DNA from: Eudoraea sp.
GTDB taxonomy: Bacteria > Bacteroidota > Bacteroidia > Flavobacteriales > Flavobacteriaceae
Reading direction: 5' to 3'
Assembly: GCA_024639765.1 (NCBI GenBank)
Contig: JAHEHU010000009.1
Location: 1-52,418 of the forward strand
Length of the DNA: 52,418 nt
Part shown: positions 1 through 52,418 of the stretch, piece after piece
Layout of the letters: every line of letters starts with the position of its first letter
Numbering within the stretch: position 1 is the stretch's first letter
Notes under the pieces: generated by a model
The model's input: only the letters and a program-made list of their open reading frames with translations
Database searches by the model: none
What the model was told of the DNA's origin: nothing
Translations under genes and position numbers: made by a program

Positions 1-755
1 GATTTGATAACTTTAAATCCTACCAGTCTGACGTTTTTTTCTATGTAGACGATCTGGAGTCGGATTACAAGAACATGGAACGGAACGAACTCATAAAACA
101 AATCTCGGGCTATTTAAATATCGTGCGAAGTGATGGAAGCTCTACCTACGATATCAACAATAGTGATATGATGACCGATTTTTTAATCGCTGAGGACCTC
201 GCCTACCCTGAAATGAATAGGGAGGACCTTAATATAGGTTGGGTAAGGAACCCCACTCCAAATTATTATAGTGAATCGAGATTGGATCAATTGCGAAAGG
301 ATCTTAAAACAGAGAAGTATCAGGCAATTATAAAAACGTACCGAAGTCAGAAAATTGTTTATAGAAGAGGCGCTCAAGCCAAGTTGAATTACGGGAATTC
401 TATCCTGGAGCTGATTAAAGCATACAACCCTGATGTGCGTGCTATTTATGCCAACGTAGGTATAATCGGGACCTCTCTGGATGGGTATGATGATGTGGGC
501 GGCAGGTCTACTCCTATGCGTCAAACAGATAACAGAAACAGCATCTGGGAAACTGAACTTTACCTAAAGAAAGGCACCGTAAAATTCAGGTGCAATGACA
601 GCTGGCTGCGCAACTGGGGCAGTGATTACGGAAACGAGAAGAATCTTTCCGGAGATGCCATTCCCGACGGAAACAATATTGAGCTGGAAGAAGGCACCTA
701 TCATATTACACTCGATCTGAGTAACTATACCTATGAATTTACGAAATTAGACTAG
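1..755 (+). CDS. SusE/SusF-like surface lipoprotein, C-terminal part (5' end outside window)
   Basis: The reading frame is open from base 3 to the TAG ending at 755, so the true start lies upstream of the window; the Met at 75 is internal. The last 100 or so residues (from about NVGIIGTSLDGYDD to the end) resemble the repeated starch-binding domains of SusE/SusF outer-membrane lipoproteins: a VGIIG strand, a KGTVKFRCNDSW strand followed by NWG, and the closing EGTYHITLDLSNYTYEF strands. The residues before it (IIKTYRSQKIVYRRG and flanks) are not recognised by eye. By family, such proteins sit on the cell surface and bind glycans beside a SusC/SusD pair, which would be expected upstream. Domain call is moderately sure; substrate unknown. 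Confidence 0.6.
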   Translation, partial: FDNFKSYQSDVFFYVDDLESDYKNMERNELIKQISGYLNIVRSDGSSTYDINNSDMMTDFLIAEDLAYPEMNREDLNIGWVRNPTPNYYSESRLDQLRKDLKTEKYQAIIKTYRSQKIVYRRGAQAKLNYGNSILELIKAYNPDVRAIYANVGIIGTSLDGYDDVGGRSTPMRQTDNRNSIWETELYLKKGTVKFRCNDSWLRNWGSDYGNEKNLSGDAIPDGNNIELEEGTYHITLDLSNYTYEFTKLD

Positions 756-774
756 GCCTTGGAAGCTGGAAATA

Positions 775-2454
775 CTATTGCTTCCCTGGATCGGCTACAA
801 TCTCACGTAACATCTCCCTCGCATGTCTCCCGGTTTCCCCATCCGGATCAAGGGAAATCGTTTTGGTATATAATTCTTTGGCTTTTGCTGTATTACCAGA
901 TTTCCAATAGGCCTCCGCCAAACTATCCCAGGTGTTGGCAGATTTAGGAAAGAGTTCCGTATTTAATTTAAATATAAAAAAGGCCTCCTCGTACTGCTCA
1001 CTATTTAACATGGCATCTCCTGCCCTGTTGAATTCAGCCTCGAAATCAAAGAATTGATAGCTGGGGTCCTTTAGCATACGTTCTGCTTCCGGTTGTATCT
1101 GGTCTGCCTTCCCACTGGTAAATAATTCAGTAAAATAGGTCATAGGATTGGCAATAAAATTAGTATCTGAATAGGCTAAAGCGGCATCTAATGCCGGATC
1201 CTCATTGTTTTTGTATTGCTCAAAAGTGAGTCCGGTGGCGATCTGAGGATACAGGGCTGGCCTGTTCTCCCATTGGGGCTTGTCTTGCCACCAGGCAAAA
1301 GACAAAAAGGCTCTCATTTGGGTATTGGGCAGGGTTAGGGGATTATTATCCCCATAGAAATTTATATTCTCGGCCGTGGGTTCCCCTATAAAAATGGCGT
1401 TGGTGTAGGTATGCAATTCATTTACTAGGTTCTGGCAGGCAGAAAAGGTCCGCCGCCCAATGATCACTATAAACTTCCCGGGTTGGTTAATTTTATTGTT
1501 TGCGATCACCCCTGTCACAATGGGCTTGTTCTTATAATTATTGCCCCCACCATTTAACCGCACATCCAGGATCAGTTTCTCCACATCATTTTTATCAATG
1601 AAATCGAATAACTCAGCGTAGAATTCCGGTATGGGCTGTATGGAATCGTCCATGATCTGACTGTGCCGCACATAAACCGTTTTCTGGTCTTTCAGATATT
1701 CATAATAATAGATCTTATCCAGATTTTTTAAATACAGAGGTGTGGTACTACTATTGCGCGACTCCAACCAATCTTCCCCGGGTACCACCATCCCATATTG
1801 CCTTGGGAAACGTTCAAAAGGTACGGCTTCGACTTTTTGTTCAAATTGTTTCCCGTCTTTTTCCAAGTTCAGTACTACGGACGTGGTCATTTCATTAAGT
1901 ATCCCCTGGGCGTGTAAAAATTCCGGAAAGGTTAAGTAATGAATGCCATAAGCTTTTACGAAGGATTCATTCTCTGCCGGAACAACTGGGCGCATCATTT
2001 TTAGTGCCTCCTCAATGGGCACACCACCAATGGCCAAAAGTTTTGCCCCGAGGGCTGCTTCATAATCTTTATGTACGCCTTGAAGAAAGACTCCGTCATC
2101 ATATTGGTATAAAACTATTGGCAATTCATGATACGGAATGATGCCTTCCCAGTACCCCAGTACTGTATGTCCATATTCAAAAGTAGCCACCAGCTTTGCA
2201 AAGCCCACCAGTACTTCATGGTCTGCCATGTTGGGGATGGCCTTATAAAATTTTTCTACCTGGGTATCGAAGGCCTCAGCAGTAGTCTTTTTAAAAAGAA
2301 ACGGGAAGTTTTTATGAACATTTTCCTGCAAAAACCTCAGGTCTTCCTGGTATTGGCTGGCAGTGAACTTTTGTTGAGCAGCAAGGTTTACAGCCATTAG
2401 AAAAAAGAATGTCACTATCAAAACTTTGCTGATGTTTGATCTATTTGTTATCAT
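775..2454 (-). CDS. S41-family (C-terminal processing) peptidase-like protein with C-terminal TPR
   Basis: 559 residues. An N-terminal hydrophobic segment (residues 10-26, ending NLAAQQ) looks like a Sec signal peptide, so the protein is exported. The S41 fold is indicated by GHTVLG (95-100), DVRLNGGGN (297-305) and RRTFSACQN (334-342) with Ser338 in the nucleophile position, then IGEPT (356-360). The general-base Lys normally found about 25 residues after the Ser is not visible. Residues 470-540 form tetratricopeptide-like helices (ANTWDSLAEAYWKSGN, AKELYTKTISLDPD). Peptide hydrolysis is plausible but not certain given the missing Lys. It lies alone on the minus strand, 67 nt downstream of the molybdopterin oxidoreductase gene and convergent with the lipoprotein gene. 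Confidence 0.8.
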   Translation of the reverse strand: MITNRSNISKVLIVTFFFLMAVNLAAQQKFTASQYQEDLRFLQENVHKNFPFLFKKTTAEAFDTQVEKFYKAIPNMADHEVLVGFAKLVATFEYGHTVLGYWEGIIPYHELPIVLYQYDDGVFLQGVHKDYEAALGAKLLAIGGVPIEEALKMMRPVVPAENESFVKAYGIHYLTFPEFLHAQGILNEMTTSVVLNLEKDGKQFEQKVEAVPFERFPRQYGMVVPGEDWLESRNSSTTPLYLKNLDKIYYYEYLKDQKTVYVRHSQIMDDSIQPIPEFYAELFDFIDKNDVEKLILDVRLNGGGNNYKNKPIVTGVIANNKINQPGKFIVIIGRRTFSACQNLVNELHTYTNAIFIGEPTAENINFYGDNNPLTLPNTQMRAFLSFAWWQDKPQWENRPALYPQIATGLTFEQYKNNEDPALDAALAYSDTNFIANPMTYFTELFTSGKADQIQPEAERMLKDPSYQFFDFEAEFNRAGDAMLNSEQYEEAFFIFKLNTELFPKSANTWDSLAEAYWKSGNTAKAKELYTKTISLDPDGETGRHAREMLREIVADPGKQ

Positions 2455-2521
2455 GAATGATGAGTTTATAGGGATCTAATGGTAATATGACATAAAACGA
2501 GCTTATTTGTTACAGCTGCTA

Positions 2522-4831
2522 CTAAACTATCTTCTCAATACGTACTTTCACAGACTTACTAATGGGAGTTCTGCTGTAATCAGCAAAATGATTGTAGGGT
2601 ACCAGCGGATTGGTCTCCGGGAAATAGGCGGCCAGATTCTGCCGTGGAATGTCATAGGGCACTATCTTAAATTGATGCGCCACCCTGTGCATACCGTCAT
2701 AATTGCTGCTTAGATCAACAATTTCCTCTTTCTGCAGCCCATGTTGCTTCATATCCTCAGGATTCATGAAAAGCACCCGTCGTTCATTGTAAATACCGCG
2801 GTACCGATCATCTAATCCATAAATAGTGGTATTAAACTGATCATGAGACCGTATGGTCATCAGCAAAAATTCATCTTCCTCAAGGACATGGTCTGGCAAG
2901 GGATTTACAGTGATCTTGGCTTTGCCGTTGGGAAGTTTGCTAAAGTCACCTTCACGGGCATTATTTGGCAGGTAATAGCCCACCCCTTTGGCCCGTAGCT
3001 CTGTATTTTTAAAACCTTTAGCCACCTGATCGATCATAAACCTGATCAATTCGTAGTTAGCCCCCATCTTCTTCCAATTTACCGGATGTTGTCCTTTAAA
3101 ATAGGCATGCGCGATACCGCCAATGATCTCTGGTTCACTCATTAGTTCGTTTGAGGCCGGTTTTAATACTCCCCTGGATTCACGTACCCTGCCCATACTG
3201 TTCTCGGTAGTAACTACACGTTCCTTACCGTCTTTAATATCTTTTTCCGATCTGCCCTTCGTAGGCAAGATGAGGGCCGTTTTGCCCGTAACCAGATGTG
3301 TTCTGTTTAGTTTGGTACTCACTTGTACAGTTAAATCACAATTCTGAATAGCTTCCGCCGTATAATCTGTATCGGAGGCAGCCATCAGAAAATTCCCTCC
3401 CAGACACATAAATACTTTTGCTTTGCCTTCATGCATCGCCTTTATAGCTCCCACCACATCTACTCCGGCCTTTTCCGGGGGAGTAAAACCAAGATGTTCT
3501 TTGATCCGTGCATTGAGTTCCTTGCTTACATAATGCATGATCCCCACGCTACGGTCGCCCTGCACATTGCTATGCCCACGCACGGGGCACGTACCACTGT
3601 TCGGTTTTCCGATAGCGCCTTTAAGTAATAGGAGATTTACGTACTCCTTTATAGTTGCTACAGAATTCTTGTGCTGCGTTAGCCCCATGGCCCAACAAAC
3701 TATGATCTTTTGAGCTTTGGCCAGATAGTGGACCACTTCATCAATAGCTGCCTCCCCTACTCCGGTCATGGATACTAGTTCCTGCGTATCGTAGTTCTCC
3801 AGATCTGCCATCAGCGAAGTATAGCCCTCGGTATGAGTATTGATAAATTCGTGATCAAAAACGTTGTTTTCAGATGTATCTAAGGCTGCCAATTTCTTCA
3901 AAATTACCTTCACCAGCGGAATGTCCTGATTGATCTTTACCGGAAGATGAACGTCTACCAGGTGCGTTCCACCGCCGAGCATCCCGGAAACGGACTGGGG
4001 ATTTTTAAAGGTCCTTAGTCCACTTTCCAACAATGGATTGATACTGACGATCTTCCCTCCGTTATTCTTACACTTTTCCAGGGCATTAAGCATTCTGGGA
4101 TGGTTGGTGCCGGGGTTTTGCCCTGCGATCAGGATCACCTCGGCCCCGTACAGATCTTCTAAGACAACAGACCCCTTCCCTATCCCTAAAGTTTCTGAGA
4201 GGGCCACTCCACTTGATTCATGGCACATATTAGAACAGTCTGGTAGATTATTGGTTCCCAGGGCGCGGGCAAACATGCCATATAAAAAAGCCGCCTCATT
4301 GCTAGACCTTCCTGAAGTATAAAAGATGGACTCATCCGGATGATCCAGGGCGAGTAATTGGGTTGCTATTAATTGATAGGCCTCTTCCCATGATATGGGC
4401 TCGTAATGAATACTCCCCTCCCGCAGCACCAGAGGCTCTGTGAGTCGGCCAAAAGAGTTGATCTGATAATCCGATAGCTGGGATAATTCCTCTACGGAAT
4501 ACTTCGCAAAAAAGTCACTGCCGATCTGTGATGTGGTTGCCTCATCTGCCAACGCTTTAGCCCCATTCTCACAATATTCCGCTATTTTGGAAGGTTGTTC
4601 CGGATCTGGCCATGCACAACTTGGACAATCAAAACCATCTTTTTGATTCATCTTTAAAAGACCTTTCATAGAGCGTGTTACACCCATTTCATTGAAGCTA
4701 TGCTTTAAAGCTTGAAACACTCCTTGTGTCCCCGCTGCAATCTGTATAGGCTCTTTGATCTTTAGATCAGAGAAGCTAATTGGACCACGGGTGGATACAT
4801 TTCGTTTCTTCATGTTCTGATCTTCTGGCAT
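2522..4831 (-). CDS. FdhF/YdeP-type molybdopterin oxidoreductase
   Basis: 769 residues, the usual length of the TIGR01701 oxidoreductase alpha-subunit family (E. coli YdeP relatives). It carries the molybdopterin-binding pattern FYTSGRSSNEAAFLYG (about 170-185) and DCSNMCHESSGVAL (198-211), where Cys203 aligns with the Mo-ligating selenocysteine of formate dehydrogenase H. A CPSC pair at 69-72 lies in the N-terminal region. The C-terminal part (MTIRSHDQFNTTIYG onward) is the molydopterin dinucleotide-binding domain. There is no signal peptide or Tat motif, so it is cytoplasmic. Physiological substrate is unknown; acid-resistance and formate roles have been suggested for relatives. No fdhD or electron-transfer subunit is adjacent. 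A second in-frame ATG (MKKRNVS) six codons downstream is an alternative start. Confidence 0.88.
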   Translation of the reverse strand: MPEDQNMKKRNVSTRGPISFSDLKIKEPIQIAAGTQGVFQALKHSFNEMGVTRSMKGLLKMNQKDGFDCPSCAWPDPEQPSKIAEYCENGAKALADEATTSQIGSDFFAKYSVEELSQLSDYQINSFGRLTEPLVLREGSIHYEPISWEEAYQLIATQLLALDHPDESIFYTSGRSSNEAAFLYGMFARALGTNNLPDCSNMCHESSGVALSETLGIGKGSVVLEDLYGAEVILIAGQNPGTNHPRMLNALEKCKNNGGKIVSINPLLESGLRTFKNPQSVSGMLGGGTHLVDVHLPVKINQDIPLVKVILKKLAALDTSENNVFDHEFINTHTEGYTSLMADLENYDTQELVSMTGVGEAAIDEVVHYLAKAQKIIVCWAMGLTQHKNSVATIKEYVNLLLLKGAIGKPNSGTCPVRGHSNVQGDRSVGIMHYVSKELNARIKEHLGFTPPEKAGVDVVGAIKAMHEGKAKVFMCLGGNFLMAASDTDYTAEAIQNCDLTVQVSTKLNRTHLVTGKTALILPTKGRSEKDIKDGKERVVTTENSMGRVRESRGVLKPASNELMSEPEIIGGIAHAYFKGQHPVNWKKMGANYELIRFMIDQVAKGFKNTELRAKGVGYYLPNNAREGDFSKLPNGKAKITVNPLPDHVLEEDEFLLMTIRSHDQFNTTIYGLDDRYRGIYNERRVLFMNPEDMKQHGLQKEEIVDLSSNYDGMHRVAHQFKIVPYDIPRQNLAAYFPETNPLVPYNHFADYSRTPISKSVKVRIEKIV

Positions 4832-5046
4832 CTGTATTTGTCTTTATACATTATATCTTGTGGTTTGCCGGTATTTTTATGTTGGGATACTTATCCTTTT
4901 GATATTCACGGTAATAATGGCTTTCCTATCTAAAGTTACGATAATTCAATTTTCAATAGGAAAATAGCGTTCTGAAATGGCTAAAAGTGTATACATAGTA
5001 AATATAAAGACATTTACTCTGCTAAAACTATTATCTTGCCCCTTGT

Positions 5047-5973
5047 ATGAAAACAAGCGTTTCTGCGTGGTTCATTATACTGTTGATCTTTCTAACCGGA
5101 AGCAGGCCAACCTTGTTTGCCCAGGACTTCATAGACCTTGCCTCTTTTTCATATACTACGGCCCTTAACAGAACTTTTGAAGATACAGCGGAAGACAATG
5201 CTATTCAGGAATGGAATCTGAATCTGGATTTTCCTATAGTGTTGTCGCCTAAAAAGGCCCTTATAACGGGTATAAACGCAGGAAGTATTCAGGTGGGTCT
5301 CTACCCTTCGCCTGAACCAATTACCAACTTATATACTGTTAGTTTGCGTTTGGGATGGAATACCACCTATTCGGAGAAATGGTCTGGTACCTATGTTTTT
5401 ATTCCAAAGGTAACCTCCGATTTTACAAGTGGTTTTTCCAGGGGTCAACAACTGGGTTTCATAGGGCTTTTAACGAACAGAAAGTCTGCCAGTTTAAAAT
5501 ATACATATGGCTTGTATACCAATACCGAGGAATTTGGAATGCTCTTAGTGCCTCTTATTGGTTTTTATCACCGAAGCAAGAATACCCAATGGGAATACAA
5601 TTTTTTACTGCCAGCAATGGCAGATCTGAATTATCGCATCAGTGAGTCTACTTCTGCCGGGTTCCGTTTTGACGGATTGGGAAGCTCTTTCAGTATTCAA
5701 AATACAGGTTTCCCAGATCATTATGTAACCAGGTCTTCCCTGGATTTTTTTCTGTACGGGGAGTTTAAGGTTACTTCAAATTTATTTCTAAGGACAAAAA
5801 TAGGGTACGCCTACGCAAGAAATTATAGGGTTTATAGTCAGGAAGACAAAATATCCCTTTCTCTTGTGGGTATATTCTTTGGTGATGATAGAAATAGTTT
5901 GAATGTGGATCCTGAGGATGGATTTCAAGCGAAGGCAAGACTGATCTATCGATTTGATCTTAGAAAAAGGTAA
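5047..5973 (+). CDS. Outer-membrane protein, DUF6268-like
   Basis: 308 residues with a clear signal peptide (MKTSVSAWFIILLIFLTG..., cleavage probably after LFAQ near residue 25). The mature part consists of alternating amphipathic strands with frequent Tyr/Phe and Gly turns (SLRLGWNTTYSEKWSGTYVF, LYTNTEEFGMLLVPLIG, KIGYAYARNYRVYSQ) and ends in an Arg/Lys-rich YRFDLRKR, consistent with an outer-membrane beta-barrel. The order of motifs resembles the Bacteroidota DUF6268 family, recognised from memory rather than by search. Function unknown. It is monocistronic by layout: the upstream gene is divergent, and a 45-residue gene follows after 32 nt. Confidence 0.75.
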   Translation: MKTSVSAWFIILLIFLTGSRPTLFAQDFIDLASFSYTTALNRTFEDTAEDNAIQEWNLNLDFPIVLSPKKALITGINAGSIQVGLYPSPEPITNLYTVSLRLGWNTTYSEKWSGTYVFIPKVTSDFTSGFSRGQQLGFIGLLTNRKSASLKYTYGLYTNTEEFGMLLVPLIGFYHRSKNTQWEYNFLLPAMADLNYRISESTSAGFRFDGLGSSFSIQNTGFPDHYVTRSSLDFFLYGEFKVTSNLFLRTKIGYAYARNYRVYSQEDKISLSLVGIFFGDDRNSLNVDPEDGFQAKARLIYRFDLRKR

Positions 5974-6005
5974 TTATAATTACTATTTTTACCTAAACTA
6001 CTCTA

Positions 6006-6143
6006 ATGAAGAATTTAATTCGGGCTATTATAGCAGGATATGGCGCCAAAAAAATTGGAGGTGGCCGTTGCGGTTGTATAGGCACCGTTTTCGTCTTTCT
6101 CATTCTGTATTGGCTCCTGGGATATGTCTTTAAGGTGATCTAG
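6006..6143 (+). CDS. 45-residue glycine-rich single-pass membrane protein
   Basis: An ATG-initiated frame of 45 codons ending in TAG, in a stretch otherwise left empty between two genes. The product begins MKNLIRAIIAGYGAKKIGGG, has a Cys-Gly-Cys (RCGCIG, 21-26), and then one hydrophobic helix (TVFVFLILYWLLGYVF, 27-42). The GYGAKKxGGG segment followed by a short hydrophobic tail is a pattern I associate with small conserved Bacteroidota membrane proteins. Position, start codon and coherent membrane topology support it as real. Function unknown. It may be cotranscribed with the MFS exporter that begins 31 nt downstream. Confidence 0.55.
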   Translation: MKNLIRAIIAGYGAKKIGGGRCGCIGTVFVFLILYWLLGYVFKVI

Positions 6144-6174
6144 GGTTTTATACATCAGAATCAGCTACTTTTAC

Positions 6175-7389
6175 ATGATGGATGTAAAAGGGCGTTCCCA
6201 ATTAGAATTTGTGGGCCTTATGGCCGCTTTAATGTCAATCGCCGCGCTGGCTCTTGATGCGTTACTGCCCGCCCTGGATATTATTGGATCTGCTGTGGGT
6301 ACCAACAGCCTCTCACAAAATCAACTGCTTATTACCATTTTTTTTCTCGGCCTTGGTGTTGGGCCGTTGCTTTTTGGACCTATCTCTGATAGTATTGGTA
6401 GAAAACCGGTGGTGTATATGGGTTTTGCTGTTTTCATAAGTGCCAGTATTCTATGTGTCTATGCCTCTAATTTTGAAATGATGATCACCGGACGAATACT
6501 TCAGGGTATTGCCCTTTCTGCTCCAAGAACCATAAGTGTGGCCATGATACGTGACCGGTATAGCGGAGATCAAATGGCCAGGATCTTATCCTTTGTGGTA
6601 GTAATATTCATTTTGGTGCCTATTGTTGCCCCTACTTTAGGTAAGTGGGTATTGGATGGTTTTGGATGGGAGGCCATTTTTCATGTGCAGGTAGTATTTT
6701 CTATCGTCGTAGCCTTCTGGTTTTGGAAGCGACAGCCGGAAACTCTAACCAATGAAAAACGCACCTCTTTCAGAATGAATGTTTTTGTGAATGGGTATCG
6801 AGAATTATTGAATTATAAGCAAACCATGGTCTTTACTTTTATTTGGGGATTTATTACCGGCTCATTTTTGGTGTATCTAAGTACTTCACAACAGATTTTT
6901 GAAGAACAATACCTTATGAAGGAGTCTTTCCCCTATATTTTTGCAACGCTGGCAATTACCATTGGCGCTGCAACACTATTGAATGGCACACTGGTACTTC
7001 GATTTGGAATGCTACGCCTGATAACCATAGCGCTCGGATTTTATATCATGGTTCCACTGATATATGTCATCCTATTTCAATCTGGAGTAAATCCGCCATA
7101 TTGGGTGGTCTTGTGTTTCTTTGCCCTCCAATTTTTTGCCGTGGGCTTTATTTTTGGAAATCTGCGGGCCTTAGCCATGCAGCCATTGGGTCATATTGCT
7201 GGTATTGGAGCTGCTTTAACCGGCTGCCTGGCCACCTTAATGGCTGTTCCTATAAGTGCTTTTATTGGAAGCTATGTGGTGGATTCTGTATTACCTGTAT
7301 TTATAGGGTTCCTGACCTGTGGAATTATTTCATATGGTATTCTGGCATACTTTTATCTCTCAAAAAAAGGACATTTTTTAAAGACGTAA
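6175..7389 (+). CDS. Bcr/CflA-family multidrug efflux MFS transporter
   Basis: 404 residues with about 12 predicted membrane helices and only short loops. The family signature for drug:H+ antiporters is present: the loop 2-3 motif PLLFGPISDSIGRKPVVYMG (about residues 64-83) and, in helix 4, GRILQGIALSAPRTISVAMIRD (about 109-130), typical of Bcr/CflA, where RxxQGxxxxA is followed by an arginine-aspartate pair. A central cytoplasmic loop holds KRQPETLTNEKR. It should act in the inner membrane, exporting a small hydrophobic compound using the proton gradient; the substrate cannot be told. The ATG at 6175 is followed two residues later by a hydrophilic MMDVKGRSQLE leader. TerC follows after about 77 nt on the same strand. 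Confidence 0.9.
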   Translation: MMDVKGRSQLEFVGLMAALMSIAALALDALLPALDIIGSAVGTNSLSQNQLLITIFFLGLGVGPLLFGPISDSIGRKPVVYMGFAVFISASILCVYASNFEMMITGRILQGIALSAPRTISVAMIRDRYSGDQMARILSFVVVIFILVPIVAPTLGKWVLDGFGWEAIFHVQVVFSIVVAFWFWKRQPETLTNEKRTSFRMNVFVNGYRELLNYKQTMVFTFIWGFITGSFLVYLSTSQQIFEEQYLMKESFPYIFATLAITIGAATLLNGTLVLRFGMLRLITIALGFYIMVPLIYVILFQSGVNPPYWVVLCFFALQFFAVGFIFGNLRALAMQPLGHIAGIGAALTGCLATLMAVPISAFIGSYVVDSVLPVFIGFLTCGIISYGILAYFYLSKKGHFLKT

Positions 7390-7466
7390 ATCCAAAGAAG
7401 ACCTTATCTTGTAAATCTGTTTTATATCAACGCATGCTTCTTGACTTTTGAATTAAATTGACGTTA

Positions 7467-8426
7467 ATGCTCATTTGGATTGCCTACATTCTTCTCATTA
7501 TTATTTTCCTGGCGTTAGATCTTGGCGTCTTAAATAAACGCGACCATGTTATCCGAAGTAAGGAAGCTAGTTTGTGGACGGCCTTGTGGGTAACGGTTGC
7601 CCTGAGTTTTAGTGGTGTTATCTATTGGCTATTCTGGAAAGGGTTGGTAGATAACCCAACTGAAATGACCCCTAACTCTGCCGTTTTAAACTATATCACG
7701 GGCTATCTCATAGAATTATCGCTGAGCATCGACAATGTATTTGTGATCGCGGTGATCTTTTCCGCATTCAGTATCCCACCAATTTATCAACACAGAGTTT
7801 TGTTTTGGGGTATTTTGGGTGCCATAGTTTTCCGAGCTATGATGATTCTTTTTGGCATCACTCTTATCAATCAATTTGACTGGATCATTTATGTTTTTGG
7901 GGTGTTTTTGTTGTATACCGCCTATAAGATGTTCAAATCGGAGAGCATCAAATTCAATCCAAAGAACGCACTGGCCTTTAAATACCTCAGGAAATTATAC
8001 CCTCTTACATCGCATATGAATGGCCATCATTTCTTCATAAGACGTATGGGTATTAAAGCGGCCACACCACTATTTGTGGCACTTATTGTTATTGAATTAA
8101 CCGATATTCTTTTTGCTTTGGATAGTATTCCTGCAATTCTGGCAATCACGGCAGATCCGTTTATTGTCTTTAGTTCAAATATCATGGCCATCCTTGGATT
8201 AAGATCGATGTATTTTCTGGTATCCAGAATGATGACCAAATTCAGGTTTATTAATTATAGTCTGGTAGTAATTTTAGGGTTTGTAGGACTAAAAATGTTA
8301 GCAGAAGAATATATACATATTCCTTCCTGGATCTCATTATTACTTATTCTGGCATCTCTTGCTTCGGGAATTATTTTTTCTTTATTGATCCCTGAGAAGA
8401 CGACAACGCCAGACACAGAAGGGTAA
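7467..8426 (+). CDS. TerC-family integral membrane protein
   Basis: 319 residues from the ATG at 7467. An upstream in-frame TTG at 7458 would add only three residues and is less likely as a start. About seven to nine membrane helices; the paired acidic family motifs are present: LSLSIDNVFVIAVIF in the first half and LTDILFALDSIPAILAIT in the second, both with membrane-embedded Asp residues expected to bind a divalent cation. By family (TerC/Alx) the protein is thought to export metal ions, Mn2+ in characterised cases, across the inner membrane. There is no tellurite-resistance cluster around it. It is probably transcribed independently of the MFS gene, although both point the same way. Confidence 0.88.
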   Translation: MLIWIAYILLIIIFLALDLGVLNKRDHVIRSKEASLWTALWVTVALSFSGVIYWLFWKGLVDNPTEMTPNSAVLNYITGYLIELSLSIDNVFVIAVIFSAFSIPPIYQHRVLFWGILGAIVFRAMMILFGITLINQFDWIIYVFGVFLLYTAYKMFKSESIKFNPKNALAFKYLRKLYPLTSHMNGHHFFIRRMGIKAATPLFVALIVIELTDILFALDSIPAILAITADPFIVFSSNIMAILGLRSMYFLVSRMMTKFRFINYSLVVILGFVGLKMLAEEYIHIPSWISLLLILASLASGIIFSLLIPEKTTTPDTEG

Positions 8427-8447
8427 GAATCTACCCGTGGATCTTTG

Positions 8448-8474
8448 CCTTACCAATAGATGTAAGGATCTTTT
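8448..8474 (+). terminator. Weak hairpin downstream of terC-like gene
   Basis: CCTTAC (8448-8453) and GTAAGG (8462-8467) can form a six-base-pair stem with an eight-base loop, followed by ATCTTTT. It lies 22 nt past the TerC stop codon and in front of the oppositely oriented ACP gene. The stem is short, so this is only a possible terminator. Confidence 0.3.
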
Positions 8475-8529
8475 ATTCTAGTTGAAGTGCCTTATTGAAC
8501 TGACTTTGATACTCGTGAAGTGATTCCGT

Positions 8530-8778
8530 TCAAGCCACTTTAGATTCAATGATACGTAATGCATCCTGCACGGTCTGCATACTGTCCATATCCTCATTTT
8601 CGAGTGTAATGTCAAAAGCATCTTCTACATCCAAAACAATGTCCACTAAATTGGCAGAATTGATATTCAAATCCTTAATAAAATTACTTTCAGGAGTAAT
8701 GGTATCTACGGTAACATCTTCAGGCAAATAGGGAGATATGATGGCTTTTAATTGCGTATAGCGTTCTTCTTTTGTCAT
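8530..8778 (-). CDS. Acyl carrier protein of the type III PKS operon
   Basis: 82 residues, the standard length for a free-standing ACP. The phosphopantetheine site is Ser41 in KDLNINSANLVDIVLDVED, replacing the usual DSL with NSAN but keeping the helix II pattern of acidic and hydrophobic residues. It would carry growing acyl chains as thioesters in the cytoplasm. It is the last gene of the minus-strand operon, three nt after the ketosynthase stop, which points to a dedicated carrier for this pathway rather than the housekeeping ACP (whose motif is normally DSLD). A phosphopantetheinyl transferase is not encoded in the window. Confidence 0.88.
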   Translation of the reverse strand: MTKEERYTQLKAIISPYLPEDVTVDTITPESNFIKDLNINSANLVDIVLDVEDAFDITLENEDMDSMQTVQDALRIIESKVA

Positions 8779-8781
8779 GGT

Positions 8782-10056
8782 TCAATTATAAAACTTTTTA
8801 AAAATAACACAAGCATTTACATCTCCAAAGCCAAAACTGGCTTTTGCTACAACATCAGGTGCCCTAGTTAAGGTCTGTTGAAGCACCCTGGAAGGATCAA
8901 TGATCCGGGAAATCTCAGGATGCAGGTCTTCACAATTGGCATTACCGTATATCTGACCATTTGAGATCTGCAGCACCGTACCAACACATTCTATACTTCC
9001 TGCGGCTGCCAAACAATGTCCCAGCAGGCCTTTAAAGGAATTGATATAAGGAAAATCTTTTCCATCCCTGCCCAATGCCCTGCTCCAGTTTTCAATTTCT
9101 ACCATATCTTTTGATGTGGCGGTTAAATGCCCGTTGATGGCGTCTATCTCTTCTGATGAAACCTTACTTTGTTTTAACGCCTCCTGAATACATCGCTGAA
9201 CAGCTTCGCTATTAGGCGCTGTCATGGTGCCACCAGAACGCTGCCCCCCACTATTTACGGATCCTCCCATCACTTCTGCATAAATCGGGGCTTTACGAGC
9301 CAATGCGCTTTCCAATGATTCCAGCACCATAGCTCCTGCTCCACTACCCGGCACAAAACCTGCTGCGGTAGCACTCATGGGTCTACTTGCCATTGTTGGT
9401 GAATCATTGTAATTTCTGGGTAAGATCCTCATGGCATCAAAACCTCCCCATACATAGGGTCCACTATCACTACAACTCCCTGTTATTATTCTAACGGCCT
9501 TGCCAGCAGCAATTCTGTCATACGCCATCAAAACTCCTTCCGTTCCGGTTGTGCAGGCAGAAGAGTTGGTGGTAACCTGGTTGCCACATCCTAAAATTCC
9601 GCCCAAATAGGCGCTAATTCCACTAGCCATGGTTTGTAATACAGATGTGCTTCCCAGGCGTTTAGTCTTCCCCTCGTCAATAAGATATATGGCCTCTCTT
9701 AGCTTATCAATACCTAAGATCCCTGTGCCAAAAATGACACCACTATCCCAATCGGTCTTTTCTTTATCTGTAGGTAGCAAGCCGGCATCATTCCAGGCAT
9801 CTACCCCGGCGATAACACCATAAACAAGTCCGGATGCGTTTAGTCCGCGCTGCTGCAGAGGCGTAAAGTATTTATTTAAGTGATCTTGTGTAATTAATGG
9901 TTTTCCTGCTATTTGACATCCAAAATTTAATTCTTTAAGTTGAGCGTGAAATTGTATTCCACTTACCTTTTTATCCAAAGCATTGGAAAAAGAAATGCTA
10001 TTTAAAGCATTAGGGGCACATACGCCCAATCCTGTTATAACTACTCGGTTAGGCAT
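8782..10056 (-). CDS. Beta-ketoacyl-ACP synthase (FabF-like)
   Basis: 424 residues. It has the condensing-enzyme catalytic triad: Cys168 in TTNSSACTTG, His310 in INGHLTAT and His347 in FKGLLGHCLAAAG (with Lys342). GFGDVNACVIF near the C terminus matches the usual GFGGxNA motif. It should catalyse decarboxylative Claisen condensation of acyl groups with malonyl-ACP. The start overlaps the dehydratase stop by eight nt and the stop is three nt before the ACP gene, so the three are translationally coupled. In context it is probably an elongating ketosynthase making the acyl starter for the type III PKS; a role downstream of the PKS is an alternative. The NGH-L-TAT variation from the usual HGTGT suggests a specialised, not housekeeping, FabF. 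Confidence 0.88.
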   Translation of the reverse strand: MPNRVVITGLGVCAPNALNSISFSNALDKKVSGIQFHAQLKELNFGCQIAGKPLITQDHLNKYFTPLQQRGLNASGLVYGVIAGVDAWNDAGLLPTDKEKTDWDSGVIFGTGILGIDKLREAIYLIDEGKTKRLGSTSVLQTMASGISAYLGGILGCGNQVTTNSSACTTGTEGVLMAYDRIAAGKAVRIITGSCSDSGPYVWGGFDAMRILPRNYNDSPTMASRPMSATAAGFVPGSGAGAMVLESLESALARKAPIYAEVMGGSVNSGGQRSGGTMTAPNSEAVQRCIQEALKQSKVSSEEIDAINGHLTATSKDMVEIENWSRALGRDGKDFPYINSFKGLLGHCLAAAGSIECVGTVLQISNGQIYGNANCEDLHPEISRIIDPSRVLQQTLTRAPDVVAKASFGFGDVNACVIFKKFYN

Positions 10057-10504
10057 TTTCTTTCACATTAAACATCCCGGAAATGGTCCCTTTACAAACA
10101 ACTTCATTCTGACTGTTATACATGGTTACCTTACATTTTAATTTAGAAAAACGAAAATAGCTTTTCTCAGAGATCACTCTAACCTTTTCATTAGGATACA
10201 CGGCTTTACGAAACTCCATTTGCATACTGCTCATGGCAATCTGAATATTACTGGTTTCAACGATCTTATCCCTGCCCAGCAAATAGATCCCCAGGCAAAC
10301 AAGGCCTATCTGGGCGCAACACTCAGTTAGGATAACCCCCGGGGTTACAGGGTGCTCTTTAAAATGACCTTTATAAAAAGGGAGACTTTCTTTAAAAACA
10401 AAGGAGCCTTCAACGCCCTCATCAGATACATTTGTTAATGTATCTACAAATAAAAAAGGATCACTGTAGGGTAGTTTCTTAAGGATATCATCAATATTTT
10501 TCAT
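10049..10504 (-). CDS. FabZ-like 3-hydroxyacyl-ACP dehydratase
   Basis: 151 residues with the hotdog-fold dehydratase signature GHFKEHPVTPGVILTECCAQ (46-65), providing His47 and Glu61 as the expected catalytic pair. It should remove water from 3-hydroxyacyl-ACP to give trans-2-enoyl-ACP. Its ATG overlaps the stop of the SDR gene in an ATGA arrangement, and its own end overlaps the ketosynthase start by eight nt. The group of SDR, dehydratase, ketosynthase and ACP resembles a compact type II fatty-acid-synthase module; a dedicated ketoreductase is missing and would have to be borrowed from primary metabolism. Confidence 0.88.
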   Translation of the reverse strand: MKNIDDILKKLPYSDPFLFVDTLTNVSDEGVEGSFVFKESLPFYKGHFKEHPVTPGVILTECCAQIGLVCLGIYLLGRDKIVETSNIQIAMSSMQMEFRKAVYPNEKVRVISEKSYFRFSKLKCKVTMYNSQNEVVCKGTISGMFNVKENA

Positions 10505-11292
10505 GTTAAACTCTCCCCTCCATCAGCCTTTATGATTGTACCTGTGATCCATTTTGCCTCATCCATACTTAACAGAAAAACGGTATTCGCAATGTCTTCT
10601 GGCAAAGTAATACGGCCTGAAGGATTTCTTTTTAACGCATTTTCCTTTATTAGATCGCTGTTGGGGATCATAGAAAAAGAACTGGTTTCTGTTACTCCGG
10701 CTTGTATACAATTGGCCTTTACTCCCTCAGATGCCAATTCAAGGGCAATGCTGCGTGTAAGCGCCTCAAGGGTTGCCTTTGCTGCAGCGACGGCTGCGTA
10801 CCCTGGTATTACTTTCTTATTCCCTTCACTGGTAAAGGAAATTACCCTCATGTCTTTATCATGTAACCCTTCATTCAGGATCTCCATAACCCATTCGTAT
10901 AAGCTCAGTGCCATAGATCTAATGGTGATCTCCATATCCTGCGCCGATAAACTACCTTCAGAATTGGCCAACATGGGTTTCAAACTGCCTTTGGCAATAC
11001 TGTGTATCAAAACCTTTATGGTATCTCCTTCTTCCATCAACCCTTTAAGCTTATTCAGCACTTCTTTCCTCCGCTCAGGATTTAAGGCATCCATATTTAC
11101 CGAATAGAAATCAATGGCATCTGCTTTTATTTTGCGAAAACTTTGCTCAATGGTCACCATATCTGCCCGCCTATCACGATGAACAATACAGATAGCATAT
11201 CCATGCTTTGCCATTTTTTGCGCCGTTGCCAGGCCCAATCCACGACTTCCTCCCAGGATAAGCACCCAATGTTTTTTACTTTTTACAGACAT
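10501..11292 (-). CDS. Short-chain dehydrogenase, enoyl-ACP reductase type
   Basis: 263 residues. The Rossmann nucleotide motif is GGSRGLG (14-20). The active-site pattern is Tyr165 and Lys172 in GYAAVAAAKATLEAL, a Y-x6-K spacing that is diagnostic of FabI/FabL-type enoyl-ACP reductases and not of the Y-x3-K ketoreductases. INNV-type residues are replaced by LIHSIAKGSL, again like FabI (HSIA). It is therefore expected to reduce trans-2-enoyl-ACP with NAD(P)H, though assignment rests on the motif alone. The ATG at 11292 follows a 58-nt gap after the type III PKS gene, the largest gap inside the operon. Confidence 0.82.
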   Translation of the reverse strand: MSVKSKKHWVLILGGSRGLGLATAQKMAKHGYAICIVHRDRRADMVTIEQSFRKIKADAIDFYSVNMDALNPERRKEVLNKLKGLMEEGDTIKVLIHSIAKGSLKPMLANSEGSLSAQDMEITIRSMALSLYEWVMEILNEGLHDKDMRVISFTSEGNKKVIPGYAAVAAAKATLEALTRSIALELASEGVKANCIQAGVTETSSFSMIPNSDLIKENALKRNPSGRITLPEDIANTVFLLSMDEAKWITGTIIKADGGESLT

Positions 11293-11350
11293 CCGTTTAA
11301 TTATTCTCTATATGTATAAAAATACTTTAAATTGATCTCTATTAGTTCTT

Positions 11351-12406
11351 TTACCATTCCAATAAGACTCTTTGAGCTGAAAACCCTGGCCCAAAACTCA
11401 GAATGAGCCCTTGCTCTCCCGAGGGAATCTCTTTATCCATAAACCGCTCCAATACATATAAAACGGTAGCACTGCTCATGTTGCCATAAAGCCTCAAGGT
11501 CTCTCTGGTGTCATCAATATTCTTCCCTAAATCTCCGAAAAGATCCTCAACGGTCTGCACTATCTTACGCCCCCCGGGATGGAAAATAAGATGATGAACC
11601 TTATCCATGGAACTCTGATGCTTTTGAAGAAAAGGATAGACAATATCGGGGAAATGCTCTGAAATGGTCTCAGGAACCTTGGGATCCAGGATCATTTTCA
11701 GGCCTGTATTTACAAGGTCAAAGCCCATCAAATGTGTAGCATCTTTAAAATGATACATTTCCTCCCCTACTATTACGGGTCCGGCAGCTTGCTCTTCAGA
11801 TGAAAGTAATACACAGGCTGCCCCGTCCCCAAAAATGGCTGCACTTACCATATTGGCCATGGAAAAATCATTTAGTTGAAAAGTAGCTGTTGGGCTCTCA
11901 ACGGCAATCACTGCTGCCCTTTTACCCGGATTAGAACGCAAAAAATTACTTGCATAGATCATTCCTGAAACACCAGCCGCACATCCCATCTCGGTTACGG
12001 GTAAACGAACAACATCTTGCCGTAAACCCAGATCATTAATGATATAGGCATCCAGCGACGGGATCATGATGCCTGTACAACTTACAGTAATTATATAGTC
12101 TAAACTTTCAGGGGTCCACTGATTCTTCTTAAGAGCTTTATTAAGTACTGCTGTCCCCAATTTTTTTATTTCACGTACATAGATCGCATTCTTTTGCTCA
12201 AAAGTAGTGGCGGTAAAAACCTCTTCGGGGTCCATTATGCCATATCTGCGATCTACACCTGCTCCTTCAAAGATCTTGATGACCTTTCGCCTAAATCGAT
12301 CACTCTGAGCTGATAACCAAACGTCTACAAGTGGTAGGATATCCTTGGTGTCTCTGTAGTACTCCGGGAGTTCTTTGGCAACGGAAACAACATGTACTTC
12401 ATTCAT
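11351..12406 (-). CDS. Type III polyketide synthase (chalcone/alkylresorcinol synthase family)
   Basis: 351 residues, typical for a bacterial type III PKS. The thiolase-fold triad is complete: Cys142 in VTEMGCAAGV, His276 in LIFHPGGRKIV and Asn309 in LYGNMSSATVL; the closing GFGPG-like loop reads LSFGPGFSAQ. Such enzymes extend an acyl-CoA or acyl-ACP starter with malonyl-CoA two to four times and cyclise the product to a resorcinol, pyrone, phloroglucinol or naphthol. The neighbours (methyltransferase and flavoprotein upstream, fatty-acid-synthase-like module downstream) favour a long-chain starter and a later methylated, hydroxylated phenolic lipid. This is inference by comparison with the Streptomyces srsABC arrangement; the actual product is unknown. 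Confidence 0.92.
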   Translation of the reverse strand: MNEVHVVSVAKELPEYYRDTKDILPLVDVWLSAQSDRFRRKVIKIFEGAGVDRRYGIMDPEEVFTATTFEQKNAIYVREIKKLGTAVLNKALKKNQWTPESLDYIITVSCTGIMIPSLDAYIINDLGLRQDVVRLPVTEMGCAAGVSGMIYASNFLRSNPGKRAAVIAVESPTATFQLNDFSMANMVSAAIFGDGAACVLLSSEEQAAGPVIVGEEMYHFKDATHLMGFDLVNTGLKMILDPKVPETISEHFPDIVYPFLQKHQSSMDKVHHLIFHPGGRKIVQTVEDLFGDLGKNIDDTRETLRLYGNMSSATVLYVLERFMDKEIPSGEQGLILSFGPGFSAQRVLLEW

Positions 12407-12412
12407 AACAAT

Positions 12413-13126
12413 CTATCTATTTGGGTGCGTTAGGATCCATTCATATCTAAAGGCCCACCTCCATCGAACTGTATAATCCATATCAGGGACTGCTTTGGAA
12501 AAAACATGAAAGTCATTTTCTGAAAAACCACTTTTAATAGAGACCAATCCGTCATGTTTGGCAATGACAGTCTTCATAAACATACGGCTGAATATCCTAA
12601 AAAGGGCAAAACTAATTTTATTTCGGTCCAGATCATTTACAACGACCCCAATTTTTGTCAATAAGACGAATTTTTTTACAAAAGCATCTATCTGTTCCCG
12701 GGAAAAATGATGTAAGGTCAGTGTACACAGTAGTATGTCACAATTATATTCTTCCGGATCTAAAGAAAGAACATCCTGCGAAATAAACCTGATATTGTCA
12801 TAATAATGACTAGATTCTTTGGCGATGTTGATCGATTTCTCATTTAGATCTAAACCTATTAGTACTGTTCTGATACCTTTGGCCTTGCAGTGATCTGCTA
12901 CTGTCCTCAACATACTTCCGTCACCACACCCCATATCAATTATGGTATAACTTTCCCTGGGGTATTTTTCAAAAATAGTATCCAGGGCTTTTAAAGTGAT
13001 CTTAGCTCCCCCCAGCCATTTATTAGCTAGTGTAATATCCTTTAGAACAGACCTGATCTGGTCTTCACTTAAACTCAGATCATCCATTAATTCATTATCG
13101 GTACTTCGCTGCTTAAAACGGATCAT
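12413..13126 (-). CDS. Class I SAM-dependent methyltransferase
   Basis: 237 residues with the SAM-binding motif I IIDMGCGDGSML (62-73), an acidic motif II residue in LIGLDLNEKSI and post-motif LLCTLTLHHFS. It probably methylates the aromatic product of the adjacent type III PKS, on oxygen or carbon; which cannot be told. Its ATG overlaps the flavoprotein gene's TGA (ATGA) and its stop is six nt before the PKS start, so the three are tightly coupled. The C-terminal half (RIFSRMFMKTVIAKHDG and following) resembles the lipid-substrate-type methyltransferases often seen next to bacterial type III PKS genes. Confidence 0.85.
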   Translation of the reverse strand: MIRFKQRSTDNELMDDLSLSEDQIRSVLKDITLANKWLGGAKITLKALDTIFEKYPRESYTIIDMGCGDGSMLRTVADHCKAKGIRTVLIGLDLNEKSINIAKESSHYYDNIRFISQDVLSLDPEEYNCDILLCTLTLHHFSREQIDAFVKKFVLLTKIGVVVNDLDRNKISFALFRIFSRMFMKTVIAKHDGLVSIKSGFSENDFHVFSKAVPDMDYTVRWRWAFRYEWILTHPNR

Positions 13127-14259
13127 ACTTTTATTGGTTTTCCATGCGTTTTCCGAATGATACGCCTAAGCATTCCCTTGGATAGCGTGGCCATGGAGAA
13201 AAGCATATTGCCGGTTTTAGGAGACATTAGGAGCTTTTGAAGACGCCTTCCTGTTCTTATCCTCTTCCCAAAAAAATACTGCCATAATAGAGCATACTCT
13301 TTTTCTATCGTATTGCGCTCCATTTGTCCTTCTTTTAAATATACATGTATGAGTTCTGAAGCTATTTTAGCGCTATGGATGGCCATGGCCATTCCGTTAC
13401 CACATAAGGGGTGAATAAGTCCGGCAGAATCCCCACACATTATGATATGGTCCTCAACAGGATCTTTCTCCTCGAAGGAAATTTGAGCAATGCTCAGGGG
13501 TTTTTTGAATTCCATGGTGGCTTTACTTAAAAAGTTCGCCAAATACGGATTCTGTGCAACCACCAACTCATTGAATTCATCAATATTTTGTCTTTTTTGA
13601 AAGCTTTCATAGGTCACCAAATAACAAAAATTAACTGCTCCGGTCTCCGTTTTGGACAATCCTCCATACCCCCCTTTAAAACTGTGAAGACCTACAAGAT
13701 GATCCGGAAATTCGTCCCATTTATAATGTGCCTTCACCCCAAGCCAGGGAGATTTTTTAGCAAAAAAGTTCCGAGATAGTGTCTTATCCAGATTAGATCG
13801 TTTTCCAAATGCGCCAATGGTAAAGGGCGCCTTAAATTCTTGACCGTGATTATTTCTTATTGTAAATGTGTCTTCTCTAAACTCAATGCTCTCTGCTGTA
13901 CAGAAAACAAACTCCACACCAAGGGCAATGGCCCTTTTATACAGGCAATTATCAAGCGCATAACGACTAATTCCTTTCGCTCCCAATGGTAAGGAGAGCT
14001 GAAGTGAACGTCCTTTTTGTGTACTGAATTCCAGGGTGTTGATCTCTATGGTAGTTGGTAATTCTATGCCCAGAAATTGAAGGTAAGGTACCACTTCATT
14101 AGATAGGTATTCACCACATACCTTGTGATGAGGATACCTTTCTTTTTCAAGTACCAGTATGCGATGGTGTTCTTTGCGTAAATGAATGGCTGCCGTTAAT
14201 CCGGCCAGTCCTCCCCCAATAATGATAACATCATATACAGTCACTAGGGAAAGATACAT
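13123..14259 (-). CDS. FAD-dependent oxidoreductase / hydroxylase (geranylgeranyl-reductase-like)
   Basis: 378 residues from the ATG at 14259. A longer frame from a TTG at 14271 would run into the preceding terminator hairpin, so it is rejected; a GTG at 14244 (giving MTVYDVIIIGGG) is a credible alternative. N-terminal FAD dinucleotide motif DVIIIGGGLAGLTAA, then ERYPHHKVCGEYLS, and the second FAD motif IIMCGDSAGLIHPLCGNGM, typical of the group containing geranylgeranyl reductases and aromatic-ring monooxygenases. In the operon it is the first gene, overlapping the methyltransferase by four nt. A likely job is hydroxylation of the phenolic product toward a quinone, as SrsC does for SrsA products; reduction of a double bond is the main alternative. 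Confidence 0.85.
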   Translation of the reverse strand: MYLSLVTVYDVIIIGGGLAGLTAAIHLRKEHHRILVLEKERYPHHKVCGEYLSNEVVPYLQFLGIELPTTIEINTLEFSTQKGRSLQLSLPLGAKGISRYALDNCLYKRAIALGVEFVFCTAESIEFREDTFTIRNNHGQEFKAPFTIGAFGKRSNLDKTLSRNFFAKKSPWLGVKAHYKWDEFPDHLVGLHSFKGGYGGLSKTETGAVNFCYLVTYESFQKRQNIDEFNELVVAQNPYLANFLSKATMEFKKPLSIAQISFEEKDPVEDHIIMCGDSAGLIHPLCGNGMAMAIHSAKIASELIHVYLKEGQMERNTIEKEYALLWQYFFGKRIRTGRRLQKLLMSPKTGNMLFSMATLSKGMLRRIIRKTHGKPIKV

Positions 14260-14272
14260 ATTTCCACACAAA

Positions 14273-14300
14273 AAAAACCCGACATAATTGTCGGGTTTTT
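14273..14300 (-). terminator. Strong intrinsic terminator after the OmpA-like gene
   Basis: Perfect 12-bp inverted repeat AAAAACCCGACA / TGTCGGGTTTTT around a TAAT loop. Read on the minus strand it lies 20 nt past the OmpA-like stop codon and ends in a run of seven T. It finishes only about 13 nt before the ATG of the flavoprotein gene that opens the PKS operon. Confidence 0.88.
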
Positions 14301-14319
14301 GCTTTAGAAACAGTACGAA

Positions 14320-15012
14320 TTAACCTTTTGTTTTCTGGATCGCTTCCTGTTTTAATTCCTCGCTTGCAATGATCCCCAGTTCAACACGTCGGTTCCTAGA
14401 TTTACCTTCCGTTGTGGTGTTGTCAGCTACAGGTTGGGCTTCCCCATACCATTTAGTTGTGAATCGGCTACTATCTATTCCCTGGCTAATCAGGTAATTC
14501 GTAACAGATTCTGCTCTTAATTTTGACAGCCCTAAATTATACTCATCAGACCCTGCACTATCGGTATGACCTTCAACAAGGATGACAGTTTTGGGATATT
14601 CCTTAAAAATACCGGCCAGTTTATTTAAGGTTTCTACTGAAGTACCTTTAATATTAGATTTGTTCGTGTCAAAATACACACCTGCTCCTTCATTAAATGT
14701 TACATTGATTCCTTCTCCAACACGAGTTACCTCTGCACCAGGAATCTCTTCTTCTATTCGTTCTGCCTGGCGATCCATTCTATTTCCAATATATCCACCG
14801 GCAACACCTCCTACTACACCTCCAATAATAGCTCCTAATACTGTATTTCCCTTACCAACGTTGTTTCCAATGACCCCGCCTATTACAGCTCCTCCCGTTG
14901 TCCCTATTACAGCGCCTTTCTGGGTGTTATTGGCATTTTTTACCGCATTACATCCTAAACCAACGCTTGCGATCAATACCAGTAGTCCTACTTTTTTTAA
15001 CATCTTTTTCAT
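14320..15012 (-). CDS. OmpA-family lipoprotein with glycine-zipper region
   Basis: 230 residues. A lipoprotein signal ends at Cys21 (IASVGLGC). Residues 33-80 form glycine-zipper segments (GAVIGTTGGAVIGGVIGNNV, GAIIGGVVGGVAGGYIGN) that could insert in or pack against the membrane. The C-terminal OmpA-like peptidoglycan-binding domain starts near residue 110, with FDTNKSNI, LVEGHTDSAGSDEYN, LSKLRAESV and SRNRRVEL. It should tether the outer membrane to peptidoglycan. Its start is two nt after the lipocalin gene stop, so the two are cotranscribed, and a strong terminator follows. Confidence 0.92.
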   Translation of the reverse strand: MKKMLKKVGLLVLIASVGLGCNAVKNANNTQKGAVIGTTGGAVIGGVIGNNVGKGNTVLGAIIGGVVGGVAGGYIGNRMDRQAERIEEEIPGAEVTRVGEGINVTFNEGAGVYFDTNKSNIKGTSVETLNKLAGIFKEYPKTVILVEGHTDSAGSDEYNLGLSKLRAESVTNYLISQGIDSSRFTTKWYGEAQPVADNTTTEGKSRNRRVELGIIASEELKQEAIQKTKG

Positions 15013-15014
15013 TT

Positions 15015-15494
15015 TTAATTTTTAGTAAATTCATAAACGATGGTGACCGTTTGAGCGTCTACCATCACATTCGATTTTAAGATCATTTCATTGGAAGTGA
15101 GAGAAGCGATATTCAACCTATATCCCAATCCACCAGAAATATCATTACGTTTCTCATCAATAAATTTGAACTGCAACTGATTGGTATAATTGGCAGGGTT
15201 GCTTACTACAGACCAGCGTATAAACCGATCACCTCCTTCGCACAAGGAACCTTGTTTAATAGTATAACGCCCGGTGCTATTATTGTCTCTGAAGAACCAG
15301 TTGCTGTCTTCGAAACAAATGGCACTTGCATCGTTAAAAACTACAGCCTTGAACATCCCCTGGGTATTCTCAAAACGAACGTCATTTAATGTCCAGGTAC
15401 CGCTTATAAGATTTCGTTGATCCCGTACCTCCTTGGTAACACCACACGAGGAGACAAGAATAACAATCGAAATAAAAATTAATTTTTTAATCAT
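15015..15494 (-). CDS. Lipocalin-like lipoprotein
   Basis: 159 residues with a short lipoprotein signal (MIKKLIFISIVILVSSC, Cys17). After the linker, LISGTWTLNDV (29-39) is the GxW strand at the start of a lipocalin fold, followed by alternating strands including FFRDNNSTGRYTI, FIRWSVVS and LQFKFIDEKRND. Members of this Bacteroidota lipocalin-like group are lipid-anchored in the envelope, probably facing the periplasm, and bind unknown small hydrophobic ligands. It is the first gene of a two-gene operon with the OmpA-like lipoprotein. Confidence 0.8.
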   Translation of the reverse strand: MIKKLIFISIVILVSSCGVTKEVRDQRNLISGTWTLNDVRFENTQGMFKAVVFNDASAICFEDSNWFFRDNNSTGRYTIKQGSLCEGGDRFIRWSVVSNPANYTNQLQFKFIDEKRNDISGGLGYRLNIASLTSNEMILKSNVMVDAQTVTIVYEFTKN

Positions 15495-15532
15495 GTTTCT
15501 GTTATTTAGATTTCGACTTTATATACGTTTAA

Positions 15533-15552
15533 AAAACAGCTATAGTTGTTTT
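15533..15552 (-). terminator. Possible terminator after the E1 fusion gene
   Basis: AAAACAGC / GTTGTTTT (one G-U wobble) flanks a TATA loop; on the minus strand the hairpin ends in six T. It lies about 68 nt beyond the stop of the E1 gene and in front of the lipocalin gene. The stem is AT-rich, so strength is doubtful. Confidence 0.35.
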
Positions 15553-15620
15553 CAGGGCAATACTTTTTGAAAATTATAAAATAGTCCTGTTTTTGAAGAG
15601 TTCCACGCTTTAACGTGCGG

Positions 15621-17597
15621 TTAATAGGCTAGTAATTCTGTTAGCACCTCTTGTATACGGCCTTTTGGCAGGTATTGTTCTTCCAATTGCCTGGCAAATG
15701 GAATGGGTGTTTCCAAACTCCCAACGCGTCTTATTGGAGCATCTAAAAATTCAAAGCACTGTTCCATTACCATAGATGCAATATCACTGGCAACCCCCCC
15801 AAACAGACTGTCCTCCTGAACAATCATGCACTTGCCGGTCTTTTTTACTGACGTATATACGGCGTCCATATCCAAAGGCTGTAAGGTTCTAAGATCAATC
15901 AGATCTGCCGCAATATCCGGATTTGCTTCTAAAATTTCCAGGACCCAATGTACCCCGGCACCATAGGTAACGATCGTCAGCGACTCTCCGGTTTGTAGGA
16001 TACTTGCCTTCCCAAAAGGTAACGTATAATAATCTTCAGGCACATCCTGATACAAACTTCTGTATAAAGCCTTATGTTCAAAGAACAGTACAGGGTTAGG
16101 GTCATTTATGGCTGTTGCCAAAAGTCCTTTGGCATCATAAGGAAAAGCAGGATAGGCGATCTTAAGACCTGGTGTTTTGGTGAACCACGCTTCATTGGTC
16201 TGTGAATGAAAAGGTCCGGCCCCTACTCCTGCCCCGCAGGGCATCCTGATAACCACATCTGCCGGTTCGTTCCATCGGTAATGTACTTTGGCGAGATAAT
16301 TTACAATAGGATTAAATCCGCTGCTGACAAAATCTGCAAATTGCATCTCCACCACCGCCTTCATTTTATTTATAGACAACCCCATTGCGGCAGAAACAAT
16401 ACCAGATTCACAAATAGGGGTATTTCTTACCCGTTCTGTTCCAAATTGTTCTACAAAACCCTCGGTAATTTTAAAAACACCCCCATAATCTGCAATATCC
16501 TGACCTAACAAAACCAGGTTTGGGTGTTTCTCCATAGATTGTCGTAATCCTTGTGAGATGGCATCCACCAAACGAATATTTAATACCTCTTTAGTCTCCT
16601 TAACTTCTTGATATATAAAGTTTTTATATACATCATTTAGCTCATTAGTTTCAGTACTATGAACAATATCTTCACTAAACGCCAGTTGCAGATTTTCGTC
16701 TATTTCGTGAATGAAGTTTTTCTTTATGGTTACTTCTTCCTCCTCAGAAAGGATCTTTTGATTCCTGAGGTATTCAACATAATTTTCAATGGGATCTTTC
16801 GCAGCCCAGGTATCCAGTAATTGTTGAGGAACATATTTTGTGCCACTGGCTTCTTCATGCCCTCTCATGCGAAAGGTTTTAAATTCGAGTAATACCGGTC
16901 GTGGTCTTTGACGCACACTTTTACTTAACGCCTTTACCTTGGTGTATACCTCAAGGATATTGTTGCCATCAATGATATAGGATTCAACGCCGTATCCTTT
17001 CCCTTTATCAGCAATGTGCTTACATTTAAATTGTTCACTAGCCGGCGTGGATAAACCATACCCATTATTTTCAACACAGAACAGTACAGGCAGGTCCCAT
17101 ACGGCGGCAATATTTAATGCTTCATGAAAATCCCCTTCACTGGTGGCGCCTTCCCCTGTAAAAACCGCTGTTACTCTTTTGTTTTTTTGGAGGACATCTG
17201 CAAGTGCAATTCCATCTGCGACCCCTAATTGAGGACCTAAATGAGAGATCATGCCTATGATCTTATGTTCCTGTGTACCAAAATGAAAGCTACGATCTCT
17301 TCCTTTGGTAAAGCCGCTCATTTTGCCCTGCCACTGTGCAAAAAGCCTTTGTAAAGGGACATTACGGGTGGTAAAAACACCTAGATTTCGGTGCATGGGT
17401 AAGATATATTCCTCGGACTCAAGAGACATGGTTACCCCAACGGAAATCGCCTCTTGCCCCATGCCGCTGAACCATTTGGATATTTTGCCCTGCCGAAGGA
17501 GTATCAGCATTTTCTCTTCTATCATTCGCGGCTTGAGCATGGCCTTATAAAGCTCTATAAGGACCTCATCAGTAAGCCCATGGTGTTGAAATTGCAT
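15621..17597 (-). CDS. Branched-chain-type 2-oxoacid dehydrogenase E1, alpha-beta fusion
   Basis: 658 residues. The alpha half (1-320) contains the thiamine-diphosphate motif GEGATSEGDFHEALN...ENNGYGLSTP (148-183), with Glu149 and Asn178; this GEGxxSEGD form is that of branched-chain E1-alpha and not of pyruvate E1. The beta half starts near 338 (IRLVDAISQGLRQSM) and contains GQDIADYGGVFKIT and EMQFADFVSSGFN. It should decarboxylate branched-chain 2-oxoacids and transfer the acyl group to lipoamide of an E2, feeding branched fatty-acid primers and degradation. Fusion of both subunits in one chain is normal for this lineage. No E2 or E3 gene is nearby. Promoter not identified; the divergent oxygenase gene begins 132 nt away. 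Confidence 0.9.
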   Translation of the reverse strand: MQFQHHGLTDEVLIELYKAMLKPRMIEEKMLILLRQGKISKWFSGMGQEAISVGVTMSLESEEYILPMHRNLGVFTTRNVPLQRLFAQWQGKMSGFTKGRDRSFHFGTQEHKIIGMISHLGPQLGVADGIALADVLQKNKRVTAVFTGEGATSEGDFHEALNIAAVWDLPVLFCVENNGYGLSTPASEQFKCKHIADKGKGYGVESYIIDGNNILEVYTKVKALSKSVRQRPRPVLLEFKTFRMRGHEEASGTKYVPQQLLDTWAAKDPIENYVEYLRNQKILSEEEEVTIKKNFIHEIDENLQLAFSEDIVHSTETNELNDVYKNFIYQEVKETKEVLNIRLVDAISQGLRQSMEKHPNLVLLGQDIADYGGVFKITEGFVEQFGTERVRNTPICESGIVSAAMGLSINKMKAVVEMQFADFVSSGFNPIVNYLAKVHYRWNEPADVVIRMPCGAGVGAGPFHSQTNEAWFTKTPGLKIAYPAFPYDAKGLLATAINDPNPVLFFEHKALYRSLYQDVPEDYYTLPFGKASILQTGESLTIVTYGAGVHWVLEILEANPDIAADLIDLRTLQPLDMDAVYTSVKKTGKCMIVQEDSLFGGVASDIASMVMEQCFEFLDAPIRRVGSLETPIPFARQLEEQYLPKGRIQEVLTELLAY

Positions 17598-17698
17598 TAG
17601 TTCTTAAATACGATTAGCATAAATGGATGCAGTAAATGTAGCAAAATTGCTTTGAAGATCTCATTCTAGAGATGAGGCAAATTAGAAAGAGAATTTAG

Positions 17699-17706
17699 TA
17701 ACTTTG
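17699..17706 (+). promoter_or_regulatory. Predicted -7 box of the 2OG-Fe(II) oxygenase gene
   Basis: TAACTTTG matches the Bacteroidota -7 consensus TAnnTTTG exactly and is followed by C, as is common. It ends 23 nt before the ATG at 17730. No good TTG is found at the usual distance upstream. Confidence 0.45.
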
Positions 17707-17729
17707 CTTCTAAGTTAAAAACAACACCT

Positions 17730-18680
17730 ATGGACACCATCCCCAGTGTGGATCTGAGCGATTTTCTTTCAAAAGACCCAGTTAAAAAAGAGCAATTTGT
17801 TAATGACCTGGGAAAGGCTTTTGAAGAAATCGGTTTTGTAGCCCTAAGCGGTCATTTTCTTTCGGAAAGTCTAATAGAGTCGTTATACGCTGAAATTAAA
17901 AAATTCTTTGCCTTACCACAGGAGGTGAAAGACAAATATGAGATAGAAGGAATTGGAGGACAACGAGGATATACGTCCTTTGGGAAAGAACATGCCAAAG
18001 GCAGGAAAGTTGGTGATCTGAAGGAGTTTTGGCACTTTGGTCAATACGTTCAAAACAATCCAACATTGCTGGAAGAATATCCAGCCAATGTGACAGTCAC
18101 TGAATTGCCCGACTTTAACCAGGTAGGTAAGGAAACCTATAAGATGCTCGAAAAAACAGCGCAATATGTTTTGCGGGCTTTGGCACTTCATCTCCATCTG
18201 GAGGAAACGTATTTTGATGAATACATCTATAATGGGAATTCAATTCTTCGGCCAATACATTACCCCCCTATCACAGAAGAACCTAAAAATGCCATACGTG
18301 CTGCGGCTCATGGAGACATCAACTTAATCACCTTGCTGATGGGAGCACATGGCAGGGGATTGCAGGTAATGAATCACAAAGGAGAATGGATCGATGCCAT
18401 AGCCAGTAAGGATCAGTTAATGATAAACGTTGGAGATATGTTGTCTAGATTGTCCAATAATAAATTAAAATCTACGATACATCAGGTAGTAAATCCTCCT
18501 AGGGAGCTTTGGGGTAGTTCCAGGTACTCAATCCCATTTTTCATGCATCCCATTGGGGAGATGTCTCTGAATTGCCTTGAAAATTGCATTGACAAGGAAC
18601 ATCCTAAGTTATTCACGGATATCACTGCGGGCGAATTTCTTAACGAACGCCTTATAGAGCTTGGCCTTATTAAAAAATAA
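17730..18680 (+). CDS. Isopenicillin-N-synthase-family 2-oxoglutarate/Fe(II) oxygenase
   Basis: 316 residues. The N-terminal part IPSVDLSDFLS (4-14) and GFVALSGH (35-42) match the DIOX_N region; the jelly-roll core holds the iron ligands His194 and Asp196 (AAAHGDINLITLL) and His251 (STIHQVV), and the 2OG-binding Arg265 and Ser267 (RYSIPFF). It should oxidise a small molecule using O2, Fe(II) and probably 2-oxoglutarate; the substrate is not predictable. These flavobacterial proteins are often annotated as IPNS-like but have no evident antibiotic link. A SUI1 gene follows after 28 nt and is likely cotranscribed. Confidence 0.9.
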   Translation: MDTIPSVDLSDFLSKDPVKKEQFVNDLGKAFEEIGFVALSGHFLSESLIESLYAEIKKFFALPQEVKDKYEIEGIGGQRGYTSFGKEHAKGRKVGDLKEFWHFGQYVQNNPTLLEEYPANVTVTELPDFNQVGKETYKMLEKTAQYVLRALALHLHLEETYFDEYIYNGNSILRPIHYPPITEEPKNAIRAAAHGDINLITLLMGAHGRGLQVMNHKGEWIDAIASKDQLMINVGDMLSRLSNNKLKSTIHQVVNPPRELWGSSRYSIPFFMHPIGEMSLNCLENCIDKEHPKLFTDITAGEFLNERLIELGLIKK

Positions 18681-18708
18681 GGGGATTTACATTTTTTAAG
18701 ATTATTCT

Positions 18709-19041
18709 ATGGATCTTCAAGACCAATTAAAAAATTTGTTTCCGGATCACCAACCTTCAGAAGAAGCGGATGTGCCAAAAAATGAAAAACCTAAATTCTG
18801 GGTGCAAGACCAGCCTATTCTCTGTAAATATGAGAAACGCAAAGGAAAGCCCATCACCATCCTAGAAGGGTATGAAGGAACAAATGATGATCTAAAGGCA
18901 CTGACCAAGGCATTAAAGACTCTATTGGGCGTAGGCGGAACTTACAAGAACGAACTTATCATTATACAGGGAGATTACCGGGACAAGATCATGTTATTTC
19001 TTAAGGAAAATGGCTTTAAAACCAAACGTGTTGGCGGGTAA
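18709..19041 (+). CDS. SUI1/eIF1-family translation factor (YciH-like)
   Basis: 110 residues. After a charged, likely flexible 45-residue head comes the SUI1 domain: KYEKRKGKPITILEGYEG, LKALTKALKTLLGVGGTYKN and EDD-like IIIQGDYRDKIMLFLKENGF, ending KTKRVGG. This matches bacterial eIF1 homologues such as E. coli YciH, thought to bind the 30S subunit and affect initiation fidelity under stress. Length and motif order are normal. It follows the oxygenase gene closely; whether that pairing has meaning is unknown. Confidence 0.9.
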   Translation: MDLQDQLKNLFPDHQPSEEADVPKNEKPKFWVQDQPILCKYEKRKGKPITILEGYEGTNDDLKALTKALKTLLGVGGTYKNELIIIQGDYRDKIMLFLKENGFKTKRVGG

Positions 19042-19120
19042 TTTTCCTTTGGTTAAACTATAACACCCAAGAACTGACTAGCAAGGATTTAGCCCGAAGA
19101 ATTGTGTTAATTATTTTAAT

Positions 19121-19134
19121 CTTAATCGATTAAG
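19121..19134. promoter_or_regulatory. Perfect 14-bp palindrome upstream of the DUF1835 operon
   Basis: CTTAATCGATTAAG is its own reverse complement. It lies 43 nt before the ATG at 19177 and just upstream of TACATTTA (19138-19145), a one-mismatch match to the -7 consensus. The placement between the expected promoter elements suits an operator, but no regulator is identified. Confidence 0.4.
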
Positions 19135-19176
19135 TGTTACATTTAGTAGCCAGAACCTAAACAACACTTCTTGAGT

Positions 19177-20109
19177 ATGAGCACGCAACTGCATATCACC
19201 AATGGAGATAGTTTCACGAAACGTTTAAAATCTCTGCCATTTAAAGGTGACATCATCACTTGGAGGGAAATGCTGTGTGAGGGAAGGACAGAGACCAATG
19301 TTGGCAGTGAGTCTTTTTGGAAAACACGCTTCGAATTTCTTCATAAGAATTATAATGTAAGCAAATCCTGGTTCATAGAAAAAACACTAAAGGAGTATCG
19401 CAGTCTCTGTAACCACAAACAGCAGGATGAGATCATACTGTGGTTTGAATATGATCTTTTTTGCCAGATCAATATGATCGCTGTATTGAGTTGGTTGAAA
19501 ACACATAGACGCGATGCACAAATATCACTGGTATGTAGCGGAAATGAGGATGGTACGGATAAGTTGTATGGTTTATGTGATATAGATGATGAAAAGATAC
19601 AAACACTATTCAATAAACGCATATTTCTAACGCAGGACGATATAGAATTTGCGGATTATGTATGGCAATTGTATTGTTCCGACAATCCTATTCGTCTCGA
19701 GAATATGTCCGATTTTGAACATTACCATTTCGATTATCTTTCAGACGCCATTAAAGTTCATTTAAAAAGATTTCCAACCATTAAAAACGGTTTGAATGAA
19801 TTAGAGAACAGAATAATGCGATTGGCTGCAGAACAAAAGCCAAAGAACAAAAAAGCACTTATTCATCATATGCTGACCAATCAAGGGTATTACGGCTATG
19901 GGGATACTCAATTTGATCGTATGATCACAAGCCTAAAACCCTTATTTACTACGTTTAACCCTGTGCGCCTCTCTAAAAAGGGGAAAGACATTCTGGAAGG
20001 AAAAACCAGTTTTTATTCGCAGATCAGGGATAATGAATCCTATCTGGGTGGCGCTTTGAAATACAATTTTCTTTACAATGACGAATCTGGGCGGATCCTA
20101 AAATTATAA
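19177..20109 (+). CDS. DUF1835 domain protein
   Basis: 310 residues from the ATG at 19177 (an in-frame TTG two codons earlier is less likely). Opening LHITNGDSFTKRLKSL, then DIITWREMLCEG and the QQDEIILWFEYDLFCQINMIAVLSWL region are the hallmarks of the DUF1835 family. The C-terminal third (KKALIHHMLTNQGYYGYGDTQFDRM...LSKKGKDILEG) looks like a small winged-helix segment, as in related flavobacterial proteins. Molecular function is unknown. It ends one nt before the phosphorylase gene, forming a tight three-gene operon with a nucleoside phosphorylase and a binding-protein-like protein. Confidence 0.82.
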   Translation: MSTQLHITNGDSFTKRLKSLPFKGDIITWREMLCEGRTETNVGSESFWKTRFEFLHKNYNVSKSWFIEKTLKEYRSLCNHKQQDEIILWFEYDLFCQINMIAVLSWLKTHRRDAQISLVCSGNEDGTDKLYGLCDIDDEKIQTLFNKRIFLTQDDIEFADYVWQLYCSDNPIRLENMSDFEHYHFDYLSDAIKVHLKRFPTIKNGLNELENRIMRLAAEQKPKNKKALIHHMLTNQGYYGYGDTQFDRMITSLKPLFTTFNPVRLSKKGKDILEGKTSFYSQIRDNESYLGGALKYNFLYNDESGRILKL

Positions 20110-20110
20110 C

Positions 20111-20983
20111 ATGCAATTAGGGCCATCAGAACTGATCCTTAATGAGGAAGGCAGGATCTATCATTTAAATTTACTCCCAGAAGAACTAGCAGATTGTATT
20201 ATTCTCGTTGGTGACCCGCAGCGCGTTTCTCGTGTTTCACAACACTTCGACTCCTTGGAAATATCCCGGCATAAACGTGAATTCATCACACATACCGGTT
20301 GGCTGAAGGGCAAACGCATTAGTGTTATATCAACAGGCATCGGGACAGATAATATAGATATTGTAATAAATGAATTAGATGCCCTTGTCAATATTGACCT
20401 GGCATCCAGAGAAATAAAAAAGGAAAAACAACAACTAACGTTTATAAGAGTTGGCACTTCAGGCGCTATTCAACCAGAGATCAAAGTGGATTCCTTTTTG
20501 CTAAGTAATTATGCTATTGGGTTCGATAATGTGTTGTATTATTACCAAAGTGAAGCAATACGTTTTCCTGATATTGAAAGAGCCTTTCTTCAGCACAGCC
20601 AATGGGAAACCTATAATTCGCAGCCTTACGTTGTAAAATGTGATGAACAGCTACGTAAACATTTTTTGGATGAAGGCGTGGTCGACGGTTTTACGGGTTC
20701 TAACGTAGGGTTTTACGGACCACAAGGCAGGCATTTAAGGCTCCCCCCAAAGGACCCTTTTTTGAATAAAAAACTAGCCTCATTTTCTTATGAGAATAAA
20801 AAATTGACAAATTTTGAGATGGAGACCTCGGCCATATATGGACTATCAGCTATGATGGGACATAAAGCACTTTCCTTGAATGCAATTATCGCAAATAGGG
20901 CCAGTATGCAATTTTCCAGCCAACCAGCCAGGACCATAGATGAACTCATAGAATGGACATTAAAGAAATTGATCACCCTTTGA
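20111..20983 (+). CDS. Nucleoside phosphorylase (uridine phosphorylase-like)
   Basis: 290 residues. Phosphate-loop VGDPQRVSRVS (33-43), a second GTSGAIQP segment, and the closing NFEMETSAIYGLSAMMGHKA (nucleobase and ribose binding, Met-Glu pair) identify the PNP/UDP phosphorylase superfamily. It should cleave a nucleoside with phosphate to base and ribose-1-phosphate in the cytoplasm; the QxxR uracil-specificity pattern is not clearly seen, so substrate preference is open. It lies one nt after the DUF1835 gene and its last 31 nt overlap the next gene in another frame, indicating coupled translation. Confidence 0.9.
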   Translation: MQLGPSELILNEEGRIYHLNLLPEELADCIILVGDPQRVSRVSQHFDSLEISRHKREFITHTGWLKGKRISVISTGIGTDNIDIVINELDALVNIDLASREIKKEKQQLTFIRVGTSGAIQPEIKVDSFLLSNYAIGFDNVLYYYQSEAIRFPDIERAFLQHSQWETYNSQPYVVKCDEQLRKHFLDEGVVDGFTGSNVGFYGPQGRHLRLPPKDPFLNKKLASFSYENKKLTNFEMETSAIYGLSAMMGHKALSLNAIIANRASMQFSSQPARTIDELIEWTLKKLITL

Positions 20984-21831
20984 AAAAAATTCGAATCGCC
21001 GGAGTCCCTGAACATTTTAATTTTCCCTGGCACATGGCCATGGAAGAGGCCGCTTTTGAAGACCGGGGCATATCTTTAGAATGGATAGACGTTCCAGAGG
21101 GCACCGGAAGAATGTGCAAGCTTTTGGAAGAGCAGGAAACAGATCTTGCTATTATCCTAACTGAGGGAATAATTAAAAGTATTTCGGATGGGAACCCCGC
21201 CAGTATTGTTCAGGAGTACATTAGTTCCCCACTTTTGTGGGGAATTCATGTGGCGGCAAAGAGCAGGTTTCAGGATCTTTCAGAACTTAAAGGGGCGAAA
21301 GCTGCCATTAGCAGATTTGGAAGTGGCAGCCATTTAATGGCTTATGTATTGGCAGAATCGCAGCATTGGAATATAGACGAATTGTCTTTTGAGGTGATAC
21401 ATACACTCTCTGGTGCTGTTAAAGCTTTGGAAAAAGGAGATGCTGATTATTTTATGTGGGAACACTTTACAACCAAACCTTTGGTATTGGACGGTGTCTT
21501 TAGAAGATTGGCAGACTGCCCTACCCCCTGGCCTTGTTTTGTTGTGGCAGCAAATAAAAATTTTCTCGACAATGATGCCGGCGCCGTGAGCCACGTATTG
21601 GAGATAATTAATAGGTATACCAGCGAATTTAAAATGATCCCCAGCATAGACAAAACACTAGCCAACAGGTATAAATTAGATCTGCAAGATATTAGAGATT
21701 GGCTTGGCGTTACCCGTTGGTCTCAAGATCAATTAAGTGGTCAAACAATTGATATAGTGCAAGATAAATTACTTAATTTAAAGTTAATATCTAATAAATT
21801 AAACTCCAAAGAATATCTTACCAGTCTATAG
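20953..21831 (+). CDS. Cytosolic substrate-binding-domain protein (ABC type 2 periplasmic-binding fold)
   Basis: 292 residues. From KKIRIAGVPEHFNFPWHMAM on, the sequence reads as a ThiY/SsuA/TauA-like bilobal binding domain: DLAIILTEGIIKSI, LLWGIHVAAKS, ELKGAKAAISRFGSGSHLMA, GAVKALEKGDADYFMWEHF. There is no signal peptide and no ABC permease or ATPase nearby, so it is probably cytoplasmic. The ATG at 20953 overlaps the phosphorylase by 31 nt; a TTG at 20980, overlapping the phosphorylase TGA and giving MKKIRIAGV, is an alternative start that looks more like relatives. Ligand unknown. Its last 14 nt overlap the 3' end of ung on the other strand. Confidence 0.8.
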   Translation: MDIKEIDHPLKKIRIAGVPEHFNFPWHMAMEEAAFEDRGISLEWIDVPEGTGRMCKLLEEQETDLAIILTEGIIKSISDGNPASIVQEYISSPLLWGIHVAAKSRFQDLSELKGAKAAISRFGSGSHLMAYVLAESQHWNIDELSFEVIHTLSGAVKALEKGDADYFMWEHFTTKPLVLDGVFRRLADCPTPWPCFVVAANKNFLDNDAGAVSHVLEIINRYTSEFKMIPSIDKTLANRYKLDLQDIRDWLGVTRWSQDQLSGQTIDIVQDKLLNLKLISNKLNSKEYLTSL

Positions 21832-22483
21832 GAGAAGAGCCTTGATCGCGTAATATTTTGTTGGTTTTAGAGAAGTGTTTATTGCCAAACCACAATCCCC
21901 TGTTAGCACTTAATGGCGAAGGATGACCGGAGGTTAGTATATGGTGTTTTTCACTATTGATCAGGGGAATCTTTTTTTTTGCATACCCTCCCCATAATAG
22001 AAATACCAATCCTGTTTTTTGTTCTGAAAGCAAGCTGATAACTGCATCTGTAAACGTCTCCCATCCTTTTTTTTGATGACTCCCTGCTTCTCTGGCTCTC
22101 ACGGTAAGGGTTGCATTTATCAATAAGATCCCCTGATCCGCCCATCGTTCTAAATTACCACTCCTGGGATACGGAATCCCAAGATCTGCTTCTATTTCCT
22201 TAAAAATATTTATGAGAGAAGGCGGGTGCGGCACGTTCTCCTTCACTGAAAAGCATAGGCCATTCGCTTGGCCCGGCCCATGATAAGGATCCTGACCTAT
22301 GATAACTACTTTAGTGTTTTCAAATTGGCTATGGTTAAAAGCGGCGAATATCCTATCACCTTTTGGATAACAAGTATATTTTGAATATTCTGTCTTTACA
22401 AATTGAGCGAGGCTTTCAAAGTAGTTTTTAGAAAATTCTTTCCTGAGAAATGGCTTCCAACTTTCATCAATGACAACGTTCAT
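21818..22483 (-). CDS. ung: Uracil-DNA glycosylase, family 1
   Basis: 221 residues, normal for Ung. The water-activating loop is GQDPYHGPGQANGLCFSV with Asp65; the DNA-intercalation loop is TSGHPSPLSANRGLW with His187. FLLWGGYAKKK is the conserved strand before the latter. It removes uracil from DNA as the first step of base-excision repair. Monocistronic by layout; the stop-codon end overlaps the convergent binding-protein gene by 14 nt, so no terminator can lie between them. Confidence 0.97.
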   Translation of the reverse strand: MNVVIDESWKPFLRKEFSKNYFESLAQFVKTEYSKYTCYPKGDRIFAAFNHSQFENTKVVIIGQDPYHGPGQANGLCFSVKENVPHPPSLINIFKEIEADLGIPYPRSGNLERWADQGILLINATLTVRAREAGSHQKKGWETFTDAVISLLSEQKTGLVFLLWGGYAKKKIPLINSEKHHILTSGHPSPLSANRGLWFGNKHFSKTNKILRDQGSSPIDW

Positions 22484-22625
22484 ATTTCTTGTATGCTGAG
22501 TGTGCTGTAAAAATACAAACTGACATCTTTTTCTTTAGTTAATACACATTTAAAAATGTAATTTTAAAGAACAAAATAAGAATGACAAGAGATCTCAACG
22601 AAGAGGTACTACGAGATAATTAGGA

Positions 22626-23684
22626 TCATTTATTCAAATACACTATGTTCTCCAATTGTTGTTCTGCCAGATTATTTTGAATTCCGCGCTGCTTTAAAGC
22701 ATTCAAGTATGCCCTGTGGTACTTGTCGTCGAAATGACTTTGTGCCAGAATTCCCCATTCCATGGCCTTTGAGAGATCATTTTTTAGTTCATAAAGCACA
22801 GCCATATTATGACATGCCATGGCTTTAATTTTGGGTTTTTTATTTGTCGCTTCCAATTGCCATAATCTGGCTGCTTCCAGCCAATCCTCCTTTTGAATAG
22901 CTTCCTTTGCCTGTGCTATCTTCTCGGAGCCTTTAATATATAGTTCCCTTTGAATAGCCTTGCTATATGGTTTCAATCGCATACCGTAGGCATTTCCACT
23001 TCCCCTGCTTCTGAGAAGTACGGAATCTGAACGATCGGTCATGGATCGTAATGCATTCACAGCATCTTCCCCTTTGGCTTGTATTACCAATTCCTCATTG
23101 ATGCGAATTTCATCTAGGACCTTTTTTTCAAAAGGATCATAGATGCGCCAACCGTTTTCAATTAAAGTTTCTAAGGTGATCTCCCGGGCAGAAACGTTAG
23201 TCTTAACGCGCAAGAGATCTATTTCTTCCATGGTCGACTTTTTATTGGTAACACGGGTATCCGTTTCATAAAAAGAAAGGGAGAAGACTGCATCTAGGTT
23301 GTTAGATACGCATAAATCGTTGAGTAACTTCCATGGAATTTCTTCTTTAGAAGTGCTTTTTTTCTGTAAGATCTCAGAGGTGTTTTCTAGAATTAGAATA
23401 GTATCAAAACGTTTGTCTTTCAGCAACACCCCAAAAAGTCCTTCTATAGCTGCTTCTTTCCCTTGCATAGATAACCGTTGATCGGTGGCTGCCACAAGAG
23501 CCTCAAAGGATCCTATTTCCTTGTTCTCAGCTGTTGGTTGAACCTCATTGATGATACCTATACGCTTTATGTCCTTTGCCAGTGTTACCGGGGCCGGCTC
23601 TAAACTATAAACTGTTACCAGGTGGGTGCTTTTACAACCACTGAGTACCATCAATAAAACTATAAATTGGATAATGGAACGCAT
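22626..23684 (-). CDS. DUF6340-like lipoprotein with TPR-like tail
   Basis: 352 residues with a lipoprotein signal ending at Cys17 (IVLLMVLSGCKS). The N-terminal segment HLVTVYSLEPAPVTLAKDIKRIGIINE is the start of the DUF6340 pattern seen in Bacteroidota lipoproteins; a middle domain with ENGWRIYDPFEKKVLDEIRI follows. Residues 255-340 form helical repeats (AKEAIQKEDWLEAARLWQLE, AMACHNMAVLYELKNDLSKA) that resemble TPR. Function unknown; envelope localisation is inferred from the lipobox. It is divergent from mutS2. Confidence 0.75.
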   Translation of the reverse strand: MRSIIQFIVLLMVLSGCKSTHLVTVYSLEPAPVTLAKDIKRIGIINEVQPTAENKEIGSFEALVAATDQRLSMQGKEAAIEGLFGVLLKDKRFDTILILENTSEILQKKSTSKEEIPWKLLNDLCVSNNLDAVFSLSFYETDTRVTNKKSTMEEIDLLRVKTNVSAREITLETLIENGWRIYDPFEKKVLDEIRINEELVIQAKGEDAVNALRSMTDRSDSVLLRSRGSGNAYGMRLKPYSKAIQRELYIKGSEKIAQAKEAIQKEDWLEAARLWQLEATNKKPKIKAMACHNMAVLYELKNDLSKAMEWGILAQSHFDDKYHRAYLNALKQRGIQNNLAEQQLENIVYLNK

Positions 23685-23852
23685 AGTACTACTTACAGAA
23701 TTAGAACTTCCTTAAAATTATAGTACAAGAACAGTAGAACCCCTATTTTTATTGCCCTTAACCTGTCTCCTAGTGGTGAAATACACCTTAAATGATGCGA
23801 AAGCTAAAACTAAGAACATCTATTGCCTTATAAATCCTGCCTATGCGGTATT

Positions 23853-23884
23853 TTGTTAAAAATGGAGGGTAATACCTACCTTTG
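23853..23884 (+). promoter_or_regulatory. Predicted promoter of mutS2
   Basis: TTG (23853-23855), 21 nt, then TACCTTTG (23877-23884), an exact match to the Bacteroidota TTG-N(17-23)-TAnnTTTG promoter. The box ends 17 nt before the ATG at 23902, giving a short leader of roughly ten bases. Confidence 0.6.
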
Positions 23885-23901
23885 CCTTCAGGCAAGTTAT
23901 T

Positions 23902-26076
23902 ATGGACAAATATCTCAAGAAAAGTATTCAGGATCTTGAATTCGTTACTGTCACCAGGCAAGTGGCAAGCCGTTGTAATACAGAACTTGGGAAAGAGAAG
24001 GCGCTGACCTTAGAACCTATGATGGAAGAAACAGCTATTCTCACATCATTGGGTGAAACTTCAGAATACCGCTCCTCCTTCACCAACGAAAACAGAATAC
24101 CAAATCATGGATTTGAGGCCATTGAAAAGGAACTGTTATTATTAAAAGTTGAAAATACCACCTTAGAGATTGCAGGATTTCGAAAAATAAAACACATTAG
24201 CCTTACTGTTCTTGAACACAAGAAGTTCTTTAAGAAGTTTTGTGAGTATTACCCCCTACTCCATCAATATGCACAAACAGTGACGGCAACTAAAGCAATA
24301 CCCGATCTAATTGATGAGGTCATTGATAAATTTGGTCTGGTAAAAGATTCAGCTTCAGTTGAACTGCGACAAATAAGGCAGCAAATGTCTACCGTAAAAG
24401 GTAAAATTAGTCAAAGTTTTGGTGCCGCATTGAATACCTACCAGGCCTCTGAATTTCTTGATGAAATTAGAGAATCTGTTGTGGACAATAGGCGTGTTTT
24501 GGCAGTAAGATCCATGTACAGAAAGAAAGTGAAGGGCACCGTAATGGGCACTTCCAAAACTGGAAGTATTATCTATATAGAGCCCGAAGCTGTTGCCAAA
24601 TACAGTAGGGAATTCTCTAATCTTCAGTTTGATGAGAAAGAAGAGGTCCAAAAGATTCTAAACTTACTAACAGATCAAATTAGGCCCTCCAGAGAAGATT
24701 TAAGGGCCTTTCAAGACTATTTGATACATATAGATGTTACCGGAGCTAAGGCAAAGTACGCCTCGGAAATGAACGCCATTAAACCCTCCATAAATCACGA
24801 AAAAAGATTATTTCTCAGAGATGCATTTCACCCCCTTCTCTACCTGACCAATAAACGCGACAAATTACCTACGTTTCCCCAAACTATAGATCTGTATCAG
24901 GAAAACAGGATCATCGTTATTTCAGGACCAAATGCGGGAGGTAAAAGTATTACATTAAAGACCATTGGCTTGCTGCAACTCATGGTTCAGAGTGGGTTGC
25001 TTATACCTGTGCACGAACGAAGTTCAGTATGTCTGTTTCAAACGATCCTTACCGATATTGGTGACAATCAATCTATTGAAAACCACCTGAGCACCTACAG
25101 CTACAGGCTAAAGAATATGAATCAATTCTTACGCAAGTGCGATGACAATACGCTTTTCCTGATCGATGAATTTGGTACGGGTAGCGACCCCGAATTGGGT
25201 GGTGCTCTGGCAGAAGCCTTTCTGGAGGTGTTCTATGAGCGCGGGGCTTTTGGGGTCATAACCACCCACTATGCAAATTTAAAGGCCCTGGCGAATGAAT
25301 TACCGCATGCTGCCAACGCCAATATGCTTTTTGATAGCAGCACCCTTCAGCCAACGTTTCATTTAGAATTGGGGCAGCCTGGGAGTTCTTTTACCTTTGA
25401 GGTAGCACAAAAGAATGGTATTCCTTTTAGCCTAATAAACAAGGCTAAGAAAAAAGTTGAAAGAGGTAAGATTCGTTTCGATGCTACCATAGCCAAACTT
25501 CAAAAGGAAAGAAGTAAAATGGCCAAGACGGGAAATAGACTGCAGGAAGAAGAAAATAAGGCCCGTGAAGAAGCCTTGAAACTTGAAAAACTTAATTCTA
25601 AAATAAAGACCAAGCTTGAAAGCTACCAGGAACTATATGATTTCAACCAACGAATGATTCACCTTGGCACAAAAGTGAATAAGGTAGCCGAGAAATATTT
25701 TCTGGATAAAAAGAAAAGACCCTTGGTCTCAGAACTTTTGCGTCTAGTAGAGACAGAAAACAGCAAGCGAAAAAAGAAAACCGCCAAAGAAGTAAAGGCG
25801 CAGGAAGAAAAAAAGACGGCTGTAACTCGCGAAGTACAAAAGGAAGTAAAGACCATACGAACTAAAAAAGCAGCTGCTCAGAAGAAAGCAAAGGTACGAG
25901 AGAAAAAAAGGCCACGGCCCGTTTTTAAAATTGGGGATAAGGTTAGGTTATTAGATGGCAAAGCCGTTGGTAGTATTGATAGTTTGGAAAAAAATAAGGC
26001 CGTCGTAAATTATGGTATCTTCACCACCAATGTGAGTGTGGAGCAATTAGAATTAGCAGAGTCCAAGAAAAAGTAA
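23902..26076 (+). CDS. mutS2: MutS2-family ATPase lacking the Smr nuclease domain
   Basis: 724 residues. N-terminal helical clamp/core region, then the MutS ATPase with Walker A GPNAGGKSITLKT (342-354), TDIGDNQSIENHLSTYS, Walker B LFLIDEFGTGSDP and THYANLKAL. After it comes a long charged coiled coil rich in Lys and Glu (about 520-670) and a small KOW-like end (FKIGDKVRLLDGKAVGSID). B. subtilis MutS2 is about 785 residues and ends in an Smr endonuclease domain; here the chain ends before that domain. Expected roles are recognition of branched DNA or collided ribosomes, but cleavage would need a partner. The stop overlaps the next start (TAATG). Confidence 0.9.
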   Translation: MDKYLKKSIQDLEFVTVTRQVASRCNTELGKEKALTLEPMMEETAILTSLGETSEYRSSFTNENRIPNHGFEAIEKELLLLKVENTTLEIAGFRKIKHISLTVLEHKKFFKKFCEYYPLLHQYAQTVTATKAIPDLIDEVIDKFGLVKDSASVELRQIRQQMSTVKGKISQSFGAALNTYQASEFLDEIRESVVDNRRVLAVRSMYRKKVKGTVMGTSKTGSIIYIEPEAVAKYSREFSNLQFDEKEEVQKILNLLTDQIRPSREDLRAFQDYLIHIDVTGAKAKYASEMNAIKPSINHEKRLFLRDAFHPLLYLTNKRDKLPTFPQTIDLYQENRIIVISGPNAGGKSITLKTIGLLQLMVQSGLLIPVHERSSVCLFQTILTDIGDNQSIENHLSTYSYRLKNMNQFLRKCDDNTLFLIDEFGTGSDPELGGALAEAFLEVFYERGAFGVITTHYANLKALANELPHAANANMLFDSSTLQPTFHLELGQPGSSFTFEVAQKNGIPFSLINKAKKKVERGKIRFDATIAKLQKERSKMAKTGNRLQEEENKAREEALKLEKLNSKIKTKLESYQELYDFNQRMIHLGTKVNKVAEKYFLDKKKRPLVSELLRLVETENSKRKKKTAKEVKAQEEKKTAVTREVQKEVKTIRTKKAAAQKKAKVREKKRPRPVFKIGDKVRLLDGKAVGSIDSLEKNKAVVNYGIFTTNVSVEQLELAESKKK

Positions 26077-26483
26077 TGTTGGAACAGAAAAAGATTATCC
26101 TTTTTGACGGGGTTTGTAACCTATGTAACAGCTCGGTGCAGTTCGTCATTAAGCGCGATAAAAATGATACTTTCAGGTTCTCGGCACTGCAGAGTTCTGT
26201 GGGGCAAAAGCTAATAAAGGAGCGAGGGATAGACACCAATAAGATAGATTCCATTATTCTTATTGAACCTCAAATTGCCTATTATACTAAATCAGATGCC
26301 GCATTAAAGATCGCGAAATCACTTAGTGGTGGTTGGCCTCTTTTAGGAATATTCATGGGATTTCCAAAAGGATTTCGGGATACTGTATATGACTGGGTAG
26401 CCAGAAACAGGTATCAATGGTTTGGCAGGAAGGATAGTTGTATGGTCCCCACCGAAGAACTAAAGGAAAAATTTTTGGCCTAA
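26076..26483 (+). CDS. DCC-family thiol-disulfide oxidoreductase (DUF393)
   Basis: 135 residues starting with the family signature ILFDGVCNLCNSSVQFVIKR (8-27), where the Cys14-x-x-Cys17 pair and Asp11 define the DCC motif. FRFSALQS, DSIILIE and YDWVARNRYQWFGRKDSC follow as in other DUF393 proteins. These are thioredoxin-fold-like proteins of unknown partner, presumed to be redox active in the cytoplasm. The ATG shares its A with the mutS2 stop codon, so translation is coupled. The last four bases overlap the convergent symporter gene. Confidence 0.9.
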   Translation: MLEQKKIILFDGVCNLCNSSVQFVIKRDKNDTFRFSALQSSVGQKLIKERGIDTNKIDSIILIEPQIAYYTKSDAALKIAKSLSGGWPLLGIFMGFPKGFRDTVYDWVARNRYQWFGRKDSCMVPTEELKEKFLA

Positions 26484-27808
26484 TGTTTTACTTCATCCAG
26501 ATAATCATCCCACTCTTCAACATGAGGAGTTCCCAACTTCCCAACTGATTTAGCAACGATCATTGAAACGGTGGCATCACCGGTAACATTTACTATGGTT
26601 CGGCACATATCGAGAGGTCTGTCCACAGCAAATATCAGGGCTAATCCAATAGCTAATTTATCTGCAGGAAAATTTATGGACTCTAAAACGATCACTAACA
26701 TTACCATGCCCGCTCCGGGAACTGCAGCAGATCCTATGGAGGCTAGTAAGGCTGTAAGAACAATGGTTAGTTGTGCTCCTAAGCTTAGGTCAAATCCAAG
26801 GGCCTGTGAAATAAACACTGCCGCAATACCCTGGTATAAACTGGTTCCATCCATATTGATAGTGGCGCCTACAGGTAACACAAAACTAGACACTTCCTTG
26901 TCTACCCCAATATGCTCCTCCACCCTTTCCATAGTTACCGGGAGCGTTGCTGCACTACTACTGGTTGAAAATGCCAGTAATTGGGCCGGACTGATCTCCT
27001 TAAGGAACCAAAATGGGTTCTTTTTGGTATACGTAGCTACAATAACACAATAAAAAACGATCATTATCGCTAAACCAAGAACAACGACCAGCGAATATTT
27101 AAGAAGCGCCACCAACAGATCAGGATCGCCCGAGGATACCACTACATTAGCCAAGAGGGCAAAGACTGCCACTGGAGCCGTTAACATGATAAGATCTACC
27201 ATTTTAAGGACTACATCATTTAGTGAATCAAAGAACTTTTTGAGGGGTTTTGATCGTTTTTCCCCTATCAGCAACATTGAGATGCCAAGAAAGATGGTAA
27301 AAAAGATCACCTGAAGCATTAAACTGTTATCACTTAATGCCCCAAAGGCATTATCAGGAACCATATCTTCCAGAAATTGTAGAGGGCCACTATCCTTTTG
27401 ACGAGAAGCTTCTTCCAGTTTTGAGGTAACTCCTGCATCTGAAGCATAGGTTTCCGTTAATTTTGTGATGGTCTCTTCCGAAATGCCATTCCCAGGCTGC
27501 ATTACATTTACCAGTATAAGCCCAATGCTTATTGCTACAACTGTAGTAACGATATAAATGCCAATGGTACGTAGGCCAATATTCCTGAATTTAGAAATAT
27601 CCTTTAGGTCTGAGATCCCTTTTATAAGGGAAGCCAGAATAAGTGGAATTGCAATGAGTTTAAGAAGTTTTACAAAGATGGTCCCAAAAGGATTGATCCA
27701 GTCCTGTACAAAAGAAGGGCCCCATGAAATTAAAGTCATGCCAAACCCAAATAATATTCCGACGACCATGCCTATCACGATCTGCCAATGCAATTCCAGT
27801 TTTTTCAT
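26480..27808 (-). CDS. Dicarboxylate/amino-acid:cation symporter (DAACS family)
   Basis: 442 residues with eight or so membrane helices. Signature elements: the serine-rich re-entrant hairpin AFSTSSSAATLPVTMERVEE (HP1), the NMDGTSLYQG cation-binding motif in helix 7 (VGATINMDGTSLYQGIAA), and GSAAVPGAGMVMLVIVLES (HP2), then DRPLDMCRTIVNVTGDA in helix 8, whose Asp and Asn bind substrate amino and carboxyl groups. It imports glutamate/aspartate or C4-dicarboxylates with Na+ or H+; the specificity is not resolved. Monocistronic. Confidence 0.93.
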   Translation of the reverse strand: MKKLELHWQIVIGMVVGILFGFGMTLISWGPSFVQDWINPFGTIFVKLLKLIAIPLILASLIKGISDLKDISKFRNIGLRTIGIYIVTTVVAISIGLILVNVMQPGNGISEETITKLTETYASDAGVTSKLEEASRQKDSGPLQFLEDMVPDNAFGALSDNSLMLQVIFFTIFLGISMLLIGEKRSKPLKKFFDSLNDVVLKMVDLIMLTAPVAVFALLANVVVSSGDPDLLVALLKYSLVVVLGLAIMIVFYCVIVATYTKKNPFWFLKEISPAQLLAFSTSSSAATLPVTMERVEEHIGVDKEVSSFVLPVGATINMDGTSLYQGIAAVFISQALGFDLSLGAQLTIVLTALLASIGSAAVPGAGMVMLVIVLESINFPADKLAIGLALIFAVDRPLDMCRTIVNVTGDATVSMIVAKSVGKLGTPHVEEWDDYLDEVKH

Positions 27809-27869
27809 ATGTCTTTGATTAGATTTGAAAGATAAGGTTTTGAATACAAACCGAGTAAATAGCTTACTA

Positions 27870-28934
27870 TTAACTTTTAATTACGCGGTTTAGCAACATG
27901 AAGTCTGCCAGGACCAATGCCGCCATAGCCTCCACAATAGGAACGGCCCTGGGCACTACACAAGGATCATGTCTCCCTTTTCCTTTGGTTTGAACTATAT
28001 CTCCTTTCTTATCTATGGTTTCATACGGCTGTATGATGGTTGCTACCGGTTTGAAAGCTATATTGAAAAAGATATCCATGCCATTGCTAATACCCCCCTG
28101 AACTCCACCACTATTATTGGTCTTGGTAGTTCCATCGGTATTAAAAGCATCATTGTGTTCACTGCCTTTCATCTTTACCCCCTCAAAGCCACTGCCGTAT
28201 TCAAAGCCTTTTACAGCATTTATAGACAACATTGCCTTTCCTAACTGGGCATGAAGTTTATCGAACACCGGCTCACCTAATCCTACAGGTACATTTTGAA
28301 TTACTCCGGTAATGATCCCTCCAATGGTGTCTCCTTCCTTTCTTACTTCCCTGATATGGGCTTCCATGGCAGCTGCTGTGGTTTTATCCGGACATCTAAC
28401 CGGGTTAGCTTCGGTCTGGGAAAGGTCTAATTCCTGATATGGAATATTTAAACTAATACTTCCAACCTGAGAAACAAAAGCATTGATTTTTATTTCTTTC
28501 AAAAATTGCTTAGCTATGGCTCCTGCCACCACTCTACTGGCTGTTTCCCTGGCAGAACTTCTACCACCTCCTCTGTAGTCCCTGAAGCCATATTTTTGAT
28601 CGTATACATAGTCTGCATGCGACGGTCTGTACGAATCCTTGATGTGTGAGTAATCTGCCGACTTTTGATTGCTATTGTATATGGCGAAGCCAATAGGCGT
28701 TCCTGTGGTCTTTCCCTCAAAAATGCCGGAGAAGAATTCCACTTTGTCCTCTTCTTTTCGTTGCGTTACAATGGCCGATTGTCCTGGCTTCCTGCGATCC
28801 ATTTCGGCCTTTATAGCGTCCATGTTAAGAGCAATACCGGAAGGACACCCTTCCAGGATGCCTCCAATGGCAACCCCGTGAGATTCCCCAAAAGTAGTAA
28901 GTTTAAAAAGGGTTCCGAAGGAATTTCCTGCCAT
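27870..28934 (-). CDS. aroC: Chorismate synthase
   Basis: 354 residues. Begins [30 protein letters not shown], containing the GESHG signature, then [35 protein letters not shown] and [25 protein letters not shown], and ends with [20 protein letters not shown]. It converts EPSP to chorismate with reduced FMN, the last shikimate step, supplying aromatic amino acids. No other aro gene is nearby. Length and all conserved blocks are normal. Confidence 0.97.
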
Positions 28935-29032
28935 ACAAGGTGAGTTATCTTAATAGCGAGGACCATTACCATCGCTTATGAGGTCAAATATAGGTGTATT
29001 ACCAGTGCAAACCAAGAACATGCTGATCATGA

Positions 29033-31948
29033 TTAAGATGCCAATAATGCCTCTTTTAAAATGGTTACCGGGTGATATGCTTTCACCCCTGTGCCGTCTG
29101 ATATCTGATGTCGACAACTGGTGCCGTTGGCTGCAATTAATACATTTGGTCCGCTATTTTTTATAGAAGGGAACAGTTTTAGATTTCCAATATTCATACT
29201 TACCTCATAATGTTCCTCCTCATATCCAAACGAGCCTGCCATGCCACAACAACCCGAACTGATAATAGTTACGGAATAATTCTCCGGCAAGCTCAACATG
29301 TCAAAGGTTACTTTTTGATTTGAAAGGGATTTTTGGTGACAATGGGTATGAATTTTAATTGTTTTTGCCTCCTTGGTAAAGGATCTGTTAGTGATCCTTC
29401 CAGATGCAATTTCAGCTGCCAGAAATTCCTCAAGAAGCCAGCTATTATCTGAGAGTGAAGTAACCTTATCTGTTTCTAAATGAAAACGATGGTATTCATC
29501 CCGAAAACTTAAAATAGCTGAAGGCTCCAGACCTATTATTGGTATGTTATTCTTTGTATAGACGTATAACCCTTCCAGATTGGTTTCAGCCAACCTTCTG
29601 GCCTGTTTTAAAAATCCTTTGGTAATAAATGTCCTGCCACTTTCACCAAAATATAGCTCAATTTGATACCCCAGGCCATGTAACAGATCAATGGCATCCC
29701 TACCTATCTCAATATCCAGATAATGCGTAAACTCATCTATATAAAGCACCACTTTTTTCCCATTTTTAGTTGTCCTATGATCTTTGGATGCCAAATAAGA
29801 TGAAAAATCAAACTTACCAACAATGGGGAAACTTCTCTGCGCAGCCACGCCGGTAACTTTCTTGATAAAACCACCCATTGATCTACTTTTAAAAATTGTA
29901 TTGCTGAACCTGGGGATCTTGCTTGCCAACCTATTAAAAGAGGTGTTATAGGCAAATAACTTATTCCTAAATGAATACCCATTTGTTTCCTGATACTGAA
30001 ACAAAAACTCGGATTTAAGGGTTGCTACATCTACATTACTTGGGCATTCACTACCACAGGCCTTGCAACTAAGGCACAGATCAAAAACACTTTTTAGCTC
30101 AGCAGAATCAAATTTATTTTGCTTGTTATTAGTAGTTAAAAATTCACGCAGTGCATTGGCTCTGCCTCGGGTAGTTGCCTGCTCATCCCTGGTTGCATGA
30201 TAACTGGGGCACATGGCCCCTTTGGCATGTTCTGTCTTTCTGCAATCGCCACTCCCATTACATTTTTCGGCTGCTCTTAGGATCCCTTTACTATCGCTAA
30301 AATTGAGCATGGTGCCAATTTGTGGCTCCTCCCTGTTAACTTCATACCTCAGAGAAGCATCCATGGGGTATGGATCAACTATTTTTCCCGGGTTGAAGAT
30401 ATTATTGGGATCGAAAACGGTCTTAATTTGTTTTAAGACCTTATAGTTTTCCTCCCCTATCATGAGTGGAATAAACTCTGCCCTTACAATCCCATCTCCA
30501 TGTTCCCCACTAAAAGAGCCTTTATATTTTTTAGTGAGTTTAGCTACCCTGGTGGTAATGGAGCGAAACAGGAGGACATCCTCTTCTTTTTTTAAGTTTA
30601 AAATGGGCCTGAGATGGAGTTCTCCTGCTCCTGCATGGGCATAGTAGACAGCATTTTGATCGAATTCCTTCATAATTTCAGTAAATTCTCCAATGAAGTC
30701 CTTCAGATCTTCCAAAGCAACCGCTGTGTCCTCTATACACGCTACAGCCTTTCTATCCCCTACCATGTTTCCCAATAATCCAAGGCCTGCCTTACGCAAC
30801 TCTAGGGCACACTTAATATCATTATCATATAAAACGGGTGAGGCATAACTTAAGCCAGATTCCTGTATGGTATGCTGAAGTCTTTTCAATTGGTTATCGA
30901 GGTCCGCACCGCTATGAGCCCTTACTTCCAACATCAATAGAGCAGCCGGATCGCCATCTACAAAGAACCTATTTGCCATCTGGGTCTTATTGTTCTTTGT
31001 GCAATCTAGTATCACCTTATCCATCATTTCACAGGTGTGCAGGGCGTGCTGCATTACCGGAGCTACATCAGCAAGACAAGCCTCCAGCGTATTGTAATGT
31101 GTAACCACCATTGCGGACTTAGGCGGTGGCAGTTCATTAAGTTGCAGTGTGATCTCTGTCATAAAGGCAAGGGTGCCTTCACTCCCACTGAGTAATTTGC
31201 AGAGGTTTATCTCCTCTTCATTTCCCTCAAATAAGGTACTTTCCAGTAAACTGTCTATGGCGTAGCCGGTATTGCGCCTATGTATGCTTTTTTTAGGGAA
31301 TTCTTCTTTTATATTATTTTGTATATCTCTATTAGACAGTATATTATATATTCCTTTATAAATATTACCTTCAAGATTAGTTAGTTCCCTTTTTTGGTTG
31401 AATACTGCCGGAGTACAGGCCGAAAATTCGACCTCAGAACCATCAGACAATATTGTTTTAAGTGAAAGTACCTTATCCCTGGTAACTCCATATTGAATGG
31501 AGGTGGTTCCGCTGGAATTATTCCCTACCATTCCTCCAATCATACACCTGTTAGAGGTAGAAGTATTTGGACCGAAGAATAGTCCGTGTGGTTCTAAGAA
31601 GGCATTTAGCTCATCCCGGATAACTCCAGGTTGAACGCTTACCTGATTTTTTTCTTTATCAAAATGAACGATCTCAGTAAAATGCCTGGAAACATCAACA
31701 ACAATACCTTCCCCAACGCATTGGCCCGCCAGAGAAGTCCCCGCTGTTCTTGGAATGAGTCCCACTTTCTTTGAAACAGCAAAAAGTATTAGTTTTCTAA
31801 TATCTTCCTTATTTTTGGGGAAAGCCACCGCTAATGGAATTTTTCTATACACAGAAGCATCCGTAGCATACAGACTTCTCGTAAGTATATCCGTATGAAG
31901 GTCGCCATTAAGACGGTTGTCTAATTCTGAAAAAGAAATTGAATTCAA
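29033..31948 (-). CDS. FAD-linked oxidase fused to Fe-S/CCG domains (D-lactate/2-hydroxyacid dehydrogenase type)
   Basis: 971 residues. Order of domains: PCMH-type FAD-binding (about 45-275, with GLIPRTAGTSLAGQCVGEG and MVGNNSSGTTSIQYG), FAD-oxidase C-terminal domain (about 300-545, AHAGAGELHLRP, GEHGDGIVRAEF), two 4Fe-4S clusters (CNGSGDCRKT...AMCPSY and CLSCKACGSECP) and a CCG cysteine-rich domain (HTHCHQKSLSN, SSGCCGMAGSFGYE). This is the YdiJ/Dld-2 architecture that oxidises 2-hydroxyacids and passes electrons to the quinone pool. Substrate not certain; D-lactate or D-2-hydroxyglutarate are known for relatives. Probably membrane-associated from the cytoplasm. Single gene. Confidence 0.9.
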   Translation of the reverse strand: MNSISFSELDNRLNGDLHTDILTRSLYATDASVYRKIPLAVAFPKNKEDIRKLILFAVSKKVGLIPRTAGTSLAGQCVGEGIVVDVSRHFTEIVHFDKEKNQVSVQPGVIRDELNAFLEPHGLFFGPNTSTSNRCMIGGMVGNNSSGTTSIQYGVTRDKVLSLKTILSDGSEVEFSACTPAVFNQKRELTNLEGNIYKGIYNILSNRDIQNNIKEEFPKKSIHRRNTGYAIDSLLESTLFEGNEEEINLCKLLSGSEGTLAFMTEITLQLNELPPPKSAMVVTHYNTLEACLADVAPVMQHALHTCEMMDKVILDCTKNNKTQMANRFFVDGDPAALLMLEVRAHSGADLDNQLKRLQHTIQESGLSYASPVLYDNDIKCALELRKAGLGLLGNMVGDRKAVACIEDTAVALEDLKDFIGEFTEIMKEFDQNAVYYAHAGAGELHLRPILNLKKEEDVLLFRSITTRVAKLTKKYKGSFSGEHGDGIVRAEFIPLMIGEENYKVLKQIKTVFDPNNIFNPGKIVDPYPMDASLRYEVNREEPQIGTMLNFSDSKGILRAAEKCNGSGDCRKTEHAKGAMCPSYHATRDEQATTRGRANALREFLTTNNKQNKFDSAELKSVFDLCLSCKACGSECPSNVDVATLKSEFLFQYQETNGYSFRNKLFAYNTSFNRLASKIPRFSNTIFKSRSMGGFIKKVTGVAAQRSFPIVGKFDFSSYLASKDHRTTKNGKKVVLYIDEFTHYLDIEIGRDAIDLLHGLGYQIELYFGESGRTFITKGFLKQARRLAETNLEGLYVYTKNNIPIIGLEPSAILSFRDEYHRFHLETDKVTSLSDNSWLLEEFLAAEIASGRITNRSFTKEAKTIKIHTHCHQKSLSNQKVTFDMLSLPENYSVTIISSGCCGMAGSFGYEEEHYEVSMNIGNLKLFPSIKNSGPNVLIAANGTSCRHQISDGTGVKAYHPVTILKEALLAS

Positions 31949-32038
31949 AATATGGCAGATTTTAGAGACGAAATTAAGTTATTATTAACATCACAACATA
32001 GTTGAATACGTATTTTTAATGTTTAAATATCAGAATCT

Positions 32039-32524
32039 ATGAAAATTTTAAAAATTAGTGCCTTTCTTTTCTTTTTAGCCACATGTGGGCTTAGTGCTCA
32101 ATCTATCTCCGAACATGCCTTAGGACTCAGGCTAGGTGATAGCGATGGATTTGGAGCTGAAATTTCCTATCAAAAATCCATAGCACGAAATAATAGAGTA
32201 GAAATTGATCTCGGTTGGAGAGACAGTAGAGACTTCGACGCTTTTAAATTAACAGCAATCTATCAATGGGTTCATCAATTAGATGGAAACTTTAACTGGT
32301 ACTATGGTGTTGGTGGTGGATTGGGTAGTGTTGATTTTTCTGTAGCTGGACCTGATGGAGGATTGTTCATTTTTGGTGCAGGCGATATTGGGATTGAGTA
32401 CAATTTTGATATACCCCTTCTTCTTTCTCTCGACTTTAGACCTGAGATTGGTCTGGTAGGGTATGATGATTTTTCAGATAATTTTGATTTTGATATCGCC
32501 CTTGGGATTCGATATCAATTTTAA
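32039..32524 (+). CDS. Small outer-membrane beta-barrel protein
   Basis: 161 residues with a signal peptide (MKILKISAFLFFLATCGLSA, cut near residue 20 before QSISEHA). The mature protein has about eight amphipathic strands (LGLRLGDSDGFGAEISYQ, NNRVEIDLGWRDSR, KLTAIYQWVHQLDG, FNWYYGVGGGLGSVDFS, LLSLDFRPEIGLVGY) and ends IALGIRYQF with a C-terminal Phe, the mark of an outer-membrane barrel. Function unknown. The Cys at residue 16 could suggest a lipobox, but no suitable small residue context follows. A clear terminator follows the gene. Confidence 0.75.
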   Translation: MKILKISAFLFFLATCGLSAQSISEHALGLRLGDSDGFGAEISYQKSIARNNRVEIDLGWRDSRDFDAFKLTAIYQWVHQLDGNFNWYYGVGGGLGSVDFSVAGPDGGLFIFGAGDIGIEYNFDIPLLLSLDFRPEIGLVGYDDFSDNFDFDIALGIRYQF

Positions 32525-32542
32525 AAAATTATAAACACATTT

Positions 32543-32581
32543 AAAAGTCCTTGACAAAAGCATATGTTAAGGACTTTTTTT
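32543..32581 (+). terminator. Intrinsic terminator after the small beta-barrel gene
   Basis: AAAAGTCCTT and AAGGACTTTT form a ten-base-pair stem with a long, partly paired loop, followed by a T run (TTTTTTT). It begins 19 nt past the stop codon. Confidence 0.8.
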
Positions 32582-32598
32582 ATTGCACACCTAATCAG

Positions 32599-32606
32599 TA
32601 CCTTTG
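32599..32606 (+). promoter_or_regulatory. Predicted -7 box of the TlpA-like gene
   Basis: TACCTTTG matches TAnnTTTG and is followed by C; it lies 18 nt before the ATG at 32625. The -33 region overlaps the end of the preceding terminator and has TTG only at a short spacing of 13 nt. Confidence 0.45.
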
Positions 32607-32624
32607 CGCTCAAAATAATATAAA

Positions 32625-33731
32625 ATGAAAAATGTAATTGTTCCTTTGCTGTTGGTACTGCTATTTGCGACCTGCGAAACTACCAATGGATATGTCATTG
32701 AAGGAAATATAGAAGGTGAAAACACAGAGGGCACTGAGTTAACCCTTAGAAAATATGCCGAAGGGAATCAATTGATCACGGTAGATTCTGCCATGATCAC
32801 CAATGGTTCTTTTACGTTTAAGGGTGACCCCAGGAAAAGCCCCGAACTCCATTATATCTTTTTTGGAAAAGGCCAGGAAAATATTCCGATCATCGTTGAA
32901 AACGGGACTATTGAGATCACTGCCCAACGAGATAGTCTAACCTTTGCCAAAATAGACGGTACACTGCAGAACGAATTATTCTATGATTTTTTAAAAGGAT
33001 CCAGAATACTCAGCAGAAAAGCCTCTTCCATGAATCAGGACATGCGTGATGCACAATCTAAAAGAGATACTGTAACCATGAACTCTTTGCGTGAAGAGTA
33101 TTTTGAATTGATGGAAGAAGCGAAAGATTACGAACTAACGTATGCAAAGGAGAATCCTAATGCCATTGTCTCTGCTTTGATAATTTACAGGATCCTTACG
33201 ACCAAAGCCAAAGACAATGCAGAGGTTCAACTATTATACGATGCCCTTACCCCCGAAATCCAAGAAACAACTACGGGTGTGAAGATCAAAGAAGCTTTGG
33301 AAAAGGAAGCCAATACTTCCATAGGATCCAGGGCGCCAAATTTTTCAGCTCCTAAGCCAAATGGGGAACAGCTTGCCTTAAATGATGTTTTGGGTAAGGT
33401 CACATTAGTAGATTTCTGGGCCGCCTGGTGCAGGCCATGCCGGGCAGAGAACCCCAATGTGGTTAAAGTCTACAATAAGTATAAAGATAAAGGACTAAGT
33501 ATCCTCGGAGTGTCTTTAGATAGAAATGCGAACGACTGGATAAAAGCCATTGAAACCGATGGCTTAACCTGGCACCATGTATCCAACGTCAAGTATTTTG
33601 ATGAGATCGCCAAATTGTATAATGTGGATGCCATACCGGCCTCTTTCATTTTAGATGAGAACGGAGTCATTGTAGCAAAAAACCTGAGAGGAGCTTCATT
33701 GGATGAGAAAATAGGAGAACTGCTCCAATAG
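32625..33731 (+). CDS. TlpA-family thioredoxin-like lipoprotein with DUF4369 domain
   Basis: 368 residues. Lipoprotein signal with Cys17 (VLLFATCETTNG). Residues 22-120 are a DUF4369 domain (YVIEGNIEGENTEGTELTL...SAMITNGSFTFKG). A helical linker follows, then a TlpA/ResA-type thioredoxin fold from about 230, with active site WAAWCRPC (Cys269, Cys272) and a cis-Pro in DAIPASFILDENG. By family it is tethered in the periplasm and reduces or exchanges disulfides, for example in apocytochrome c or surface lipoproteins. The partner is not known. Single gene between two terminators. Confidence 0.92.
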   Translation: MKNVIVPLLLVLLFATCETTNGYVIEGNIEGENTEGTELTLRKYAEGNQLITVDSAMITNGSFTFKGDPRKSPELHYIFFGKGQENIPIIVENGTIEITAQRDSLTFAKIDGTLQNELFYDFLKGSRILSRKASSMNQDMRDAQSKRDTVTMNSLREEYFELMEEAKDYELTYAKENPNAIVSALIIYRILTTKAKDNAEVQLLYDALTPEIQETTTGVKIKEALEKEANTSIGSRAPNFSAPKPNGEQLALNDVLGKVTLVDFWAAWCRPCRAENPNVVKVYNKYKDKGLSILGVSLDRNANDWIKAIETDGLTWHHVSNVKYFDEIAKLYNVDAIPASFILDENGVIVAKNLRGASLDEKIGELLQ

Positions 33732-33750
33732 GTTGATAAAGATTAAAACA

Positions 33751-33782
33751 AAAAAACCCGATGTTTTGCATCGGGTTTTTTA
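33751..33782. terminator. Bidirectional intrinsic terminator
   Basis: Thirteen-base-pair stem AAAAAACCCGATG / CATCGGGTTTTTT with TTTTG loop, placed between the convergent TlpA-like and beta-propeller genes. The A-run and T-run on the two arms allow it to stop transcription from both sides. Confidence 0.9.
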
Positions 33783-33798
33783 TTTCTGATCATGAAGA

Positions 33799-35451
33799 TT
33801 AGAATTTATTCTGTACATCTTCAAAGACTCCAGTAACGGAGACATTATTCCCCATATTTACTTTTCCAAAGATATTTATAACTGAATCTTCGCCAATAAA
33901 CTCTATAGCAGCGTCATCTTCCAGATCCAAATCTCCGTAGATGGTTACATTTCCTTCCACTCTGAAAGTTGCCCCTTTTTCAACCTTAATTTCTTTTCGC
34001 CTTTTGTTTTTTCCTACACTAATAGATCCATTCATTTCCAACAGCGCATTCTCTTTAACATCCACGTCATTGCTTACTGTCCAGGTACCACAAATGAGTA
34101 ATGAGCTCTCCTTCTCCAGCTTTATGAAGTTAAAACTTTTTGAACCACTAAAGGCGTATTCTTCCCCCTCATTGATCACCAGTTTAGCAGACCCATTGTA
34201 CTCCGCTAATGAAGAACATTGCGCAGCCAAACTAAGAGATAACCTATTTAATTTAATAATCTGCAGACCTTGTTGCCCTGCTGCAGCAAAGGCATAATCC
34301 CCTACTGTCTGCACATAATTTATTGATCCTTCCAATTGGATCACACCATACGGTTCTGTAGTATTTCCTTCATCGTCTGAAACAGAAAGTCCGGCACCAC
34401 CATTCGCCATTAAGACCATATCTTTATTTATGGCAACCGCATTGGTTACCATGTCGCCTGTAGGTGGGTTTAAAGGATCTGTAATAATTGGAATATATTG
34501 TAATAAAGTTCCTGAATCATGCGAATAGACTCCCGCTCCTTTAGCACCTTCGGCTAAAATGATCTTGTCTTCAATAAAATCAATAGAACGTTTAGTATAT
34601 AATCCAAAATCTGTATCTACAGGAATTTCTTTCTTAAGTTTTAAGTTGTCGTCAAGTATGCGTATTCCCATACCGGCATCTAGCACAGCAACCTTGTTAT
34701 CATAAAAAGCTAGCGACCTAAGATCTGCATATGCCTCTTCCTCTTTAATGCTAAGATCCTTGGTATCATAAATGGTTATGGTTCCGTCCTTTCCACTGGT
34801 CACATACACTTCATTCTTATCAATGGCAATATCAGTAGCATTGTCTCCTGCCTGGAAACCATAGATAACGCCAGCATCTGTATCCATCACCCCACTGAAA
34901 ACAGGGATCTTGGTGATAAAGGAATTAGACAATGCTGTAAAGCTCGATGTAGCATCCATACCGCCAACAGCAAATAAATATCCATCAGAATATTGAAGCG
35001 AATTAATATCCGCATTTGCATATACCACTCTGGAGGTAACCGTAGGATTGTTAGGATCTGCCACATTGATAATATCTATAGCTCCTGAATAGTCCTCCCC
35101 GGCCGTATTGTAAGCAACATAGGCATAATCGTTCTCTACATATACATGTGCCGCCGTAAGCGAGGTTATTGGGCCATAGGTAGGTGAATTTACCTGGGCA
35201 ATAAGTGTCATTGGATAGTTACCTGCTGGTTCTTCTACAGCTTTAGAAGTACGCTTACCGGTATAATTTTCATCAATAGCTATTTCTAACACCCCGGCGT
35301 TTTCAAAATTAACGCTGCCCGCTAAAGTGATAGCGTCATTTTCCTCGAAAATACTTGATTTTTGTTCGTCAATAAAGATGGTCGTCTCATCACTACAAGA
35401 TGCAACAAACACGAATGCCATCAGAAATATTGAAAATATTCCTTTTTTCAT
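33799..35451 (-). CDS. LVIVD-repeat-like beta-propeller lipoprotein with C-terminal solenoid
   Basis: 550 residues. Lipoprotein signal with Cys19 (FVFVASCSDE). Residues 95-410 hold repeated blade-like units of the kind VYVENDYAYVAYNTAGED, IDIINVADPNNPTVTS, LQYSDGYLFAVGG, EVYVTSGKDGTITIYD, resembling LVIVD/YVTN surface propellers. From about 415 the sequence changes to short beta-strand rungs (AKLVINEGEEYAF, NDVDVKENALLEMNG, EIKVEKGATFRVEGNVTIYG, LDLEDDAAIEFIG) suggestive of a right-handed beta-helix. No enzymatic residues are seen. Probably a surface-exposed or periplasmic interaction protein; substrate unknown. Single gene. Confidence 0.78.
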   Translation of the reverse strand: MKKGIFSIFLMAFVFVASCSDETTIFIDEQKSSIFEENDAITLAGSVNFENAGVLEIAIDENYTGKRTSKAVEEPAGNYPMTLIAQVNSPTYGPITSLTAAHVYVENDYAYVAYNTAGEDYSGAIDIINVADPNNPTVTSRVVYANADINSLQYSDGYLFAVGGMDATSSFTALSNSFITKIPVFSGVMDTDAGVIYGFQAGDNATDIAIDKNEVYVTSGKDGTITIYDTKDLSIKEEEAYADLRSLAFYDNKVAVLDAGMGIRILDDNLKLKKEIPVDTDFGLYTKRSIDFIEDKIILAEGAKGAGVYSHDSGTLLQYIPIITDPLNPPTGDMVTNAVAINKDMVLMANGGAGLSVSDDEGNTTEPYGVIQLEGSINYVQTVGDYAFAAAGQQGLQIIKLNRLSLSLAAQCSSLAEYNGSAKLVINEGEEYAFSGSKSFNFIKLEKESSLLICGTWTVSNDVDVKENALLEMNGSISVGKNKRRKEIKVEKGATFRVEGNVTIYGDLDLEDDAAIEFIGEDSVINIFGKVNMGNNVSVTGVFEDVQNKF

Positions 35452-35606
35452 AAGTAGGTATTTAAAACCGTAGTTTGGGCACTACAGTAACGACAAAGTA
35501 ACGTAAAAAGTATACCTCCACCAGTTTTATTAGTTGAACGGCACAAAAGTGGGTATAACGTAATATTCAAAAGACCTCCGGGACTATTAATCAAAAGCGA
35601 AATTGC

Positions 35607-36281
35607 TTATAATTTGCCCAATTTTTCCAAGACAAAAAGGATCGCGATAGGCAGGGCTAAAAGTATAACCATCAGCGTATCTGTTATAAACAGTTCTGGT
35701 TTTAAAAGAAGGGTTATACAATACCCCCCAATGGCCCCGCCAAAATGAGCTGTATGACCAATATTACCAAGTCTTTTTTTCATACCATAAATGGAGTAGA
35801 GCATATAAAGTATTCCAAGCACATATGCCGGCAATGGTATAGGGATGAACATGATTCCCAATCGCATATCAGGCTGAAGTAGAATGGCAGCATACAAGAT
35901 CCCCGTTACGGCCCCACTGGCTCCCACTGCGCTGTAGAATGGTTCTTGTTTATGAAAGAATAAAGCCAACAGACTACCGGCGAGTAAACTAACAAAGTAG
36001 ATAAGGATAAACTGGGTTGGACCAAACCAACGGATCACCACATCTGCAAAAAAATAAAGGGTAAACATATTCAGAAAAAGATGTGATAGGTCTACGTGTA
36101 AAAACCCCGAAGTAAGCATTCTGTCTTTCTGTCCGGCCTGTATGGCACCAATGCCAAATTTATAGCGTTCAAAGAACCCCTGATCATTAAAACCTTTAAG
36201 AGAGACCAGCACATTGGCTGCAATAATGGCCAAAGTAGCCCAGTGTAAATTCATCAATTTTGCTCGAATGTTTGGTGCCAA
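35607..36281 (-). CDS. Rhomboid-family intramembrane serine protease
   Basis: 224 residues with six or seven membrane helices. HLFLNM (67-72) and the nucleophile motif GASGAVTG with Ser122, then HTAHFGGAIGGY with catalytic His179, fit the minimal rhomboid core. It should cut transmembrane or membrane-proximal segments of unknown target proteins in the inner membrane. Length is typical of bacterial forms without extra domains. Divergent from the acyltransferase gene, with only 31 nt between the two start codons. Confidence 0.92.
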   Translation of the reverse strand: MAPNIRAKLMNLHWATLAIIAANVLVSLKGFNDQGFFERYKFGIGAIQAGQKDRMLTSGFLHVDLSHLFLNMFTLYFFADVVIRWFGPTQFILIYFVSLLAGSLLALFFHKQEPFYSAVGASGAVTGILYAAILLQPDMRLGIMFIPIPLPAYVLGILYMLYSIYGMKKRLGNIGHTAHFGGAIGGYCITLLLKPELFITDTLMVILLALPIAILFVLEKLGKL

Positions 36282-36288
36282 ATATAGC

Positions 36289-36296
36289 TATATTTG
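36289..36296 (+). promoter_or_regulatory. Predicted -7 box of the LpxL-like gene
   Basis: TATATTTG matches TAnnTTTG and ends 16 nt before the ATG at 36313. It lies in the 31-nt gap to the divergent rhomboid gene, so any -33 element falls in that gene's 5' coding region. Confidence 0.45.
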
Positions 36297-36312
36297 CCCA
36301 TATTTAAATTGA

Positions 36313-37194
36313 ATGCAACTACTTACCTATATTTTGGCCTACCCTCTTCTTTGGCTGATTTCCATACTTCCCTATCGCCTTTTTTATGGTTTTTCAGATG
36401 TCTTGTTCTTTATTCTGTATTACGTTATTGGATATAGAAAAAAAGTAGTGCGTGCTAATTTAAAATTGACCATGCCTGAAAAGTCCAATAAAGAATTAGA
36501 TCAAATTCAGAGAGATTTTTACAGGCATCTATGTGACCTTTTCCTTGAAATGGTAAAAACCATGGATCTTTCCAAGGAGGACGTAAAAAAACGGTATCAG
36601 ATACAAAACATTGAAGTAATTCAGGAGATTGAAAAGGAGAAGAGCATATTGATAGTGTGTTCGCACTATGCCAATTGGGAATGGAATGTGAGTATGAACA
36701 ATTATGTAAGATCTAAAGGGTTTGCCGTATATCAAAAAATTGGAAATATCTATTTTGATAGGATGATTAAGAAGTTTCGCTCAAAATGGAACACGACACC
36801 TATTGAACAGAAGGAAACCGTTAAAACCGTGATCCGGAATGAAAAGCAAGATGTTACGGGTATCTATGGGATGGTAAGTGATCAGTCGCCCATGGTTAAC
36901 AAAGGACAGTACTGGAGCTCATTTATGGGAGTAAAGGTACCTGTTTTCAACGGAGCGGAAGTACTGGCCAGAAAACTAGACCTGGCGGTCGTCTTCTTAA
37001 AGGTTTCGAAGATAAAACGTGGATATTACAGAGCCGATTTTATTCCCATAACAAAGAATGGCAAGAGTACAAAAGAGCACGAGATAACAGAACAGTTCTT
37101 AAAGCTTGCGGAACAGCAGATTAAAGAACGTCCGGAACACTATTTATGGACCCATCGCCGATGGAAACACAGGGACAAAGCCCCTGTAAATTAG
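36313..37194 (+). CDS. LpxL/HtrB-like lysophospholipid/lipid A acyltransferase
   Basis: 293 residues. An N-terminal membrane anchor (LLTYILAYPLLWLISILP) is followed by RKKVVRANL and the catalytic HxxxxE motif in CSHYANWEWN (His118, Glu123), then VSDQSPMVNKGQYWSSFMG and YLWTHRRWKHR near the end. It transfers an acyl chain from acyl-ACP to lipid A or a related lipid at the inner face of the inner membrane. In Bacteroidota such proteins may also make glycine or sulfono lipids, so the substrate is left open. It ends one nt before the convergent glmM stop. Confidence 0.88.
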   Translation: MQLLTYILAYPLLWLISILPYRLFYGFSDVLFFILYYVIGYRKKVVRANLKLTMPEKSNKELDQIQRDFYRHLCDLFLEMVKTMDLSKEDVKKRYQIQNIEVIQEIEKEKSILIVCSHYANWEWNVSMNNYVRSKGFAVYQKIGNIYFDRMIKKFRSKWNTTPIEQKETVKTVIRNEKQDVTGIYGMVSDQSPMVNKGQYWSSFMGVKVPVFNGAEVLARKLDLAVVFLKVSKIKRGYYRADFIPITKNGKSTKEHEITEQFLKLAEQQIKERPEHYLWTHRRWKHRDKAPVN

Positions 37195-38586
37195 CTATCC
37201 TTTATTTGTGATCTCCTGGATCTCTGAAATGATATGATCTGCCAAGGCATCGGCTTCTTTTTGACTTGGCGCCTCAGTATATACTCTTATGATGGGTTCC
37301 GTATTCGATTTTCTCAGGTGCACCCATTTATTGGCAAAATCTATTTTCACACCATCAATGGTGCTTGGATCTTCCTGTTGATAAGCAGCTGCCATATTTT
37401 CCAATATGCTATCTACATTGATACTTGGAGTGAGTTCAATTTTTTTCTTACTCATAAAATAGGCAGGATAACTCTTGCGTAACTCGCTTACCTTCCCTCC
37501 CCTTTCAGCCATTAGCATAAGAAATAAGGCAGTTCCTACCAGTGCATCTCTCCCGTAATGACTTTCAGGATAAATGATGCCTCCATTCCCTTCACCTCCA
37601 ATAATGGCCTTGGAAGACTTCATTTGAGCCACCACGTTAACCTCCCCTACAGCTGCTGCTGTATAGGTTCCTTTATGTTTCTCCGTTATATCTCGCAAAG
37701 CACGCGTAGACGATAAATTGGATACGGTATTTCCCGGTGTTTTACCTAAAACATAGTCAGCACAGGCAACCAGCGTATATTCTTCTCCGAACATTTCCCC
37801 ATCTTCGCTAATAAAGGCAAGCCTATCAACATCCGGATCCACCACTATACCAAAATCAGCTTTTTCCTTCACCACCAACTGACAGATGTCTTTTAAGTGT
37901 TCTTTCAGGGGTTCCGGGTTATGAGGGAAATGCCCTGTTGGATCACAATACAGTTCTATGACCTCCACTCCCAGTTCTTGCAATAATTTTGGAATTGCAA
38001 TTCCTCCCGAAGAATTAACGCCATCTACCACTACCTTAAACGTTCCTTTTCTAATGGTTTCCGCATCAACCAGGGGAAGGTTGAGCACTTCATCTATGTG
38101 AATGTCTATATAGGAATCATTTTTCTGCACCTGGCCAAGTGAATCTACACCTGCAAAGCTAAAATCCTCTTTGTCTGCCAGTTCCAGGATAATAGCTCCT
38201 TCGTCTGCATTTAGGAACTCCCCTTTTTGATTAAGTAATTTTAAGGCGTTCCACTGTTTGGGATTATGGCTGGCCGTTAATATGATTCCGCCATCTGCCT
38301 GCTCCATGGGAACGGCAATTTCAACAGTGGGTGTTGTGGAAAGCCCAAGATCTACTACGTCTATTCCAAGTCCAACAAGTGTTGAAACCACGAGATTCTG
38401 AATCATTTCCCCAGAGATCCTGGCATCTCTCCCAATGACAACGGTAAGTTGTTTTTTGGGATATTGATTCTTTAGGAAAGTACCATAGGCCGCTGCAAAT
38501 TTTACAGTATCTACCGGAGTTAAATTTTCACCGGGTAACCCGCCAATGGTTCCCCTAATGCCAGAAATGGATTTAATTAGTGTCAT
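37195..38586 (-). CDS. glmM: Phosphoglucosamine mutase
   Basis: 463 residues. Active-site phosphoserine loop ILTASHNPKQWNALK with Ser106, the metal-binding loop VDPDVDRLAF, the sugar-specificity loop GGEGNGGIIYPESHYGRDAL, and the phosphate-binding end RKSNTEPIIRVYTEA. These fit the phosphohexomutase family; the first residues SISGIRGTIGG are typical of GlmM-like enzymes, though a broader phosphoglucomutase/mannomutase role is possible in Bacteroidota. It interconverts GlcN-6-P and GlcN-1-P for UDP-GlcNAc and thus peptidoglycan and LPS. Single gene. Confidence 0.88.
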   Translation of the reverse strand: MTLIKSISGIRGTIGGLPGENLTPVDTVKFAAAYGTFLKNQYPKKQLTVVIGRDARISGEMIQNLVVSTLVGLGIDVVDLGLSTTPTVEIAVPMEQADGGIILTASHNPKQWNALKLLNQKGEFLNADEGAIILELADKEDFSFAGVDSLGQVQKNDSYIDIHIDEVLNLPLVDAETIRKGTFKVVVDGVNSSGGIAIPKLLQELGVEVIELYCDPTGHFPHNPEPLKEHLKDICQLVVKEKADFGIVVDPDVDRLAFISEDGEMFGEEYTLVACADYVLGKTPGNTVSNLSSTRALRDITEKHKGTYTAAAVGEVNVVAQMKSSKAIIGGEGNGGIIYPESHYGRDALVGTALFLMLMAERGGKVSELRKSYPAYFMSKKKIELTPSINVDSILENMAAAYQQEDPSTIDGVKIDFANKWVHLRKSNTEPIIRVYTEAPSQKEADALADHIISEIQEITNKG

Positions 38587-38660
38587 AAAGCTGGTAAAAG
38601 TTTTTGCAAATATACAGGTATAGAGTATTATGATGGGACCCTTCTTTGTAAATTCGGACG

Positions 38661-39245
38661 ATGAATTTTTTAGCGCATATTTTTCTGTCCTTTGATAACG
38701 ACGAGGTCAGTATTGGAAATTTTGTTGCCGATAGTATCAGGGGGAATCGTTATAGTCATTTCCCTGAGCAAATTCAAAAGGGAATTATATTGCATAGGGC
38801 AATTGACACCTATACGGATGCGCATCCGATCCACAGAAAGAGCAGCAAACGTCTGCATGCCACTCAAGGGCACTACAGCAGAGTGGTTGTGGATGTTTTT
38901 TATGATCATTACCTGGCCAAAAATTGGGAAGATTATTCTGAAGAACGGCTAGAGACCTTTGTGGATAGATTCTATTCCTTGTTGCACGATAACTACGAGA
39001 TACTCCCGGAACCTACCAAAAAACTTATGCCCTACATGATAGAAGATAATTGGTTGCTTAACTACAGGCAGATTGAAGGCATTGCCCAAGTGTTAAATGG
39101 TCTTTACAGACGAACCGGTAGGCGGAGTAAGATGGACAAGGCTGTAATTGATTTAAGAAAGCACTATGATCTTTTCGAAACAGAATTCCATAGTTTTTTT
39201 AAGGATTTAGTTATCTTTTCACAGAAGAAATACAAAGACCTGTGA
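38661..39245 (+). CDS. ACP phosphodiesterase-like protein (AcpH, DUF479)
   Basis: 194 residues beginning MNFLAHIFLSFDNDEVSIGN, then FVADSIRGNRYSHFPEQIQKGI and HRAIDTYTDAHPIHRKS, which is the AcpH/DUF479 signature with the conserved His and Asp of an HD-like metal site. E. coli AcpH removes the 4'-phosphopantetheine from ACP. The role may differ here but fits lipid metabolism near an LpxL-like gene. Its stop overlaps the GTG of the gamma-glutamyltransferase gene by four nt, so they form an operon. Confidence 0.88.
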   Translation: MNFLAHIFLSFDNDEVSIGNFVADSIRGNRYSHFPEQIQKGIILHRAIDTYTDAHPIHRKSSKRLHATQGHYSRVVVDVFYDHYLAKNWEDYSEERLETFVDRFYSLLHDNYEILPEPTKKLMPYMIEDNWLLNYRQIEGIAQVLNGLYRRTGRRSKMDKAVIDLRKHYDLFETEFHSFFKDLVIFSQKKYKDL

Positions 39246-40987
39246 AAATCCTATCCTTTTTACCCAAGATAAACAGAGCCAGTCGCATCCTAAAGCTAAG
39301 ACCTGTCGCCCTATTCGTAGCAGCAATAGGTATTTTAACAGCCTTCCAATGCAGAAGAGCTCCGGCAGTACCAACCGGACTGGTAACGGAAAAGGCCATG
39401 GTGGTGTCAGCGAGGGAAGAGGCCTCTGCAATTGGAGTCGCTATTTTAGAAAAGGGAGGAAATGCCTTTGATGCTATGGTTGCTACAGAACTTGCATTGG
39501 CGGTAGCCTATCCTTTTGCAGGAAATTTAGGAGGGGGAGGCTTTATGGTCTATAGAAAAGCCAATGGTGATGTAGGATCGTTGGATTATCGTGAGAAAGC
39601 ACCCATATCTGCCACCAAGGACATGTACCTGGATTCTTTGGGGAATGTAATTCCCGGAATGAGTACCGTGGGGGCTACCGCAGTTGGTGTACCCGGAACC
39701 ATAGCCGGTGTTTTTGAGGTGCACGCAAAGATGGGCAGCTTACCTATAAATGAGATCCTGCAGCCTGTAATAGAATTTGCAGAAAAAGGAGCGGTTGTAA
39801 CTAAAAACCAAGCGGAAAGATGGGAGCGTTACCGAGATCAAATCCTGGAGGTAAGTGGTGAGGAAACCCTTTTTTATACCAAATGCATCGCAGGAGATAC
39901 CTTGCATTTCCCCAGCCTTGCCAGGACACTTCGAAGGATCATGGAAAATGGCCGGGATGAGTTTTACAAAGGAGAAACTGCCAAAAAACTTGCATCTTTT
40001 ATTCAGGAAAAAGGTGGTTTCGTAACGGAGGAGGATCTTGCTAACTACGAAGCGGTTTGGAGACAACCAGTTATCTTCAATTACAAGGATCTCCGTATCA
40101 TCAGTATGAGTCCACCAAGTAGCGGAGGGGTGACCATAAATCAGATCTTTAGGATGATAGAACCGCATGATATAGGCAACTTTGATCATAATTCGCCTGA
40201 GGCTATACAACTTATGACCGAGGCTTTCAGACGTGCCTATGCAGATCGTAATTATTATCTGGGCGACCCCGATTTTGTTTCCATTCCGTTAGATTTTCTT
40301 CTAAATGATCGTTACCTCCATAAACGAATGGAGACCTTCTCTTTTGAAAAGGCCACTAAATCTGAAGATGTGGCTCATGGAACTATTGAGATCATTGAAA
40401 GCACCGAAACTACACATTACTCTATAGTAGATGCTGCAGGAAATGCGGTATCTGCAACAACTACATTGAACGGGGCATATGGTTCCAAATTATATTGTGA
40501 TGAACTTGGCTTCTTTCTGAATAACGAAATGGACGATTTTAGTTCAAAACCCGGTGTTCCCAATATGTTCGGTCTTATAGGGGCGGAGGCCAATAGTATT
40601 GCTCCGGAAAAAAGAATGCTGAGTAGTATGACGCCAACAATCGTAGAAAGGGATGGTGCGCTTTGGCTTGTTGTTGGTACCCCCGGTGGATCCACGATCA
40701 TAACAGCTGTTGCCCAAACAATTCTCAACACCTATGAGTTTGAACTGAGTATGCAACAAGCGGTAGAGGCACCCAGATTTCATCATCAGTGGCTTCCCGA
40801 TTTTATCATTTTTGAGCCCGATGGATTTCCAGACAGTACCAAAGAAGCCTTAAAAGCAAAAGGATATCTGATCAATGAAGGAAGAACCCCAGTAATTGGC
40901 AAGGTTGATGCTATCAGGGTCTTAGCTGATGGCCGACTAGAAGGAGGTGCCGATCCAAGGGGTGATGACAAGGCAGTAGGATATTGA
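39242..40987 (+). CDS. ggt: Gamma-glutamyltransferase
   Basis: 581 residues starting at a GTG that overlaps the preceding TGA. The hydrophobic stretch 20-36 ends at Cys37 (LTAFQCRRAP), which may be a lipobox, so an envelope location is likely. The family blocks are present: GGNAFDAMVATELALAVAYPF, GNLGGGGFMVY, LDYREKAP, the nucleophile Thr390 in TETTHYSIVD at the self-cleavage site, and GTPGGSTIITAV near the C terminus. The chain should self-process into two subunits and transfer or hydrolyse gamma-glutamyl groups of glutathione-type compounds. No missing key residue seen. Confidence 0.94.
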   Translation: MKILSFLPKINRASRILKLRPVALFVAAIGILTAFQCRRAPAVPTGLVTEKAMVVSAREEASAIGVAILEKGGNAFDAMVATELALAVAYPFAGNLGGGGFMVYRKANGDVGSLDYREKAPISATKDMYLDSLGNVIPGMSTVGATAVGVPGTIAGVFEVHAKMGSLPINEILQPVIEFAEKGAVVTKNQAERWERYRDQILEVSGEETLFYTKCIAGDTLHFPSLARTLRRIMENGRDEFYKGETAKKLASFIQEKGGFVTEEDLANYEAVWRQPVIFNYKDLRIISMSPPSSGGVTINQIFRMIEPHDIGNFDHNSPEAIQLMTEAFRRAYADRNYYLGDPDFVSIPLDFLLNDRYLHKRMETFSFEKATKSEDVAHGTIEIIESTETTHYSIVDAAGNAVSATTTLNGAYGSKLYCDELGFFLNNEMDDFSSKPGVPNMFGLIGAEANSIAPEKRMLSSMTPTIVERDGALWLVVGTPGGSTIITAVAQTILNTYEFELSMQQAVEAPRFHHQWLPDFIIFEPDGFPDSTKEALKAKGYLINEGRTPVIGKVDAIRVLADGRLEGGADPRGDDKAVGY

Positions 40988-41033
40988 AGTATTACTTTAT
41001 ATCGAAGATTATAACACCTTTAATTTAATGTAG

Positions 41034-41738
41034 ATGCGTGTTTGGATAAAACGTATATTGATATTCATCTTGCTATTAATTCTTACCGGATTAGGGTTGA
41101 AGTATATTTATTTTAATGATCCGGTACCGACTGGAGAAAACCCTGCCCAGGCAGATTTCCTCGCCCAAAAGATGTTAACAGCATTGAACCATGATGCCTA
41201 TAAAAATACACGCTATTTGTCTTGGTCATACCAGGGAGGCAAGCACCACTATCGCTGGGATAAGACTATGGGAAAAGTGCAGGTGAAGTGGGATGACTAT
41301 ACCGCCTACATAAACCTCAATGACCCTGGCAAAAGTACTATTAAGGCTGAAGGGCTAGATATTTCAGAAGAAAAAGAACAGGAACTTGTAAAAAAAAGCA
41401 TTGCCTATTTTAATAATGATTCCTTTTGGCTGGTTGCTCCTTATAAGATTTTTGACAAAGGCACTCAACGAAGTTTGGTAACTCAGGAAGATGGCAAAGC
41501 AGCCCTGTTGGTAACCTACACCAAAGGAGGAGATACGCCGGGCGACTCATATCTTTGGAAACTAAATGAACAGGGACTCCCTGTTAGTTTTAAAATGTGG
41601 GTACAGATCTTGCCACTGAATGGACTCGAGGCTAGTTGGGACGGATGGCATACAGCAGAAAGCGGCGCCCTCTTACCTCAAACACATAAAGTGGGTCCCT
41701 TCACGCTGGACCTGGGAACAGTTCGTGCCTGGAAATAA
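41034..41738 (+). CDS. Membrane-anchored protein of unknown function
   Basis: 234 residues. One N-terminal membrane helix (WIKRILIFILLLILTGLGLKY, 4-24) serves as an uncleaved anchor or signal. The rest is a soluble periplasmic domain without recognised motifs; it contains repeated aromatic, strand-rich segments (HHYRWDKTMGKVQVKWDDYTAYINL, DSFWLVAPYKIFD, SYLWKLNEQGLPVSFKMW) that suggest a lipoprotein-receptor or lipocalin-like beta structure. I do not recognise the family. It lies 46 nt after ggt on the same strand and may be cotranscribed; it faces the repressor gene with a nine-nt gap. Confidence 0.65.
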   Translation: MRVWIKRILIFILLLILTGLGLKYIYFNDPVPTGENPAQADFLAQKMLTALNHDAYKNTRYLSWSYQGGKHHYRWDKTMGKVQVKWDDYTAYINLNDPGKSTIKAEGLDISEEKEQELVKKSIAYFNNDSFWLVAPYKIFDKGTQRSLVTQEDGKAALLVTYTKGGDTPGDSYLWKLNEQGLPVSFKMWVQILPLNGLEASWDGWHTAESGALLPQTHKVGPFTLDLGTVRAWK

Positions 41739-41747
41739 GAATTCCTG

Positions 41748-42500
41748 CTACGCTTTTAATTGCTTTTTTAACTCTTCCATGGATTGTTGTAATTGTCGCA
41801 GAAGTCCGTTTTCGGTGGTGGCATCTACCCCAAAAGTGATTTTACTGCTTACCTGCCAAAGTTCCTGAATCTGATGTGGTTCAATTTGATATGGTGGATA
41901 GGTTTCATTTAGAGAGATCAGGATTAATTGTTGTGTATTGGGCGGACGCTCAATTTTTTTGACCATTACAGCATCTTGTAATACCACTACGTATATCTTA
42001 TTAGGGCTTACATCTTTTATATCCTCAACTGCTTTGGCCAAAACCCATTCTCCGGGTTTTAAATTGGGAAGCATGCTGTCTCCTTCTACCTGAAAACCCC
42101 TGTACGTGGCATTTCTGAACTCGGGTATGGGAAGATCAAAGGCCGGTAATTGCCTGTACCAGGTAGTATCCTGGATATTCTGCGGGTAACCTGCGGCTGC
42201 TTTGGCATTAACAAGGACCATATTCTCATTTTCAGAACTATCTACGGTGACCACCTTTGGAATAACACTTGTATTTGATGACTCCAGATATTGTTGTTCG
42301 CTTTCCCCAAAAAGCCATAAAGGATTGATCTTAAACTGCCTTAACAATTCAGAAACTACTTTTCCGGATAGCTTTGTACGCCCTCTTTCAATATCTGCTG
42401 TTGTACTTGATACCCCTAATAAAGAGGCAAATTCTGCCTGAGTATATCCTAATCCTCGGCGAATATCAATGAAACGCTTGATTGTTATTTCGTTCTCCAT
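41748..42500 (-). CDS. LexA-like XRE/S24 self-cleaving transcriptional repressor
   Basis: 250 residues. N-terminal helix-turn-helix of XRE type (GYTQAEFASLLGVSSTTADIE, about 18-38). A likely autocleavage site, Ala103-Gly104 in KAAAGYPQ, precedes the S24 protease-like domain with nucleophile Ser142 in VEGDSMLPNLKPGEWVLA and general-base Lys181 or Lys182 in DAVMVKKIER. The C-terminal tail (LLRQLQQSMEELKKQLKA) can form a coiled coil. By family, RecA-nucleoprotein filaments or similar signals trigger cleavage and derepression. It is divergent from the DUF4130 gene across an operator-rich gap and likely represses itself, since one palindrome covers its -33 box. Confidence 0.88.
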   Translation of the reverse strand: MENEITIKRFIDIRRGLGYTQAEFASLLGVSSTTADIERGRTKLSGKVVSELLRQFKINPLWLFGESEQQYLESSNTSVIPKVVTVDSSENENMVLVNAKAAAGYPQNIQDTTWYRQLPAFDLPIPEFRNATYRGFQVEGDSMLPNLKPGEWVLAKAVEDIKDVSPNKIYVVVLQDAVMVKKIERPPNTQQLILISLNETYPPYQIEPHQIQELWQVSSKITFGVDATTENGLLRQLQQSMEELKKQLKA

Positions 42501-42538
42501 AATTCTTTATCTAAATGAGTCAATTGCCCTGCTTTCTC

Positions 42539-42567
42539 CAAAGATACATAATTTGGATTATATCCAA
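42539..42567 (-). promoter_or_regulatory. Predicted promoter of the LexA-like repressor gene
   Basis: On the minus strand TTG (42567-42565), 18 nt, then TATCTTTG (42546-42539): an exact -33/-7 pair. The -33 triplet lies within the right arm of the first palindrome, so repressor bound there would block this promoter. The -7 box ends 38 nt before the ATG at 42500. Confidence 0.6.
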
Positions 42568-42568
42568 A
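42552..42568. promoter_or_regulatory. Operator palindrome O1
   Basis: TTTGGAT-TAT-ATCCAAA, a perfect 7-3-7 inverted repeat, overlapping the predicted -33 of the repressor's own promoter. Confidence 0.7.
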
Positions 42569-42583
42569 ATAAAAGTAGGATTA

Positions 42584-42600
42584 TTTCCATATTATGGAAT
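42584..42600. promoter_or_regulatory. Operator palindrome O2
   Basis: TTTCCAT-ATT-ATGGAAT, the same 7-3-7 geometry as O1, with one outer mismatch. Centre is 32 bp from O1, about three helical turns. It occupies the expected -33 region of the DUF4130 promoter. Confidence 0.6.
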
Positions 42601-42607
42601 ATATCCA

Positions 42608-42615
42608 TATATTTG
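42608..42615 (+). promoter_or_regulatory. Predicted -7 box of the DUF4130 gene
   Basis: TATATTTG is an exact TAnnTTTG match 52 nt before the ATG at 42668. Its TTTG forms part of the left arm of O3. No TTG is found at the -33 distance; O2 lies there instead. Confidence 0.5.
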
Positions 42616-42628
42616 GATAATATACAAA
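42612..42628. promoter_or_regulatory. Operator palindrome O3
   Basis: TTTGGAT-AAT-ATACAAA, a 7-3-7 inverted repeat with one mismatch. Its left arm is identical to that of O1 and it overlaps the -7 box of the DUF4130 gene. Centre is 28 bp from O2. Confidence 0.6.
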
Positions 42629-42667
42629 AAAGAGGTGTGTGCTAACTAATTTAAAGACAATGATGTT

Positions 42668-43396
42668 ATGGAACATAAAAAAGATATCATATTCTATGAT
42701 GGTAGTTTTAATGGATTTCTAAGTTTGCTTTATGAAGTGAATTCAAGAAAGCTAACACCAGATAACATTCAAAAAAAGAACGAGCAACAGGAAGTACTGT
42801 TTACAGACTCAAGATTTATTGCCACAGATTTAAAAAAGGCTCGTTCAGTTTGGAATTCTTTACGGAGTAAGAACTATGGGGCATTAAAACTGCTTTATTT
42901 TGCATTCCTTAGTGAAGAGAAACATATTGAATGGAAATTATATCAATTCTACCAAAAGCTCACAGGCAATGCTGACCTATATGATAATGGTATAACGGTC
43001 TCCTATGAATTGCATTTAGAACAACTTGCTCGTTCAGTAGAAAAGGAAAAATATCAAGTTGAACATATGTTGTTTTTGGATCAAAACGGTGATAGTCCGT
43101 CAATACACACTATTCATCCAAAATTTAATGTTCTTCCTCTGATCTCCAAATTTTTTAGAACACGTTATAGAGAAAAGGAATGGGTCATATATGATTCCAA
43201 AAGGAGTATTGGCTTACATCACAGGGATGGCAACATGTCATTTACTTCGCTACCCCTGGATCAGTTAGAACAATTTTTTCCTGATAATGATCATGGATTA
43301 GCTACCCCGGATCGTTCACTAAAGATAGGCACTTTAGGGCAGGCGACCTCAAAAAACAACAGGCAGAACACACGTAAAATTCAGGCAGTGGCTTAA
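42668..43396 (+). CDS. DUF4130 / TIGR03915-family putative DNA-repair protein
   Basis: 242 residues, family-typical. Opening IFYDGSFNGFLSLLYEV (9-25) and the later block HPKFNVLPLISKFFRTRY with EWVIYDSKRSIGLHHRDG match the TIGR03915/DUF4130 pattern, a putative DNA-metabolism protein usually encoded next to a radical SAM protein (TIGR03916) and elsewhere fused to a uracil-DNA-glycosylase-like domain. No radical SAM gene follows here; uvrA does. The last 30 residues (QATSKNNRQNTRKIQAVA) look disordered. Promoter and two operators upstream imply control by the divergent LexA-like repressor. Biochemical activity is not known. Confidence 0.8.
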   Translation: MEHKKDIIFYDGSFNGFLSLLYEVNSRKLTPDNIQKKNEQQEVLFTDSRFIATDLKKARSVWNSLRSKNYGALKLLYFAFLSEEKHIEWKLYQFYQKLTGNADLYDNGITVSYELHLEQLARSVEKEKYQVEHMLFLDQNGDSPSIHTIHPKFNVLPLISKFFRTRYREKEWVIYDSKRSIGLHHRDGNMSFTSLPLDQLEQFFPDNDHGLATPDRSLKIGTLGQATSKNNRQNTRKIQAVA

Positions 43397-43541
43397 AGAA
43401 GTGAATTACAAATATCAAACCCTAAGTATGTTCAATTCTGTAGTATTTTAATTTTGCGCAGCGCGATTAAATCCCTTGCTATTTAATTTCGAATTAACAA
43501 TTCATAAAAGACTCCAGCTTCTTTTTTATAGCTCAAAAGAG

Positions 43542-43549
43542 TACCTTTG
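43542..43549 (+). promoter_or_regulatory. Predicted -7 box of uvrA
   Basis: TACCTTTG followed by C, 17 nt before the ATG at 43567. Transcription would then start close to 43555, so the in-frame TTG at 43555 cannot be a normal start; this decides for the ATG. The -33 region has only a weak TTC/T-rich match. Confidence 0.5.
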
Positions 43550-43566
43550 CCACTTTGCCTTGTTAC

Positions 43567-46413
43567 ATGACAAAATTTGATGAACATATTGAGGTTAAAG
43601 GAGCACGGGTCCATAATCTGAAGAACATAGATGTCAGTATTCCCAGAGAAAAGTTAGTGGTAATAACCGGTCTTTCTGGCAGCGGAAAATCTTCTCTGGC
43701 ATTCGATACTATCTACGCTGAAGGGCAAAGACGTTACATTGAAACATTTTCAGCCTATGCGCGTCAATTTTTAGGTGGGTTAGAGCGGCCTGACGTTGAC
43801 AAGATAGATGGTCTCTCACCGGTCATAGCCATAGAACAAAAAACAACCTCCAAATCGCCTCGTTCCACTGTAGGGACCGTAACAGAGGTATACGATTTTC
43901 TTAGATTACTATTTGCAAGGGCAGCTGATGCCTATAGTTACAATACCGGTGAAAAAATGGTAAGCTATTCGGATGAGCAGATCAAGGAGCTCATCAGGTC
44001 TAGCTATCAGGGTCAGCGCATTAATGTCTTGGCCCCGGTTGTTAAATCCAGAAAAGGACATTATCGGGAACTTTTTGAGCAAATTGCCAAACAGGGATTT
44101 GTAAAGGTGCGGGTAGATGGAGAATTAAAGGATATCCATAAAGGAATGAAGGTAGATCGTTACAAGATGCACGACATTGAAATTGTAATAGATCGTTTAG
44201 CAGTTACAGATAATACGGACCTCGATAAACGCCTTAATGAGACCATTAATACTGCCATGTATAGTGGAAATGATGTTATGATGGTTTTGGCAGAAGGTGA
44301 AACGGAACCCCGTTATTTCAGCAGGGATCTTATGTGTCCAACTACCGGTATCTCCTATCCTACCCCGGAACCCAATACATTCTCTTTCAATTCTCCAAAA
44401 GGAATGTGTGAAGAGTGTAATGGTCTTGGGCACATCTACGAAGTAAATGAAGACAAGATCTTTCCAAATAAAAAGTTATCGGTTACTGCAGGAGGAATTG
44501 CCCCTTTAGGCGAGTACAAGAAATCCTGGGCGTTTAAACAGCTGGAAACGATTGCCAAACGCTATAGTTTTGAATTGTCTGATCCGATGGAGCAAATCCC
44601 AGAGGATGCTATGCAGCTAATCCTCTATGGTGGGGAAGATAGTTTTGTGTTAGATTCAAAAACCCTGGGGGTTAAAAGAGAGTATAAAATAGATTACGAA
44701 GGCATAGCCAATTTTATTAAGAATCAATTCCAGGGTGCAGATTCTACCTCCATCAAACGTTGGGCCAAGGAATATATGGATAAGATCCAATGTCCGGAGT
44801 GTAACGGATCCAGACTTAAGAAAGCATCGTTAAATTTTAGAATTGGTGATAAGAATATAGCAGATCTCGCTGCTATGGATATTATAGAGTTGGCAGCATT
44901 CTTCAAGGGGCTTGCCGAAACCTTAGAAGGGAATCAAAAAATAATCGCAACCGATATTATCAAAGAAATAAATAGCAGGATCCAATTTCTATTAGATGTG
45001 GGGTTAGATTACCTTTCTTTGAACAGAAGTTCTAAATCCTTATCTGGAGGCGAGGCTCAACGGATAAGGCTTGCCACCCAGATAGGGTCTCAATTGGTAG
45101 GTGTTCTGTATATCCTGGATGAACCGAGTATAGGACTTCATCAACGAGACAACGACCGACTGATACAGTCTTTGGAAGCGTTAAGAGACCTTGGGAATTC
45201 GATCATTGTTGTAGAACATGACAAGGAGATGATTGAAAGTGCAGATCATGTTATAGACATAGGACCCTTGGCCGGAAAGCACGGAGGAGAGATCATCTCA
45301 GAAGGAACCCCGGCTGAACTTAAACAGCACCATACACTCACTGCAGACTACATGACGGGAGTCAAGGAAATTCCCCTTCCTAAAAAAAGGCGTAAAGGAA
45401 ATGGAAAACAACTTATTTTGGAAGGATGCACCGGAAACAATTTACAGAACATCACTGCTCATTTTCCCTTAGGCAAAATGATAGGTGTTACAGGTGTTTC
45501 GGGAAGTGGTAAATCTACCTTGGTAAACGAGACCCTTTACCCTATTATGAATGCGCATTACTTCAATGGGGTCAAAAAACCTATGCCATACAAGAAGATA
45601 AGTGGGTTACAGCATGTTGATAAGGTTATTGACATTAATCAATCGCCTATAGGCAGAACGCCACGATCTAATCCGGCAACCTATACGGGGGTATTCAGTG
45701 AGATCAGGACCTTGTTTACCAAAACACCAGAAGCCGCCATACGGGGTTATAAACCCGGCAGATTTAGTTTCAATGTAAAGGGTGGGAGATGTGAAACCTG
45801 TAAAGGTGGCGGTCTAAGGGTAATAGAGATGAATTTTCTTCCCGATGTCTATGTAGAATGTGAAACGTGCAATGGGAAACGTTTTAACAGGGAAACCCTT
45901 GAAATACGGTACAAAGGAAAATCCATCTCCGATGTTTTGGAGATGACAATAGAAGAAGCTGCAGACTTCTTTGAGAATATCCCCAAGATCTACAGGAAAT
46001 TAAAAACTATAAAAGATGTTGGTCTTGGTTATATTTCACTTGGGCAACAATCAACCACCTTATCCGGAGGTGAGGCACAAAGGGTGAAATTGGCCACTGA
46101 ATTATCTAAGCGAGATACAGGAAATACTTTTTATATTCTGGATGAACCAACCACCGGACTCCATTTTGAAGACATTCGTGTATTGATGGAGGTATTGAAT
46201 AAATTGGTAGATAAAGGAAATACCATATTGATCATAGAACACAATATGGATGTTATTAAAATGGTAGATCATATTATTGATATTGGATATGAAGGAGGAA
46301 GAGGCGGTGGAATGATCGTGGCAGAAGGATCGCCTGAAGAGGTTGTCTTAGATGAAAAAAGCTATACAGCGCATTTCTTAAAAAAGGAATTAAACCTCGC
46401 GATGAGCCTTTGA
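43567..46413 (+). CDS. uvrA: Excinuclease ABC subunit A
   Basis: 948 residues from the ATG at 43567 (see the -7 box entry for why the TTG at 43555 is rejected). Two ABC ATPase modules: Walker [15 protein letters not shown] with ABC signature [12 protein letters not shown] in the first half, and [13 protein letters not shown] with [12 protein letters not shown] in the second. Zinc-binding CxxC modules read [24 protein letters not shown] and CETCNGKR. Insertion domain [15 protein letters not shown] is present. It recognises bulky DNA lesions and loads UvrB for nucleotide-excision repair. Located downstream of the LexA-like/DUF4130 pair; separated from DUF4130 by 170 nt with its own promoter. 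Confidence 0.98.
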
Positions 46414-46473
46414 GAATTGTTTTGCCAAATTTTATAATGAGTCAATAAATTATTCGTTTTACAGTATATCAAG

Positions 46474-47160
46474 ATGAGAAAAGAAAAACATCACAAAGGT
46501 TGGAATGAAATAAAGACCAATGACTCCTGGGCCATTTTTAAGATCATGGGAGAATTTGTCATGGGTTTTGAGAAGATGAGTGTCATAGGCCCATGTGTTA
46601 CCATCTTTGGTTCGGCGAGAACCAAACCCGGGGATCAATATTATGAGTTGGCAGTGTCTATTGCTAAAAGCGTTTCGGAAGCGGGATACGGAATTATAAC
46701 GGGTGGTGGTCCCGGTATTATGGAAGCTGGTAACAGAGGCGCACATTTAGCAGGAGGCACTTCCGTTGGCCTTAATATTGACCTGCCCTTTGAACAGCAT
46801 GACAACCCCTATATAGATAGTGACAAGAGTCTTGATTTTGATTACTTCTTTGTCCGAAAAGTTATGTTCGTTAAATACTCTCAGGGGTTCGTCGTAATGC
46901 CAGGAGGATTTGGCACACTAGACGAATTATTTGAGGCCATTACGCTTATTCAAACAAATAAGATCGGAAAATTTCCTATTATTCTTGTAGGTTCGGATTT
47001 CTGGAGCGGCCTCATGGATTGGATCAATAATACAATGCTGGCGGCAGGGAATATTAGTCCGGAAGACCTGCATTTAATAAAAATAGCAAATACCGAAGAA
47101 GAAGTAGTAGATATTATTGACGCATTTTACAAAGGACATACCCTGAGCCCAAACTTTTAA
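46474..47160 (+). CDS. LOG-family protein (TIGR00730), cytokinin riboside monophosphate phosphoribohydrolase-like
   Basis: 228 residues. GGGPGIMEAGNRGA (77-90) and VMPGGFGTLDELFEA (141-155) are the nucleotide-binding and catalytic PGGxGTxxE motifs of the LOG/YgdH group, which hydrolyses nucleoside 5'-monophosphates to base and ribose-5-phosphate. The N-terminal 30 residues (KGWNEIKTNDSWAIFKIMGEFV) form the extra helix usual in bacterial long LOG proteins. Cytoplasmic. It lies seven nt before the barrel-fusion gene and may be cotranscribed. Confidence 0.92.
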   Translation: MRKEKHHKGWNEIKTNDSWAIFKIMGEFVMGFEKMSVIGPCVTIFGSARTKPGDQYYELAVSIAKSVSEAGYGIITGGGPGIMEAGNRGAHLAGGTSVGLNIDLPFEQHDNPYIDSDKSLDFDYFFVRKVMFVKYSQGFVVMPGGFGTLDELFEAITLIQTNKIGKFPIILVGSDFWSGLMDWINNTMLAAGNISPEDLHLIKIANTEEEVVDIIDAFYKGHTLSPNF

Positions 47161-47167
47161 CTACAAT

Positions 47168-50002
47168 ATGGTGCCACGACATGCTGCTGTTCTTGTAAAC
47201 TTTTTAGTCTTATTTCTCATAATAGGACCTTTACAGGGTATTGCGCAACATACCAATATACTGAAGGCCACCTTAGAGCCCGAAACCAAGGATATTAATA
47301 TTCAACAAGAATTTACCTATCTAAATAGTTCCAGGGATACCCTCAATGAACTATATTTTAATGATTGGACCCACGCCTATTCTGATAAAAAAACCGCGCT
47401 GGCAAAACGCTTTGCTGAAGACTTTAAAAAGAGCCTGCATTTGGCATTGCCCGAAGAACGTGGATCAACGCAAGTATTTGGGATAGCAGATTTTGAGTTC
47501 AGGGCACTTTCCTGGAAACGAACAAAAGATAAGGACCTTATCAGGATAGAATTAAATAGCCCCCTGCCCCCTGGTGAATCCTTGAAAATGTATTTCACCT
47601 ATACCATATCCCTACCCCCGAATAGATATACCCCTTATGGCTATGATCAACGTGGTGATTATTACCTAAAGGATTGGTATTTAAGTCCGGCCGTTTATAA
47701 TGGCACCTGGCAATTGTATTCCAACAAAAACCTGGAAGACCTATATACGGGCAATACAAACACAAATATTAATTTTACCTTCCCAGACTCTCTCTTTCTA
47801 GGCACCAATTTCAATGAGGTAAATATCACTCAGTACCCCACAAAGCAAGTTGCAAGTTTAAAGGGGGAGAATCGCAAAAACTGTGACATAATACTCAATA
47901 CCAGGAATAAGTTCATCAAGCATGTAACTCCTTACCTCATAGTGGTTACCGATATCCAATCTGGAAAGTATGATGAGATCTCCCAGGGAATTTCCATCAA
48001 CAGAATTACACAATTCATACATGAGAATTTGGGCGATTTTCCTTACGAACAACTATTGGTCAGTGAAATCGATTTTAATAAAAATCCACTTTATGGATTA
48101 AACCAGTTACCCTCTTTTATAAGGCCTTATCAGGAACAATTTCAATTTGAAATGAAGTTCCTGAAAACAGCGCTGTTAAGTTACTTAAGAGAAACTCTAT
48201 TTTTGAACCCCAGGAAAGAGCAGTGGGTATCAGATGCCATTGTAAATTACCTTATGATCAATTACGTGGACACCTATTACCCGGATCAAAAATTATTGGG
48301 TAAACTCTCCTCAATATGGTTGGTTCGTAATTTTCACCTGGCGCAGATGTCTTTTAATGATCAGTATCCCTTTTTGTATATGCTTACTGCAAGAAAGAAT
48401 CTGGATCAGCGCTTAACTACATCTAATGATTCCCTGATAAAATTCAATCAAAAGATAGCTAACAACTATAAGGCAGGACTTGGTCTTTCCTATTTGGCCG
48501 CCTATACGAGCCCGGATGAGATACACAACAGCATTAAGGAATTTTACAATTCATATCAACTTAAACCAGTTACCCCTCAAGATTTTGAAAATACCGTAAA
48601 AGCGAATGTATCAAAGGATGTAAGCTGGTTCTTTGATACCTATGTAAATACTGATAAGCGTATCGATTTTAAGATCAAAAAGGTAGTCAAGACAGAAGAC
48701 AGTCTTCAGGTAATTTTAAAGAATAAAACAGGGACTAATGTTCCGATTTCTCTTTTTGGTTTGCGCAAAGATTCCGTGATCTCCAGATATTGGTTCTCTG
48801 ATATAGGGGTCTTAGATACAGTACCCATCCCTAATCTTTCGGAGGACCGACTGGTATTGAACTACGACCAGAAAATTCCTGAATTCAACCAAAGGGATAA
48901 CTGGAAATCAATGAACGGGTTCCTGTCCAGCAATAAGAAACTTAAGTTACAGTTCCTGAAAGATTCTGAAAACCCTTATTACAATCAGATCTTTTACATG
49001 CCTGTGGCCGGGTTTAATGTATACGATGGTATTTCCCCAGGGTTACGACTTACCAACAAGACACTTTTAGAACGCCCTTTTATTTTTGCGTTGGCCCCTT
49101 CTTATGCTTTAAAAGAACGGTCTTTAGTAGGTTCGGGGGGATTTAATTATCGAAAATATCTAAGCAAAAGCGGGCTATACGTGATGAATTTTAGCTTGAA
49201 CGCATCTAGTTTTCATTTTCAAACGAATTCACGCTATAGCACCATAACACCATCCATTGGGTTTGGGTGGCGGCCAGATGATCTAATTTCCAATGAGCGC
49301 AAATCGCTGGTATTTAGATACGTCAATGTGCTTCGGGATATTGACCCTTCTCTAAACATTGAGACAGATCCTGATTATAGTGTTTTTAATGTTAGATACA
49401 ACCACTATAATAATGGGATCATTAATTATTTTTCCTGGTTTGCTGATGCGCAGCATTCTGCTGATTTTACCAAACTAGCGCTCAATCTGGAGTATCGGAA
49501 ACTCTTTGATAATAACCTACAATTGAATCTTCGCTTTTTCGCAGGAAAATTCATAAGAAATGAGACTAATTCCGATTTTTTCAGTTTCGCCTTGGACAGA
49601 CCTACTGATTATTTGTTCGATTACAATTATCTAGGTCGTTCCGAAGAATCAGGCATCACCAGTCAGCAGATCATTATTGCAGAAGGTGGCTTTAAGTCAC
49701 AATTAGAAAATCCCTTCGCCAATGATTGGATCGCCACAACAAATGCCAGTTTTAATTTATGGAGATGGATAGAATTGTATGGCGATCTTGGGTTCGTAAA
49801 AAATACAGGATTTGAACCTCGTTTTGTATATGATTCAGGAATTAGGCTCAACCTAGTTACTGATTATTTTGAATTGTACTTTCCGCTATATTCCAACAAC
49901 GGATGGGAAATTGCCCAAACTGGTTATGACGAAAAAATTAGGTTCGTTGTAACCCTAAGCCCAAAAACACTTATCGGACTTTTTACCCGGAAATGGTTTT
50001 AA
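47168..50002 (+). CDS. Degenerate M1-peptidase-like domain fused to an outer-membrane beta-barrel
   Basis: 944 residues with a signal peptide (VNFLVLFLIIGPLQGIAQ, cut near residue 27). Residues 30-490 follow the M1 aminopeptidase layout: an N-terminal beta-sandwich (ILKATLEPETKDINI, YTISLPPNRYTPYGYD) and then a helical domain. At the metal-binding position the HExxH is replaced by RETLF (341-345) and the later WxxEG helix reads QWVSDAIVNY, so it should lack peptidase activity. From about 600 the sequence is beta-strand with aromatic belts (GFNYRKYLSKSGLYVMNFSL, YFSWFADAQHSADFTKL, IRLNLVTDYFELYFPLYS) and ends in Phe (RKWF), as in outer-membrane barrels. Probably an outer-membrane protein with a periplasmic or surface scaffold domain; role unknown. 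Confidence 0.78.
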   Translation: MVPRHAAVLVNFLVLFLIIGPLQGIAQHTNILKATLEPETKDINIQQEFTYLNSSRDTLNELYFNDWTHAYSDKKTALAKRFAEDFKKSLHLALPEERGSTQVFGIADFEFRALSWKRTKDKDLIRIELNSPLPPGESLKMYFTYTISLPPNRYTPYGYDQRGDYYLKDWYLSPAVYNGTWQLYSNKNLEDLYTGNTNTNINFTFPDSLFLGTNFNEVNITQYPTKQVASLKGENRKNCDIILNTRNKFIKHVTPYLIVVTDIQSGKYDEISQGISINRITQFIHENLGDFPYEQLLVSEIDFNKNPLYGLNQLPSFIRPYQEQFQFEMKFLKTALLSYLRETLFLNPRKEQWVSDAIVNYLMINYVDTYYPDQKLLGKLSSIWLVRNFHLAQMSFNDQYPFLYMLTARKNLDQRLTTSNDSLIKFNQKIANNYKAGLGLSYLAAYTSPDEIHNSIKEFYNSYQLKPVTPQDFENTVKANVSKDVSWFFDTYVNTDKRIDFKIKKVVKTEDSLQVILKNKTGTNVPISLFGLRKDSVISRYWFSDIGVLDTVPIPNLSEDRLVLNYDQKIPEFNQRDNWKSMNGFLSSNKKLKLQFLKDSENPYYNQIFYMPVAGFNVYDGISPGLRLTNKTLLERPFIFALAPSYALKERSLVGSGGFNYRKYLSKSGLYVMNFSLNASSFHFQTNSRYSTITPSIGFGWRPDDLISNERKSLVFRYVNVLRDIDPSLNIETDPDYSVFNVRYNHYNNGIINYFSWFADAQHSADFTKLALNLEYRKLFDNNLQLNLRFFAGKFIRNETNSDFFSFALDRPTDYLFDYNYLGRSEESGITSQQIIIAEGGFKSQLENPFANDWIATTNASFNLWRWIELYGDLGFVKNTGFEPRFVYDSGIRLNLVTDYFELYFPLYSNNGWEIAQTGYDEKIRFVVTLSPKTLIGLFTRKWF

Positions 50003-50111
50003 TTGTTATATAATTCATAATATTTTAACCGTTTAAGTAGCTTATTTTTAAATTTTAAAAAATTTACTCCCTTTTATTGACAAATTGTTAATGAATATCA
50101 GGGCGTACACA

Positions 50112-50142
50112 TTGTAAAAATCCTCATTTTTTGATATTTTCG
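50112..50142 (+). promoter_or_regulatory. Predicted promoter of the terminal E1-like gene
   Basis: TTG (50112-50114), 20 nt, TATTTTCG (50135-50142), one mismatch to TAnnTTTG, ending 16 nt before the ATG at 50159. Confidence 0.4.
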
Positions 50143-50158
50143 CATAAACGTTGAATGC

Positions 50159-52418
50159 ATGAACCCTAATCTACAGACCAGCGAGGATATATCTTTCGAT
50201 GAATTTCGAAAGCAAATCCTCCATGATTATGAAATAGCGGTGATGAGTAGGGAGTGTAGTCTGTTAGGAAGGCGAGAAGTGCTTACCGGGAAGGCCAAGT
50301 TCGGTATTTTTGGCGATGGCAAAGAAGTTCCTCAATTAGCCATGGCCAGATCCTTCAAAGATGGTGATTTTAGAAGCGGATATTACCGTGACCAAACTTT
50401 TATGATGGCCCTTGGGCATCTAAGCCCGAAAGCTTTTTTCCATGGACTCTATGCCACAACGGATCTCGAAAAAGAGCCTATGAGTGGTGGAAGACAGATG
50501 GGTGGCCATTTTGGGACCTTTAGTCTGCACGAGGATGGCACCTGGAAAGACCTTACCAAGCAGAAGAATAGCAGTGCGGATATCTCCCCTACCGCCGGAC
50601 AAATGCCTCGCCTATTGGGCCTGGCTCAGGCTTCGAAGATCTACCGAAATGTAAAGGGGATACATGCCGAAAACTTTTCAAACAATGGTAACGAGGTTGC
50701 CTGGGGTACTATTGGCAATGCCAGTACAAGCGAAGGTCACTTTTTTGAAACCATCAATGCCGCAGGTGTTTTACAGGTCCCAATGGTGATAAGTGTTTGG
50801 GATGACGCCTATGGAATTTCTGTGCCCGCTAAATACCAAACTACCAAAGAAAATATCTCCGAAATTTTAAAAGGTTTTCAGCGTAACGAAGAAGAAAAAG
50901 GTTTTGAAATCTTAAAAGTGAAAGGATGGGATTATACTGCCCTGATCCATGCATATGAAAATGCCTCAGATATTGCAAGGGAAGAACATGTTCCTGTCCT
51001 GATACATGTAACTGACCTTACTCAACCTCAAGGGCATAGCACATCAGGATCTCACGAACGATACAAAAGTGAGGAACGCCTTGAATGGGAACGCACCTAT
51101 GATTGTAATAAGCAATTTAAAAAATGGATCCTCACTAATAAAATTGCTACAGAAGAAGAATTAACCTCGCTGGAAAAAAAGATAAAGACAGAGATCAGAA
51201 TGGCTCGTAAAGATGCCTGGCACGAATTCCTTCAGCCCCATAGGGAATCTAAGAAGGAATTAGTTCGCATGCTTGAAGCTGCGGCACAAAGCAGTCCTAA
51301 CAAAGCCTTTATTACTAAAATTAAGAATGATCTTATAGCCATTGAGGAACCCTTAAAAAAAGATTTGGCTTCCAAGGCCAGGAAAGCCCTGAGATATCTT
51401 TTGGGAGAACAGTCAAAGGAAAAAGAGGCCTTGTCTCAATGGATCGATGCCTTTATTGTTGAAATGCAACCACATTTTAGCTCACACCTTCACAGCGAAC
51501 TGCCTTCAAAGGCTACCAATGTGAAAGAAATTAAACCCCAATATGATGACCAGTCAGAACAGGTTGATGCCCGCATCATTCTTCGCGACAATTTTGATAA
51601 GCTATTTGAAAAATATCCTGAGGTCTTGATCTTTGGGGAAGATAGTGGTGCCATTGGGGACGTGAATCAGGGATTGGAAGGCTTGCAAAAAAAATATGGG
51701 GAACTTCGAGTCTCAGACACAGGCATACGCGAAGCTACCATAATTGGTCAGGGGATCGGCCTTGCACTTAGAGGACTCAGGCCAATTGCCGAGATCCAAT
51801 ATCTGGATTATGTAATGTATGGCCTCCAAACATTAAGTGATGACCTCGCTACCTTGTTATATAGAACCGTTGGCAAGCAAAAGGCCCCGCTGATTGTAAG
51901 AACGCGCGGGCATCGCCTGGAAGGAATCTGGCATTCCGGTTCCCAAATGGGAGGTATCATTCATTTACTGCGAGGTATGTATGTCCTTGTCCCCAGAAAT
52001 ATGACCAAGGCTGCCGGGTTCTACAATACTCTTTTAAAAAGTGATGAACCAGCATTGGTCATTGAAAGTTTAAATGGGTACCGTCTAAAAGAATCCAGAC
52101 CTTCTAATCTTGGGGAACTGTGCACTCCAATTGGCGTTGTTGAAACGGTTAAAGAAGGTTCAGATATTACAGTAGTTTCTTACGGTTCCACTCTAAGAAT
52201 TGTAATGGATGTAGCCGAGGAGTTGAAAGAGGTTGGTATCCATATAGAAGTTATAGATGTACAATCATTGTTGCCATTTGACTTGCATCATGATGTATTG
52301 CAAAGCGTTAAAAAAACAAATCGTTTGCTCGTTGTAGATGAAGATGTTCCGGGAGGATGCGCTGCCTATCTAATGCAAGAGATCATTGAAAAACAAGGTG
52401 CATATCAATATCTGGACA
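50159..52418 (+). CDS. Alpha-beta fused 2-oxoacid dehydrogenase E1-like enzyme (3' end outside window)
   Basis: The frame opens with ATG at 50159 and stays open to the window end, giving at least 753 residues. The alpha half contains the thiamine-diphosphate segment GNASTSEGHFFE...WDDAYGISVP (186-221), aligning without gaps with branched-chain E1-alpha GEGxxSEG...NNGY but with Asn187 in place of Glu/Asp and Asp215-Asp216 in place of Asn-Asn. The beta half (from about 470) contains ARIILRDNFDKLF, GEDSGAIGDVNQG, AEIQYLDYVMYGLQTL and RTRGHRLEGIWHSG, ending near VDEDVPGGCAAYLMQEII. It is a second E1-type fusion in the window, distinct from the one at 15.6-17.6 kb. Substrate unknown; E2 not seen. 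Confidence 0.85.
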   Translation, partial: MNPNLQTSEDISFDEFRKQILHDYEIAVMSRECSLLGRREVLTGKAKFGIFGDGKEVPQLAMARSFKDGDFRSGYYRDQTFMMALGHLSPKAFFHGLYATTDLEKEPMSGGRQMGGHFGTFSLHEDGTWKDLTKQKNSSADISPTAGQMPRLLGLAQASKIYRNVKGIHAENFSNNGNEVAWGTIGNASTSEGHFFETINAAGVLQVPMVISVWDDAYGISVPAKYQTTKENISEILKGFQRNEEEKGFEILKVKGWDYTALIHAYENASDIAREEHVPVLIHVTDLTQPQGHSTSGSHERYKSEERLEWERTYDCNKQFKKWILTNKIATEEELTSLEKKIKTEIRMARKDAWHEFLQPHRESKKELVRMLEAAAQSSPNKAFITKIKNDLIAIEEPLKKDLASKARKALRYLLGEQSKEKEALSQWIDAFIVEMQPHFSSHLHSELPSKATNVKEIKPQYDDQSEQVDARIILRDNFDKLFEKYPEVLIFGEDSGAIGDVNQGLEGLQKKYGELRVSDTGIREATIIGQGIGLALRGLRPIAEIQYLDYVMYGLQTLSDDLATLLYRTVGKQKAPLIVRTRGHRLEGIWHSGSQMGGIIHLLRGMYVLVPRNMTKAAGFYNTLLKSDEPALVIESLNGYRLKESRPSNLGELCTPIGVVETVKEGSDITVVSYGSTLRIVMDVAEELKEVGIHIEVIDVQSLLPFDLHHDVLQSVKKTNRLLVVDEDVPGGCAAYLMQEIIEKQGAYQYLD

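Follow-up and report, generated by a model that had tools for sequence, protein, structure and literature searches.

Why would a bacterium place what looks like a small fatty acid synthase (FAS) in one operon with a type III polyketide synthase (PKS)? The question is raised by a 52,418-nt stretch of DNA (the window) from Eudoraea sp., a member of the Flavobacteriaceae (contig JAHEHU010000009.1 of assembly GCA_024639765.1). ORF analysis places seven densely spaced genes on the minus strand at 8530 to 14259, encoding a flavoprotein (FAD), a methyltransferase (MT), the PKS, an enoyl-ACP reductase (ER), a dehydratase (DH), a ketosynthase (KS), and an acyl carrier protein (ACP) (Table 1). The likely answer, in our judgment, is that a type II mini-FAS working on a private ACP hands an acyl-ACP starter to the PKS, after which the MT and FAD enzymes would give a methylated phenolic lipid or alkylquinone.

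Table 1. Features of the PKS operon in the window
Feature	Coordinates	Strand	Basis or remark
FAD-dependent oxidoreductase, proposed ring hydroxylase	13123..14259	-	PF01494; TIGR02032 below cut-off; AlphaFold/Foldseek
SAM methyltransferase (Methyltransf_25)	12413..13126	-	Pfam/NCBIfam; found in 72/72 loci
Type III polyketide synthase, Cys142-His276-Asn309	11351..12406	-	PF00195/PF02797
FabL-like SDR enoyl-ACP reductase, Tyr165-x6-Lys172	10501..11292	-	NCBIfam FabL best, below curated cut-off
FabZ-like 3-hydroxyacyl-ACP dehydratase, His47/Glu61	10049..10504	-	PF07977; FabZ models below curated cut-off
Ketosynthase, FabF/FabB superfamily, Cys168-His310-His347	8782..10056	-	Pfam/NCBIfam, KS tree
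Dedicated acyl carrier protein, INSAN replacing usual DSL motif	8530..8778	-	PF00550
Terminator-like hairpin, 12 pairs, T tail	14273..14300	-	Between OmpA-like gene and operon

The genes overlap by 4 nt at the FAD/MT and ER/DH junctions and by 8 nt at DH/KS, and are separated by 3 nt at KS/ACP, 6 nt at MT/PKS, and 58 nt at PKS/ER. These coordinates, together with conservation among relatives, bear out the original prediction of seven tightly packed minus-strand genes. Upstream lies an OmpA-like gene, with the hairpin between it and the operon; a scan for sigma-70 promoters was uninformative (13 found versus 15.6 expected). The flavoprotein may start at a GTG at 14244 instead of at 14259, because aligned relatives begin near that residue. 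None of the operon genes encodes a ketoreductase, in agreement with the earlier reading.

Enzymes of the operon

The catalytic residues that had been named for the PKS, ER, DH, and KS (Table 1) are identical in all or all but one of the aligned rows of relatives (128, 100, 122, and 80 rows, respectively). From these alignments the window's own copies (L001 and L113) were removed, while the proteins of contig C58, described below, were kept as rows. The PKS scores above cut-off with both of its Pfam models and, by its fold and Cys-His-Asn triad, is a type III PKS, predicted to condense malonyl units iteratively on an acyl starter.

What about the putative FAS enzymes? The reductase had been called FabI-type, and here the assignment changes: its best NCBIfam model is FabL (146.8 bits against a curated cut-off of 328, and so below it), and its best PDB match is FabL 3oic, although the Y-x6-K pattern itself is conserved. 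The KS shares 33% identity with the genome's own FabF and falls in a separate clade of the KS tree. The smallest protein is predicted to be an ACP from its PP-binding domain (PF00550 at 28 bits against a cut-off of 20.8) and a putative phosphopantetheine serine, Ser41. Its unusual NSAN motif, already singled out from the window, holds up among relatives: Asn40 and Ser41 are invariant in 81/81 aligned sequences, Ala42 is found in 76, and Asn43 in 62, with His in its place in 18. The carrier adjoining FabF in the window's genome reads DSLDTVEL.

A PPTase gene directly follows the ACP gene in 20 loci overall (Pfam-confirmed in the three tested). Among the 72 full-context loci defined below the count is 18, comprising 1 of the 45 with a genome name and 17 of the 27 others. 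In the window's genome one PPTase was found, away from the operon, and none in the window.

Coupling of the FAS module to the PKS

How firmly are the FAS genes bound to the PKS? Among 397 genomes of the window's family (its own genome counted in both the PKS and the KS totals), an orthologous PKS, meaning at least 57% identity as against 28 to 36% for distant PKSs, is carried by 142, which are 142 of the 143 whose PKS match reaches E <= 1e-40. The KS is present in 140 of these, the remaining two being cut by contig ends, and none of the 140 KS genomes in the family sample lacks the PKS. The module was found near none of the 18 distant PKS loci (~6 kb searched on each side). In the family, the PKS and the FAS module are strictly coupled in evolution, and the dedicated FAS genes are genetically tied to the PKS. 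Homologous PKS genes lacking the module had been proposed as the challenge to this idea; no clear counter-example was seen among the 142 family genomes.

Gene content was compared in 72 full-context loci, from which loci with too little flank and L116, whose PKS is not orthologous, were excluded. FAD, MT, PKS, KS, and ACP are present in all 72, DH in 71 (it is absent only from L173), and ER in 58. Since ER is missing from 14 loci and DH from L173, the reductive steps are not all essential; no close ER copy was found elsewhere in 13 genomes whose cassette lacks it. Arenibacter (L055 and L083) offers examples of cassettes without ER. In the 45 named loci over 13 kb, FAD, MT, PKS, DH, and KS share a strand and a fixed order. 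Such conservation across many genera excludes a chance arrangement, and many marine flavobacteria hold this set of roughly seven genes. Three lineages have split clusters but keep both halves, FAD-MT-PKS-ER and DH-KS-ACP standing apart: in two genomes of one genus (G144 and G329), at 356 kb apart on the same contig (G190), and on different contigs at least ~11 kb apart (G276). Outside the family, PKS and module occur together in one genome with all seven genes (G631) and in two without ER (G472 and G524), each with a PPTase gene. In a plasmid collection 220 records matched the PKS, every one below 60% identity and at 21 to 37% among the matches listed. A second cassette copy in the window's genome (contig C58, 3001 bases; KS 70%, ACP 72%) was considered as a paralogue but is most simply a contaminating flavobacterial contig; the reported contamination of the assembly is 4.21%.

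Could KS, DH, ER, and ACP belong to a lipid pathway of their own, e.g., for a membrane fatty acid of unusual kind, with nothing but the operon in common with the PKS, which would take ordinary acyl-CoA from central metabolism? Many type III PKSs do use acyl-CoA (PMC6274091), and five genomes of other families carry the module without a type III PKS of the cassette kind. Two genomes have relatives of ER-DH-KS-ACP next to darB, and the one tested for darG has that gene alongside too (dar assignments above curated cut-offs); KS identity there is 49 to 50%, ACP identity 32 to 35%, and the NSAN motif is the same. Other relatives adjoin a GNAT-like/glycosyltransferase (GT2) pair. Within the family, however, the KS is accompanied by the PKS without exception, even where the two halves are separated on the chromosome, and we regard independent pathways as quite unlikely. 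The original prediction needs qualifying in that relatives of the module serve other pathways too and the ER is dispensable. Its central proposal, a dedicated acyl starter on a private carrier, gains strong comparative support from the co-occurrence counts and the distant PKSs, and the predicted role of the module in supplying acyl chains to the PKS is well supported.

From starter to product

The steps proposed from here on are inferred: the handing of the acyl chain from ACP to PKS, the length of that chain, the kind of ring, and the final compound. The ACP would be phosphopantetheinylated on Ser41, and the private KS would then lengthen an acyl chain on it. A housekeeping ketoreductase would reduce the 3-keto group, the FabZ-like enzyme would dehydrate, and the FabL-like enzyme would saturate; lineages without ER would rely on a housekeeping enoyl reductase or leave the chains unsaturated. 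Acyl-ACP, not acyl-CoA, would load Cys142 of the PKS, malonyl units would be added, and an aromatic ring or pyrone would be closed. Finally, the MT would methylate and the flavoprotein hydroxylate the ring, so that the product would presumably be a methylated phenolic lipid or an alkylquinone.

Is there precedent for such a handover? The ars genes of Azotobacter vinelandii include a large type I FAS (ArsA/ArsD), unlike the free-standing type II enzymes and ACP of the cassette, which also has MT and FAD genes; the likeness drawn here is one of logic. In ars, as proposed here, a dedicated FAS hands an ACP-bound acyl chain to type III PKSs, ArsB and ArsC (PMC6274091). Germicidin synthase (PMC6274091) and CylI (PMC8086630) are further precedents for acyl-ACP starters. 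In the cylindrocyclophane pathway, a chain bound to the ACP CylB passes to the type III PKS CylI, where a resorcinol is formed, although the chain there is extended by type I PKSs (PMC8086630). The PKS of the window can be compared with CylI directly: its predicted structure matches both Pks11 and CylI at a TM of ~0.84, with ~25% identity to CylI in the structural alignment.

Some bacterial type III PKSs begin from short units, and a tetrahydroxynaphthalene synthase (1u0m) joins Pks11 and CylI among the nearest solved structures. Might the PKS use acetyl- or malonyl-CoA to build a small ring, to which a further enzyme later joins the mini-FAS side chain? We think this most improbable: the PKS is structurally closest to Pks11, which makes methyl-branched alkylpyrones, and to CylI, which accepts acyl chains and forms resorcinols (PMC8086630). 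Moreover, the 45 long loci, with neighbours judged by eye, hold no conserved acyltransferase, ligase, or prenyltransferase.

Can the type of ring be read from the active site of the PKS? Relatives conserve Phe229 at what we take to be the position of CHS Gly256, where the solved PKSs compared have Trp, Tyr, Leu, and Trp; because these differ there and have differing products, the site does not reveal the ring type. ArsB Trp281/ArsC Gly284 is a ring-type switch (PMC6274091). A prediction by way of this switch was tried and rejected, as the residues of Pks11, THNS, CylI, and Steely1 at the presumed site are not sorted by product, and the Azospirillum protein chosen to bridge to ArsC turned out to be a FabH-like enzyme.

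The adjacent MT, oxidoreductase, and PKS genes (11351 to 14259) had been likened to the srsABC trio of Streptomyces griseus. The gene set is a fair likeness, but the PKS lies in a separate long-stemmed clade relative to trio-linked PKSs of other Bacteroidota (L149 and L151-L154), which alone made up the trio set of the tree. Transfer of a product from the trio is accordingly weak. Similar trio operons are hidABC of cyanobacteria, the Planctomycetota clusters, and pkqABC of Mycobacterium and Streptomyces, which lead to alkylresorcinols or alkylquinones (PMC10896814, PMC8086630, PMC9927152). Those are described as three-gene operons, whereas the cassette has four more genes, the private type II FAS module.

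Doubt about the last steps centers on the flavoprotein. Its best family score is with geranylgeranyl reductase (TIGR02032), below cut-off, which may speak against a hydroxylase role, and the solved PKS nearest to that of the window, Pks11, is an alkylpyrone synthase. The flavoprotein might then act on the alkyl chain, and the product be an alkylpyrone instead of a resorcinol or quinone. We consider this unlikely, since the AlphaFold model (pLDDT 86.6) has a flavin monooxygenase and flavin halogenases as its top Foldseek matches, with the geranylgeranyl reductase-like 3oz2 only 32nd. A halogenase, whose motif is WxWxIP, was considered from these fold matches and rejected, for the conserved stretch here is GGYGGLS. 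An MT and an oxidoreductase adjoining a type III PKS are, in addition, the known arrangement for alkylresorcinols and alkylquinones (PMC10896814, PMC9927152), although the account of the Planctomycetota trio left the role of its FAD enzyme open (PMC10896814).

A possibly portable module and its significance

The Bacteroidota DarA/DarB/DarG dialkylresorcinol-flexirubin pathway shares with the cassette the homologous ER-DH-KS-ACP genes mentioned above. It differs in that DarA and DarB make the ring (PMC3992019), and no comparable type III PKS, MT, or FAD gene was seen beside the dar-linked module. The module thus accompanies another resorcinol-forming route and, with relatives adjoining both dialkylresorcinol genes and the GNAT-like/GT pair, looks like a portable acyl-supply unit. 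A broader reading, which we offer tentatively and rate a shade below even, is that a portable Bacteroidota mini-FAS (ER-DH-KS-ACP, often with a PPTase) is placed before a type III PKS, DarA/DarB, or the GNAT-like/GT pair. Its carrier would be insulated from the housekeeping FAS by the NSA motif. The flavobacterial PKS would be acyl-ACP-dependent, making widespread, so far undescribed methylated phenolic lipids or quinones.

MT-oxidoreductase-type III PKS trios and FAS-fed type III PKSs are both known. The union of this type II module with such a type III PKS appears to be undescribed, and literature searches aimed at this combination found no description. In a study of 66 bacteria, 9% of the clusters from Flavobacteriaceae were of the type III PKS class (PMC7440613), and in one of 2,680 genomes this class made up 10.74% of clusters (PMC10734526); a Leeuwenhoekiella type III PKS cluster was matched to no known product in the report describing it (PMC9859067). 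For this common cluster class the cassette offers a testable scheme of which genes are members, what carries the starter, and where to seek a new lipid. Should the module prove portable, it would provide a natural parts set for acyl-ACP-fed phenolic lipids and would link two resorcinol routes in one phylum. In Actinobacteria, trio operons are reported to yield alkylquinones that serve as alternative electron carriers (PMC9927152). In the Flavobacteriaceae, about one-third of the sampled genomes carry the cassette, which suggests that its product has a basic function, perhaps that of a membrane or redox lipid.

Operon organization and surroundings

The original prediction described a closely packed array of seven minus-strand genes at 8530-14259, and its values for the intergenic gaps and overlaps are borne out. 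By Pfam and NCBIfam, the array encodes a PP-binding acyl carrier protein (ACP), a FabF/FabB-type ketosynthase (KS), a FabZ-like dehydratase (DH), and an SDR enoyl reductase (ER), collectively called the module here, along with a type III polyketide synthase (PKS), a Methyltransf_25 enzyme (MT), and a FAD_binding_3 flavoprotein (FAD), the trio. The top NCBIfam model for ER is FabL, at a score below the FabL cut-off, and FabL is also the top match among solved structures. Contig C58 of the same assembly (locus L134, 3001 bases) carries a partial second cassette (ACP 72%, KS 70%, DH 62%, ER 52%, and the end of a PKS) and is likely a contaminant.

Neighboring features are listed in the table. Of the 45 long loci (described below), 28 likewise have a relative of the TerC-like protein downstream of their cassette. 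In 21 of the 45 (L037, L040, L041, L047, L056, and others), a conserved protein of ~140 amino acids, membrane-like in appearance, directly follows ACP; the two tested had no Pfam match, and it is a possible eighth member of the cassette.

Features near the cassette, and modules flanked by genes for a GNAT-like protein and a glycosyltransferase
Feature	Location	Remark
Terminator-like hairpin	window, 14300-14273	between upstream OmpA-like gene and operon
MFS-type transporter and TerC-like membrane protein (by eye)	window, 6175-7389 and 7458-8426	downstream, strand opposite to cassette
GNAT-like/glycosyltransferase-flanked module	L200, 7600-12746	with ER
GNAT-like/glycosyltransferase-flanked module	L201, 5825-10186	
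GNAT-like/glycosyltransferase-flanked module	L202, 6609-10856	

Conservation, gene loss, and splitting within the family

How faithfully does the PKS keep company with the module? The window was assigned to Flavobacteriaceae on the basis of its closest named kin, Eudoraea and Muriicola MAGs (PKS 91%). A PKS match at E <= 1e-40 was found in 143 of 397 sampled genomes of this family, counting the window's own. A KS match at E <= 1e-90 occurs in 140 genomes, every one within the 143. Only three PKS genomes lack it: G138 and G293, where contig ends fall inside the cluster, and G072, whose PKS, at 33% identity, is a different enzyme and was dropped as an orthologue, leaving 142 with identities of 57% or more. 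In G138, an island at ~500-6900 of locus L155 separates ER from a contig-edge DH fragment and holds, by eye, VgrG/PAAR/LysM-type secretion genes. The PKS match of G150 is broken into two pieces (L117, ~6112-7160), so it is a pseudogene or a sequencing error.

Fifty-one loci were taken from GTDB genomes, and across the 45 longer than 13 kb, FAD, MT, PKS, DH, and KS keep the same order and strand. Three upstream genes, by eye encoding an E1-type dehydrogenase, a lipocalin-like protein, and an OmpA-like protein, are shared on the same strand by 42-44 of these 45, which points to vertical descent. Gene presence was scored at 72 loci with enough flank, a nonrandom set of the 45, close kin of the query, and 27 others selected because they were divergent or oddly spaced or had kinship outside the family: FAD, MT, PKS, KS, and ACP were found in 72/72, DH in 71/72, and ER in 58/72. 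Thirteen genomes without a cassette-borne ER were searched for one at other sites, and no close copy emerged (nine had no match at E <= 1e-20, four had one of 26-31% identity), while the positive control, G120, returned its ER. The one locus missing DH, L173 of G118, retains ER, KS, and ACP. Because ER is absent from 14 of the 72 loci and DH from one, chain saturation probably differs between lineages. In the genus of L173 (G118 and G313), KS is more divergent (53-54%).

Four genomes, G144 and G329 (one genus), G190, and G276, have a split cluster, with FAD-MT-PKS-ER apart from DH-KS-ACP. In G190 a single contig holds both halves, separated by 356 kb; in the other three genomes each half has its own contig, and for G276 the contig ends permit a gap of as little as ~11 kb. 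Both halves are retained in all four despite physical separation, which argues for a shared function of the two parts and against an accidental neighborhood.

Cassette and module beyond the family

In a phylum sample of 395 genomes, 172 have a PKS match at E <= 1e-25; among the matches listed, those besides 30 family genomes and G472, G524, and G631 have identities of 36% or lower. A profile search of ~6 kb on each side of 18 distant PKS loci (17 from other families plus G072) found KS, DH, ER, and ACP in 0/18; FAD and MT are present at five (L149, L151-L154). PKSs of the cassette group in a long-stemmed clade of their own, separate from trio-linked PKSs, in a tree whose long branches leave deep joins unsure. 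Outside the family, the complete seven-gene set is present in G631 and a set lacking only ER in G472 and G524, each with a phosphopantetheinyl transferase (PPTase) gene, and the cassette has therefore probably passed intact from one family to another.

KS matches at E <= 1e-65 occur in 38 of the 395 genomes, 33 with an orthologous PKS and five others. In two of these, G490 and G769, the gene for DarB of the dialkylresorcinol-flexirubin pathway (634.8 and 614.7 bits versus a cut-off of 550) lies back to back with an ER-DH-KS-ACP-PPTase array, and DarG lies beside the module in G490, the sole genome tested (197.8 versus 170). The 300-residue protein ahead of DarB has no family match and would be DarA by position only; the PPTase there scores 24.9, just under the Pfam cut-off of 25. 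In G469, G515, and G439, DH-KS-ACP (plus ER in G469) is flanked on one side by the gene for a GNAT-like protein and on the other by one for a glycosyltransferase of family 2 (Pfam, G469 only); this type of module may there serve a distinct acylated (glyco)lipid pathway. Cassette, DAR-linked, and GNAT-linked KSs form one clade (99/98), separate from the two sole outgroups, FabF and one further KS of this genome. The carrier motif is NSAN in DAR-linked ACPs, as in the cassette, and NSM or DSF in GNAT-linked ones. Each of the five module-only genomes also encodes a distant type III PKS away from the module, and a link to the module is possible; such a PKS occurs in 139/362 sampled genomes without the cassette (by subtraction), and five genomes are too few to judge the association. 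The module resembles a portable unit for supplying acyl chains.

Carrier, enzyme models, and predicted product

Asn40 and Ser41 of ACP are present in 81/81 distinct aligned sequences and Ala42 in 76/81. This genome has three detected carrier domains: the window's ACP, the C58 copy, and a FabF-adjacent carrier with the usual DSLDTVEL. A PPTase gene directly behind ACP, on the same strand, occurs at 20 loci, 18 of them among the 72, at 1/45 long GTDB loci versus 17/27 further loci; the three ACP-adjacent PPTases searched all match Pfam ACPS above cut-off. No PPTase gene lies in the window; the one detected in this genome is outside it.

The PKS model (mean pLDDT 80.9) has as top structural matches Pks11 and CylI, both solved type III PKSs. 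Since the flavoprotein model (pLDDT 86.6) best matches a flavin monooxygenase and flavin halogenases, ring hydroxylation would fit better than the name geranylgeranyl reductase. Flavobacteriaceae type III PKS clusters are counted or listed in four papers (PMC7440613, PMC10734526, PMC9859067, PMC7477175). A KS/DH/ER/ACP module with the PKS was not found in the accessible literature on the cluster in Bacteroidota or Flavobacteria.

What might the cassette make? Evolutionary evidence strongly suggests that the module is a dedicated source of acyl-ACP starters, and the proposed handover of the acyl chain from ACP to PKS has good precedents. Because MT and FAD genes adjoin the PKS, we infer that the end product may be a methylated phenolic lipid or quinone.
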